This document shows positions 1 through 64,000 of a stretch of DNA of 64,000 nt, one piece after another. The stretch covers positions 91,810,070-91,874,069 of the forward strand of contig OX465282.1 of assembly GCA_949987705.1 (NCBI GenBank). The letters are read 5' to 3'. Source of the DNA: Thereva unica (lineage: Eukaryota > Arthropoda > Insecta > Diptera > Therevidae). The position numbers and the translations under genes were made by a program. How positions within the stretch are numbered: the stretch's first letter is position 1; the number at the start of each line of letters is the position of its first letter. The notes beneath the pieces are model-generated. The model was not told the DNA's origin. It did not search any database and was given only the letters and a program-made list of their open reading frames with translations.

Positions 1-1560
1 CCCGTCTGATAAGAACGGAATCTCATGGAAAACACAAGCGGTCAACTGAAGAAAGAAGCATTTCGTTTCTTATCTGTTGAATATTCTACAAAACAGATAT
101 CGACGCCAAAACAGAACACGAAAACCAAAAAGAAAAATAATCGTAAGAAAACACAAAAACCAGAAATGGAACTTAAATAATGCGTTATCTTCCTCCGGAC
201 ATACAACGAAAATAAAATAAACTTTATAAAAGGAACAAAAACTTTTTTCTGCCAAACTGAATCCCAGAAAAGCAACCAGTTTCGCTGCAGAGTTACACAG
301 CGCAGGTCCAAGAAGCCCTCGAGAGTCGCAACCTGTTTCACTTTCCCACCAGGTATAAAACAGGTCCATCTAGTTCGGCTAACCCTGGCAACACTGGGTC
401 TGTCTGCAATTTGTGGAACGTGTTCACTTGCGGCCAATGGAGCGTATCCAAGTTTTGTTTTGATTTCGTAATTTTCTTACTGTTTCGATTGCGACGAGGA
501 ACCTGGACCCACCTCTGTCCCCCCACCATGGCCCGAAAGCAGGCGCGGCTCGATTGGGGGCAGTTGCAGCGAGGTGAGGAGCCCCGAAAAGAATCTGAAG
601 CACGCGACGTGAACTCGGAAAGCATGCGGCCGAACGAAACCTGTTTTTCACCTTGGTGTGTAAACAAACCTAGGCGCAAAAGGTAACAGCAGAAATACGT
701 TGCTCATGCGCCCAGGCAGGCTATGGTGGTTTTGACCTAGCCGAAGACGATGAGGGGTCTTCAAACTATCGAATTTCCGTTCTGTTCACACAGCCCCGAT
801 CCATCAGGTCATCCACTTCCGCCGAATTCTGGGCGAGGGCCCAATGCCCGCGCTTGCTGGCATAAACACACATTATTCTATAAAGTGAACGGTCCACGTT
901 CGCCCCCTGCATGATTAGTTTAGCCACCCCTAAGTGGACGGTAATCCTTCTGTAAATTGGGATTTGCTGGTATATCAACGCCGGCGTGATTAGGATGATA
1001 TTGATTAGTGCGGCCGGAGCTGTGACCCGGCATAGGAATTTCGGAATTATCGCAGCACACGGCCCAACGGAGGTGGTGGCATCTATTGGCAAAATCAATT
1101 CGATACCTTTTCACAGCAATCAAAGGTCACGAAATCCAAGCAGGCAGGTTCTCGTAAGTCGTGTTATGGCAATGTAAATATGCTTATTAATTTTGTATGT
1201 GCTCATCATTATGTTGTAGGCTTGCGGTTTGATGGCTTAAGAGCTTTACCCCTGGAGGTGAGGATTGGGTTGCAGGCGGATTAATTGAGGGGGAATCATT
1301 GAAGCGGGTGTTTCTAGTTTGCGAATTGCTCTTCGACATTCCAGCGCTGATGCTCTTAAAGGTGCGGGCTTTTTGGACTTTGATTTAAAGATTTTTTTGT
1401 CACGAAATAAAACGTTAATCCAAATGTAAAATACTTAATACCTTCGTACTAAATCTGTGTTCAAGTGGTCACTGAAAATTTTCTCCTAATATTCTATTAT
1501 CCAAGGCAAAACTCTCAAAACAGCATGATACCTTGGTACGAAATGGTGCGAAATATAGAA
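1..1560. other. Unassigned sequence
   Basis: I see no convincing gene, RNA or terminal repeat here. Short ORFs occur on both strands but have no recognisable domain. One minus-strand ORF (766-1098) contains a short ankyrin-like phrase (ASKRGH), which is too little to call a gene. Confidence 0.4.
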
Positions 1561-1583
1561 AGGATCCGACATAACAAACAATA

Positions 1584-1881
1584 GATTCTTGCAGCATTTT
1601 TAGACATAGAAGGCGCATCTAACAACGTACTCAAGCGTGGAAATTTAAGTAGCTCTTATAGTCCTTAACGTAGAAACAACCCTTAGGTAATGGCCGTTTA
1701 CTGCTTGCAATTTGCCTACCGGCCAGAGAGATCTACAGAGAATGCCATTTACGTGCTAGTGAAAGATACCGAGAGGTTTCTTCAGTCCAATGAAATCTCG
1801 GTCTGCGATTTTGCAGATATCGAGGATGTGTTGAACAACTTTGACGAAATCCATGAAGCCGCAGCAAAAAAAGGGCATTGA
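1584..1881 (+). pseudogene. R1/Jockey-type LINE reverse transcriptase fragments
   Basis: Two short pieces of a non-LTR reverse transcriptase lie on the plus strand. At 1584-1640 the translation reads ILAAFLDIEGASNNV, matching the first catalytic Asp block (FxDIEGAFNNV) typical of R1- and Jockey-like LINEs. At 1690-1881 an open frame reads QFAYRPERSTENAIYVLVKD then CDFADIEDVLNN. This matches the preceding block (QxAYxxGxSTETAL) followed by a second, mutated version of the Asp block. The order and duplication suggest two partial copies or a rearranged one. No start, endonuclease or C-terminus is present, so it cannot be active. Clade assignment beyond R1/Jockey-like is inference. Confidence 0.6.
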
Positions 1882-1884
1882 ATC

Positions 1885-2115
1885 CCCTACTGCGATGGAT
1901 TCTTCATATCTTCTTATTCCCCTTTTATCCCTCATGGGACATAGGGTGGAAACTATTGCCCTCCAGCGAACTATGTTTTGTGCGACAGCTGTCAGCTCCG
2001 ACCAGAATCTTCCAGTTGTTGCAGGGTTCTCCTCCACTTTGTTCTAGGTCTTCCGACTCGACAGGATTCTTTAGGATTCCAGTCAAGGGCCTGTTTAGCT
2101 AAAGTCTTCCCAAAC
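1885..2115 (-). pseudogene. LINE reverse transcriptase C-terminal fragment (same family as 50.8-52.0 kb)
   Basis: The minus strand reads ENPATTGRFWSELTAVAQN and IVRWRAIVSTLCPMRD, near-identical in pattern to the end of the better copy at 50,777-52,003 (TTGRSWSELRAVAQNRVRW) and to the copy at 63,480. Only the last part of the ORF and the 3' end remain. The frame is broken upstream, so this is a 5'-truncated LINE insertion, a common fate of target-primed reverse transcription. The family resembles RTE/RTE-X elements; that name is inference. Confidence 0.7.
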
Positions 2116-2393
2116 ATCGGACATTTCTTGTACAGACCACATCGTTCTTTTTTTCAGTAAGGTATGAATCTCTACTCTTAACTGCTTCTATCTCTCAGAT
2201 TTGTATGCCAGACCACTTTAAAAGCCTCTGCATCTGCCGAAAGATTTGTTATTTATTTGGTCAACCAAGGTCACACCGCACAACGAGAACTTTCTTTTGC
2301 CATTGTGATACAATGGCAGAGAAGTTGTGGAGAGATCTTCTTTTCGAATAAGTAAGTGGTATCCAATAATTCATAGAGGGGTATAGTATACAG

Positions 2394-2450
2394 CAGCGGT
2401 ATCCAAACTGGGGGGCGCGACCCACAAGGGGGGCTTATAGCTCAAAAAAC
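2394..2450 (+). repeat. Solitary hAT-like terminal inverted repeat
   Basis: The sequence starting CAGCGGTATCCAAACTGG, followed by a GGGGCGCGACCC stretch, has the CAG start and G/C-rich layout of hAT transposon ends. I found no matching opposite end in the window, so this is a remnant. A mariner-like remnant follows, so it may be a coincidental or chimeric end. Confidence 0.35.
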
Positions 2451-2539
2451 ACACACCGAAAAAACGCGTCAAAATTGTGGCGTTTTACAATGAAAACAAG
2501 CATGAAGACTATGCGTGCTTATCGTAAAAAAAATAAGGG

Positions 2540-3000
2540 AGACATTCGGCGCCTTCAGACAACGCAATTCATTGTTTGATGAAGAATTTCTTTGAGTACG
2601 GGTCTGTAGTGACTCCCATTGGACCGCGCCCACGAGTCTTCAGTGGAATTGTTGAAGCGGTAATCGGGAATATTGTCGATAATCCAAATGTGTCGTATCA
2701 CCGTGCAATGTTAGTGGAACGACTTTAAGGAGGATTATGAAACAAAATCTTCATCTCTTCCCTTACAAATTGCAACTTACTCAATGATTGTTGCCAATGA
2801 ACAAGCCGTATAGCTTGCAATATGGAAATGCCGTCGCAAGAACGATCGATACGTCTCAAGACGAACGAAGCTCATTTTACACTCTCTGGCGGAGTCAATA
2901 AACAAAACTGTCGAATTAGGGGAACAGAGAACCCACATCTAGTTCAAGACATGAAACACCATTGCATCATGAGAAATTTACTGTTTGGGCCGAAGCGGAG
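2540..3000 (+). pseudogene. Mariner/IS630-like transposase remnant (HTH + DDE_3 type)
   Basis: A decayed transposase lies on the plus strand in several frames. The frame near 2547-2725 reads FFEYGSVVTPIGPRPRVFSG and then NIVDNPNVSYHRAML, matching the linker after the helix-turn-helix (FxETGSVxxxxxxGRPR). A later frame reads PYKLQLTQ, and 2822 onward reads NEAHFTLSGGVNKQNCRIRG followed by TENPH. These are the first catalytic block (normally SDEAHFxLSGxVNKQNxRxW) of a transposase family abundant in insect genomes. The catalytic Asp of that block reads Asn here. With the frameshifts and missing C-terminus this makes it a dead copy. No terminal inverted repeats were identified. Confidence 0.65.
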
Positions 3001-4101
3001 TTATTCAATGCTCAAATACCGAAGGTCTAAATGGCGCACCCCACCTAGCATGAAAATGTACATATTTTATGGGCGGAGGACAAGGATTTTTTATGTATCA
3101 AGGGGGCCGCAGTATCATAAAGTTTGGAAACCACTGGTATAGAGTGACCAAGCCTGATATTCTTTCCACGAGACCGAGACTTTCAACTATGCCCTACAGC
3201 TTGGCATTTATCGTCAGTCCGGGCTTGAAGATTTGCAGATCAGATGTTCGAACTTCTATTCAGTCTAACATTTTAGTTGAGGTCGGGAAGATTTTTACAG
3301 TTAAATTAAAAACCTGCTACGCAAAACTGTTGTCTTTGCCTGTATGTCTGTGCCGTATGATGAAGTGACCTGCAGTCCACGGCTGGTCAGGCGGTTGCCT
3401 CAAGTCCGACTGAGTAATGTGTGACTTTAACCGGGCCGAGCCTGTCGATCTGGAGTAGCAGGCTACGGCCTCCGGCCTTTGAAATTTTTGGTCTTTCGAC
3501 TTTTTGTTTGGCGCAGTCACCATTGAGACGCAAACTAAAAAGGAGGAGGCAAGTCTACCAAAACTGTCTCAGTAAGAGAACTAGTCCGCATTTCTTGCTC
3601 TTTCGGGATTTCTGCTATCGTGAAGATCTTTTGTACCGCTTTCGTTTAGAAAACGGCGCAACGTCTCTGGAGGACGCAGAAACTGACTACCATCTTTCCA
3701 ATATGTGCAGAAACCCTGGGCTGTGATGCAGAAAGCCTGGAATGATCTGACTGTCGTTCTATCTTTGGTCCGACGAGGAGCAGCTTGCAAAGGTAGAGTT
3801 CTTTCCCTGGTCGTTATTCTCCCGGCAGCGGCAAACAATTTCTTCTTTTCCGGTGGTACAATCATGACGGCAACTTTAGAAAGCAAATCTTCAAAACTTC
3901 TTTGTCAGTTTCCTGATGAGAACGAGGTATTCCCAATCCTCAACAATAAAGCTGCCACTGATAGCCTCACACTTTACTTCGTTATTATAATTATAATTTT
4001 ACATAGAAGTCCCCTGAGGAAGAGAAATATCCTTATTATCAAGATGAAGAAAATAAAGCTTATAAAAAGGACGTGCGTGGGCGCGCCTGGTGCTCAAGAG
4101 A
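3001..4101. other. Unassigned sequence
   Basis: No recognisable domains or terminal repeats. ORFs of about 100 residues on both strands (for example 3421-3726 plus and 3581-3886 minus) overlap in antisense and show no family motif. Confidence 0.4.
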
Positions 4102-4833
4102 TTTTTTTTATGTGAAAGACTAGAGGCTCAGGAAAGGCCATTTGTACTGTCGACATTCTAGGTTTTTTCGTATAGTGTGCAATGTCTAACAGCAACTTTA
4201 GTCGGAAGATAGTGAAGAGAGAGGAGAAAGTAAAAGAAGGAACTGCCACAACCAAGCCGCGGTATTTTTTTTATTCCACTTACTCCCAACCGTAGTAGTA
4301 GTCTCTCGCAGTCAGTATTTCCGAGCTCCTACAACATCCAAGAGTTCAAACGCAGGGTTCATCACCACCTTCTTCAATACCCCCCCGTTCCTTTTAACCC
4401 TTAACCTATACCCCCCTCCCCTCCCCGTACTAAGCTTACTGCTAGACATTGCACCATGACGTGACAAATGACATGACGGACTGGTAGTACAAAGGGTGAC
4501 TCCTGAGCTTAGCACTGTCACATAAAAAAAAAAAAAAAAAACCATTACTATCGCGATTCTGACATCGAGAAACAACTCGCTGGAGTGTTATGCCTCCTGA
4601 AACGAGTTTGAATCTAATCTACCAACCGATAACATGCGCTTGGTGGAGCGGAGAAGGGCTAGGGATAGCTATGACTGAAGGAATCAGTAATGTAAAGGGG
4701 GAAGAAGAAAGTTGGAAAGTTATGCAGGTGAGGAAAGTGGGAAAGACGAAAGACCGTGGTGGTGCCGGGATTCAATCCCGGGACTTCTGGAATGGTAGCC
4801 AGACGCCTTACTCCCTAGGCTACCGAGGCCCCC
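4102..4833 (-). mobile_element. tRNA-derived SINE, split by a LINE 3' end
   Basis: Read on the minus strand, this begins at 4833 with GGGGGCCTCGGTAGCCTAGG, a tRNA-like A box (TAGCCTAGGGAG). A B box-like palindrome GGGATTGAATCCC follows (4765-4782), as in a polymerase III promoter. The body matches the SINE at 57,866-58,295. It ends at 4102 in CACATAAAAAAAA. The middle is interrupted by a plus-strand LINE tail at about 4310-4541, because the SINE text on either side of that insert is continuous with the uninterrupted copy. There is no coding capacity; mobilisation would need a LINE reverse transcriptase acting in trans. Confidence 0.75.
4310..4541 (+). mobile_element. CR1/Jockey-like LINE 3' end inserted in a SINE
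   Basis: The plus strand encodes YNIQEFKRRVHHHLL, the last residues of the LINE family seen in fuller form at 52,030-53,957 (YNISEFKRKVHRHLL). A 3' UTR follows with ACATTGCACCATGACG, TCCTGAGC and CACATA, and an 18-base A tract ends at 4541. This is a 5'-truncated copy of about 230 bp. Its poly(A) abuts SINE sequence directly. Confidence 0.75.
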
Positions 4834-7800
4834 TTACTTACGACACGACGAAATTTACATTTTGGAATGGTTGGCTATGCAGGGTGAGTTTTGAATATTC
4901 ATCTTCTACATTCGTCCTTCTCATTTCTTCTCTTTTAAACTATCCAGCGTCCATTTGGAGTCAACATCGTCAACACGTAAAAGTCGTAGCACGAGATTGT
5001 TAGTGGAAAGTGATAGGCATTATATCCGATGATCCGCCATCAGGCTGCCTTCCCCTTCTATTTGAGGCGCCTTGTTCAGACTCAACTTAACCCATTCAAA
5101 TACGTCTCAATTACTTTAAAACTATCATTATTTTACCCGTTTATCTGAAAAGCCTCAGGCGATTATCTGCTAATGGTGCAGCTGAAGGCCAAATAGAAGG
5201 CTTGGAATAACTCAATCCTCTCAAGCAATTACTACCAAACGAAAACAGCCGCAGGAAACTAATTTCCTTCTACTTAATGCCATACAAAGAAACATCCATC
5301 CACATCCTCCTGCCAAGACGAGATTCATTAGAACTTTCGTCTATAAAACTCTCCTCTAACGAGCGAAATTCTTGAGCGAATCAATCGCGACGGGAAATAT
5401 AATGGCCAACTTGCACTGGAGCATATCCAGTGTAATTCATAACGATTTCCGCCTACATAAACTTTGGCGCTTCCACTACTCACATGTAGTTGTGTGAGTG
5501 GTCCATTGTGCCATCCACGGCCTCGCATTGGAGCGCTCTATGTGCACCTCATGTGTGCACCCTTAACGAGGAGAAATGGCAAATTTACGGCAGGCTGCAC
5601 GGAAAACCCGGAATGAGACTAAATTGAAATCATTTATCACACTCGGAGCGATGGAATTTGGCGCGGGGACTTTTACACGGACGCCATCGGAGGGGTTGAT
5701 CTCTGTGAGTGCTGCGTGTAAAGTCATATGGTGAAAAGTTTTCGCACAGAGCAACTTTGCGTGTGTTCAATGGGGAATATTACACTACAGGAAGAAGACG
5801 CCAGCCCGAGATGATTTCTCATTTATCTCCGACTACACTGGATCCAGTCAATCCACCCTGACGCCGGGTGCTATTAACGTTCTTCTTCGCTTTTTTGTAC
5901 GTTGAAGTTATTATCTGCTCGTCACGACATGACTGTCTTCAGACGTGATGAATGCGAGAAAGTTTCGGTGAAAATAGAAGACTCAGTCAGGATCTTATAG
6001 AATGACGACGACGACAACGACATGCACCATTTCTGTCTATGCTGGGAGTAAGCTCTACGCACACAACGGAGTCTCCATAGTTTTCGGGGTTTTTGCTGTT
6101 CGAGGGATTAAGTGCTGTTCGAGACTAAACGAAGAAAAAGAAGTTTGTCATAGTAAAGTAAATTCTACAGCGGTGACGACGTTGACCAGCAAATTTAATC
6201 TTAGGGTTTTTCTCATATGAGGGAGCGATGGATGATGTGCATGAAGTTGATATCATTTTCTAGCTGATGTGTCATTTCACAAATAATCTTAAACACAAGG
6301 TCTTTAAGACAATATCGTATGGGAGGGATGCGAGTAATTAAAACTGGTTTGTTTTATACTGTGTGTTCATACAATAACAGAGTTTGGAAAATAACAAATT
6401 CAACCCAACCCACTTCCAATGTGTTAAGAAAATTATACATTAAGGAAGCTTTAAGAAGAATCCACAATAATAAAAGGAAAGAAAGCGCTACGTCCTAAAC
6501 CCCACTAACAAAATACTCGTAAAAGAGTAAGTTGCGTGACAGACAAGTATCAGGTTAAGGTCACGCCAATATTGAAGCTAATCAATTATCTCCCGCACCA
6601 CAATACGAATCTTACGATATTGGTCATAAACTACCAGGAAAATTATTGCGCCTTCAAGAAACTGTCCAGGAATGCTGCTGCGGGAAATTTAAGTCACGCA
6701 TGTCTGTGGTATTAAGGTGATAGAAGTTGACTATCTCTGTATTTTTGTAAAATAAACTTGAATCCTTCCGAAACTACATACAATTTGTTTTAGTTGGAAG
6801 TGCTAAGGTCTGTCGATGCTTTCACTATAAATAGATAAAAATACTCATGTACCGGTATGACACACAGACTAATGTATCGGGTATGAAAATGTACACATAA
6901 GATCCATTTCAAGGCAAAGTATTTGCAACTAACGACAAACCACATGTTCGTGTGTAATCAATACACTCTCATACAAAGAGTAGCAATTTACCATCGTGTG
7001 AGGGGCAAAAGTACTGCCTCGTGTACGTCCGGCTCAACTCTAGTAGGAAGGTCGATATTTATTGGCCATGTTCATTCTCAAAATTCTTTAAACGAGACTG
7101 TTTTATGTGGAAGATTGGAGGCTTAAGAGAAAAGAGTTATTAATTCTACTAACTGGTTTTCGTAGGCGATTATATAGAAGTCAGCTGGAGTTTCTAGCTA
7201 ATTTCTTCCCCGCTTATAAAGAAGCAATGTTTGCTAGCCATGGAAACGTGAAGCTCAACGCCTTCACTTCAGGGGGATACAAATGTAAATTTCTAGATTG
7301 TCAGCTGGACAACTTGCCACATAGACTACTGAAATTAAATATTAAAACTCATGAACAGCCTTCAACTCCTTCAGCTAATATTTTCGTCGAAACGCCTTCG
7401 TCGAAGCGGTAAGTTAAGCTTTGGGGGCACAAAAACTGCCACAGGGCCATATCAGACAAGTGTGATTCTTGTTCGATATGTTTATGTCCAAAAATTCGTC
7501 AAGATCGATGAAAAGGGTATGCACGGATACCTTAGGAGCTCGGCAAATCATATTTTCATTGATCGATCTATTTTCGATGCTATTTTTGGTGCTTTTCTGA
7601 AATAAGCCATGCGGCCATTGACGTAACTAATGGTTGGCCAGGGTGGGCCTAGACCACCCCAGAATGGCTATTGAGCGTCTGGATATTTAAAACTCGCCAC
7701 ACGCTCTATGGAAAACATGAAAAAGTATTGCCCATGAAGGTGAAGAGAGATCTCACTCCCAACTTATACAAGCTATTGTAAGGTACTATAGGCCTTCCGG

Positions 7801-7989
7801 TGAGCTCAGGTAGGGCAAAAAGAGTTTGTCTGCTATGAGGTGCATAAATACTTAGCTTAGGAACACAATGATCCAGGACAGATTTTCAATATTGATAACC
7901 AGCTAATTAAGCGAAAAGTGCCAGTTTATTTTTTTTTGTCACAAAATGGGATTTCCTGTGATTTTCTAACCACGTTTCAGTGAATTCCG
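4834..7989. other. Unassigned sequence
   Basis: About 3.1 kb with no recognisable gene, terminal repeat or tandem repeat. The longest ORFs (4590-5003, 7107-7412) show no domain. It is probably unique intronic or intergenic DNA, or very old transposon sequence. Confidence 0.4.
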
Positions 7990-9490
7990 GAGAGAGAAAG
8001 AAATAAAAAGTCTAGAAATAGCAAGTCATTCTTCTTCATACAAAATTTTCACCCCGTTAGTTGTGTGCGTGCATATACATATGAACATCACTGCTGAGCA
8101 CAACTCAATGCATACATTGTGAACTCGGCGAGACAAAGCCAGAATCTCTCTCTTCGATAAAGTATGCAGAACAGAAAGTATGCAGAATCAGCTGTTCTTT
8201 TTCATAAATCGAGCAAATATGCCCAATACATATAGAATCTTTAAATCCCCAGCGGGAAATTAATCAAGCGCTGCAAGAATGCAGAGCTTCCAATTAATAT
8301 GTTATGGAAGCTCTCTGGAAGCACGCACTCTATACTCCCATATGTTGTCTTTGTTTCTTAAGTTTTACCTTATTCCTCTTATTTGGGAAATTTGTGGTTT
8401 TTGTAAAAACAGTTGTGAAATAAAAACAGGAGGGAAGTAGAAGGTATAAGTCGGTCGGCACCACTGGATCAACTCTCCGTGGCCGGTAAATGTAGTATTT
8501 GGTCGGTGCCACTGGATCAATTCTCCGTGGCTTGTCTGTTTTGTCTGTCTGTAGACCATACGATCAACTCTCGTATGGCCCTGTCCAGTCCAGTTATCAG
8601 GCAGATGAATCACCTCTTCCACTGTCTGATCACGACTGACTTTCGCAGACAAGCACCGGCCTTTTATATTGGTGCATTGCTGCGCTGCGCTGTTCTGTTT
8701 TGGTAATGTCAGCAGTTTATTCAGCAGTTGTGTCTGTTTTTGTTAACTGCGGTGTTGCCGTTACGTTTATTTACAGCGGCTTGTTTCGTTACAATGCAAA
8801 AGCTTCTGCGTTTCGCTCTGATGACATGTTTTTAACACAGACATGAAAGGAAATGTGTTATTATAAGGAAGTGGATTGACGTTCATTTTCAGCGCTTCAG
8901 GATCTGGTCAGAAGCGCTTCAATCGCTGGGTCCGCCCGCCCAGCCAAAGTCTAGTAATAGCAAGTCTTTCATCTTCATACAAAAATTTCCGACCGTTGAT
9001 TGTGTGCGTGCATATATGAACATCACTGCTGAGCAAAACTCAACGCATACTTCGTGAACTCGGCCAGACAAAGCCAGATTCTCTCTTTACGATAAAGTAT
9101 GCAGAGCAGAAAAGGAAAGAAAATTGAATCAGATGTTTTCTTTCATAAATCAAAACAAACGAGCAAATATGATATGCACCAATACATCCCCATATAAACT
9201 CATAAAATTTTCCGACTTATGGTTGTATTCCAGCGCGTATAAAAATGTTGCATTCTCTCTCTGATAGCCTGACATCGTCATTTGAAAAACTTGTGCATGC
9301 AGCTGTTCGCCTTTCACTCATTAACCATATGAAGATGAAAGACTTGTTAATTTCTAGACTTTGCGCCCGGCCTGCTGGGCGCTGGGTCTTCATCCTGATA
9401 GTTGTGTGCGAGCATGTATAAAAATGTTGCATTCCCTCTCTGGCAGCTTGGCATCGTCATTTGAAGAGTTTGTACATAGCACGTTGAAAT
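7990..9490. repeat. Cluster of related repeat modules with hairpins
   Basis: 8009-8240 and 8946-9187 are diverged direct repeats sharing AAGTCTAG, CATCACTGCTGAGCA, ACTCGGC and GACAAAGCCAGA. A shorter pair at about 9221-9300 and 9400-9480 shares TATAAAAATGTTGCATTC and the TGACATCGTCATTTGAA core. The AAAGTCTAG junction is preceded by a G/C-rich hairpin at 8928-8947 and, on the minus strand, at about 9365-9388. A further short tandem pair at about 8456-8530 repeats CACTGGATCAA and CTCCGTGGC. A hairpin before CTAG resembles a Helitron 3' end, but the sequence after CTAG is also conserved between copies, so I do not assign a class. Confidence 0.55.
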
Positions 9491-9935
9491 CGATCAAAAT
9501 GAAAATGAAGATGATGTTGACAGTTTTTTTTCGGTGTTTTGCATTCGGAATTCTTGCCAGAAGGTGAGACAGTAAATAAAAAATATTATCTGAGCATTAT
9601 ACTTCGTTTGAGAGAGCAAAATCCTCGAAAAATACCAGTTTTGTGGGTAGATGGATTTTGCACCACTATAACGCACCACCTCATGAGACTATTATTGTGA
9701 ACAAATTGCTGGCCAAAAACTCTACAGATCTTATCGAACAGGCCAGTTCCGGCCGATTTTTTTCTTTTTCCAAAACTCAAATTATCACTTCGAGAGACTC
9801 GTTTTCAGCCGATAGAGAATTCGCGGCGAGTACTGAAGTCCATTCCAAAAAATGCGTTTTAAAAATGTTTTGATGATTGGGGCTATTCATTGCCGTAAAT
9901 CTATTATTTCGAGAGGGGCCTACTTTGATACAATA

Positions 9936-10153
9936 AACTTTGACCCGATGTCAGAGTCGCGATAGTAATGGTTGGGAGTTGGTGGAAACAAAAATATCAC
10001 AGCTTGGTTGTGGCAGTTCCTTCCTTTACTTCTCCCTCTCTTCACTATCTTCCGACTAAAGCTGCTGTTCAACATTGCACTCTATCGAAAAAAATGGGAT
10101 GTCCACAGTATAAAGGGCCTTTCCTGAACCTCTAGTCTTTCACATAAAAAAAA
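9936..10153 (+). mobile_element. SINE 3' part (5'-truncated copy)
   Basis: This matches the 3' half of the SINE at 57,866-58,295. Shared blocks are CGCGATAGTAATGGTTGGGA, GTGGCAGTTCCTTCC, CAGTATAAAGGG, CCTCTAGTCTTTCACATA and a terminal A tract. The tRNA-like head is absent. It ends about 40 bp before the Harbinger element at 10,197. Confidence 0.7.
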
Positions 10154-10309
10154 TCATAGTATCATTCATCCCTTCAACACGACTGTTTACACCTTAGTCA
10201 GGCCGTATACCAAAGCTTCACAAGCCTATTAGAGACATACGACGGTAGCAAGTCGCTTTGCTACACTTGTAGCTTTGCTGCATAAGCCGTAGATACAAGC
10301 TGCATATAT

Positions 10310-11242
10310 ATGAAAAAATGTAAAAAGAGCAAAATGAGTTCTAGCGAAGAGAACATACCTGTAGCTTGGTATTTAATAAGGAAAAAAAGTAATAAAATAA
10401 GAACTTACAGCAGACATCCATATTTTAAAAACAATGGCCGTGTTCATAAATGCAAGGTTTGTTTGCTTGCGTGCAGGCAACCTTGCAATCGCTTGCTTGT
10501 CAGATTAGTCATTTGCGAATTATTCATGGTTGCTTAAATGAACGTATTTCACTATTTTTAAAGAGCTACTGTTATGGCTGACAAATCAAAAAATCAGCGT
10601 ACTCCAGCTCGCTCATCATGTCCCACTTTAATTTATTTGACAGTCCGTTCTTCTTCTTCTCGAATCCAAACTAGCAAGTACTTAGAAATATATGCATGGG
10701 TTGCGATCATTTGTAAATGTACTTGCATTTCAGAACGCTTTTCATTTTTTAATTGCAATACTGAACGATATGTTACATGCAAAATTTGCGCAAATTGCAT
10801 TTATGAACACGGCCAATGCTCATCAGATGAGCAAGATGAGCAAAAGTTCCAAAAATATTATCGAATGAATAAAAAAAATTGCGACAAATTACTTCAATTG
10901 GTTGAAGCTAATTTAAGGGAAAAAGATACAAATTACAAAGTTGCAATAAAACCAAATGAGAAACTTCTGATAACGTTAAGGTATGTAGATACTGTAACAA
11001 ATATAGTAAAAGCAAGTTGTGTATTACACAATTTTATTCGCATGAAAGAAGGTGTCCTGGACCAAGTTAAATTTGCTACAAAAAATGAGGTACCAGTATT
11101 AATTAAATTGCCCAGAAGACATTACAAACCCAGAACCCCCGCTATGAAAAACAGATTATTTAACAGAATATTTTATGACCAGTGCCGGATCCATTCTTCT
11201 TCAATGGAAATATGTTGCATATATATGCATTTATTGTTTTAA
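10310..11242 (+). pseudogene. Harbinger (HARBI1-like) transposase remnant
   Basis: The frame opens at 10,310 and reads YSRHPYFKN just before the nested MITE. It resumes after the MITE with QKFQKYYRMNKKNCDKLL, then NEKLLITLRY. This is the N-terminal region that precedes the catalytic domain in Harbinger transposases (FxxYYRMxxxxFDxLL ... EKLxxTLRY). It then jumps directly to VTNIVKASCVLHNFIRM, the C-terminal block (VxNxVxACCVLHNFLR). The segment between, which carries the DDE catalytic triad, is missing. An ORF calling Met at 10,574 starts inside the MITE and is not the natural start. The protein cannot catalyse transposition but could retain the DNA-binding or dimerisation part. Confidence 0.8.
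10436..10814. mobile_element. Nested 379-bp MITE
   Basis: Inverted ends GGCCGTGTTCATAAATGCAA (left) and its reverse complement (right) are flanked by AAT at 10,433-10,435 and 10,815-10,817. The element sits inside the Harbinger transposase frame. The 3-bp duplication fits PIF/Harbinger-type mobilisation, although AAT is not the classical TWA. Confidence 0.75.
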
Positions 11243-11681
11243 GTTTAATTTTTTATGTAAAAATTAAATAAAATTAGTTCTATATTATCTAGAATATACC
11301 CGTTTCCTTCATCTCCTGTGAAACTTCTTCCCATGCCTAACCCGTTACGTCCCTTTGACTTAGAATATAGTTCCATGCACATGGATATCTTTCAATGCAT
11401 TCAACAAATTGGATATTATATTGTCTATCGTCCATTTTTGCTTTAAATAAAAAATAATCACTTTCACCTTAAAGCTGCACGCTTCTTATGTCTCTACGAT
11501 TTAGATCACGACTGACGAAAGGCGGCGTGTGCAGCTGCTTAAAAGCGACAAATGTAGCTACGAAATTGTTTTGCCGTGTTTTCATATGGAACAACTCGTC
11601 ACATGTCGCTTTGCTACATATATCGCCAAGCGACATGCGACGAAAAGCTGGATATGCAGCTTTGCTATACGGCCGGCCTTA

Positions 11682-14442
11682 GGATTGCGAGTTTTATCGA
11701 ATATGGTCCACCTTTACCTGTCCATAGAAAAGTGCAGGGCCACCATGCACAATCTTTTGTTCCAGGTGACTTCTCTAGCTGCAAAGTTGTCTGACCTTAT
11801 ACAGTTTCATACAGCAAGTCATATTTTAAATATTTATCTATTGTATTATAAGTGTCATATACTGTGCTATAAATTATTATTGGGTACTGGTGCTCTTGAT
11901 CAATAATTACTCTTGAACTATTTTTTTCTCGGTCGTCATGGCCATGTCTGCCTAGTGGCTGTAAGTAAATAAAATAGCACCAATGGTGTGATCGAAATTG
12001 TTTTCTATTGAATGTTTCATGATACTTAAAATCGTCTCCCTCTATTTCCACCATTTTTTTATTACGATTGACCTGGAAATTAGTGGCATAACTTTCTTTT
12101 TTCACTCGTACGTCATAAAAACTAAACGATGCAATATATGTCATATAAAAACACGATCGTGTAATACAGAACACCTTAGGCCGTCGAGAAAAAACCCTCC
12201 AAACTTACATCATACTTCGGCATCGGCAGCAATCTTTTTCTAAATGTTCCAATCTCAAATCTGTTTATAACACATTCTTACCGGGAAAAAATCCCATCTT
12301 ACATCACATCAATCAGTCAAGCATCGCAAAAAGCCCCCAAACTTGAATCCATGTTAACCGTCCAAACTTCAGCAACATTTCTGCGATCGACAAAATAATT
12401 TTTCCAACTTAGCAGCGATTTCTGGGTAATTTCCTAACAATTTGCAAAGCCACGAGAGTGCATGTCTCATGACATGGCCGCCAACAGACAACAAATATTC
12501 AACATTAAAAAATCCATTTATCGTCCGCAAATTTTTCGCAGTAATTCGTTGACATATCGCTGGCCGCGGGCTGAATTGGAAATCTCGCATTCAGCAGCGG
12601 CGGAAAATTGTGACAATCTGTGGAAAGTGGAAATGCTTGTCGTTGGTGTGAGCCACGAGGAATGTGGACTTCAAATCTGGGAATGGCAGTCCAAAAGCTA
12701 ATAGATGGCTGCCGGCCAACAAAGAATCTGCAGTGAACTTTCGCCACTATAAACGTGCATCGAGCTGCATTCGCTGCCTGCGTGTGTGCAGCCACCAAGG
12801 TATGTTCGAGCAAATCTTTGGAATTGTGTGGATTGTGAATTACAGTAAAATGAAAATGGGGGGAGCGACGGCAGGAATACCTTAGGCGAGGTGAGCGCTG
12901 TGCTTTATTCTTCTTTCCTTTGTTTTTTTAGGGCAAACGAATATCAGAAATTCGCTTACTGGAAAATCCAATTGTGAAAAATTCAATTAACGAAACTCTG
13001 GAATGCCTAAGGTCTTCGTCCGTGTTATTTTCTCCGCAAAGGTTCGCCCACCAGTTCAAGGCCTCCCCACACGAGACGGCGAAGCGCACAAACATAAAAA
13101 ATCGAATCTTGACCATTTGACTGTAAAGTCATCAATTTTCATTAGTCCTTAAACAGAAAAAGGGACGAAATCCCCGAAATAACTCCGTTTGCTCCAACAG
13201 AATTATCCTAAGGGAAAAGCAATGCCTGCAATGAATGTTACCTGGATACACCTTTAATTTCTCTCGAGGCAAATCCCTGTATATGTATCAGCACGAAATT
13301 TCATTCGGCAGCCACCAAATCTGATACGGTACAGCTTTAGTCCGGTACACGTCAGTCAGGCTGTGGTGTGCACGGCGAGACCGGATGGATGTATGTATGT
13401 AATTTGGTTGGATAAGTTAGAAAATCACATTCCACCAAGAAGGCATCCCCCTACGCCCGGGTATCCTTAGCAACCACCTCGGTGTGGTATCTGTATGCGC
13501 TGTGCGATATACCTTGCGGTGTGTTACCTTAGGAACAATTCAGGTGAAATGTCTTCATTTCATTCCGATGGTGATAACACGTGTGTGAAACGCTGCCTGA
13601 GCTTTAATTCTTTTGTTATGCCGTTCTAGCATGGACAATCGTTTTCTCACATGTTTGACTACGGCAGGCATCCGCAGGTGTAAAGTAGGCAATCTCAGAT
13701 TGACAGGATGGTTTCCAGCTGAATAAGGCGTAATTGAATGTGGCTCACTGCATTCTTAAGGGCTTCTTGGGATCAATTCAGAAGACGCCCATGTTGTGTA
13801 TGAGATAAGAAAGGTGAATTCTGATGATTCAGGAGAAACGAGAGAAGATGGGATTGTTTTTTTTATTTTTATCTTTTTTTTTTGGAAAAAGTAGGACTGT
13901 GAGAGAAAATTGTTTTTTGGATGTTTTTTAATTTTTTAATTATTTCTGTAAAGGCTTACGCCATTGTAGCTTAGGTGCATATGTGAAACTGGAATTTTTT
14001 GCTTCGTGAGATTTAGCTCTAAGCTTCTTAATATGGGAAGCCTATATCGGAACGAGTTTCTGTGCTGCAAATTTCTCTCTAGATGTTTATACTGCATCTC
14101 CGAAGCATGGAGTGTTTGATGAGGTCGAATGCTTTTTACACTAGCTTGGATGCGGTGCTCATCGGCACATTGTCATTATAAAGAGCGATTTCAGGGCCAA
14201 GATCGATGAGGACAATAGGGAATTAGAGGATATGTATATTGGACATATGTGTACTATGCGGAACAATAGGCAGACGCGAAACTTGATTGAGTTTATGGAC
14301 AGCCACCGATTTAATTTAAGTGGGGCCCGATTGAGGGTTGACATATTATATAAACCCGGCTCTTCACGATGGGCTGAACGTTGCATTTGAATGTTGGCTT
14401 CCAACGATTGAATCAGCACCGACAACAGTCTGAACGTAAGTT
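11682..14442. other. Unassigned sequence with one weak promoter-like spot
   Basis: No domain, TIR or tandem array recognised over 2.7 kb. A TATAAA at 12,748-12,753 is followed by GCATTC and, at 12,797-12,805, by AAG|GTATGT, a good splice donor. Together these could be a 5' UTR exon, but the spacing is short and nothing downstream supports it. Confidence 0.35.
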
Positions 14443-14455
14443 GAACACGAAAAAC

Positions 14456-16781
14456 CATCCATCCAATGGCGCTACAGCCCAAATCGAGCCTTGGCCTCCT
14501 CTAGGGCATTTCTCCAAGTTTGACGGTCCCTTGCAGCATGTCTCCAGTTCCGGATGTTGAGCATTGACTCTGCGTCAGCCGTCACAGAGTCTATCCATCT
14601 CCTCCTGGGTCTACCTACTGGCCTACTTCCCGAAATTTCTGAAGCCGTTTTGGGATGCGATTGTCCTCCATCCTGATCACGTGGCCGGCTAGTCTCAATC
14701 TGTTGATTTTTATTAAAGTTGAGAGTTGTGGGTCGTCAAAAATTTCATACAACTCGTTGTTGTATCTTCTTCGCCATATTCCATCCTCTCTGATTGGGCC
14801 TATTATGCATCTGAGAATTTTCCTCTCGAACCTGTTGACTCGTTCCTCTATGTCCTGGGTCATAGTCCAAGTCTCGCTACCATAACACAGTACTGGTCGT
14901 ATTACTGTTTTGTAGAGTGAGAGTTTCGTTTTCCTGTGCACAAATCTTGAGTGCAGGATTTGTTTTTGGGCATAAAAGGCTCTATTAGCCAGTAGTATTC
15001 GTCTGGTTATTTCTTCTTTTTCTTCGTTTCTTTTTGTGATAGTAGACCCAAGGTAGACTGTTTTATCGACTACTTCTAGGTTATGTTCGTCGATGGTTAT
15101 ATTTCTTCCCATTCTAAATCGTCCTGCTCTGGATTGCTGCATCACCTTCGTTTTTTCTTCGTTAATCTTCAGGCCTATGTCCTTTGCCGCCTCTTTTAAT
15201 TCAACATAGACTTCTTTTGCTGCCAAAAAGGACCTTCCCACGATGTTTACGTCATCCGCATATCCAAGTAATTGTACCGACTGGGTAGCTATTGATGCAC
15301 TTCGCTGGACTGACGTTTTCCTTATCACCCATTCTAGGGCCAGGTTGAAAAGCATGGGGGCCAGTCCATCTCCTTGTCTAAGCCCTTGACGTACTTCGAA
15401 CTCCTCTGTTACAACATTTTGGATCCTTACTTTCGCAAGTGAGCTATTTGTGGCGCATTTGATTAGTTGTACCAACTTTGAGGGGACTCCTATTTCCGAT
15501 AAGATCTCGTATAGCCTCTCTCTGTTTATTGAGTCATATGCCTGTTGAAAGTCGACAAATATCTGGTATACATCTACATTCCTTTCCCAGGTTTTTTCCA
15601 GAATTTGCCTTAAGGTCAACAGTTGGTCCGATGTTGACCTGTTTGTCCTAAAACCAGCTTGATATTCTCCTATAAGGCTTTCCGCTATAGGTTCCAGTTT
15701 TTGTTTCACAAGGATTGTGAAGATTTTGTAGCTGGTGCTGAGGAGTGAGATGCCTCTGTAGTTTTTGCAGTTTAATTTATCTCCTTTCTTGTATATTGGA
15801 CATATAATCGCTTTCTTCCAGTCCTCTGGTATAACTTCTTCCTCCCAGATGGTGCATATGAGTTCGTGTAATGTTCGTAATAGTTGGGGTCCTCCTTCCT
15901 TTAGCAGCTCAGCTGCTATTCCATCGGCGCCAGGCGATTTGTTGCTGTTCTGCCTTTTTACAGCTTCCCGCACCTCATCCAGTGTTGGTGTTTCTATTGA
16001 AATGTTATCTTGGGGAATTACAAATGCCTCTGTCTCTGCATTCTCGTTTGATATGGAGATAAGATTCAATAGGTTCTGAAAATACTCTCTCCACCTTTCC
16101 TTTATCCTATCAGGATCTGCCAACAAGTTCCCATCTATGTCCTTGCAGATGTCCGTTCTTGGCTGGAACTTATTGGTGATCTGGCGAGTTCCTTTGTACG
16201 CTTGTCTAATTCTCCCTTCATTGAAGTCTTCCTGTATCTGTAAGATTTTCCTATTTAGATATTCCCTCTTCTTCTTTCTGCACAGCTTGTCTGCGATTTT
16301 TCTTTTTTCCTTGAAGACTTCCATCCTTGCTCTTGTTGGCCTTGCGATGTACTCTCGGTGGCTCTGGTTTCTTTCTTCAATTGCGGTTCTACAGTTTTGG
16401 TCAAACCAATCAATTCTAGTCTGTCTGGGGGCCCAGCCTAGTGCCTCTTCTGCTGCTCCCTTTATGCTGCTTTTGACCTGTTCCCATTTGTCGTTGATGC
16501 TGGGCTGCTCATCTACCTCTCTCAAGTTTTGTACGACAGCATGTTGGTAGGCATCTCTTATTTCTTCCCGTTTTAGCTTATCTATATCGTATTTTGGTTG
16601 AGTTTGCACTCTATGCGTTTTAGTTGCTATCCGGGTTCTCAATTTCACTTTGACTAGATAGTGGTCCGAGCCACAGCACGCTCCTCTCATTGTTCTTACG
16701 TCCAGTATACTCGTGGCCCCTCTTCTTTCAATTAGGACGTGGTCAATTTGATTATTAGTTACTCCGTCTGGTGATTGCCAC
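14456..16781 (-). mobile_element. RTE-type LINE, 5'-truncated, with 13-bp target duplication
   Basis: The insertion is bounded by a perfect direct repeat GAACACGAAAAAC at 14,443-14,455 and 16,782-16,794, the target-site duplication of target-primed reverse transcription. Read on the minus strand, the element starts inside the endonuclease domain. It continues through the whole reverse transcriptase and ends with a short ATGG-repeat tail (GGATGGATGG) instead of poly(A), typical of RTE elements. The perfect duplication and almost open frame suggest one of the youngest insertions in the window. Loss of most of the endonuclease makes it incapable of autonomous movement. Confidence 0.9.
14472..16781 (-). 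pseudogene. RTE LINE endonuclease (C-terminal end) and reverse transcriptase ORF
   Basis: The frame is open from the truncation point at 16,781. It reads SPDGVTNNQIDHVLIERRG, then GSDHYLVKVKL, the last motifs of an APE-type endonuclease. Counting from the internal Met at 16,690, the RT domain has SPGADGIAAELLK (252-264), AGFRTNRSTSDQ (345-356), the first Asp block FVDFQQAYDS (378-387) and the catalytic YADD (477-480). The C-terminal CYGSETW (602-608) and GHVIRME follow. The frame reaches a stop at 14,615, but in the next frame the text continues VGRPRRRWIDSVTADAESM and ends at 14,472. One small indel near 14,635 has therefore clipped about 50 residues. Both catalytic Asp of YADD are intact. 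This is the best-preserved protein-coding region in the window. Confidence 0.9.
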
Positions 16782-16794
16782 GAACACGAAAAAC

Positions 16795-18029
16795 ATAATA
16801 GAGTAAATTAAGATCTGTGATTGGCGCTACAATGAAATGAAGTCATAAACGATCATGTAAAAGCCTGAAAGATTATTGTGAAGGTGATGATGTGTGTGGT
16901 GGAACTGGAAGGAAAACGGCCACTTTGAGATACTTCCAGTTGATCATACGATTTCAACTCTACTGTAGAATACAAGAGAGATAATGGCAGGCAATTGAAC
17001 CAAAACGATACAAATTGAATTATTGTCTTGCATCACGGCAAAGCCCGACCCTACATCTTTGATGACCCGTCCGCCAAAAAGGATAGTTTGGTTGGAAAGT
17101 TTTGATTCCTCCACCGTATAGTCCAGATATTCACAGCAGCGTCAGCCAGGACTATCTGCTAAATGTGGATATTCTCAATAATAGTGAACATGTCGTATTT
17201 GAACTCGTTTTGGTTATATCCGTGTAACATAGCCTTCTTCCGATCAAGACAGAATAGCTGGCTTGGTCCACTACCGGCCGCTACTCAATGGCTATACCTG
17301 ATTTTCCATATTATATTACAATCTTTCTTCTGAAATATTAATTCTTTGGCATTATCTATATTTTTGTCAATTCAAATTAGTCTGGAAAACATGGAAATGC
17401 CAGGGAAATTTGATCTTAAGAAATAGTGGCCAACCTAACTTTATTTTTCGTTTGAGTTCATTAAAGACCGGTACTATAGGGGACAGCCTTGTTGCAGTCT
17501 TATGGCTGCTTAAAAGAACGATTTCTATCGAACGACCAATATAGGCTGTAGAATCGGCGCATCTTAGATGGAAGTAGGGAAGTGAGTAAGGAAGACAATG
17601 ATAATCTATTTGCTTGCACATGTGAGATACTAGTTGTGATTTTCACTCGAATTTTCAGCATTTTTTTATAATAGTTAAAAATCAGATATAGAGGATTGGG
17701 GACAACTATTGGCGGAACTTCCAGCTGGCCCAGTCTACTCCATCCAGTTATGTGATCGATACCTTGATTTACTTTAACCTGGTGATATATTCCAGGGCAC
17801 ATGCGTTTATGACAAATGACAGAAAGTGTTGGAATGGACGTGCTTGTGACTGACTATCTGGAGGCTCTCCTGACACGGAACAATTAGTTATGTACCTGCA
17901 ACTTGACTAGCGTATAATGGAGTATCGTGGATGCGATAGCCGAGGTGGAACAGGACTCGGAACATCCCAGGCTGCTAGGGATCCTTGCACGCCTGGGGAC
18001 CTTCGCCGACTCGACCTGGTCTCGCCATG
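16795..18029. other. Unassigned sequence
   Basis: No recognisable gene or terminal repeat. Small ORFs (17,367-17,802, minus) lack domains. Confidence 0.4.
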
Positions 18030-18125
18030 GGCCTCCTTCTTTTTCTTCGATCAGTTAGCTGGCAGTCCGAGCGGGACGTCCCCGCAACGGATACGCTGCT
18101 GTCGGTGCCGCTACGTCTCGAACTC
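18030..18125 (-). mobile_element. LINE 3' terminal module, copy 1
   Basis: A module of about 90 bp, near-identical to 29,160-29,262, contains CCGAGCGGGACGTCCCC, GCAACGGATACGCTGCTGTC and GGTGCCGCT next to a TTC-rich tract (GAA repeats on the minus strand). RTE-like LINEs commonly end in such simple repeats. It is probably a severely 5'-truncated 3' end. Confidence 0.55.
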
Positions 18126-18509
18126 ACGATTAGTTTCCATTCTCGACGATTTTTGGCGACGTCTCGAGCCTCGGTAACTGATAACACAGGCCTGCAAGGT
18201 TTTTTTCTTTTCAATTTAATAGTCGTATTTTAAGTATTTTTTCGCGCTGAATCCGAATCCGTTGGCCAAATTGCCCTATCACGTCAGGATTTTGAGCAAT
18301 CCTAACCTAAAAGTGCCAAAAAGCGTGTTTTTTGGACTTTTGCGCGTTAAATATCTCAAAACTATGGAATGATAGGGCAAATCTGACAACGGGATCGTTT
18401 TCAGCATGCCAAAATCTATAGAAAACCATGTCGAAAGCGTGAAATTTGACAACACTTTTTTTGTAATACTGAAAAGAAAAACTTCTTGGCGCGAAATCGA
18501 CGATTTTTA
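18126..18509. other. Unassigned, possibly repetitive
   Basis: The text here (for example GCGCTGAATCCGAATCCG, and TATCTCAAAACTATGGAATG) has the look of old arthropod repeats, but there is no second copy in the window and no terminal structure is visible. Confidence 0.3.
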
Positions 18510-18910
18510 TTAAGACATGTTATCATCGTTGCACCTCTTTTTTCTGTGTAATTTTTCATTCTTTAGGTCGCCATCGATATTCTTTAGCCAGATTTTCTTC
18601 GGTGCCGATCGCTGAATTCTCCAGTCTGCGAGCGCCGCGAATTTGTTGGATAATGCAATTTGAAACTCTCGCCCAATGGCCGGCTTCCGTAAGCAGACCC
18701 AATTCTTCTTGGCCGGTAGTGGCGCCGTTTTCTTCGCTCTTTGTAATCGCATCTGTCTCTCGACCAAACAATGGTTCGATCCGCAATCGGGCTTACGCAT
18801 TGCACGTACGTCTTTAAGCGTCGATCGGAATCTTGCGTTGATCAAAAAGTAGTCTAACATCCGGGTCCGGTAAGTTGTAGTTCCGATAGCGCAGCAGCTG
18901 ATATCGTTGC
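18510..18910 (-). pseudogene. LINE endonuclease domain fragment
   Basis: The minus-strand frame reads RMLDYFLINARFRSTLKDVR followed by CGSNHCLVERQMRLQR. This matches the last blocks of APE-type LINE endonucleases (IDYIxISxRWRSSLxDVR ... GSDHHLV), with the catalytic SDH changed to SNH. Downstream residues KNWVCLRKPAIGREFQIALS fit the linker toward the reverse transcriptase. A similar stretch of about 33 bp recurs at the very end of the window (about 63,960-64,000), suggesting the same LINE family. No RT follows here. Confidence 0.6.
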
Positions 18911-19574
18911 ATTTCAACAATTTCATTGATATGATTTCCTTTTGACCGACGTGATGTCCTGTTCGTTCATTCCATGCGGCGAATTGAATTTCCATTTTCG
19001 GTGTGACTAAGTAATGGGTGTTCGGCAAGTAACCCACTTCTCACCAGCATCCCTGGTCCTCAGCGCTGGCGCATCGGCTGCCCGGGATGCAGTAGAATTA
19101 TTTCGTAAATAGTTAGTTTATGTATCCTTGCAGTTTCTTGCCTAGTTTCTTCGGTTTCCCGATTCTGGTCAATTCGGCAGGTCGACCACCCTCCTCCTTT
19201 CACACTGTGGACTTGGGACCAGACGACGCGACGGCCGCCTTAAGACTTGGGAAGAGGCAAGCCTCGTTTCAGTAGAGGAGGACAACCTCCCGCGCAGCCA
19301 TGTTGTCGTCGGGTACTTCCCGGCTACAACAGAAGAACCCACCGACATGGTGCAAGGTGATAGGGGTCCAAAACAGGGCCCTAAGAGTGCAGCATTGGAG
19401 AGTACCACTATCCACAGAGATGACTAGTTGATGCAGATGGTGGCCAAATTGGTAGGGCCCAGCGGTCACAAGTTTGGTTAGGCCGCCCGAATCTCAGCAA
19501 GCAGAAGTCTCGAGGTTATCAACTGCTAGGGGAACGAAAGATTTTTTCTAGTAGTAACTGTCCCTTTATTGGCC
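18911..19574. other. Unassigned sequence
   Basis: G/C-richer than its surroundings, with overlapping antisense ORFs (19,169-19,469) that show no domain. Possibly decayed LINE. Confidence 0.3.
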
Positions 19575-20040
19575 TGGTGTTAGGTCCTACACTGGATAAA
19601 AGGTTGATCTTGCCCAACGGTCCTGCAATGGGAACAAAGGCGTGGCACACAGAATTTGGACTGCGATTAAAATCGACTATTGACACCTTTAAGCCCTTCA
19701 AGGTTAATGAAAAAACCCGAGGGCCTGGGAATATATTCTACCAATCCTGCTACCATTATTTCAGGGTAGCTTTATGCTGGCACATATTCCAAAGTGCTGG
19801 AGGGAGGCTATGGTGGTCTTTATTCCCAAGTCGGAGAGAATATCCTATCAATTCATCAGCTATGGTGATGACTTTAGACAGGAGTATTAGGGAGGAACTT
19901 ACAGGGAACCCAATCCACTGCATACCGGTCAAACAAATTTACAGAAAGTAAATTCACGTGGTAGTGACAGACATCGAAAGGTCCCTCCGGCCTAAGGAAG
20001 CCTCTTTCTACGCTTTGCAGCTATCGAGGGTGCGTTCATA
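19575..20040 (+). pseudogene. R1-like LINE reverse transcriptase remnant
   Basis: The plus-strand text reads STIDTFKPFKV with RGPGNIF (compare KxAxxxFxPFKSPGPDGI). Another frame reads IPKCWREAMVVFIPKSERIS, the classical IPKxWRxAxVVFIPK block of R1-type RTs. Toward 20,000 a third frame gives RFAAIEGAFI, the first catalytic Asp block (FLDIEGAFNN) with the Asp lost. Several frameshifts and stops show it is dead. The order of blocks is right for a single degraded copy of about 470 bp. Confidence 0.65.
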
Positions 20041-21321
20041 GCTTTATCAAAACAATAGGAAAACATACCGTAAATCAGAAATGAGCTGTGACTTTTTTGT
20101 AGTTAATGATATGTGGAGATCCATTTGATCCAAAAAGGTCTTGAAGGGGAATTTTAATGCGCTCGAATCCATCCGAGGGAGCTTAAAATTTGTCCCTTGA
20201 TAGAAAGATTAGAAAAAAATTCGACTGGAGGTCATCGCGGTCACTCGGTCACTAGAGACCTACTAGCTCGAGGATTAAGTGAGAGGAAAATATGGGATCG
20301 TGGGTATCGAAAAATAGAAGCGCCACCGCTAAGGGCCGAAGACATCAAGAAGTTAATCACGGGTTGTAATTTTACCGTGAACATCTAATTAGCTTATTCT
20401 TCATAAAATCCAAGATTGGGGATAATTTAACGACTTTATGCTTCTAGAACATAACTCAAAGCCCTAAAATCATGATTGGAAGTTGAGGGTCAATTAGGTA
20501 AATAGGTTACGCGTTGAATTTTGAATGAACCCTTCTGTGGAAATATCTGTGTGTCAGGTATAAAAGCGTAAAGATACGTTAATACTGAAGTCGTTACTCA
20601 CAGACTGTCATAAAAGCAAATACAACAACAAACCAATCCACCCCATGCAGCTGGTGTTTATCAAAAAAGATAACCAAACAATTCTTATTCTATCTTCACA
20701 CTCCCCCATCCAGAAGCTCACCTCGAAAGTATCGCGCGTTCACACAATAGCAAGTATCTTAAATCAGAAGCTTCTGTGCCATAAATTTCGTCCTAAACCA
20801 CCAGATGCAACAATTTATCTAACTTTTGGCTATAAATTTCCGCCATCAAAATGTTCACGTGCACGACAGCCATCAGCCCCTGTAAAGAGGTCCTCTTTCA
20901 GGGAATAGAATTCTACTTTTGGGCGTGGCAAAAACGTACACAGTTCTGTACCGAAATGAAATTCTAATTTAACTGTACCGTTGCGGTTTATGCAAAACAA
21001 ACTGTCACCAGAATACACAGCGGACATTCAAAGGCGGCGATGTGCATCCTTATCACCATTTCATATCTCTACGTTGAAGAAGACAAAACCCAACAATGCT
21101 CTCCTACGTTTTCCTTCTCCCCAAAATGAATTTCTCTACAATGGAAAAATACGAAGGGCGATTTGTAGATGTCGCTGCTTGCTTCGACTTTGAGAGCGAG
21201 AGATGAGGAGTGGATGGGGACTTTTTAATATGAAAATTCCTTTCCTGGGAGTAGTAGTGTAAGTGAAATAGGGACAAGGATGGGAAAGTAATCGGGAAAG
21301 GAAATTATTCACATAAAATGC
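20041..21321. other. Unassigned sequence
   Basis: No recognisable gene or repeat structure. Short ORFs at 20,645-21,193 have no known motif. Confidence 0.4.
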
Positions 21322-21328
21322 ACTTTAT

Positions 21329-22351
21329 CACAACCTTCTATATAGAAAGCCATGCTCATGCCATGTTCACACACACATGTAAACAATTCGGTGGTCCGGG
21401 TGCAATATTCAGTTTCTGTCAAATCGTATGGAAAAGTGGATTTTAGAATTATTTTTTTTTATTGTTTAGTGAAATAATTATGTTAAAAGAAAGGTATTTA
21501 GTCGATATGCCTAACAACAATTGAATTAAAACGTTGGCATGGAAGTGATATCTAGAAATCAAGAAGTTTATTTCGATTTTTGTGCTTTTAGTGTCTTACA
21601 GTGGAAACTATTATATTCATGTAAACCTCATGTGATTTGATTAAAGAAATTTAAAAAAATTGAGTGATTAAATGTGTTGATTGTAAAGGTGGCCACTTAG
21701 TTTACATTCGCGGTGGTTATCCCGGTGTTGCGCGGTGGTAAATAATAAAAATATACGTGCAGAAAAATGCTAAAGAAAGACCTAAAGTTATTGTTTTGAT
21801 TGCCATTTAAATTGGGGCATATATGCATTTATGAAGGTTTTATCTTGGATATAAAGCTATTGCACATTTTGCCGATTACTGCTATACCCACAGTCTAGAA
21901 TGATTTTATATCCAAGATTAAATATTTATACATAAATGCACAAAATATGCCCCAATTCAAATGTCAAAACAATAACCTTAGCACTTTGTTTCACATTTTC
22001 TGCACTTATATCTTAAATAATTATACCATAATGAAGATACTATTCACTTTAAAATCACTGGAAATTCGATTACTATTGTTAGCCCACTGTATGGCACTAA
22101 AAAACACTAAAATTTAACTAAAATTCATAATTTTTGGATATTACTTCCATGCCAAAGTTTTAATTTAATTGTTGTCAGGCATATCAACTAAATAACTTTC
22201 TTTTAACATAATTAGTTCACCGAACAAACAAAAAATAATAATTCTCATTTCCTCTTTTCCATACAATTTGACAGTAAACGAATATGCCACCCGGACCACC
22301 GACTAACACATGCACAACTGGTGTTCATGGCTTGTAATATAGAAGGTTGTG
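21329..22351. mobile_element. 1.0-kb foldback element with long imperfect arms
   Basis: The left end CACAACCTTCTATATAGAA is mirrored by the right end, and much of the interior also pairs. TTAAAAGAAAG and GGCATGGAAGT near the left recur inverted near the right. TGGGGCATAT, ATGCATTTAT and ATCCAAGAT pair near the middle at about 21,840. A 7-bp direct repeat ACTTTAT flanks it (21,322-21,328; 22,352-22,358). No ORF is present. It is a foldback MITE; superfamily is not assigned. Confidence 0.8.
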
Positions 22352-22358
22352 ACTTTAT

Positions 22359-22861
22359 AGATATTATGTATGTGTGTGTTTGTATGTGTGCTCGGTGGAT
22401 GGAGGAGAGCTCCTTCAGGATCATTTTTGTGCAAGGAGACGAAGTCCTAGGATAATGACAAGAAAACTCTATTTTTAAGAGTTTTAACGATAAAGTTTTT
22501 GTAGTTAGTTTTGTTTGATGGAGTCAAGTTCGAATTAATTTTGGAAAGTATTTTTTCCGCATAGAAATTTTTCTTTCCTTAAGAGTAAATCGACAAAATT
22601 GGAAGAAAATTTTTTGAGAGAATAAATTTGTTAAATTCTTTAGAAAATTGTAATTGAATTCGTTTTTTATGGCCTTGTTATTGTAATCGATTTTCTTGGA
22701 AATGGGGTAATTTGTAATTTAAATAAATTTTTACTTGTATGTATTGAAAAGTTCACCTAAAACCATTTTAAAAAAAAATTCAAAATCAACTCTTCGTTAA
22801 GCACAAAATTCGGATAGTTATTGGTTGAAGCAAAAAGCCCTTAAATTCTTTGAATTCTCGC
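22359..22861. other. AT-rich spacer
   Basis: AT-rich sequence with a short GT/AT-rich simple stretch near 22,366-22,395. No other structure recognised. Confidence 0.4.
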
Positions 22862-22945
22862 TTTTTTAGCCTTCGGGGTTTAGATGCCCGAGTACCTAGA
22901 GGTCCATGGGTCGAACCCACAACAGTCCTTCGTCTAGATAACTTT
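22862..22945 (+). repeat. Possible SINE head remnant
   Basis: GGTCCATGGGTCGAACCCAC resembles a tRNA B box. It is followed by AGTCCTTCGTCT, which also follows the B box region in the SINE copies at 29,264 and 57,866. The A box side is poorly preserved. Confidence 0.35.
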
Positions 22946-23804
22946 AAAGCATAAGTAAAATAAACAACTTTGTACTCTGATACCCATATGAGACGTCACA
23001 TACGTATGCAATATATATTTTAAAAGAAAATGAAACAGGAACACAAGTACCAAACCACCAAAGTTTTCCCAACGCTGAAAATAGTGATTTTTTGGCCCTT
23101 CTGCGAAAACGGAAAAACCGCCCACTCCCACCATCTACAACTTTAAAAATATACACATTATCAACAAAAACCCCTATATACTAAGTGAGAGTGCACTGAA
23201 TTTCCTACAAGACACGTCTCTAATATTCAATTTTCTCTTGAAGGAGAAGGGAGCTAAGCGCAATTTATGAAAAATGCCTTAATCATTCAAATGAACCCTT
23301 CTATCATGCCCCGATCTCTGCTGCCTTCACATCGTGATCAGCGCTGTAAACGTAGGTTCACCAAGCCAATTTGCACAAGAAAATCGTTGCGTGTGAACTC
23401 AACGGCTTGGCTTGCGCAAGCCAAAAAGTTTGACTTGTACAAAATATGTCTTGATAGAAAATGAGCTTGGGGTATTAGCATGAGCGTCTGAACCAGGGGT
23501 GGCCAACCTGCGGCCCTACGCGTTAAATTACGCGGCCCGCGGGATCCAACAAGATTTAACAAAATATTTTATACTAGATGGTTCCAACATCTGGAGAAAA
23601 AAAGGGAGGCCAGCTAAGAGCAATGATTAAAGTTCACAGCCTCCCATAGAGAATTAGGTCTCGAGGTACACCGACATACATATTTACAAGTAAGCACACT
23701 TCTTTGGTCAACATCGAGCTAGTGTGTTATGAGAGTGCAGTATTTTTCTTCTGCTCCTTCTGCACTCCTTATTGTGGTTTCTTTTCTTCCGCACATTGCT
23801 CTAG

Positions 23805-24080
23805 GTCTTCTAACTCGACGGGTTCCTTGCGGGTTCCAGTCAAGCGCATATTTGGCTAGATTCTCGTCTGTACCTCGCAAGGTGTGGCCATTTCATTTCC
23901 ATGCATGATTTCGTCATCTATCCTTTCTTGGCCAGCACGTCGCAATAGTTATTAATTTGTCATTCTATCTTTCCAGCGGATTTTTAGGATGAAAACTTGA
24001 AGACGCCTTGTGAAGAATTGGGCGACTTTCCATGCTTCGCAAACATACAAAAGAATTGCCTTAACATTGAAGTTGTGAGT
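23805..24080 (-). pseudogene. LINE RT C-terminal fragment inside the hAT element
   Basis: It aligns by eye with the 3' coding part of the LINE at 50,777-52,003. Shared text includes CTAGGTCTTCTAACTCGACG, CGCAAGGTGTGGCCA and CTATCCTTTCTTGGCC. It is strongly diverged with several indels and no open frame. Confidence 0.65.
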
Positions 24081-24254
24081 TAGGTAATTTGTGATGTCTG
24101 GGACAAAAAGTTGTGAAACTTGGTTCAATTTTCAACTGCGAATCGTGTCTTTCGAAAAATGAATACCGCATCTGACAAAAACTTGCCCCACCAATAACTT
24201 TACATTTCGCCTGGTCTTTTAAAAATTCTCATACTTGGTCCATTGCCTATTTGA

Positions 24255-24670
24255 ACATTCTCAACTCCTGCCTATACCTATTCCCAAGTGCCCTTCTCCT
24301 ACCAACTCCTCCGCTTATAGGCCTATCAGTATTCTTCCATTTTTGGAAAAGCTCCTTGAAAAGCTGATGGCAACTCAAATAATTGTTTATTTTGAGGGTC
24401 TTGAACCTATTAATATGGCAATCTGACTTTCGCAAACATGACAGCCTTCAATCATGTCCTGCTTCTGCGAAAACTGTCCTCACAAACACATTTTGTTCTT
24501 TCTGCTCTTAAGCTTTTGCAAAATTTCTTATATCACCGCTAAACTAGGTGGCCAAAGGTCCTCAAGTGCCTTTCTCCAGGCTGGAGCTCCCAAGGCTCCA
24601 TTCTTGGGCCACTGTTATTCAGTATTTTTACGAACTACATACTTTACTCGCTACTCTATGGCGTGTGGGG
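24255..24670 (+). pseudogene. CR1/Jockey-like LINE RT fragment inside the hAT element
   Basis: The plus strand reads IPIPKCPSPTNSSAYRPISI and then LPFLEKLLEKLMATQII, the fingers block of a LINE RT (PIPKxPxPxxxxxYRPISILP). About 200 bp downstream another frame gives SSQGSILGPLLFSIFTNYI, matching the VPQGSxLGPLLFxIFxND block. The catalytic FADD block and the rest are absent. Two frameshifts separate the pieces. Confidence 0.65.
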
Positions 24671-25107
24671 TTGTTGGCTAGTAAACTATTCGTGTGCCAT
24701 CATAGTTGCTACTGAACTAGCTGCGAGTATTTCATTATCTGGTTACATTGACTACAAAAAGATGGAATTAGCTCGCGCTAGCTATTGAGCGAGTGGAAAG
24801 TTTTGAGTGTCATTGTCACTAGCTGACTTGATGTAATCGAGCGCTAAATGACTATCGTGTGCATAGCCTTCTGCGACCTTTTCACAATATCTTCCAGGAG
24901 CGGAAACCGGTTTGTGCAGTTTTCGCAATTCCTCAGAAATAATAGTTTCCGCGCGTTGATTGGTCATCGTTCTTTCTTTGTATTTGCAGCACAACTTTGG
25001 AACTCTCTTCCTAAATTATATTAAATTAAATCTGCATCTCCCCGGCCCGCGGGTTCATAATGCATTTTCAAAGTGGCCCGCGATGCCACTTGAGTTGGCC
25101 ACCCCTG

Positions 25108-27855
25108 CTTTAGACGGTAAGCTTTCGTCAATCATAGCAGTGACTGTGTCTAAACTGGCTGCAAAACTTATCATATAAGGGACCTATAAGACCATCGTTC
25201 CTTCAGTGCCACTCCTGCTGTGGCTGTACAGCAACTTTAAAAAGCTTCCAGGGTTTTCTGGTGGATTGGCTTTATGGAAGAGATAACCAAAGAAGCACTT
25301 TACCAAACAATATTCATAGATTGCGAACCCTTTATCAATGCGCATCTCGAGAATACGTGACGATATACACATCATTGTTGTCTGCCGTTAAAAAGACACG
25401 CTCGTTGGGCAGCATACAATTTTCGGTCAGCTCTCATGAGATGTCATAGCGAGTCGGGCGAGAGACCCTGAGCTACCTGACGTGGTCATATGACTGAGTG
25501 GGCTCCACCTACTTTTGTCTGACCAATAAAAGTGTTTAAAAAAATTATTAAATATATTTAAGGGCGTTATGAATCCTGCAGCTAAAGGATTAAAACTTCA
25601 GCACCAGAAACGGATAAAAATCTCGCTCGTTTAATAAAGCACTTTCAAAATAAAATACCCCCTCTTTATTTTCTTCCGTACAGCAAAAAGTAATTTTATG
25701 AATTAGAAAAAAGTTCGACTGGAAATTGGCGGCCCATTACTTATTATCGCAGGAGCTCTCCTCGCGTTGCAAAAAGCGCTTATCCTACGTTATCCGTCAT
25801 AACGCTTTATCGAGTAAGTAAAAGTCGGCGTAAGTGCGGCCATTCATGATCTTTTTTACGACAGCAATTGACCATGCCAGAACAAGAAATCCATCTAGCA
25901 TGGAGATAGCGCGAGCAGCACCCACCCCGAAATCCACATCAGCGTCCGCCCCGTAGACAGCACGGCAAAAACGTAAGTGACCCAGTAGCATTTGTTGTTG
26001 TTTTTCGCCGTTGATAAATTTCGACTATTATCCACGGCACGTCTCTAGTGGCGGATGTGTTCTGTAAACAGTCTTGATTAGTCATGGCGAATAAGCATTG
26101 GGTCTATGCGGCAGTAAAGTCTGCCGTACATTTCCATCGGTATGGGGACAGTAGCTGCAATTTGGGGCTGTGGTATCGGTGTTCGGCACCTTGCGTAACA
26201 GCAGCACACCACAAACTGTGGGGGCAATAAAAAATCTGTGAATGGGAGAGCATCAGTTTTTATGGCGACAACATCCACGTATCGAGCAGGAGCATAAAAA
26301 TAAATGAAGTTTTCAGATATCGATAAGAGAATCTGGAATGGGGAGCAAGTCCCGCAATGGCACTGCACCGTTGGCACACTTGTGTACCCCAAAAAGCGAA
26401 GTGAATCAGCAATTTTCATCTTATCGTTGGGAAAATTCCCTGACATTGTCCCAGGATGACTTTCCACCATCTCCATCCAGTCGAGTGCAGCTCAGGGAAA
26501 ACATCGCGACGGTTTCTCACAACAGAAGAAATCGCGTCGCACTATTCGAGGTTGGGATTCTGCTGCACACCGAAAGGCATTCTTGCAACTTTCTCACGGC
26601 ACACGGGGCCGAGCATGCTGCTGCTGCAAGAAAATGAAATGCAACAAAAAGTGCAACCGTTTGCCGCCTTGAACATGATCTTGAAGGAAGCGAACGGCCG
26701 ACTGAATCGGCTGAATGTGATACACACCGGTCACGTGATGCGGATAGTAAATCTCACCTCTGCGGTCGAAGGCGAAGGTGAGTAACAACTGGATATTACC
26801 CATTAAGGCTGTAGAATTTGATACGCGAGAAGAAATCGTGCCGCTGCAATTATCTTCCGTTTCTGTCCCCACCACGTACAGATGCTGCCCCTTCCCCGTT
26901 TCACTTACACCATTCGCGCACACAGGCGAGAGTCACAATTCATTATCAGATTCTACCTGAAGATGATTTATGCTCGATGATACTAAGGTGAACTTTTTCC
27001 GATGCTGGCGAGGAGTTATTGGAAAATTCTTATGCGCTTCAAGTGAATCTTAAACGTTTTTCATCGGGAGTCGTCTGCTTTGTATTCCTCATCTGTGACA
27101 GCGAGAAAAGTGGTTTTGTTGGTTTTGCAAAGTTTTGTAGGGCTCCGGTTTTTTATTGTTCTGCGGTGAGATCGATGCCTGCGGAAGATGGACGTTAATA
27201 GATTTTTATTCAATTGCAACTGAATTGTGAGAAATTATTGTGCCTTTTTGCTATTATGTTGCTGGCGATAGAAAGTTGCGAGTTACATTGAGGAATTAAT
27301 GCATAAATGAGATTTAGCGCTTCGAAATTGATCGCTGAATGCGATTTTATCTGGTTTTTAGATACATTTTTATCATTTTTCAAACGAGTATTTCTAGAAT
27401 ATAAATCTGTCGGGACAACTTTCTTACATTATCAAAAAATAATTAATGCCTGTGCCTAGTTTTCACTTTCTACAACAACTTCTAGATACATTCTTCTTTT
27501 TTAGTTAATTGACTTTGTTGCATGCGATTTGACTCCTAAAATCTGAAAATAGTAATGAAAAGTTTTAATAAATGCATTACTATTATGTAAGTATGGAGGA
27601 TACCCATAAAGTTAGGCCTACTGTGTACCTACCGCATTAACGGAAAAATTCGTCAATATCCTAACGAAGGCAAGAATGTCTTTAGTTGAAGAAGATCAAA
27701 CTTGAACGAGGCTCAAAAACTCTGTGATAAACGTTCCTTTTCTAAGCCAGGATTAGGGCAGGATATTCATAGAAAACATGTGTGGAAGTCTCGCTGTCTT
27801 CCATACCGGTCAGCATTCTGCGTCTTGAGGCAGTCCTAGGTTGTGGAGGTGTTAC
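25108..27855. other. Unassigned sequence; G/C-richer core 25.7-27.0 kb
   Basis: No known domain was recognised. The part from about 25,730 to 26,950 is less AT-rich than its surroundings and has longer overlapping ORFs on both strands (26,078-26,476 minus; 26,456-26,785 plus; 26,594-26,923 minus). Good splice-donor matches lie at 25,973 (GTAAGT) and about 26,777 (GTGAGT). This could be host transcribed sequence, but no homology supports a call. Confidence 0.35.
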
Positions 27856-27859
27856 CGCA

Positions 27860-28178
27860 GCCCTATATGGCCCGTAAGATGCCCCACCATCAGCTTAAGG
27901 TCCGCATTTCGTAGCTGTTCGGACCGATTTCCAAGTACATTGCCTCTATTATGGGCAAAATTGCTAAAAATCTGTCATTATACGTACACCCAAATCGGAA
28001 TACCCGTAGCTACATCCAAGACCTTTTTCCCACCCGAAATAGATTTCGGAGCCAATGCCCATATAATCCACTTGAAGCTTTCGTTAATGTTTTGTATGGA
28101 ACCGCCCATGCATCGAGTTAGAAGATCTTCACTGGTCAGCTCTTCGGTACGGTATGGTGTATTTCCTTGTTGATTCAC
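27860..28178 (-). pseudogene. Mutator-like transposase C-terminal fragment
   Basis: The minus strand reads TSEDLLTRCMGGSIQNINES, then FKWIIWALAPKSISGGK and, further on, AILPIIEAMYLEIGPNSYEM. This pattern (DLLxRCLxGxTQNxNESFNxxxWxxxPK ... ImxxmxxxIGPNCYxF) is the C-terminal part of a Mutator-like transposase domain family common in arthropod repeats. No inverted repeats or N-terminal part were found, and the frame breaks on both sides. Family naming is from memory of the motif and should be checked. Confidence 0.55.
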
Positions 28179-28265
28179 TTGTTTCAGGCAGCTTCACATT
28201 TCGACGAGGTTGCCTCTTCAATAACTCGATGGCTGCATCTCTTGCTCAACCGCCTGCCTAAAAAA

Positions 28266-28330
28266 TGAATTCATACAACATCTAAGAGTTCAAACGCGAC
28301 GTTCGCCAACGCATTTTTCTATCATTCAAG
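28266..28330 (+). repeat. Short LINE tail fragment
   Basis: TACAACATCTAAGAGTTCAA matches the C-terminal coding end (YNIxEFKR) of the CR1/Jockey-like LINE also seen at 4310 and 53,770. Only about 60 bp remain. Confidence 0.45.
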
Positions 28331-28687
28331 CTTATAGCTTGATGATTTCCTCTTGTCGGTAGTTGGTGATCTCTGCCCACATTCGCTCTTCGGTAACTCC
28401 TTACATCCATTATATTATTACCATTCTTAAGGTGCTGATAGACGATGAGAATATTCTCATATAAATGCTGTGTCGAGAAAAAAAATCGTTCTCACAGCCA
28501 TGTAAACCCGAATACATTTTCGTCCTCATGGAAGTAGTCTGAAGCTCTCCCGCGAGAATCGTTCTCTCATGCGTGTAAATAGGTGGATTGGAATATTTGC
28601 AGGTGGTTGTCTTTATTTAGTTTTAGTATTTTTTCACCTTTAACTAATTTGGGTATGGCGATAAAAGCAACTCTTTAACTTGATGGG

Positions 28688-29158
28688 AAACTACCCCCAG
28701 GACAGACCTTATTACTGAATTTGACCATTTCATATTTTCTTATGAAAACACCCCGCCAATTTTTGAATAGAAGTAGCCTATCTATAAACTATTTTTTTGA
28801 GCCCAAAATCAACCCTCTCTTTGAATCGTAACCCACCCTCCGCCAGCCCTAAAGTAAAATTACTTTTTATCTCCAAAAACGGTTAACCCCGGAAATTTTC
28901 TATGCAAATGCACCTGCTAGATAAACCCACGTCCTTGGGGTATCGGAAACCAATTCCACCCATAGCGGTTGAGAACTAGGCCGCCTACTCATTAATGGGC
29001 AAGTTGTGGGGGTTCTGATCCACCAAGAGGGTTGATTTTAGACTTAAAAAATAGCTTACAGTTAGGGCTATTGCTATACAAAAATTGGCGAGGGCGTTTT
29101 CATAAGAAAGTGTGAAATGGTCAATTTCAGTAATAAGGGTTATCCTGGCGGGTAGTTT
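28688..29158. mobile_element. Foldback MITE of about 470 bp
   Basis: The left arm (about 28,688-28,850) and right arm (about 28,995-29,158) are inverted copies. AAACTACCC, CTTATTACTGAA, TTGACCATTTCA, TTTTCTTATGAAAAC and GCCAATTTTTG on the left have complements on the right, and a pair of ATTTTTT/GATTTTAG-type blocks continues inward. No ORF. Confidence 0.75.
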
Positions 29159-29159
29159 A

Positions 29160-29262
29160 AGCTTCTTCTTCTTCTTCTTTGATCCGTTAGCTGGCGGTCC
29201 GAGCGGGACGTCCCCGCAACGGATACGCTGCTGTCGGTGCCGCTGCCGGTTTAAGCTAATTG
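29160..29262 (-). mobile_element. LINE 3' terminal module, copy 2
   Basis: Near-identical to 18,030-18,125: TTC repeats, GATCCGTTAGCTGGCGGTCC, GAGCGGGACGTCCCC and GATACGCTGCTGTCGG. On the minus strand it would read into GAA repeats, an RTE-like tail. It abuts a SINE on its right. Confidence 0.6.
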
Positions 29263-29263
29263 G

Positions 29264-29545
29264 AGACCTCGATAGCGTAGAGAGTAAGGAGTCTGCCTGC
29301 CTTCCCAGAGGTTCTGGGCAGCCCCACGGTCCTTCGTCTTTTCCAGTTTTCACCTACATAACTTTCCTTCTTTCTTCTTCCCTCTTTACATTCTTGATTT
29401 CTCCTGTCATAGCCTTCACTAGCCCTTCCTCGTTCCACCAAAGCACATAACCCTCCACGGAGTTGGTTCGCGATGCCCGATGCCAGAGCCAATCGGTTTT
29501 GTTGAGACAGTTTCTTCCTTCACTTCTCCCTCTCAAATTAGTGAA
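29264..29545 (+). mobile_element. tRNA-derived SINE, partial
   Basis: It starts with GACCTCGATAGCGTAGAGAG (A box region) and continues through CCACGGTCCTTCGTC, CATAACTTTCCTTCTTTCTT and CGATGCCCGATG. The 3' LINE-like tail is missing or replaced after about 29,545. Confidence 0.7.
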
Positions 29546-29952
29546 AAGTGTATCAGCTCTCCCGCAGTCAACATTTTTTATATATAAAGTACCTAGAAAA
29601 TAAAACTTTCAGCATAGGGGCCTCGAGAATAAAAGAGTCCGAACCAAATCATTTGAGTTGGCTTCGCGTAAGTGGGGAAATACACAATAAATGTTGCGCT
29701 AATGTATTTTCAAAGGACATGGACAAAAAAGTACATTCCATGTACACATGTAGTAAATATATTGTATAACAAACATAGAAAAACGAATTAATACGTGCTT
29801 TTTAACCTCTCTGAACTTGTCAGTTTTATTTAAAAAGATTAAGTATTTCAAGATGAATTCAAAGAACCTTTTGTCAACTTCCGTCATAATGGACCATAGA
29901 GAAAGATAAATAAAATGTCGCCGATTCACGACAAGCCATGTTGATCAGCTTG

Positions 29953-30659
29953 AATATGTTAAAAAAAGTTTCGGAAAATTGATTGTAAGCTACCCCTAAA
30001 AACAACCCCCTAAAAGCAGAAAATTCCGTTTTTGGCTAATTTCTCTTAAACGACAAGTCCTATCATAAAATAGTGTTTACAGAGTTTGTAGATCATGCGA
30101 TTATCTGCCAAAAATGATATTATACTTTTCCTCGAACGAATTACCGTTATCCTCGTTTTAAGGATTTAAAATACTCATTTCTCCTCATCAGACATTCAAT
30201 ATCTCCATATTTTGAACCTACATATTTTCCAAATGGATTCAATTAAGCTCCTGTACTTCAAATAAAAGAATGCACATTTATCTAAAAGAACCTAATTACG
30301 TTGCTCTACGATGATTAGTCTATGAGTTTAGATTTTTTTCTTTTCTTTCCACCCTCTATATTAGTGGATAGTGGGGTAGCCCCTTTCTAGAACAATTTTT
30401 TCTCAAAATATATCCAGGAATCACCTGGAAATATTAGCCACGTAGTCCAACAGAGGATTTATTGAAGTCTCGTCGTACGAGAAAATGTGTAATATCATTT
30501 TTTGTAGATAATCGCATGATCTACAAACTTTGTACACACTACTTTAAGATAGGACTTGCCGTTTAACAGATATTAGCACAAAACGGAATTTTCAATTTTT
30601 AGGGGATTGTTTTTGGGGGTACCGTACAACCAATTTTCCGAAACTTTTTTTTGACATAT
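29953..30659. mobile_element. Foldback MITE of about 700 bp
   Basis: The left arm AATATGTTAAAAAAAGTTTC, then GGAAAATTGATTG and GTAGATCATGCGATTATCTG, is repeated inverted on the right. The arms are about 150 bp each. No ORF is present. It lies inside the 28,430-32,252 element. Confidence 0.8.
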
Positions 30660-31219
30660 TGTACTCACTAAAAACTATTAAGATTAGTGAGTTAACATTT
30701 CATTAGAGGTCTGTATTCGAATTTTGGACGACTGGACTACAATTTAATAAATGTTATTCAATATACAGTTAAAGATCCTTAATTCAGGTGGCCATTACTT
30801 TGTTTAAATGCTGAATAATTATAAAACCATATCAGTTAACCGTAATAATTCACAACTGTTCGTTATTTTAAAGCTCCTTAAGGTTTTTAATAGCAAAATC
30901 ATAATCTAACCACTTATTGAAACCGATCTGATTAAAAGATTTAATAAAACTGTTTATGCCTAGTCTGTTGCAATGACAAGTTCCTCGAGTTTTTTCTTTA
31001 TAGCAAATTAATGTGCCAATATTCACAAATATAAAACACCAAAAATCATTGGTGTACATTAAGTTCGATAGCTATGCCAACGCCCATACAAAAATGGGCC
31101 ATGTCCTTTCCCCTTCGAAATATGTTGTCATTCTCACTATTCATGGAAAATCCGACTTTTCAGAACCTCATACTTTTGGTTCGGACTCCATCAGTCAAAT
31201 ATTTTGTTATCATCGTGTA

Positions 31220-32111
31220 TAGATTTTTTCAAATTCCGTGACACAAAAAATTTGAACAGTTCTGCGCACCTCATTGCCAAATTTTATAAATATTGTTCTA
31301 TCATTTCCCCGCTTTTTAGTTAAAACGGCAACAAACGCAGAAAAAACTCAACAAAATAATTTGGGAAGGGATGCGCGCATGCCGAATGAATAAAGTTAAT
31401 CAATCTTTATATGTGTTGAGCAGAGCTTTTAAATACATGTAAAACTCCTGCTCAACCAAGTCAATTTATCCATCGTAATAAGCATAATTTTACTATAATT
31501 ATGCTAAATATTTCTCATCCCTAAATTTAAAATAAATTAAAAGAATTGCTGGAAAAATTTCTTTTAAAGATATGATCATTTTCATTCATAAATTGAGAGT
31601 TCTCCGCAGCCGCAAGCAACACAACCTCCCCAAGCAGAAGCGCGTATGCGACTGGCGGAAAATGTCAACAATCAAGTAATCAAAGTGATAAAAATACAAA
31701 TTTCTTATTTTTTAGTAGAATACAATAAAAACAAATACAATACAAAAACCTTAAAATAAAAAAATAATAAAAACGGGTGTTTTTCAATCATAATTTGTAA
31801 ATTTTTTAAATAATCATTGAAGTCCCAGAAAGATACACCTCCCGGTAGCAATACGCAGTCGCGACTGATTACATGGCAACAAGTGATTTGATAGGAGGAG
31901 TTAACTGAAGCTTTTGTCTGAACTTTTAAACATTTTTAAGAGCTTAGCTGGGGAATATGCGCGGGATGTCACGAGGTTTGAAAACAACTATACATGGCAG
32001 CAAGTGATTTGATAGGAGGAGTTAAATGAAGCTTTTGTCTGAGCTTTTAAACATTTTTAGGAGCTTAGCTGGGGAACATGCGCGGGATGTCACGACGTTT
32101 GAAAACAACTA
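31220..32111 (+). mobile_element. TA-flanked MITE, copy 1
   Basis: The ends TAGATTTTTTCAAA...CCGTGAC (left) and GTCACGACGTTTGAAAAC...TA (right) are inverted, with TA dinucleotides immediately outside (31,218-31,219; 32,112-32,113). A second copy in the opposite orientation spans 40,316-48,378 when its insertions are included. TA duplication suggests Tc1/mariner-type mobilisation. It is 892 bp long without coding capacity. The right end is duplicated in tandem: the unit of about 122 bp at 31,871-31,992 repeats at 31,993-32,114, ending in GTCACGA(G/C)GTTTGAAAAC each time. Confidence 0.85.
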
Positions 32112-32255
32112 TACATACACATGAGAACTCCCGAAAATATTCTCATGAGAGCGCCTGTCATGAGAACGTTATTTGCTACCTCAGCCATGAGAATATTCTT
32201 ATGAGAATACCAAAATTTACGTTGAGAATATTCTCTTCGTCTATCAGCACCTTTA

Positions 32256-35200
32256 ATATTAACAAGAACACGGTTCAGTTTGTTACGAGGTTGCTCATGT
32301 AGAGACGTTCATGCCATCTTGTGTATATTCTTATAACTGAACCATGTGAGTTACATATGAGCCGCTTATTTTTAAAGTGGCATACGTCACTTTGTTTTTA
32401 AAAATTTGTTTGTTTAAAAATGAAAAGATACTGTTCAATTGTATTCCGTGTTGCCATTAACTCGATTTTTTTGAAAAAGTGTCTTATGCCACTTTCAAAA
32501 TAAACGGCTCATATATGTATGCTTCATAAAAGCTACCATTTTCTTGTTCTGGTTTTCCTCTGTACACTGTGATATATATTTTATTACGAAATATGTATTT
32601 GATTCTTAAGGTCGCTAAACTGAGGTGAAATCTATGATGTACGTTCGTTCTGGTGTCATTTTCGCCTTTTTAGAATGTTGTAAGGACTCTTTATTCAATG
32701 ACTGCCTTACCAGTCCATTTTAGTTCTTGTAGTCTAGTAACAAATATTCTGTATCGTCTAAGTACATCTATTAATTCTGCCATTGCTCCAGGTCTTAATA
32801 ATGTCCTGACATTGACGAATCATAGATCGGTCTTTGTCGTTAATCCTGTTCCAATGCTGACTTCTCTCTAGGAATTCTTTTTCGAGAAAAAATTGTCGAA
32901 CTAGGTTTACAGATTTAATTAGGGTTTTGTATATTGACTTTTTGGTAAATTGTTATATAGTTACTAAAAGAAAGGCAACTCACCTTCTACACCAATCTAT
33001 AAAGTGCTGTCCTGAGCTTAATAATTAGTAGTAATAATAACCATTCATAAAACCGCAGCTAATCAATTTGTAATGATGATGCTTATACCGACTTCACGCC
33101 TCTTCTTATATTTTTTTCGTTCTCCATTTATCAATAAAACCACTTCAAATGCTCACCTTCATCATATCATTCTCCAACCGGAAATGATTACGAATTATGC
33201 AACCAAAGTGCAGCCTTGTCAATCTCTCAGTTTAACAAACGTTAATTACACCTGAGCACCGCGATAATTAAATCGCAATTGTTACAAGAATCAGAAAAAA
33301 AACTTGTTTGTCGAACCATTGATCGTAGGTAATTCCTTTCTTTAGGACAAATCGATTAAAGTCACCAGCGGTGCTTGTTAATTTCATAATACTCATCGAA
33401 ATTGGAGCGACTAGCATCGGGGAATTAGTTTCAAGTCCACATTCAATTCACACCTGACCGGCTCAAGTATATTTCGCATGTGGAGGTCATCGATATTGCG
33501 TCAAGTTTTACGAGTGTGTCACATTTGATGACATCAGTCGTGCCCAAACGTGTTTCTACTGCGTCCAAAAAAAACACAGCTTATTTCAATTACCGTGGAA
33601 ACCGCTCCAAACGTAAACAGTTATTATGCGTGTCAACTAAAATCCACGACTGACTCGACGCTGGGTGACTTGGCTGGATGTCACGATCTAGAAGATGATG
33701 TTATACTGGGAATCTAATTCCAGCGACAAGATCTAGTCCCAGATTAATTGGGCATAAAAACCGCTTTTGCTAAATTCATGCCACTGTAGGAAGCATGTCT
33801 TCAAGAGACCGGTGTGCATAACTGTCTAACGAAAGGGAAATCCGTATCTCAGGTGTAACAGGTGATTAGCAATCAGCGTGAATACAGGTTGCGTTCGTTA
33901 TACTCATCGAAGATATCTTAATGGGTTCGCGTCTAGATGGCTCCAGCAGTAGCAGGTCGTTATTGCCAATGTGTAGTCAGTTATTGCAGGTACACAAGAT
34001 CGTTGGTTAATACTTACCTGGTTTTCGCTGTGGCATTTCCGTTGTTTCTCAGTTCCAATCCATTGGTCGGCAGATATGATCACGGACCTTTTTAACGGTG
34101 ATTTGCGTACTTTATCCGAGAAAATGAAGAAATACTGCGCTCACACTGCAGTCAATTGCCGCAGTTTTGCTGAAAATATACGGACATCATTTAAATCAAA
34201 AGATTGAAGCACGCACAGAGATTGTGGTGCTCCTGGAGTTTGCAATTTATCTGTTTCTAAATGAATAGGAAAGGTAAGATGTCAACATATGATTTTTGAT
34301 CTGCGCGTGTGTGTGTGAGTGCTGTTGTTTTCCGGCTGAGATGAACCTGAAATTTTCTTTCTATTCACTTGGTTTTATGAGATTTTAAAGAGTTATGATG
34401 AATTGCCAAATAAAGTTTTATGCATCACTGAAAATGTGAGAAATATTAACTTGAGGATGTTTATGCGTGTACAATCTGGAAAGAAACTCGTAAAAATATG
34501 TTTTATGAGGCATGCTACAACGGCAGTTTTTAAAGATGCATTAAAATATGGAAATTACTCAGTTAATTAGCTGCCAATTTTACTACAAGGAAAAAAGCTT
34601 TTTTTTATTATTTATGTGTTATAGACCTTTTAAACTTTTTTCTTATTAGTTGCACATGACGTCACAAAAGCTCTGAGTAGACCTTAACCAAATTTGAAAC
34701 ATTCGTTCTAAAATTTTGCTTGCAATTCCGAATAAACTCAGTGCCATTATTTTGTTGATGTTGATTAATAAAATGGTACATTGTTTACAAGGCTCAAAAG
34801 AAATGTCGATTGGTGCAACCTTGGTGGCGGGGAGAGTTACAAGTACAGGGGTGGCGCTTTCATAGGTGCAAATGGTGCACTTGTGGGGGGCGCAATTTCG
34901 GAAATTAAGATTTAAAAAACCAATTAAACTTTGATAATCATTCTCGCGGATGCAAGAAATTACACAGATTTACCAAATTTTTGGCCCTTTACTATCTTAT
35001 GCACGAAAAACCGTTGAAATTTTACTTCACCTCGTGCAGGAACTAGCATAAAACTTTACTCAAGAAATTTTACTCGTCTTCGAGAATCAGCAGCAAAAAT
35101 TCGGGAAAAAATCTTCCAAGTGAGAGAAAAATCTCTGATTTATTTATATTACGCTGGAGCACTTTTTAAAAGCTCTTGTATTGTGTATTGCTGTTAACCG

Positions 35201-35529
35201 TGATTGATATAAACTTCAGAGAATTCTGTTCCAAGAATTGTTAAAAGAGGTTATTGAACGAGATGAGGATATAAAAATTCCTTGTGGCGAGAACTCCTCT
35301 TTAATAGCTCTTTTTTGTTTGTTCCTTTACTGCCTAACAAATTAATAAGGCTAGTTTCACACGGGCCAACCAACTTCTTCTTCTCCGCAAACGATGTTTT
35401 CAGCAGATTTTTGTTGGTTGCATGTTGACGCATATGAAACTTCCTATGTAATTTTTTTGTTATTATGATGCAATCATAAATTTTGCGCAAACTGTGAAAA
35501 TTGTTTCTCCCATACAGCGAGTGTTTGTG
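32256..35529. other. Unassigned, probably unique AT-rich DNA
   Basis: No transposon protein or complete TIR pair recognised over 3.3 kb. A CAGGGGTGGCGC-type hAT-like end occurs alone at 34,846. This is one of the longest stretches without detectable transposon structure. Confidence 0.4.
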
Positions 35530-37370
35530 TATTTTAAAACGATTTTATTAGCTGGCTTTCTTGTCTGTCTGTTTGTCCGGTACAAATCTTGTAATCGATT
35601 TTTTGAATACTTCTGGTTACCCGATCACCCTGAAATTTTGCACACAGCTTCAGCTCCGATGACAATGTAATATGGAATACTCACTACACCGTTAGATCCT
35701 TGGGGCCGTCTCAAGAGGCCGGATTACTGTTTTCTTCAAGGAACAAATTTTGCAATCGATTTTTCAAATACTTCCGGATATCCTATCATGCTGAAATTTT
35801 GCATACAGCTTTAGCTCCGATGAAAATGCAATATGGTATACTCAATATACCTTTATATCCATGGCGGCCGTCTCAGGAGGGCGGATTGAAATATTCTACA
35901 CAACACCTTCGACATGGGTATCAAATGAAAGGGTATGATAAGTAGAACACCATAAGCAATATAGTATACTCAATATATCGTTTGGTCCATGGCGGCTATC
36001 TCAAGAGGGCGGATTACCATTTTCTTCACAACCCCTCGACATGGGTATCAAATGAAAGGGTGTGATAAGTAGATCACCATAAGCAATATAGTACACTCAA
36101 TATATCGTTTGGTACATGGTGGCCATCTCAAGAGGGTGGATTACCATTTTCTTCACAACCCCTTCGAGATGGGTATCAAATTAAAGAGTATGATAAGTAG
36201 AACACCATAAGCAATATAGTATACTCAATATATCGTTTGGTCCATAGCGGCCATCTCAAGAGGGCGGATTACCATTTTCTTCACAACCCCTTCGAGATGG
36301 GTATCAAATGAAAGAGTATGATAAGTAGAACACCATATGCAATATAGTATACTCAATATATCGTTTGGTCCATAGCGGCCATCTCAAGAGGGCGGATTAC
36401 CATTTTCTTCACAACCCCTTCGAGATGGGTATCAAATGAAAGAGTATGATAAGTAGAACACCATATGCAATATAGTATACTCAATATATCGTTTGGTCCA
36501 TAACGGCCATCTCAAGAGGGTGGATTACCATTTTCTTCACAACCCCTTCGAGATGGGTATCAAATTAAAGAGTATGATAAGTAGAACACCATAAGCAATA
36601 TAGTATACTCAATATATCGTTTGGTCCATAGCGGCCATCTCAAGAGGGTGGATTACCATTTTCTTCACAACCCCTTCGAGATGGGTATCAAATTAAAGAG
36701 TATGATAAGTAGAACACCATAAGCAATATAGTATACTCAATATATCGTTTGGTCCATAGCGGTCATCTCAAGAGGGCGGATTACCATTTTCTTCACAACC
36801 CCTTCGAGATGGGTAATAAATGAAAGAGTATGATAAGTAGAACAATATAAGCAATATAGTGTATTCAATATGCCGTTTATTCCATAGCGGCCATCTCAAG
36901 AGGGCGGATTACCATTTTCTTCACAACCCCTTCGACATGGGTATCAAATGAAAGAGTATGATAAGTAGAACACCATATGCAATATAGTATACTCAATATA
37001 TCGTTTGGTCCATAACGGCCATCTCAAGAGGGCGGATTACCATTTTCCTCACAACCCCCTCGACATGGGTATCAAATGAAAGAGTATGATAAGAAGAACA
37101 CCATAAGCAATATAGTATACTCAATTTATAATTTGGTCCATGGCGGCCATCTCAAGAGGGCGGATTACCATCTTCTTTACAACTCCTTCGAGATGGGTAT
37201 CAAATGAAAGTGTGTGATAAGTAGAACACCATAAGCAATATAGAATGCTCAATATATCGTTAGGTTCATGGCGGCCATCTCAAGAGGGCGGATTACCGTT
37301 TTCTTTACAACCGCCTCGACATGGACATGAGATGAAAGGGCATCATTACTAGAATACAATAGGCTATGTT
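35530..37370 (+). repeat. Minisatellite array, unit of about 128 bp
   Basis: Units share GTATACTCAATATATCGTTT, GGTCCATAGCGGCCATCTCA, AGAGGGCGGATTACCATTTT and GATGGGTATCAAATGAAAGA. Unit starts at 35,964, 36,091, 36,219 and 36,347 give a period of 127-128 bp, and about 11 regular units run to about 37,370. The left edge (35,530-35,963) holds older, longer units with an extra TTTTGCA(C/A)ACAGCTT(C/T)AGCTCC block. The gradient from diverged edge to homogeneous centre fits unequal exchange. No ORF. Confidence 0.9.
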
Positions 37371-37842
37371 GTTGGATATATATGCCATGTACAATAAAAT
37401 AAGCTATGTGACGTAATTCAAAATTTAATATGGATACCAGTTACATAATGGAAACTAATACGGTAAATTTTTTAAAGTAAAATGAAAGATAAAAGTTTTA
37501 GATAATTACGACTGAAATTTAATTTATAGATGTTTTTATATGAAGAAAGCAGTTAAATACAATCAAAAGCCATCTAAAAGCTTTTCAGTAAAAGAGTAGT
37601 TGCGAGTACTCACGAGTGGAAATAGTAGAAAAGATCAGAAAAGAGACGCAGCTATTATTGAAATAAAAATAAAATAAATTTAGCTTACTTCTTCATTTTA
37701 ATTTTCAGGAATTTCAAAATTAAACAGATTGGTATATTATTAGTAGACTTAGGTAACAATTTTCCGCATGTATCCGTCATAATATCATCAAGATGTTAAA
37801 AATTGAGTGCAAAATGTCACACACAAGACTAAAAATCAGAAA
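37371..37842. other. AT-rich spacer
   Basis: AT-rich sequence between the minisatellite and a large hairpin; nothing recognised. Confidence 0.4.
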
Positions 37843-38330
37843 ATAATTATTTAGATAAAAAAAAACTTTTTAATATAGCACGTTTTTAATAACGAACTAA
37901 AAAGTATAAAATAATTTCTCCTAGCCCCATACAGATTTAGAACCTCAAACATATTCCTAACACCATACAGATAGTCCTGAAAATTTGTGATTGTGAATTT
38001 GTAATAGCTATGAAAATATTTGTAAGATTTTAAACGAAAAAACGTGGGGCGCATGCTATATATAATAGTAGGAGTGGAGAGTAGCTGGGTTGAGAAATCA
38101 TTCGCATCAATCATGTATGCGCCCCACATTTTTTCGTTTAAAATCTTACAAATATTTTCATAGCTATTACAAATTCACAATCACAAATTTTCAGGACTAT
38201 CTGTATGGTGTTAGGAATATGTTTGAGGTTCTAAATATGTATGGGGCTAGGAGAAATTATTTTATACTTTTTAGTTCGTTATAAAAACGTGCTATATTAA
38301 AAAGTTTTTTTATCTAAATAATTTTTATAT
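37843..38330. mobile_element. Large near-perfect hairpin (foldback element)
   Basis: Arms 37,843-38,054 and 38,117-38,330 are inverted copies, differing at only a few positions, with a spacer of about 62 bp. Shared text includes TTAGATAAAAAAA, TTTCTCCTAGCCCCATACAG, AACACCATACAGATAGTCCT and GTGGGGCGCAT. ORFs on opposite strands here encode the same peptide because of the symmetry, so they are not evidence for a gene. The high arm identity suggests recent formation or ongoing correction. Confidence 0.9.
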
Positions 38331-38795
38331 TGCCCTTCACTGCGTTCAAAAATGAACCGCTTATGGGGCGCAATAAGGCTTAGTGCACCGGGCGCAGAAA
38401 ACCAAAGCGCAGGGCCTGTACATGTATTTCCGTTACCTAAGCATACAGATTTCACGTGCTGGGGCTTTTGGCGCCTATGCAGAACTTCACTCTACCATCC
38501 TTCAAATTTCCCCCCAAAAAACTTCATCATTTTTGCAAATTTGACGCCTTCCCTGATCATCTCTTGTAGCCGTTGTAGAACCTTGCGCGCAAAAATGATA
38601 CTTCTGTTGATTTGATGGTCGTCATAAATGTCACTTATCAAAGTTTCCCTGCCTGGTACTACCTTCCAAAGGGTAGCCGGCAGCTCAATTTCATGATTGA
38701 AATTAATCTCATAACATTTTTCAACTCCTATAATAAGGAGAATAGTACTGAAAGTTTGTTTTAAATGAAGGTTTTCAATCTGTCTTCAAGTGACT
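38331..38795. other. Unassigned sequence
   Basis: No recognisable feature. The 87-codon ORF at 38,352 has no known motif. Confidence 0.35.
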
Positions 38796-39030
38796 GATCC
38801 TTTAAAACCGGCCCAACACATCGGCCCAACAAAAGCCAACAAATGGGATTCGTTGACATTCGTTGGTTCTGAATAAACCAGTTAGCAGGTTTAGCGAAGG
38901 CCAACAAAGGTTCGTTAATGCTCGCTTGCAACCCATAGCATGGTGGAAACAGCCTACGAATGTGCGGTAGCCTACGCCGAATGTCGTGCGTTGGTCTTCG
39001 TTGGGCCGGTGTGTACGCGGCTTTAGACAC
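38796..39030. mobile_element. Candidate short MITE
   Basis: CGGCCCAACAAAAGCCAAC near the left and GTTGGTCTTCGTTGGGCCG near the right are inverted. TTTAA lies outside the left and CTTTAGA outside the right. Interior copies of GCCAAC and CGTTGG occur. Borders are only approximate. Confidence 0.5.
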
Positions 39031-39082
39031 GCCTTAACATCATCGGTATCTTAAACATAGAATGAGCTCCTTTTCTTATGGG

Positions 39083-39570
39083 AGTCTTCTTCTTCTTTTA
39101 CGGCTCTACAACCGGGATCCGGTCCTGGCCTCTCGCAATTGTTCTCTCCACCGGTCCTGATTCTGAGCCGATGTCATCCAGTGTGGCATCCCTAAGCTCT
39201 GAGAGTCCTGGTCTACGCCATCCTTCCAGCGATGGTTGGGTCTCCCTCGCTGTCGCACCCCATAGGCCTTACCGCACAGAACTTTCCGAGCAGGCTCATC
39301 TTCACTCATACGAGCTAGATGCTCTGCCCACCGGAGCCTACCGAGCTTTATTTTCTTCACAACATCTATTTCGTGATAGCGCTCGTAGATCTCGTCATTG
39401 TAGAGTCTCCGGAAGCGTCCTTCCTCACATACGGGGCCAACAATCCTCCGAAGTATTTTCCTCCCGAACACGGCGAGAAAGAGGTTTGAGTGCTTTTTGC
39501 TAAGCACCCACGTTTCGGATGCATATTTGAGAACCGGTGAGACCATCGTCTTATATAGGAAAAGTTTAGA
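39083..39570 (-). pseudogene. RTE LINE, piece 3 (RT C-terminus and 3' tail)
   Basis: The minus strand reads KLFLYKTMVSPVLKYASETW, VLSKKHSNLFLAVFGRKILR, RLRWAEHLARM and QRGRPNHRWKDGV, ending at 39,106 and then in GAA repeats. This is the C-terminal region after the RT core of an RTE-family LINE. Together with 40,105-40,313 and 48,379-48,765 it forms one interrupted copy. The family is distinct from the RTE at 14.5-16.8 kb. Confidence 0.85.
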
Positions 39571-40104
39571 CGTTATAGTGAAATGGGGTCGGACTAATTT
39601 TTGCCGTCTTCCCTCATTTCATAGCAATATATAAGGGATATATATTGCCAATAAAAACTATTACTTCACACATTTTTATTTTATGTTATTCTTTTATTTA
39701 ATATATTTATTTAATATTTATTTATTATTATATTTAATAGTTTAAAATTTTTATATTTTTTTATTATGTCACGTTAAATAATTACATAACGGTTTTTATT
39801 AACTTATTATAGGAGACTTCCTTTTTGAATAAGCTCCTAACTAATACTCTTATAAATATCCAAAATAATTTTTAATATCACAATATTTGTGTGGCTATGT
39901 TTTTAAAATTGATTCTGTGTACAGTGTATACATACGTGATATGACAATCCAATTCCCCAAGTGTATTTCATAGTAGTAGTGAGAATCCAAATTGTGACGT
40001 AACCAAAAACACTGTACTTAAAATTATTAGAACAGAAACTGAATGGATACTTGAATAAAACTTATTACAACGAAAAACGTATATACAAGTAGCGACTGCT
40101 ACAA
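39571..40104. other. AT-rich insertion within the RTE LINE
   Basis: About 530 bp of very AT-rich DNA separates two contiguous parts of the LINE ORF (KLFKSKHLTIV and TSKLFLYKTM on the minus strand). I could not find terminal repeats or a clear target duplication, so the nature of the insert is unknown. Confidence 0.6.
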
Positions 40105-40313
40105 TAGTTAGATGCTTGGATTTAAAGAGCTTTGACAGACTATAGTAGGCTTTGTTGGCTTTTAGCAGTCGTGCGCGTATTTCTGGTTCCATGCTATTGT
40201 CGGCTGGTACTTTTGGCCCAAGGTAGATAAAAGATTTTACCACGTCAAACTCGTGTTCCTCTACCTTGATTGTGGGACCAATGTTAGGTATTCTTGTAGA
40301 CGAGGCCACCATG
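40105..40313 (-). pseudogene. RTE LINE, piece 2 (RT thumb region)
   Basis: Minus strand: MVASSTRIPNIGPTIKVEEH, then EFDVVKSFIYLG and IRARLLKANKAYYSLSKLFK. It is continuous in sense with piece 1 (ending INESKMKY) once the MITE with its TA duplication is ignored, and with piece 3 after the AT-rich insert. Confidence 0.85.
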
Positions 40314-40402
40314 TATAGATTTTTTCAAACGTCGCACAGTGGTCTGAAATCCCCAAAACCTGGACAAAATTAATTTACTACCGTAAGAAAAATTATTTTT
40401 TT

Positions 40403-40890
40403 ATGAAAATCGGTATAGGGGGGTTTTCGGGGTCGCTGAGCAAGAATCCGTTATCAGATTTTCAAAAAACAAAATGGCGGATTCAATATGGCGACCAACT
40501 TTATGAAAAATTAAGCAAATTTGCTAAAAATCGGTATATGGGGGTTTTCGGGGTCGCTGAGCAAGAATCCGTTATCAGATTTTCAAAAAACAAAATGGCG
40601 GATTCAATATGGCGACCAATTTTATGAAAAATTAAGCAAATTTGCTAAAAATCGGTATATGGGGGTTTTCGGGGTCGCTGAGCAAGAATCCGCTATCAGA
40701 TTTTCAAAAATCAAAATGGCGGATTCAATATGGCGACCAGCTTTATAAAAAATTAAGCAAGTTTGATAAAAATCGGTGTATAAGGGTTTTCGGGGTCGCT
40801 GAGCAAGAATCCGTTATCAGATTTTCAAAAAACAAAATCGCGCATTCAATATGGCGACAAACTTTGTTAATAATTAATCGAATTTAATAC
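40403..40890 (+). repeat. 121-bp tandem repeat inside the Transib-like element
   Basis: Four copies of a unit containing TTTTCGGGGTCGCTGAGCAA, CAGATTTTCAAAA and GGATTCAATATGGCGACCA start at 40,424, 40,545, 40,666 and 40,787 (period 121). 121 is not a multiple of 3, so the frame changes from copy to copy. The overlapping ORFs with similar peptides (GVAEQESVIRFSKNK, FSGSLSKNPLSDFQK) are an artefact of repetition rather than a gene. A related inverted scrap (AGCGACCCCAAAAACG) lies near 41,804. Confidence 0.9.
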
Positions 40891-40976
40891 AAATCTATAA
40901 TAAGGGGGTTTTGTGCTTGCTCATTATTAAAAAAGTTAAATTAGAGCATAAGAAACACTTAATTTATTTTTAAAAA

Positions 40977-41330
40977 TTAAACAAATTCGCCTACATCACT
41001 ATTGTCTTCTGATTGTGAATCAAAGCTTTCACTACATTTAATGTTTGGCACACTTATTAATTCCATCGCTTTTGGTGACAGAGATCGTAATTTACGCTTT
41101 GGAAGTTTGCGCAAACTATTAATAAAAGGATCTGATGTCTCTAAAAGCCTAGATAAGACATCTTCCATGTTTTCTACTCTACCGCATTTTCTCGCAAATT
41201 GTAGCCTGTACCTTTTCACGTTTTTATTGCACGCTTCTTGGGCCTCTTCCGACATTTGGCCAATTGGAAGCTCAAGTGCATCGGAAATGCGAGCGCCGTG
41301 AATTAAAATTTTGTGCACAGTAGTAGACAT
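40977..41330 (-). pseudogene. RAG1-like/Transib transposase C-terminal fragment
   Basis: A 117-residue minus-strand frame begins STTVHKILIHGARISD and continues LPIGQMSEEAQEACNK, NVKRYRLQFARKCGR, ENMEDVLSRLLETSDPF and INSLRKLPKRK. Its spacing follows the end of the RAG1 core: an H-K-x-L-x-H block, IGxxxSE, a NK pair, RxxRxxxAR and MEDVL. The Glu cluster at residues 28-32 sits where RAG1 and Transib carry the third catalytic acidic residue. The upstream part holding the two catalytic Asp residues is missing, and an in-frame stop lies just upstream, so no active enzyme is made. The C-terminus is acidic (SQSEDNSDVGEFV). Confidence 0.75.
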
Positions 41331-43257
41331 AGACCCCCTTAAGAGTTGAAAAAATTAATTGTTTGCTGATAATACCTTTTGAACCAAATTTCAAACAAAA
41401 AGCAAAAAAAAATCTTTTTTATATAAAGTTGTTTTTATTCTAGTAGGGGTAGTTTTAACCCCTTAAGGGTTGAAAATAATTTATTTTTGCCTGACAGTAC
41501 GCCCACAATCGAATTTGAAGCATAAACTTGAAAAAAAAAAAATTTGTTTATAATTTTTGCCATTTTTCGCCAATTTAGGGGTACTTTCAACCCTTAAAGA
41601 CTACCCCTTATCATAAAGTCCGCCTTAATTTAGTACAAATCAACCACCTTCGCAAATAAATATTAAAAAAAGTGCATTTCATCGCATTAGTTTTCGTTAT
41701 TACTGAAATAATCGCGAAAAGCCCTAAAAAGGTGTGCTTTTTGCATTTTTAGGGGTGACGCCCTAATTTGAGGACCGCGGGACCTCGATTTTCGTGATCA
41801 GCGACCCCAAAAACGTTTAGGGTTCGATTTTCTTAATGGTGTTATTTTGGAACACCATAACGCGCGTTTTGTATGGACTAGAATAGGACGCTCAAAACTA
41901 GCAAATATGTAGTATATCGTGAATAGAATGACATGGAGCAAGCAGGAGCAGCTGATTTTTTTATATGTTTTGCAGAGATGATTAATAAACAATCACACGC
42001 GTATTTCATAGTGGAAGTCGGTGGAAGTTTGTACTTAGCCATCAATTTATAAGCCGAATCGTTATTCAAATCACCACAATTTACTACATATTTGATCGCA
42101 AATAAACAATACAATTATTTATTTATGTTCATTTCATTAACACAGTATAATTGTACTTACTCTCTGGAGAAGAATCCATTTTACACAATAGAAAATGGGT
42201 TAACGTATTACTATTTACACGCAAAAACGTAACACGTGCTTTTGCTCGGAAAGAAGGCGCTGCGTTTGGCGTGTTCGCGGCTCACTTTCCAAATGGAATA
42301 CAAAAGAGAATTTGAACATCTGCCTCTTGCCAAGGGCCTTGAAATACTCCAGGGGGGTCACTATACCTAACCCACGCGAAAAAAGTACCTAAATAAAAAC
42401 TTTCGTTTTGGTACTTTTGTCCAGGTTTTGGGGATTTCAGACCACTGTGCGTCGTGGCATTACGCGCATCTACCCCAGCTAAGCTCTTAAAAATGTTTAA
42501 AAGCTCGGACCAAGCTTTATTTAGCTCCTCCCATCAAATCACTTGCTGCCATTTAATCAGTCGCGACTGCGTATTGCTACAGGGAGGTGTATTTTTCTGG
42601 GGCTGCAATGATTATTTAAAAAAATTACAAATTATGAATGAAAAACGTCCCTCTTTATATATTTTTTTATTTTAAGGTTTTTGTATTTTACACATTTGCT
42701 ACAGAAATACTTTGTAGCATTTCTACTAAGGAAATACGAAATTTCTGTTTTTATCACTTTGATTACTGGGAGTCAATTCTGGTTCGGTGCAGTGAAGTCG
42801 TGAAAAAAAGTTTACACTTGACGTTTTACACACCTTTTTTCACATTATCACTGCACTCAACCTGAAAAAGCGATTCTCGTTGCATTCGTGTAAACTTAAT
42901 GCTGAATAAATAGGCTAGTGCAAATACGATTGAACTTGGGAATTTGTGTCTCAGGCTCTGAATTATTTTTTTTTCTTTTGTTTTTGGTTCTGTAATATTG
43001 GTTTCTAAAGTATCGATATAATTTTTATATATAGTAAATAAGTAATTTATGTATAATATAAAATTATTGGCTTAGTTGTTATAATTAAAAATATTAATTT
43101 ATCTAAAATCTTAGGCAGTTACAGCCCTCACGCACAAACATTTGTTTATGTGATGGGCTTAGCTTAGTTTTGTTTTAAGATACATTTTATAATTTGTGAT
43201 TTTTTATTAAGCTGCAATAAAAACAAAAAAAAAACGATTTAAATGCTTCAAAACAAA

Positions 43258-44049
43258 AAAAAATTAATAGCAGGCAAGGCTCAGCAGTTAAATGTGGTCA
43301 AGGCTATAACTAAGAGAGAAAAAAAACTTTTAAACACGAAAAAAGGGGAAATCTTAAAATGGGGATGCTATTTAGGGGTTGAAAACGGTTTTTTGTGATT
43401 TGCGGTGAAACATGACCTCCTAGTGGAAAACGCTTCATGCAAAAGTTGTAGATAATAAAAAAATCTATAACTTTTGTATATAACATATTCTATAAGAAAA
43501 TGGCGGAAAACCGATTTTTCAGTTTTTAATTTTTTTCTCACGTAAAATTAATTCAATTTAAATGAAAATTTGTAAGAATATACCTTGTATTGAGTTAAAT
43601 AAGCATGATTTTTTCTTGGTTTGAAAAACGAATGGTTTCCTAGATATTGACATTTTTCGAAAAAAATACCCTAATTTTGCAAGAACAACTTTATTGGTGT
43701 TTTTTCGGATTTCGATGTTCAAATAAGTGTTCAATTAACCGTTGAAATGTCTACTTTCAAATGGTCTATATATGTTAATACTTTATTCTTCATTAAACTG
43801 CTTAAAATTAAGAAAAACCGAAAAAGGACTTTTCGGATCACGAATTTTTCAATTTTACAACTTTTTTAAAATTTTGAATTATTTCCGTTAATGACGATTA
43901 AATTTTAATGACAGAACTTATTTTCATATAATATTACTTAAATTAAATAAAGTTAATTACAGAAAGTTGCACACACCATCCGCAACATTTTAAATAAATA
44001 AAAAATAAAAAAAAATATGTAGGTACGTATAAATTTTGTTTCACTTGAA
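43258..44049 (+). repeat. Left arm of the long inverted repeat
   Basis: From ATTAATAGCAGGCAAGGCTC through GGTTGAAAACGG, GGCGGAAAACCGATTTTTCA, GATCACGAATTTTTC and GCAACATTTTAAATAAATAA to GTTTCACTTGA, this is the inverse of 45,480-46,720 with few differences. The left 330 bp between the outer end and this arm have no partner on the right. Confidence 0.85.
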
Positions 44050-44085
44050 AAAATAAAAACAATTTAATTCAAACTATATCAGATA

Positions 44086-45114
44086 AGCTACAATCCGACG
44101 GTTTTTTATGTAAGCAAACTCCTGAAGACGCCGACGTAATGATTGTTAATACCGCAATTGAACTGGCAAAAAATGATGATAAAACAGTCGTTATCGTAGG
44201 TCAAGATATTGATTTATTAGTACTTTTGCATCAACTAAATTCAAATGGGCTACGTATTTTTTTCCACAAACCAGGCTCAAGCAACGAAAAAGATTCATTT
44301 TATACATACATCAAATTGTTTCAAACATGAATCGTACACACATATAATAGCATTTCTTCACTGTTTTTCGGGTTGCGACACAACTTCCGGTTTTGCTGGA
44401 AAAGGAAAAAAAAACAATAGTGAAATCATTATTGAGCAACAAAAATTTATCAAGCTTAGCCAGTATTTTTTATAAAAAAGATGCAGACCAAATCTCTATT
44501 GCGAAAAATGGATCTCAATAGCTGGTATTTACAAAAGTAAAAGAAGGGATACATCATTAAATCAATTACGATTTCAGCTTTACCAGCAGGCAACTCAGAA
44601 ATCAACTTTTAAGTTAGAAAAACTTCCCCCCACTGAAGAAGCTGCTGCACAACACTCCTACAGAGCTTATTACCAATTGCAAACTTGGGTTAGTTATTTG
44701 GACGACGAGTCTGATAATAAGAAAGCAAAGCAGTGGGGGTGGAATGAACATTTAGGTAGGCTCGTGCCTAAATTCATTTCAGACAGTGCCGAGTTGATTC
44801 CCCAGAAATTATTGAAATGCATAAGTTGCATCTGTGAAAGTGGTTGTAATTCGCAAAGATGTGGTTGTCGAAAACATGGCTTAAAATGCAGTAATTTATG
44901 CATTAAATGTCATGAAAATTGTTCAAATAGAGACAACGAAGTATTTGAACAAGTAAGTGATTCAGACGAGCTTATTGATGAAGAACCAGCAAAGAGTCTT
45001 GATATCGAAAATGAAGACATCGATGACATCGATAATTTTGAAGAGCCTACCCAATTTGAAATTTCGATCGATGAAAAAGAAAATCCGCAATGTAAAAAAC
45101 CTAAATTTAATTAA
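44086..45114 (+). pseudogene. XPG/PIN-like nuclease plus CXC-like Cys-rich protein, decayed
   Basis: The first frame (44,086-44,330) reads EDADVMIVNTAIELAKNDDK and VVIVGQDIDLLVLL. This resembles the acidic metal-binding strands of PIN/XPG nucleases (ExD ... DxD). After a frameshift, AFLHCFSGCDTTSGFAGKGK recalls the XPG-I GCD motif. A gap with stops follows. A third frame then carries LEKLPPTEEAAAQHSYRAYY and QTWVSYLDDE, and a cysteine-rich block CISCICESGCNSQRCGCRKH, GLKCSNLCIKCHENC, with ten Cys spaced like a CXC/tesmin motif. It ends in an acidic tail at 45,114. The family is widespread and repetitive in arthropods and cnidarians. At least two frameshifts or stops make this copy non-functional. 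Its role is unknown. Confidence 0.65.
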
Positions 45115-45479
45115 AATAATTAATTGTTCAATTTGTTAGTTTTATAAATGTGAAAAAACTATATGTGTTACTCATATGTACTTAACAATTATAATGATCG
45201 TGCAAAAATTTGTAATAAAAGTAGAATCATAAGAGTTACCGACAGTGTTGAATGCTAGGAAAAAATACTACCATAGATTTTCACCTTGTTATTTTACGAC
45301 GAGAGCAGATTCTAGTCGATAAACATTTTTGTTATTTAGATTTCAAACTTAATCACCACGTGCTCTTCTACAAGCCAGCATCACAAATCTTGGCCCGTAC
45401 TAGTAGAGTGCGTTTAAGTGGTGTCTGCCAGTCTTGAAATCGCCCACCCAAGGCGGGTAATTGGGTTTGGGCGGGTAAT

Positions 45480-46720
45480 TCAAGTGAAACAAAATTTATA
45501 CGTACATATTTTTTTTTATTTTTTATTTATTTAAAATGTTGCGGATGGTGTGTGCCACTTTCTGTAATTAACTTTATTTAATTTAAGTAATATTATATGA
45601 AAATAAGTTCTGTCATTAAAATTTAACCGTCATTAACGGAAATAATTCAAAATTTTAAAAAAGTTGTAAAATTAAAAAATTCGTGATCCGAAAAGTCCTT
45701 TTTCGGTTTTTCTTAATTTTAAGCAGTTTAATGAAGAATAAAGTATTAACATATATAGACCATTTGAAAGTAGACATTTCAACGGTTAATTGAACACTTA
45801 TTTGAACATCGAAATCCGAAAAAACACCAATAAAGTTGTTCTTGCAAAATTAGGGTATTTTTTTCGAAAAATGTCAATATCTAGGAAACCATTCGTTTTT
45901 CAAACCAAGAAAAAATCATGCTTATTTAACACAATACAAAGTATATTCTTACCAATTTTCATTTAAATTGAATGAATTTTACGTGAGAAAAAAATTAAAA
46001 ACTGAAAAATCGGTTTTCCGCCATTTTCTTATAGAATTTGAGGTTATGTCAAAATATGTTATATACAAAAGTTATAGATTTTTTTATTATCTACAACTTT
46101 TGCATGAAGCGTTTTCCACTAGGAGGTCATGTTTCACCGCAAATCACAAAAAACCGTTTTCAACCCCTAAATAGCATCCCCATTTTAAGATTTCCCCTTT
46201 TTTCGTGTTTAAAAGTTTTTTTTTCTCTTAGTTATAGCAAAAATTACTCAGAAAGATACGACAATGTAATCCTTTCTGTGCGAAGAAAAAGGAAAGTAAA
46301 AATCAACTCAAAGTAAAAATCAACTTCTCTATTCATATACGCGCTCCGGAATGGCGAGAGGGCGGAGCAACGGCAAACTACACAAACACATGCAGAGCAG
46401 GAAGTACACGAAGATGGTACATGAATTCACACAAGCAAAATAAAAGTCCAGACGGCACAAAAAATTGCGGAGAAGAGAAATCAGTGCGTCTCTTTCGCAC
46501 TTCGTGAAATAACATTTCTTTATTTACCCTCTCTTTCTTCGATTTTTGTTTTGTTTTTAAATTGAATTTTGTCTCGCTTGCACCTTGTCGATTGATATAT
46601 TCACTCGCAAGGGAGCTTATGGGAAATTTTGAGAGCGTCGTATCTTTGTGGGTAATTTTTGGTTATAGCCTTGACCACATTTAACTGCTGAGCCTTGCCT
46701 GCTATTAATTTTTTTTTCCA
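45480..46720 (-). repeat. Right arm of the long inverted repeat, split by a MITE
   Basis: The inverse of 43,258-44,049. The arm runs 45,480-46,237, is interrupted by the MITE at 46,238-46,661, and finishes with CTTGACCACATTTAACTGCT and GAGCCTTGCCTGCTATTAAT. Confidence 0.85.
46238..46661. mobile_element. 424-bp MITE within the long inverted repeat
   Basis: Ends CAAAAATTACTCAGAAAGAT (left) and the inverse ATCTTTGTGGGTAATTTTTG (right), continuing into ACGAC/GTCGT. A 7-bp duplication GTTATAG flanks it (46,231-46,237; 46,662-46,668). The uninterrupted partner arm gives the pre-insertion sequence and confirms the borders. A 7-8 bp duplication fits hAT- or P-type elements; CA...TG ends are compatible with P. 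Confidence 0.85.
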
Positions 46721-46899
46721 AAAACCTATTTGCACTAGCCTAAAAGGCTGAATTGAATTTTTATACTAGCAAGTGACAGTTTATCAAATCTAGTAGGAAC
46801 ATATCTAAAGTGTAAACTTTTCACGACTTCACTCTAAATTTCACGGTGTAAAAAAATTTTATACGTGCAAAGTTTTTGACAGTGATTTGCACGGTATAA

Positions 46900-47325
46900 A
46901 GGTCAAAACAGAATTGCGACTGCGACGGCGGACGGCGAGGTCAGCCGTTTAGCGCAAATGAACACAAACCGTGTATAACGAAATTACAACTGCAGCGGCA
47001 CAGCGCCGCGAAGTCGAAGTCGGCTTTTGAGCAAATTTCTAAAGTCACCGTCGGCGACGCAGTCTAAGCAACATTCATATTTTTCATATTCATATTTTCT
47101 TGAAATTCAAATCCAAACAAGTTTTATTGCACTTTAATTAATATATATATTATGCAAACAATGTAGGTATAAAACCAAATTAGTTTTCAAACACAACGTA
47201 AAATGTCACGCTTTTATGTCAGAATAGAAGTTGCCGTTGCAATTTCGTTCTACATTAACTGCGTCCAACTTTGACATAAATCGCAGTTGCAGTCGTCCGT
47301 CGCAGTCGCAATTCTGTTTTGACCT
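46900..47325. mobile_element. 426-bp PIF-like MITE
   Basis: TIRs of about 29 bp: AGGTCAAAACAGAATTGCGA then CTGCGACGG, perfectly mirrored, flanked by TAA (46,897-46,899; 47,326-47,328). Its G/C-rich ends (GACGGCGGACGGCGAGG) contrast with the AT-rich middle. Confidence 0.88.
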
Positions 47326-47343
47326 TAAGAATCGCAAACTAAG

Positions 47344-47884
47344 GTGTAAACCACTGACATATAGAATGGACTGCTCATGAGGAATTTTTCATGGCACCAA
47401 TTTGTTCCATAGGCTACAAACCTTTTTTCACTCCATGTAAACACCGGAATCACTTTTGAAATTTACATTTTTTTAAATACGTACTTAAAACATTAAAACA
47501 ACACAAATATTTTGTTTAAAAAATTTAATAAACACTATTTTCACTTTTTCACATTTTAAAATGCCTTTTTTTCATTAATTTGCAAATTTTATGTGTATCT
47601 GATTTAAGTTCTCTAACGCCTGTTTTAGCAACTGACATTCTGTATGTCAAAATCCGGGGGTCTATGGGGAAAAGAGCAAAAGATATAAACATCACTATAC
47701 CCGTCTATTTTTTTCTAATTGATTTAACCTGATTTTATTTCTGTCAGTCTGATTTTACTTCTGAGTGCTTCTGTCAGTTTGGGGGTCTATGGATGAGTGA
47801 GACAACTATACTTTTGGGTGCCATCGATTTGTATGGAATAATTTCAGATGAGCAGTCCATTATTATATGTCAGTGGTGTAAACG
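47344..47884. mobile_element. TIR element of about 540 bp
   Basis: GTGTAAACCACTGACATATA, AATGGACTGCTCAT and ATGGCACC near the left are inverted at 47,816-47,884. Inside, GGGGGTCTATGG occurs twice (about 47,656 and 47,780), each followed by AA(C)...ACTATAC, a short direct repeat. Borders are approximate. Confidence 0.6.
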
Positions 47885-48378
47885 TGTAAAGTGTTTTCAC
47901 GTTTTCACTGCACCGAACCAGAATTGCCCCCCTGGATTGTTGACGTTTTCCGCCAGTCGCATGCGCACTTCTGCCTGGGGAGGTTGTGCTGCTTGCGACT
48001 GCGGAGGACTATCGTTTTATGAATGAAAAAGCTCATGTATTTAAAAGAAATTTTGTCAGAATTTTTATTAAATTATTTTAAATTTAGGGATGAGAAATAT
48101 TTCGCATAATTATAGTAAAATTATGCTTATTATGATGAATAAACTGCCTTTGTTGAGCAGGGGTTTAACATGCTCTGCTCAACACATATAAAGATAAATT
48201 AACTTTATTCATTCGGCATGCGCGCATCCCTTCCTAAATTATTTTGTTGAGTTTTTTCTGTGTTTGCTGCCGTTTTAACTAAAAAGAGGGGAAATGATAG
48301 AACAATATTTATAAAATTTGGCCACGAGGTGCGCAGAACTGCTCAAATTTTTTGTGTCACGGAGTTTGAAAAAATCTA

Positions 48379-48765
48379 TACTTCATTTTACTTTCGTTAA
48401 TGTGTAATCCAAGATTGCCTGCCGCCCGCTCAATCTGAATGAAAGCTTCTTGTACAGCTGTTATTGTTCTTCCAATTGTGTCAATGCCGTCTGCATATGC
48501 CAGTAGTTGGGTGGACTTATGGAGGATTCTGCCCTTGATGTCACGCCCGAATCTCGTATCACTTTCTTTAACGCCAAGTTGAAGAGGAGGTAGGCCAGAC
48601 GTCCACTTGTCGAAGTTCATTATATATGTTGATTGGTCTGGAATATGTACCGGTTACCTTTCAGTTGGCTTGTCACATTGGTCATGGTCAACCTACATAG
48701 TCTTGTCAGCTTGTTGAGGATACCGACTTCTCTCATGGCTTTGTAGAGTTCTACTCTGGCTGACC
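48379..48765 (-). pseudogene. RTE LINE, piece 1 (RT palm region)
   Basis: The minus strand reads ELYKAMREVGILNKLTRLCR-like text near 48,660-48,760. A frameshift follows, then LQLGVKESDTRFGRDIKGRI, STQLLAYADGIDTIGR and NLGLHINESKMK. The catalytic YADD is changed to YADG, removing an essential Asp. The frame joins piece 2 at 40,313 across the MITE. The 5' part is absent beyond about 48,765. Confidence 0.82.
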
Positions 48766-50776
48766 TTACCTATCTAGTAAAATATTGCACCACGGCTGGA
48801 ACGACATGTTAGCCCAAGTTTGATTCCTAAGCTTGGTTTTTCTTCAAAAAAAGGGAAACAATATTTATTCAATAATAACTATTGTTGATGATATTGAAGC
48901 TTATGAAAGCCTACTCGTATAAAAGGGATTATGGATTGATTAAAGATGTCTGCTTTCTAAAATAAAATGATTTGGAAAGTGTTAGATGATTTTTGCTAAT
49001 TTTAACAAAAAATGAAGATTGGTTCGTAAAAGAAACGAACAAAATAAACAGAATAAATTTTTAGCATGTGTGCTCACAAAATCTTAACTTTATAAAAGGT
49101 TGACGTAATCGCAAAGAAGCCTGAAGAAGCCAGCCTTAATTATGCACATTAAAATAAAAATGAAAACCCTAATGAAACTTTAATAACCACGAATAGAAAT
49201 AGACAATTTCGCTAACAAAACGACCTTAAATAGAAAATGGATTGGCATAGAATTTCTAATCCACCACACAGATTCCGGTGTTTTTCTTTTCAGGTGAATT
49301 ATAAATTTAACAAATCACAAAATAAATTTATTTTTAGATTTTAAGAACGAACTTCGCCTGACGTGAAACTGACATAGCCGAAATGTATACAAGATAAAAC
49401 AACTCCAAGAAACATGACACCTATTAAGATAACACCTCAAACGTAGACAGAATAAATTTTTGGTAACACGAACACATCTTGTCATAATGAATACGAGGCA
49501 CCAGCAATGTGGAAGTCTCGCAATTTTTGTCGGTCCTCATGTCCTGTGGCAGGAGGAGCACCACTCGTGCCTATCAGATTTGCTCGGCAACCATTGCCGC
49601 CATCACAAAAGCTTTTAACCAAAAATCCTGATGACATGTTCCCCGTCAATCACCGCAAAGTTAAAACTCAGTTCTCGTGTCCATTCCATTCGAGACTTCA
49701 AGCCGCTGTCAGGATCTATCACGATCTGAAAAAGCCGGTAATCAATTTCAGTTCGCCTCTTCCTGCACCCACGTTAATATTGCATACATCAAGGAGACTT
49801 TAGATAAACTTTTGCCAAGATCTGTATCCCGAGTTTTGGGTGCATGCACGTCTGATTTATGTGTGCGACCGGATGTCTGACGAGGAGTGCGATTTGTAAT
49901 TGTCAACTGCACTCTTTGGATTACTGCGAGACCGGCGAGGAGTTCCGGGTCCTAATAGCATTTTCATGTCCTTTATACAAGCAGACAAATCCTAACCCTG
50001 ATGCCCTCTTGTGAGCAATTCGAAAGCGATAAGAGAATAAATGGATCCTGTCAGTCGGTGCAAAGCCTTGTTATGTGTGGGTGCGGTGCTCATTATTCAC
50101 TGCTAGTGTGTATTTGCATTATGTTTGTTTGCAAGTAAAGAAGTTTTTTTTATCTCATGCGCTCAACCCTTGTATGTGTATCGACAGTATTTGAGCCCGC
50201 ATCGGCTTGATGGGGTAGATCCTATAAAGTACTGCAGCAGGTCTACTTTTGCTGCACTTTTACAGTTTGTGGCGGAGCGAGGTGGAACATGAAAAGATGC
50301 AAACTTCGAGGAAAGTTTTAAACTAGAAGCGAAGCTCAGTATGGTGTGTTTTGTTGTTGCAACTGTTCGTCGAATTGCAGCTTGGACATTGCAGGTGTTG
50401 ACTTACTGGTGTAGGGTATGCGATACGTGAAAATTAGTCAAAGGGAAAAGTTACATTTTATTTACAATTTAATTGTTAGCTTTAAATGAACATCATGAAA
50501 TTGAAGAGAGAGAACTTTGTAATATAAAACAAAAGTTTCGATTTGTTTAATGGTGTTAACTAGATTGACATCACTTGACATTTTAGATCTTATGATTGGA
50601 TAATGGATAATGCAGTGCTAATTATGGCTCAAAAGATGCATGACATACTGGGTCCATGGCTAATATCAGTCAATAAAAATTGCCTATGTAGCTATAGTAA
50701 CGGGTGATTCATTTAGAGCATTGATTTCAACTTGAGGGTCGTCATTAGATATTAGGGGGTCGCATCGCAGTTTTAA
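48766..50776. other. Unassigned sequence
   Basis: Two kilobases without recognisable domains or TIRs. ORFs at 49,507-49,880 have no known motif. Confidence 0.4.
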
Positions 50777-52003
50777 TCAGAGTGTATTTGTATTTCTTCT
50801 TCTTCTTTCTTTTTTAAACTCCTTTAATCCCTCATGGGGCATATGTAGGGCGGAAACAGTTGCCCTCCAGCGGACTCTGTTTTGCGCGACAGCTCTTAGC
50901 TCCGACCAGGATCTCCCAGTTGTTGCGGCTTCTTGTAGTAGGGTTCTCCTCCACGTTTTTCTAGGTCTTCTTACTCGACGGGAACCTTGCGGATTCCAGT
51001 CAAGGTCCTGTTTGGCTAGATTTTCGTTTTCGCGTCGCAAGGTGTGGCCAACCCAATTCCATTTCCTTCGCCTGATTTGGTCGTCTATCCTTTCTTGGCC
51101 GGCACGGCGCCATAGTTCTTCGTTTGAAATTCTATCTTGCCAGCGGATTATTAGGATACGACGAAGGCATCTGTTGATGAAGACTTGTAGGCGCCCTGTG
51201 ATGAATTGGGTGACTTTCCATGTTTCGCAACCGTACAAAAAAACTGCCTTAACGTTGGAGTTGAACAGCCGCAATTTGGTGTTAGTGGAGATCACCGTTG
51301 ATCTCCATATGCGGGAGAGGCATGCATATGCGCCTCGTGCTTTATTTATTCTGGAACTTACGTCTTCTTCTGCCCCACCATTTTCGGTAATAATGCTACC
51401 GAGGTAGCAGAATTTGTTTACCAGTTCCACGTCACGGTTATTCAGCGCTGTCCGTTCAATGGTGTTTGCATTTATCCGCATTTCTTTAGTTTTAGTCGGA
51501 TTTAGCCTTAAGCCTGCTGGACTACTTTCTGTTGCCAAATTGTTTAACATGTTTTTGAGGTCCTGGTGTCTGTGGGCCAGCAAACAGATATCATCGGCGT
51601 AGTCGAGATCCTTAAGGCGGTCTACCAAACCCCATTGTATGCCGCCTGTTCTATTATCTAGAGCGCCGACAAGAATGTCATTTATTACTATAAGAAATAG
51701 TAATGGCGAAAGTAGGCATCCTTGTCATACTCCTGAGCTCACTTCAAAGCTGTCGGATAATTTTCCATTATGGAGAACTCTGCATTTGGAATTGTTGTAT
51801 AGGGCTTTTATCAATTCTATTATTTTATCAAGCAGTCCACGTCGCCGTAGTGCCTGCCAAATGAAGCTCCTATTAACCGAGTCGAACGCTTTCTCATAGT
51901 CTACGAAAGCAATTTGTATTTGCAGGGGTAAAATGGTAGAAACGGCCTCAGGGACCTTTGGTGGTGGCGGTACATCAAAGAGACAAGTCCTGAGAAACGC
52001 CAT
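50777..52003 (-). pseudogene. RTE-X-like LINE reverse transcriptase, one nonsense codon
   Basis: One frame runs from 52,003 to 50,777, broken only by a TGA at 51,725-51,727. Before it lie IQIAFVDYEKAFDSVNRSFI (first catalytic Asp block) and NNSKCRVLHNGKLSDSFEVS. The stop replaces the Arg of the RQGC block, since the text resumes QGCLLSPLLF. After it come LKDLDYADDICLLAHRHQDL with the intact YADD, FCYLGSIITENGGAEEDVSS, FLYGCETWKV, RRRKWNWVGHTLRRE and GSRRVRRPRKTWRRTLLQEA. CGA to TGA is a simple transition. The endonuclease and RT fingers are missing, and the 5' breakpoint is near 51,930-52,000. Fragments of the same family occur at 1,885, 23,805 and 63,480. Confidence 0.88.
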
Positions 52004-52029
52004 GCGCGATGTTAGGTCTTCACGACCTA

Positions 52030-53957
52030 AGATTTTCAGATATGCTACTCTATAACTCGGACCACAAACTAGTTAGTACCAATTTCCCATAGCCATCTTC
52101 TACCCCAACCAGTACAGTTCCTAAAAGAACTGTCTAGCACTATGGGAAAGCCAACTGGTTGAGACTTATTCGCTTCTTTCAAGCCACTGATTGGAATTTG
52201 CGTTTCCGTAATGCCTGTACGAACTATGCAGCTCTTTGTATGTCTAAAATCATTCGGACAGGAATGTGTTTCTTCATTCCCCATTTGACCAAATCTATGA
52301 AGCCTCGGCCAAATAGATGGTTTAATGAGGAATGTAGGAACGCAATGAAAGCCAAATAAGCCGCCTATAGACCGTGCAGATGTTCCCCAAACGAGCCACT
52401 TCGGCGGGAGTCGAGAGACTCCTGTAATTCCATTATTAGGAAGGACAAATCAACATTTGATAACAAATTGCGAAGTAAGATCCTCAACACAAGTGTGGGC
52501 AGCAAAAACTTCTGATCTTTGGTAATTTCCATCAAGAAGAATTTTACTTCTTCCACAACTCCTCCATTTATTTATGAGAAGGAGATGATAACGGAAAGCA
52601 AATTCAAGGCCGACCTATTAGCATCTTTGTTCGCTTCAAATTCTTTAGCTGAAACTGATACCTCACCCCCGGCTCTCGAGTGCCACGCCCAATCAATGGA
52701 CGGAATTTTCTTCAGGAATCGTGAGGTGTTTATACGTCTCAAAGTTTAAATGTCTCAAAGAGCTTGACGACGTCAATAAATCCACTGTAACTACATCTCC
52801 CCCAATGGTACTCAAGAAAGCGACCCTTTAAACCACCGTCCAATAGCAATTACTTCTATTCTCTCCAAAATCAAATCATGGAGACAAAAATCGATAGAAG
52901 GCTGAGAAAATATCTAGATTCCAACGAAATCATACACGACAAGCAAAAGATCTACTGACGACCTTCTTATCTATCTAACCGAGCACCTCAACCAAAGCAT
53001 CCATAACTACGGTTAGTCTGGTCTGGTTGCTTTAGATATTTCCAAGGCTTTCGACACAATATGGCATCCCGTTCTTGCTGTCTAAACTCCAAGCTATTGG
53101 TATCCACTCAGTTCTAAGGAACTGGGTTGAGAGCTTTATTTCTGGTCGTTCAATCACGGTAATATTGGATGGCGTCGAATCCAACCCTCAATCTCTCTCG
53201 GCAGTATTCCCCAAGGATCTATGCTCTCTCCTACCCTCTTTTTTATATTCATAAATGATTTGCTCTCAATCCCCACCAACCCACTTCATAGTTTTGCCGA
53301 TGACGGTACTCTGCGTTACTCCTACCCTTGGACAGCATAAGACAAGCAATCGCCCAGACCTTGTCTCTCAGACCGAGAGCTCATGTCCAACTCTCTTAAC
53401 ATGGCCAGTGAACTCATTCTTGATTGGGCCGCAAGAATCATGTAGAATTCAACCCATCGAAATCAGGTACTGTCTTATCTCCACCAAACCTGTACAAACC
53501 TCCCCCTATTGCTCTTCCATCGACCCTTTAAGTCACCGTAGGAATGTAGCAGCCCTCAGCAAATTTTACCGATATTACCATAGCGAATGTTCCACTGAAA
53601 TTAGAAACCTCCTGCCTGCTCGGCAACTTGTTGCCGCAACACAAGACTAGCCAAATTGGCCCACCCCTACACACTACAGCCCTCCTCTTCGTGCACATTA
53701 CTGTTTAGTAGTTCGTTTATAAATAGAACAACTCGATTGTGGAACTGTCTTCCGCAAACGATGTTTCCGAACTCATATAACATCTCAGAGTTCAAACGTA
53801 AGGTTCATCGACATCTACTCACGCACCCTAACCTATCCCTTCTCTTCTATCCTTCAGATCAAGCTTACTACTAGATATTGCACCATGACTTTAATTACAT
53901 AACTTACTAGTGGTACAAAGGGTGACTCCTCAGCTTGACCATGTCACATAAAAAAAG
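52030..53957 (+). pseudogene. CR1/Jockey-like LINE, multiply frameshifted
   Basis: Plus-strand blocks appear in order. YNSDHKLVSTN at about 52,040 is the endonuclease SDH. NWLRLIRFFQATDW and PNRWFNEECRNA (52,160-52,359) form the linker. FIYEKEMITESKFKADLLAS follows (52,570). At about 53,010-53,330 come VALDISKAFDTIWH, SIPQGSMLSPTLFFIFINDL and HSFADDGTLRYSY, the RT palm with an intact FADD. RTTRLWNCLPQTMFPNSYNI then SEFKRKVHRHLL ends the ORF near 53,877. A 3' UTR closes with CACATAAAAAAAG. Many stops and shifts show it is old. The 3' UTR shares blocks with the SINE tail. Clade naming is approximate. Confidence 0.8.
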
Positions 53958-54343
53958 AGGCCATCCTGAGTTTTTTCTGTTCTGTACTCACACAGTAAGG
54001 TCTCCGTTACTGAATTTAGGGCGAAAAAGAAGCTTATATCACTTTTGACTAGACAACTGTTCTGGGTTTTCCGTTACCTTTGGTGCAGAAGAGATTAAAC
54101 TTAGGCGTCCTTAAGCCACCGATCCTTTACCAGCGATCCATGGCTCTTGGACTAGGGCAACATCGACTTCGCCTGAGGCGAAGCAAAAGCGCAACGGACA
54201 GTGGTGCAAGTTTATCTGAATCACTTCACCATTTTTCGTGGGTTTTACTTCGACGACAGCCACCTCCACTTCTTCGTCGCTGGAGATGCCCTCGTCGTTG
54301 TCTGAATTGAGGAGTTGGAGCTCCGTGTACAGGTTACCGACGC

Positions 54344-55132
54344 CACATACGTCAATATTCCACATTTACGCGGCCAAAATTGAATTTTAAAAACTTACGG
54401 TAAACACATAAAATAGCACATGCAGAGCTAGAAGACAGTTCCAAGAATCCTAACTGACCCCCACCACCTACCTACGATACACCCCCACCGCATTCAGGTA
54501 GTCGGTACTTGACCGTCAACCCGTGCACTCGTTTTTGCTGCTTAAAGTTACAAACACAACAAAAGTGACAACATTAATATTTTTTTTTTCTGTGTCAGTT
54601 TTTGAAGTGAAAGTGATGGATTCCAATAACACAGGTATGGATCTTTATTTTTATTATTATTTACTTACCCAAAATGCTCAATTCGAATAATTTGGGGGTT
54701 TCAAACACATGGGTTGTTTTAAGACAAATTTTGAAGTAATTTTGAACTTCAAAGGTCAATTTGTTGTATTTCTCGATGAGATACGATCATCATTCTTTTT
54801 TTATTTGAAACTACAATCCTTTGACTAAAAGAAAATACAAAAACCAGTTGCGGAAGAGTGCGGATGACAAAACGGGGGACCTTTTATACCATTAAGATTT
54901 TATATGAAAAAATAACCATTTTTTTTTATTTTGTGTGTATTTATTTTGATTAAATACATTTTTTACCTTAATTTATGTTTTTTTACCTTAATTTATGATT
55001 TTTTACCTTAATTTACAAAATAATTTAACTAAATAAAAACAAATAGTCTTATGAGATATTTAATATCATGTAGACGTGATATACGTAAACAAATAATTTT
55101 GGCCGCGTAAATGTAGAATATTGACGTATGTG
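54344..55132. mobile_element. Second Transib-like element (789 bp, no transposase)
   Basis: Inverted ends CACATACGTCAATATTC(C/T)A then CATTTACGCGGCCAAAATT are identical over 38 bp except one base. CGACG directly follows the right end (55,133-55,137) and lies one base outside the left end (54,338-54,342). A CAC start and CGNCG-type 5-bp duplication point to Transib, although the heptamer CACATAC departs from the usual CACWRTG. The host LINE reading frame is interrupted exactly here. The interior has a three-copy AT-rich tandem (ACCTTAATTTATG, about 54,965-55,015) and a small exon-like segment at 54,599-54,634. Confidence 0.65.
54599..54634 (+). other. Exon-like segment that could splice to the Phactr exon
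   Basis: A strong acceptor (T-rich tract, TGTGTCAG) ends at 54,598. The segment reads through ATG GAT TCC AAT AAC ACA G and stops at a donor GTATGG. Its end phase (one base) matches the Phactr exon, which begins with two bases, and a join would give MDSNNT-A-KKQNG. Alternatively it is the first exon of a Transib transposase, or chance. It lies inside the Transib-like element, which makes a host exon less likely unless exonised. Confidence 0.22.
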
Positions 55133-55620
55133 CGACGGCTCTGCCCAACCCAGAGTCTGTCGATGCACCAACTTCGATCTTAGATGCGCTTTCGCCATCG
55201 GTTTCTTTGTTTCTCGATTCGGCGGAGTCCTTGGTACAGGCCAATTGTCTCACTACGGCTGCCATGTTTGTTTTGTTAACTTTCAATTATTCGATCTGTT
55301 GGAAGCCGTAGCTCACGGCGTATTTTTCTTTAGCCAGTTATCGGTGTTGATGTGAGGGTTGAAGGCCTTCAGCATAGTGAGGATTTCTTTAAGCTGGAAA
55401 CCATGCTCTGGCCCTCGGTCGAGATGGTATATCAGTGGCAATGACTGTCTTGTGTCGGGCGCCTGGGTAAACTTCCCCGACTCTAGCTATCGCAGTTTTA
55501 TATAACTCTGCGGATCTGTTGTTGTCGCAGGCCGTAAGTTGTATGCTGCCTTGATACCAACCGCCATCAAGGCGTAAGGGTGGAGGTCCTGAGTTGTCTT
55601 TCATTACCTCCACAGCCATT

Positions 55621-56930
55621 GGTTTTTGGAGATCTTTTCATTTTCATCATTTTCGTGCAAGACACCGATTATTTTGCGATCCTTCGCTACTTCTGCGAAG
55701 GATATCGCTTTGGTTCCGTGCGTCTCGGACTTTTTCAGAACTGGACTGTGGGTCCTTGGTTCCTCCACAGATCGTTCCTAAAAACCTCTGAACCACTCTA
55801 ACTGTAGGTTTGGAATGATTTGCTTGACAGACTAGGCCAGTGATAACTACCTGTTGGTATAGAGCGTTCCTTAAAATTTATTTGAATTTTTTTTTTTCGA
55901 AAATTAACTTTGAGTTTTATAATAGTTTTTTTCTATTATAAAACAGGTGTTTTCCTTCACAAGACAAATCCATGCGTTTAAGAGTTAATAGAATAAATGA
56001 CCCGACCCAAATTTACCCACAAACCCTTCGCATTTAATTACATTACTGCTTCAGTATCTTAATTTTATGAAATTATATCCTTTTTTCCTTTCGCACTGCA
56101 AACACTTAACTTAGTTAGTGTCACATTTAAACGGGTAAAAAATTAATCAAAAACTCATTTAATTAATTAAAGTCAATTTGGTCCTTTTTTTCCTCGCTCT
56201 CCAGGATCAGATACGAAAAGGCAAACAAAACGTTGAGCAACAATCTGCAATATGTATTTACCACTTTAACAGAATTTCAAACTTTTGTGTTTTTATACAA
56301 GAAATTATAAGGAGCAAGTTTTCAAATAAAATTGCCCAAGGGTTAATCTCAGGGCGATCTTATCATTTTGTTCATTTTTTTTGCTCTAAATAAAAAGGGA
56401 GGGGATACTTAAATTCCGTCAACTTTAAAAGGAGTTAGAGGAGCTTGAGTCCTGAAGTTGCAAGTTAAGCGAAACTGTTATGGACAATTAAACGAAAACC
56501 TAGATTGTCTGGTTGAGAATTTTTGCTCCTTCCACAACTTATATTATGTACCAGGTCTTTGGAGAGTCCCCTTATGATGCGAAAAAGTATGAGAGTAGGT
56601 AGTTAGTTAGTTACACACGAAGGTGCAGAGGCTAGCAAGGACATGAAAATTATATGTTGTTGGTTTTCTAGTTTTTAGGGAATTTTCATATGAATAAGTG
56701 ACGCTTAACTTAGAAGTTTTTTATTAAAAAAATGACAAATTTAAATGCATACATACATATACATATTTAAAGTTTAAAATCTCCTTAGGATTAATTTGAA
56801 TTTATTTTTCCAAGTGGACGTTAATGTCAATTGATATCAACTTCGTGACAGCAGTACTGTTTCTTCCTTCCTGACTGGACTGGTTGCAATATGTTGGAAA
56901 GGTAGGACATTGTTAAATAGGGCAGGTTAG
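55621..56930. other. Unassigned AT-rich sequence
   Basis: No gene recognised. A 40-bp stretch around TTTCCAAGTGGACGTTAATG (about 56,810) recurs at about 59,857, marking an unidentified dispersed repeat. Confidence 0.4.
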
Positions 56931-56939
56931 GTTCACTCT

Positions 56940-57720
56940 AACAGCCTACAACAAGGAGGGGAGATGCTCCAAAAGGATTGCCTGGAGGGAGCATTGTGAC
57001 ATAGACTCCAAAAGCTCCTCTTCAAAGATGACATGAGCCTTCTAAAAAAGGAGGATGGCTCATACGCCTCTCATCATGGAGAAACCTTAAGGTGCCTGGT
57101 TAGCCAGCACTTCCCAGGCTCATTCCCCAGACCGCTTATTTCCTGAATGCTGAGTACAGTCATAAGACCATTCCCAACCTACATATCCCCAGGGCCCCTC
57201 TGGGAACATCTTCGACCGGCAAGGTTAAATGGGCAGTGGTCTCTTTGCAAGCCTACGAATCCCCTGGAGGCAATGGAATTTTCACGATAATCCTTCGAAG
57301 TGCCTTGAACTGATCCGGAATGATGGAGTACTTCAGCTACTCCTCTCGTTAGAAGTGATCGTTCCCGGGTTTACCGAAGGCATCGGCTGTAGAAGGAAAG
57401 CGAACCGATTAAATCAAGACCGAAGCGATAGGGATAAAAACGTGGTATCTGGGAGTGCTCACTCACTGGGGTAATTTCGGGGGCATTTGGAATACGGCGG
57501 AAAAAGCTTCCACTATGAGGGCAGAGCTCGCAAGGATGCTATCTAATAGAGGAGCCTAGACCAAGCCGAAGCTTCCTTATCACGAAAATAGTTAGTTCTG
57601 TCCTATTGTATGCAGCGTCACTGTAGGCAGCGGTTTTGGACAGAACGGATATTAGGAGGAAAATTAAATCTCCCCTTCAAACCTGCTGTGCATACATCCG
57701 TTCACCCGACTAACATTTAC
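56940..57720 (+). pseudogene. R1-like LINE fragment
   Basis: Plus-strand text in shifting frames gives CSKRIAWREHCD, LLKKEDGSYA and SQHFPGSFP (pre-RT linker). GKVKWAVVSLQAYESPGGNG, matching KIRWAIxxFxPxKSPGxDGI, begins near 57,217. Near 57,480-57,680 it gives WNTAEKASTMRAELARMLSN and VLLYAAS, the C-terminal region. The whole central RT, including its catalytic Asp residues, is missing between about 57,400 and 57,480. It is a deleted, dead copy. Confidence 0.7.
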
Positions 57721-57865
57721 AGGGGGCATGTAACGTAAAATGTAGGCCCAATGTGGCAAATGAGGGGCATGTCGAAAGAAGAGATTTCTCATGAGCATCA
57801 CATATAGAAAAATTTGAGATACTGAAGTTAGGTATGCCCTATCAGTTTCTCATAAGGACTCTATG

Positions 57866-58295
57866 GGGGGCCTCGATAGCCTAGGGGGTAAGGCGTCGGT
57901 CTACCATCCCATAGGTCACCATGGTCCTTCGCCTTTTCCACTTTCCCACCTACATAACTTTCCTTCTTTCTTCTTCCTTCTGTACATTCCTCATTCCTTC
58001 TGTCATAGCCTTTCCTCCTTTCCCGTTCCACCAAAGCGCATACCATCGGTTGGTATGAGATTCAACTCGTTTCAGGAGGCATATCACTCCAGCGAGTTGT
58101 TTCTCGATGCCCCGATGTTAGAGTCGCGATAGTAATGGTTGGGAGTAGGTGGAATAAAAATATCGCGGCTAGGTTGTGGCAGTTCCTTCCTTCCCGACTA
58201 GAGCTGCTGCCCGACATTGCACTTTATACGAAGACAATAGATTGTCTACAGTATAAAGGGCTTTTCCTGAGCCTCTAGTCTTCCACATAAAAAAA
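57866..58295 (+). mobile_element. tRNA-derived SINE, full-length reference copy
   Basis: The head GGGGGCCTCGATAGCCTAGG then GGGTAAGGCG has an A box (57,877-57,889); the B box is weak in this copy. The body runs through CATAACTTTCCTTCTTTCTT, CGTTTCAGGAGGCATA and CTCGATGCCCCGATG to a 3' region ACATTGCACTTTATACG, CAGTATAAAGGG, TCCTGAGC and CACATAAAAAAA. The 3' blocks parallel those of the CR1/Jockey-like LINE at 4310 and 53.9 kb, pointing to that LINE as the likely source of its reverse transcriptase. No ORF is expected. Confidence 0.8.
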
Positions 58296-58319
58296 TGAAA
58301 CAAACCTCACTGTAAGCAT

Positions 58320-58499
58320 GGTACAATAATACAAGGTAAGTTCGTAAGGAAAAGCTTTGTTTCCATCTAGAAAAGCTTTTACCATTTTTACATTAGAAAA
58401 CACCTGAGTGACGTCATGAGAAAGCATTTTCCCGTTGTGAGCTAAGATCTGAGTGACGTCGCGGGACCCCTATGAGCTTTCCTTGTAAATATTGTACCA
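58320..58499. mobile_element. Short MITE of about 180 bp
   Basis: GGTACAATAATACAAGG near the left and CCTTGTAAATATTGTACC on the right are inverted, with AAAGCTTT/AGCTTTCC inside. CTGAGTGACGTC occurs twice in the interior, each a CRE-like TGACGTC half-palindrome. Target duplication is not clear. Confidence 0.55.
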
Positions 58500-58645
58500 C
58501 GACTACAAGTGAAAAGTGCAATCCCAACAACTTGCGTATTCGGAAAGCCTTTTGAAAAGCTTTAATCTTAAAAGCAGGAACACAATAAGCCGCGGGCTAT
58601 GAAAGCTTTATCGCTCTCAAATTCTGCCATTGCTGACAAACGTTA

Positions 58646-59430
58646 CAGTTTACATCCCAGACTCAAAGTGGTAGCGCAAATCTGAGCTCCTTTATCGCAT
58701 TGAAAATAGTATGGTTCTGTCTCTGTTTTACCAAAGTGGCAACAGCAATCGGCCGCCTCAAAGTAGAGCTCTATTCTACTTAACGAATACTAAAATAACG
58801 AATAAATTTTAATTTCGTTAAATTTCAATATTCTAACGGCTACTAGATTCCACTGTCATCTTTTCTTGGGGTTTTGTTGCATATTTACCATTATGGAAAT
58901 GTTTGGAAATAATAAAATTGTCTTTTTGTATTACATATTAATTTAATATAACTATCTAAGACCGGTTCTACACATTCAACTTTGCATTCCACTTTTTGAC
59001 GTTCAATTCTGTCGCTCGTGTCTACACATTTTCAACTTTTCAAGAAAAAAATCGAAAGGCTCGGCTGTCACTGCTATCCGTGTACACTCATATTCATACA
59101 TATTCGCACACTCATAAATGATGAACGAAAACACAAAAGTTGAACGCGAATTTCCATTCCATTCTGAGCTGCTTTCTATTTTCCTTTCAACTCTAGTCTG
59201 TTTCAAACTTTGCATTGGAGTGAAAGAGAAAAAAAAGTTGAACGTCAAAAAGTGGAATGCAAAGTTGAATGTGTAGAACCGGTCTAAAAGGATTTGCAGC
59301 TCATTAAATTGTTTCCTCTGCGACCATTTAAACATTTTTGTAAAAAGTTTCGAGCTTTCGACGGGACTTTGCGCTTGTATTTTGTACAGGGCCACTTTGT
59401 TCTTCCACTTTGAGTCTGGGATGTAAACTG
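58646..59430. mobile_element. TIR element of about 785 bp with a nested MITE
   Basis: CAGTTTACATCCCAGACTCA then AAGTGG (58,646-58,671) is inverted at 59,405-59,430. TAA lies just outside the right side (CTGGCCTTAA), while the left edge seems to have lost a few bases. The element contains the MITE at 58,960-59,284. No ORF with known motif. Confidence 0.7.
58960..59284. mobile_element. 325-bp PIF-like MITE
   Basis: Perfect TIRs beginning GACCGGTTCTACACATTCAA and continuing CTTTGCATTCCACTTTTTGA, flanked by TAA (58,957-58,959; 59,285-59,287). TIRs are nearly 50 bp. An ORF across it (59,003-59,395 minus) has no known domain and is explained by the element. Confidence 0.88.
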
Positions 59431-60823
59431 GCCTTAAAACTAAAATTATAAGGGGTTAAGACGGCAAAATGATCAAACAAAATAGGTCGCAGTGCCCACC
59501 AAGGCGCCCCTCAACAGGAAATAGAAAAATAGAAATAAGCTGACACACTGGCTGCTAGCTTCGCCGCTCTGCTCTGTTCGGGTCTACCATCTCACCAGTT
59601 GTTTCCGTCCGCTGGTCCTTCCCAACCTTTTGACATTATAAGCATGGTATACAGAAACAAGGTTATGTAATATACCATGATTATAAGGTTCTGCTAACCA
59701 CTGGCCATCATACTAGCATATAATATGTGATATGAATTGGGCGTGCCTCGACTGTGCACATCTAAAGGATCATTCTATGCTTCATAGCCCTTCTCTTGCC
59801 AACAGTCCTTTTTCTGGGGTAGAAGGCCAAACGACTTCCTTTACCCTTTAAATTAATTTTTCCAAGTGGACGTTAATGTCGATCGATAAAAGCTCGCACT
59901 TCATAAAATCAAAAATTTTACATTTAAAAATAAATATTTTGAAGCCCCTTAACCTAGAGCAAATCCTTTTCCAATTATCCTTCGCAAGTTGCAGATTCAT
60001 CCCATCAACAAACTCCTTACCATATTCTATGAACCAAAGACCCGAAACTTTAAAAAAAAAATACTTTTATAAATATTTCTAACTCGGGTGAAATTTCATC
60101 TAAATTTTTGGAAGCCGCCCAAAGAGAATGAAATTTGTAGCAATGCTGTCACAAAAGGGATGGTCACAGCTCCCTGGTGGAACGAGGATGGATTTTAAAG
60201 ATATTATTTTTTTATTTGCCAACAGAGAGTGGACTCTAGTGTGAAATTGGGGGCGCACCCGAAATCGAGGATAATCTCCAGGTAATGGAAACATTCAGGA
60301 GCAATGCGGGCCAGGATTAATTTCAACAATTCTAGCAATTTCGTCCATTCAAGAATTAAAATCCTCTGTTGAATTATTCATAAGGTAGTCCGCCAGACAC
60401 ATCCAGCTGGCGGTAGGTGGGATGCTGTGCGTTATGAATTTCTTCTTCCTTTTTTCCTGCTTTTGATGAATCCTTAATTTTGACTGTCCTGGAATCTGTC
60501 ATTTAGCGTACATTCCTATCTTATGTCCTAAATGGACGCAGGCTTTTCCTACACTAAAATTGAAAACCAACACAATTCGCTCCTAGCCTCTGCTGCATTC
60601 TCGCATTTCTCCTTTTAATATTTGCTTTTAACTTTATTAAAAATTTAAATTTAAATTAAAATTACGAATTATCTTTTATTGCCCCACAGGATTTTGTTTT
60701 TGCACTCGTATTTTATTAATTATATTTTATCTTATAAAGAGATAAAAATTAATGATTATAACCGAGTTTACATATGTCATTTTTGCTTTGTTTTATATTT
60801 AATATCTTTCATTTTTTTTACAG
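59431..60823. other. Unassigned; probably Phactr intron
   Basis: No transposon protein recognised. It ends in a T-rich tract and TTTTACAG acceptor for the Phactr exon. Confidence 0.45.
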
Positions 60824-60988
60824 CCAAAAAACAGAATGGTGCTGCACTGCGGACTAACAGTTTAGGTTCTGGCACCAGGACACCTCCTTTGGAAAGAAAA
60901 AGTAAATTTAGTGCATTAGGACGTTTCTTCAAACCGTGGAAATGGAGACGGAAAAAGAAAAGCGAAAAGTTTGAAGCAACTTCTAAAT
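60824..60988 (+). CDS. Phactr: Phactr internal exon (phosphatase and actin regulator)
   Basis: A 165-bp exon is bounded by a polypyrimidine tract with TTTTACAG and by a donor AAAT|GTAAGT. It begins with two bases completing a codon and ends with one base. The encoded text is [20 protein letters not shown], then [20 protein letters not shown] and [14 protein letters not shown]. The [23 protein letters not shown] block is the conserved N-terminal basic region of Phactr proteins, which lies just before the N-terminal RPEL actin-binding motif and overlaps a nuclear import signal. Phactr proteins bind G-actin through RPEL motifs and PP1 through their C-terminus, controlling actomyosin. The next exon (expected to start near LERKIS) is not found by 64,000, so a long intron follows. 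This is the only host coding exon I support strongly. Confidence 0.88.
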
Positions 60989-61042
60989 GTAAGTATTTTT
61001 TTTAAATATTTGATAATTTGGTAATGTCGTAGGGTCGTTTAA

Positions 61043-61642
61043 GGCTGCTCGCACACTGCATCAGAATTTGTACGAATTCTATTCGTGCGAATTCTGACGA
61101 AAACGGATCGTCAGAAATCGTAATTTGAGTTCTCACACTCTATCAGAACTGGTGCGAAAGGTTTCTAGACAAGTACTTGAAAATGGACGATAGTGAAGAA
61201 ATATTTTTATTAGAAAATTCATATCTAAAAAGGAAGTTTTTAAAAAAAAAGAGTTTGGGTTCGTGAGGTGTTTGCTAAACGAAAAAAATTCGGCGAATAT
61301 CATCACTTGTATTCTGATTTAATTAAAGACTCTCAAAAAATTTTGACGTATGTATTATAGAATGAGTTTAAGTACTTACGAATACTAAACTAATTAATTG
61401 TTCCGCGTCCATTTTGAAATAATTTCAACATTACACAGTGAATTCCTGCGAAAACTTGCGACTGATCCCATTCAAATCGGATCTGTCGCACTTCGCAACT
61501 CTTCGCAAAAATTCTGACGAACAAATACTGTTTTAATGTGCGCATTTACAAAGAATTGCATTAAATGGGATCGTTCGCACGTTTTCGTCAGAGTTCGCAC
61601 GAATAGAATTCGTACAAATTCTGATGCAGTGTGCGAGCAGCC
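61043..61642. mobile_element. 600-bp PIF-like MITE, first of a TAA-linked chain
   Basis: TIRs of about 60 bp beginning GGCTGCTCGCACACTGCATC and continuing AGAATTTGTACGAATTC are mirrored at the right end. TAA lies at 61,040-61,042 and 61,643-61,645. AT-rich interior without a gene. Confidence 0.88.
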
Positions 61643-61645
61643 TAA

Positions 61646-62078
61646 AGCCTGAACTACATTGAAAAGCAGTGCAGTGCAGCACTGTGCAGTATGTTGCAGT
61701 GGTTTATTGGAGAACGCATTGTAAAACACATTGAATAAGCAGTGTTTTGACATTCACTGTTCATATATGTATAGTCTTTAATAATTTTTTATAATCCCTC
61801 TGACTTTTGTTGTATACATACTTATTTCTTACTAATTCTGTCAATTTTTCATTATCCATTTTGACAACAATAGCAATGACAACTTCATATCAAGATTTTT
61901 AGTACATAATTGGCATGCAGTGCGAAGCAGTTTTTTAGAAATTAGCCTAAGACAAGGCAGTGCAGTGCGGTATAGTGCAAGGCAGTGAAGTTAATGTGAG
62001 TTGACACGTTCAGTTACATGAAGTCTAAATTTCACTTCGCAGTGCTGCACTGCACTGCTTTTTAATGTAGTTCAGGCT
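61646..62078. mobile_element. 433-bp PIF-like MITE, second of the chain
   Basis: TIRs AGCCTGAACTACATT(G/A)AAAA then GCAGTGCAGTGCAGCACTG are mirrored. TAA flanks it at 61,643-61,645 and 62,079-62,081, both shared with neighbouring elements. The interior repeats GCAGTGCAG-like motifs (about 61,976). Confidence 0.88.
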
Positions 62079-62081
62079 TAA

Positions 62082-63375
62082 GGCGGCTCTCACACTGAGG
62101 CAACAAGCAATAACCAACTGGCAATAGGCAACAAGCGATATTATCGGTAGCGCCTACTTTACCTTAAATTAAATTTGACGTCTCACATTAGAGCAACTCG
62201 ACATTGGTCGAACGAAAAATGTTGCTGGTTGCTGCAATATTATTTCTGGCGATACTTACTGCATGTTGAAAAGCGATAAATATTGCATCGTGTAATATCA
62301 ATATTTGCGAGTAGTAGCAGGCAATGATGAATATACACTTTTTTTTTACTTTTTGAAAAATATTTCGGACGATACAGTTTTTAATAAGTACAAAATTTGT
62401 AAAACTAGTGGAGAAATAACCCTGCATTTACGATTTTACTAGAAAAGACCACAGCAGAAGGGAAGTTATTGAAAAGGCATGGAAAGCAATTGAGGCTGAA
62501 GTAAAATTTCAAGGCACCCATTATTTCCTTTTCGTCTTTTTGTTCTTAAATGCCACCACATTAAAAAAATCGTATCGGAGTCGTCGGATGACACGATAGC
62601 TACAGATTTCTAGTAGCAATAATATTGCTTCAATGTGAGATAAGGTCAAAATAAGGCGGCTCTCACACTGAGGCGGCTCTCACACTGAGGCAACAAGCAA
62701 TAAGCAACTAGCAACTGGTGATAAGCAATACGCAACATTATTTTGCCCTTATCTCACATTGAAGCAATATCATTGCTACTAGAAATCTGTAGCTATCATG
62801 TCATCCGACGACTCCGATACGATTTTTTTAATGTGGTGGCATTTAAGAACAAAAAGACGAAAAAGAAATAATGGGTGGCTTGGAGTTTTACTTCAGCCTC
62901 AATTGCTTTCCATGCCTTTTCAATAACTTCCCTTCTGCTGTGGTCTTTTCTAGTAAAATCGTAAATGCAGGGTTATTTCTCCACTAGTTTTACAAATTTT
63001 GTATTAAAAACTGTATCGTCCGAAATGTTTTTCAAAAAGTAAAACAAAAGTGTATATTCATCATTCCCTGCTACTACTCGCAAATATTGATACTACACGA
63101 TGCAATATTTATCGCTTTTCAACATGCAGTAAGTATCGCCAGAAATAATATTGCAGCAACCAGCAACATTTTTCGTTCGACCAATGTCGAGTTGCTCTAA
63201 TGTGAGACGTCAAATTTAATTTAAGGTAAAGTAGGCGCTACCGATAATATCGCTTGTTGCCTATTGCCAGTTGCTTATTGCTTGTTGCCTCAGTGTGAGA
63301 GCCGCCTAATGTTGCGTATTGCTTATCACCAGTTGCTAGTTGCTTATTGCGTGTTGCCTCAGTGTGAGAGCCGCC
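62082..63375. mobile_element. 1.3-kb palindromic MITE complex, third of the chain
   Basis: Ends GGCGGCTCTCACACTGAGGC then AACAAGCAATAA are mirrored, with TAA at 62,079-62,081 and 63,376-63,378. Two sets of ends are interleaved. Arm 62,082-62,640 pairs with about 62,750-63,306, and arm 62,655-62,740 pairs with 63,308-63,375. TAA triplets also stand at the inner borders (62,652-62,654; 63,307-63,309). The ORF at 62,188-62,427 is explained by one arm. This looks like two copies of one family in opposite orientation, merged. Confidence 0.85.
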
Positions 63376-63479
63376 TAAAAGTATGAACAATAATCGTTTT
63401 GCTTTTATTTTTGATGTGGCTACTAAGTTTATGTATCAACGTTTGGACTTTCATGTTTCTTCTTTCTTTCTTTACCCTC

Positions 63480-64000
63480 CTTTAATCCCTCATGGGACAT
63501 AGGGCGGAAACAGTTGCCCTCCAGCGGACTGTATTTTGCGCGACAGCTCTCAGCTCCGAGCAGGCTCTCCCAGTTGTTGCGGCTTCTGCTAGTAGGGTTC
63601 TCCTCCACGTTGTTCTAGGTCTTCCTACTCGACGGGATCCTTGCGGAATCCAGTCAAGGGCCTGTGTGGCTAGATTTTCACGTCGCAAGGTGTGGCCAAC
63701 CCAATTCCATTTCCTTCACCTGATTTGGTCGTCGATCCTTTCTTGGCCGGCACGGCGGCGTAGTTCTTCGTTTGAAATTCTATCCTGCCAGCGGATTTTT
63801 AGGATACGACGCAGACATCTGTTGATGAAGACTTGTAGGCGCACTGTCATAAATTGGGTGACTTTCCATGTTTCGCAACCGCACAAAAGTACTGCCTTAA
63901 CGTTGGAGTTGAACAGCCGCAGTCATCGTTTCGTCGATTGTTGGCGGGACGACCGTGAATTTCCCGGATCGGGTGAGTTGTAGTTCCGATAGCGCAGTAA
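63480..64000 (-). pseudogene. LINE RT C-terminus joined to an upstream segment, running off the window
   Basis: 63,480-63,923 (minus) reads RRENLATQALDWIPQGSRRV, GRPRTTWRRTLLAEAATTGR and SELRAVAQNTVRWRATVSAL, with CGCETWKV-like text further up. It is the same family as 50,777-52,003. At about 63,923 the match stops, and about 33 bp near 63,965-64,000 (GTTGTAGTTCCGATAGCGCA) instead match 18,870-18,900, upstream of the endonuclease fragment there. This suggests an internal deletion. It continues beyond 64,000. Confidence 0.7.

What the first reader, a model, noticed from the sequence alone, without database searches (positions are those of the whole stretch)
40335..42449. Transib-like element whose ends carry a perfect V(D)J signal heptamer and a nonamer-like block
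Seen: both 35-bp ends are identical, begin CACAGTG, have 22 bp and then ACAAAA(T/G)TA, and are flanked by CGTCG. Known: the recombination signal is CACAGTG, a 12- or 23-bp spacer, then ACAAAAACC; RAG1 is thought to derive from a Transib-type transposase, and Transib ends resemble the 23-spacer signal. Inferred: this family has an unusually signal-like end, with all seven heptamer bases and six of nine nonamer bases (ACAAAA) at 22 bp. Few Transib families match this closely, so it is informative about how the signal arose.
Basis: partly seen in the sequence, partly recalled or inferred. Interest (0 to 1): 0.85.

Follow-up and report, generated by a model that had tools for sequence, protein, structure and literature searches.

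The report
Disabled insect-type Transib jumping gene
This is an ordinary, internally deleted cousin of the jumping genes from which antibody-gene recombination is thought to have arisen; its ends resemble the antibody-gene cut signal in ways already described for such elements, so it adds a member but no surprise.

Summary
Window 40335-42449 is a 2,115-bp element with 38-bp inverted ends (37 of 38 identical): CACAGTG, 22 bp, ACAAAA(T/G)TA, flanked by the 5-bp duplication CGTCG. A related repeat in the window shows the uninterrupted target. The element encodes the last 117 residues of a Transib transposase (HzTransib E 4.8e-16; a profile of 51 relatives E 3.2e-42, positions 454-566 of 571), with the catalytic glutamate. 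The other ~80%, with both aspartates, was not found. So it is a non-autonomous Transib, probably moved in trans.

The stronger inference is not supported. Papers already describe Transib ends with heptamer, nonamer-like block and 20-22-bp spacers, some identical to V(D)J signals (one paper says HzTransib-type ends have little nonamer likeness). Six of nine nonamer bases at 22 bp occurs at 2% of random places and in 10% of shuffled ends; the best match (7/9) lies at a 10-bp spacer. The CTT1 tail motif of RAG-like proteins was not found. Other copies, host and autonomous partner could not be reached, so the family consensus is untested. New member of a known kind; low interest.

The parts
40330..40334 (.). 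left copy of the 5-bp target-site duplication CGTCG
   Evidence: single copy in a related uninterrupted repeat
40335..40372 (+). left terminal inverted repeat, 38 bp: heptamer CACAGTG 40335-40341, 22-bp spacer 40342-40363, block ACAAAATTA 40364-40372
40399..40912 (.). 121-bp unit repeated 4.2 times, subterminal array
40977..41330 (-). 117-aa open frame = C-terminus of a Transib transposase, keeping the third catalytic residue (E32 of the frame, codon 41235-41237, aligned to HzTransib E436 and to a mouse RAG1 glutamate that I take to be E962)
   Evidence: HzTransib D126/D225/E436 from PMC6941560 (passages); the RAG1 number 962 is recalled
41331..42411 (.). right interior, 35% G+C, no detectable transposase homology; the rest of the transposase (profile positions 1-453) was not found
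42412..42449 (-). right terminal inverted repeat, 38 bp: CACAGTG, 22 bp, ACAAAAGTA on the minus strand
42450..42454 (.). right copy of the target-site duplication CGTCG
31736..32116 (-). related repeat without the insertion (31870-32116 is a 2-copy 121-bp tandem); aligns across the joined flanks; one unit has a single CGTCG at the site, the other CCTCG

Best explanation
A non-autonomous, internally deleted Transib-superfamily DNA transposon, probably in an arthropod genome. A full-length Transib transposase made by another copy binds the 38-bp ends, nicks just outside CACAGTG, makes hairpins on the flanks, frees the element with blunt ends and joins it 5 bp apart into a GC-rich target, which yields the CGTCG duplication. 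Shown here: ends, duplication, uninterrupted target, transposase C-terminus, and no trace of the rest. Inferred from known Transib and RAG biochemistry: mobilisation in trans and the hairpin mechanism; inferred from the named protein relatives: an arthropod host. The heptamer identity reflects the cleavage site shared by Transib and RAG; the nonamer-like block is most simply one A-rich stretch among several in the end.
For: Ends and duplication. Joined flanks align to 31736-31997 and to 31991-32116 through the junction, at 88.6% and 88.1% identity, with CCTCG at the site in the first and one CGTCG in the second. C-terminus: HzTransib chain 6pqn E 4.8e-16, mouse RAG1 0.13, RAG1L (6b40) 0.66. 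28 of 30 candidate proteins at E<=1e-3. A profile of the 51 proteins of 500 aa or more, among 260 held, matches the element only at positions 454-566 of 571, E 3.2e-42. P0148, one of the 51, aligns to residues 9-481 of the 497-residue HzTransib chain, E 2.8e-127. Catalytic glutamate kept here and in 223 of the 224 relatives, of 260, in which the motif region was recognised. 5-bp duplications of Transib elements: PMC3276498 (passages); GC bias: PMC8289069 (passages). Hairpin mechanism of HzTransib: PMC6941560 (passages).
Against: One copy only. No second copy, autonomous partner or host could be reached (genome search unanswered 12 times; no relatives confirmed in viral contigs and genome contigs). 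The right interior could in part be a nested insertion. The Pfam RAG1 model hits the frame only below its cut-off. The target motif reported for two Drosophila Transib families is CCANTGG (PMC3276498), unlike CGTCG, though target preference may differ between families.
Confidence: 0.93

Rival explanations
1. A Transib family whose ends are truly bipartite like a 23-type V(D)J signal: the transposase's nonamer-binding domain reads ACAAAA at 22 bp, so the family preserves an RSS-like architecture.
For: CACAGTG is the exact consensus; ACAAAA begins at spacer 22, near 23; the identity of the two ends stops at base 38, just where a 7 + 22 + 9 signal would end. PMC9435367 (passages) reports an equivalent nonamer-binding domain in Transibs.
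Against: 6/9 or better at spacer 22: 1.8% of random window places, 2.5% of element places, 10% of dinucleotide shuffles of this end; allowing 21-23 bp: 4.7%, 6.3%, 21%. The better nonamer match is 7/9 at spacer 10. Presence in both ends is not independent, since the ends are inverted repeats. HzTransib ends show little or no nonamer similarity (PMC8289069, passages).
Confidence: 0.12
2. A RAG-like (RAGL) transposon, of the lineage of ProtoRAG and RAG1/RAG2, rather than a Transib.
For: Shared CAC heptamer start, 5-bp duplication and DDE-type C-terminus.
Against: Closest solved relative by far is HzTransib; the CTT1 motif Cx2Cx3GHx4C was not found in the frame, nor in the last 120 residues of 260 relatives, many of them fragments and all fetched by likeness to this tail or its kin; the end fits the protostome RAGL end consensus at 6 of 17 places; 4 of the element's 7 frames of 60 aa or more were scanned with Pfam and none hit RAG2.
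Confidence: 0.01
3. A composite: a Transib remnant with other transposons nested in it, so the right interior is not Transib sequence.
For: Profile homology to the transposase stops sharply at about 41330-41333, where imperfect direct repeats (41335-41366, 41459-41490) and an inverted pair (41463-41478, 41582-41597) begin.
Against: I did not establish a duplication or clean ends for a nested element, and transposase homology does not resume beyond it.
Confidence: 0.2

Closest known systems
HzTransib (Helicoverpa zea Transib; PDB 6pqn and five further entries)
   Same: Transposase C-terminus aligned over 97 residues, with the catalytic E; terminal inverted repeats; 5-bp duplication, GCTCG there and CGTCG here (PMC1852546, passages)
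   Different: HzTransib is full length (3,518 bp, 489 aa by PMC1852546) and its enzyme cuts in vitro (PMC6941560, passages); this element is 2,115 bp and lacks about 80% of the transposase. HzTransib ends are reported to have little or no nonamer similarity (PMC8289069, passages)
Transib families with symmetric 20-22-bp spacers (Kapitonov and Jurka 2005, as redrawn in PMC8355894 Figure 2B)
   Same: Heptamer, 22-bp symmetric spacer, nonamer-like block
   Different: No difference could be measured: their end sequences are in a figure that is not held, and the 2005 paper is not held
RAGL transposons (ProtoRAG and protostome RAGL)
   Same: CAC start, 5-bp duplication, related DDE transposase
   Different: CTT1 motif not found; protostome RAGL end consensus met at 6 of 17 places; no RAG2-like frame recognised in the 4 of 7 frames scanned
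Vertebrate 23-type recombination signal
   Same: Heptamer identical; ACAAAA of the nonamer
   Different: Spacer 22 not 23; last three nonamer bases differ; both ends are of the same type, so there is no 12/23 pairing

Membership tests
Transib superfamily | transposase homologous to Transib/HzTransib | tested here: met
   117-aa C-terminus, HzTransib E 4.8e-16; profile E 3.2e-42
Transib superfamily | 5-bp target-site duplication | tested here: met
   CGTCG on both sides; single in one uninterrupted unit, CCTCG in the other
Transib superfamily | terminal inverted repeats starting with a CAC heptamer | tested here: met
   CACAGTG at both ends, 37 of 38 bp identical
Transib superfamily | complete DDE triad in the element (autonomous copy) | tested here: not met
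   only E found; profile positions 1-453 not detected. Lowers 'autonomous', not 'Transib': non-autonomous derivatives are usual among DNA transposons (general knowledge)
Transib superfamily | multicopy family with the same ends in the genome | not testable with these tools
   The genome search unanswered in 12 tries; one copy in the 64 kb
V(D)J-type 23 recombination signal | heptamer CACAGTG | tested here: met
V(D)J-type 23 recombination signal | nonamer ACAAAAACC at 23 bp | tested here: not met
   3 (left) and 4 (right) of 9 at spacer 23; 6 of 9 at spacer 22; 7 of 9 at spacer 10
RAGL transposon | CTT1 motif in the RAG1L C-terminal tail | tested here: not met
   not found in the frame; motif from PMC7204232 (passages) and PMC9435367 (passages)
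RAGL transposon | protostome end consensus CACTWMCAAACKTYKBB | tested here: not met
   6 of 17 places; consensus from PMC7204232

The most novel reading that the evidence does not exclude
The family is an extant Transib whose transposase really reads a heptamer plus a nonamer-like block 22 bp further in, so that its ends could be cut by vertebrate RAG1/2 as they stand and would give a living model of the signal's ancestor.
Probability: 0.08. Interest if true: 0.5.

Novelty: new member of a known kind. Interest (0 to 1): 0.17.

Why it matters
It adds one more Transib element, with a full consensus heptamer, to the set used to argue that antigen-receptor recombination signals came from transposon ends. 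It would matter more only if the family's transposase were shown to need the ACAAAA block. The useful caution is that a nonamer-like match in an A-rich transposon end is easy to get by chance.

Tried and rejected
Host genome: the genome search 'own' with the element was sent 12 times and never answered, so copies, a consensus and an autonomous partner were not examined.

Relatives as DNA: exact 26-bp end in viral contigs, 0 matches. Transposase alignments against viral contigs (19 and 82 pattern stretches) and genome contigs (5 and 46), none confirmed by tblastn. Alignment A1 held the window frame and 24 of the 28 proteins; A2 held 23 of the 51 proteins of 500 aa or more. Plasmids by tblastn with P0148: none; phages and E. 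coli genomes were not searched. Records of or near the window's genome may be left out of these collections, as the tools say. A comparison with other Transib ends therefore rests on papers alone.

A second transposase fragment in the window was suggested at 1852-1640 by one row of 148; the 51-protein profile gives no row there up to E 10, so I reject it. Weak tblastn pieces in the element outside the frame (E 0.69-0.93) are likewise not supported by the profile. Five rows extend 15-75 bp beyond 41333 (to 41348-41408); I read this as alignment overrun, since the profile stops at 41333.

The Pfam RAG1 match of the frame (E 0.036, below cut-off) was not used as evidence of RAG1 membership.

Papers: PMC1131882 (the 2005 Transib paper) is not held; what I know of its figures is recalled and not used as a test. 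Passages only were seen of PMC4411706, PMC7204232, PMC8289069, PMC9435367, PMC1852546, PMC10322711, PMC6941560, PMC2686171, PMC3276498 and PMC9723617; of PMC8355894 passages and section 6. Other papers were seen as search listings only. Transib plus CACAGTG, matched anywhere: 3 papers; in PMC8289069 the passages seen use that string for the vertebrate consensus, the other two were not opened. I do not claim that this family is absent from print.

Full report
What was checked. The element at 40335-42449 is as described. The ends are identical over the first 35 bp and over 37 of 38 bp. They start CACAGTG, and after 22 bp comes ACAAAATTA on the left and ACAAAAGTA on the right. Both sides are flanked by CGTCG. 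The heptamer-gap-ACAAAA pattern occurs only at these two places in the 64 kb, against 0.02 expected. A scan of the window for CAC...GTG pairs with matching 5-mers outside found this pair only.

It is an insertion. The right flank belongs to a repeat that occurs again at 31736-32116. When the two flanks are joined with one copy of the duplication, they align across the junction to two stretches there, at 88.6% and 88.1%. One unit reads TTTTCAAACGTCGTGACATC and the other has CCTCG in place of CGTCG. So the target sequence occurs uninterrupted with one copy, and the 5-bp duplication most likely arose on insertion.

What it encodes. The one frame with a recognised match is 40977-41330 on the minus strand, 117 aa. 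It matches HzTransib (PDB 6pqn, E 4.8e-16), and mouse RAG1 and RAG1L only weakly (0.13 and 0.66). Three protein searches gave 28, 457 and 905 relatives at E<=1e-3, of which 28, 120 and 120 were listed. Of the 260 proteins held, 51 have 500 aa or more. A profile of these 51 matches the element at positions 454-566 of 571 and nowhere else; the next best row in the whole window has E 2.9. P0148, one of the 51, aligns with HzTransib over chain residues 9-481 of 497, E 2.8e-127. Counting in that alignment, the aspartates of GFDG and MIDGK stand 17 places below the published D126 and D225, and the glutamate of SEEASE 17 below E436 (PMC6941560, passages). The window frame keeps that glutamate (codon 41235-41237); both aspartates lie in the part that was not found. 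Hence this copy should not make an active transposase.

Other anatomy. A 121-bp unit is repeated 4.2 times next to the left end. The right interior has 35% G+C and contains imperfect direct and inverted repeats from about 41335; it may hold a nested element, but I did not establish one.

Mechanism. By established Transib and RAG biochemistry (HzTransib makes a hairpin on the flank and a blunt cut at the element end: PMC6941560, passages), an intact transposase would act on both ends in trans. Only the ends, the duplication, the uninterrupted target and the missing transposase part are shown here; movement in trans is inferred. The near-identity of the ends suggests, without proof, that the insertion is not old.

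How signal-like are the ends? The heptamer is the exact consensus. But papers already report this kind of likeness: Transib ends with heptamer, nonamer-like block and symmetric 20-22-bp spacers, and a few with 12 or 23 +/- 1 bp, some with heptamers and nonamers identical to canonical ones (PMC8355894, Figure 2 legend, and section 6; PMC6941560, passages). Against this, PMC8289069 (passages) says that most Transib families have symmetric ends such as HzTransib's, with clear heptamer but little or no nonamer similarity; so families differ, and this one may lie towards the similar side. The heptamer alone says little, since mouse RAG1/2 uses many CAC heptamers and the consensus is only marginally preferred; CACAGTG followed by GT, as here, is listed under one of the better spacers in a 12-signal assay (PMC9723617, passages).

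Test of the nonamer. Scores against ACAAAAACC along both ends: 6/9 at spacer 22, 3/9 (left) and 4/9 (right) at spacer 23, 7/9 at spacer 10 (CCCAAAACC), 6/9 at spacer 11; on the right end 6/9 also at spacer 24. With 20,000 draws each, 6/9 or better at exactly 22 bp came up in 1.8% of random window places, 2.5% of random element places and 10.0% of dinucleotide shuffles of this end's bases 8-42; at 21-23 bp in 4.7%, 6.3% and 21%; at 12 +/- 1 or 23 +/- 1 bp in 9.1%, 12% and 39%. The two ends are inverted copies and count once. That end identity stops at base 38, where a 7 + 22 + 9 signal would stop, is a mild point for the bipartite reading.

Position in the family. The frame lacks the Cx2Cx3GHx4C tail motif, which PMC7204232 (passages) gives for RAG1L and PMC9435367 (passages) calls CTT1, shared by RAG1L and Subgroup I Transibs; the same paper says that Subgroup I ends are all asymmetric and that Subgroup II has both kinds and another tail. 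A symmetric-ended element without that motif is on this evidence Subgroup II-like, on the side further from RAG1. No tree was made.

Limits. The host is not identified.

Noticed in passing
14615-16807 (-), 50777-52072 (-): Reverse-transcriptase frames: RVT_1 at E 3.7e-35 in a 730-aa frame, and neighbouring frames with RVT_1 (E 4.5e-10; 0.0023, below cut-off) and DUF6451; probably non-LTR retroelements.
   Followed up: no
35828-37338: A 128-bp unit repeated 11.8 times, 92% matches; satellite-like array.
   Followed up: no
31736-32116 and 42450-42700: A repeat present at both places, partly a 2-copy 121-bp tandem at the first; the Transib sits in the second.
   Followed up: partly
41335-41597: Imperfect direct and inverted repeats around CCCTTAAGGGTTGAAA, starting where transposase homology stops; possible nested small element.
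   Followed up: no
44476-45114 (+): 212-aa frame with a cysteine-rich stretch and no Pfam match at E 0.1; a chance-level tblastn row from a Transib relative lies just before it at 44148-44258, E 0.49.
   Followed up: no
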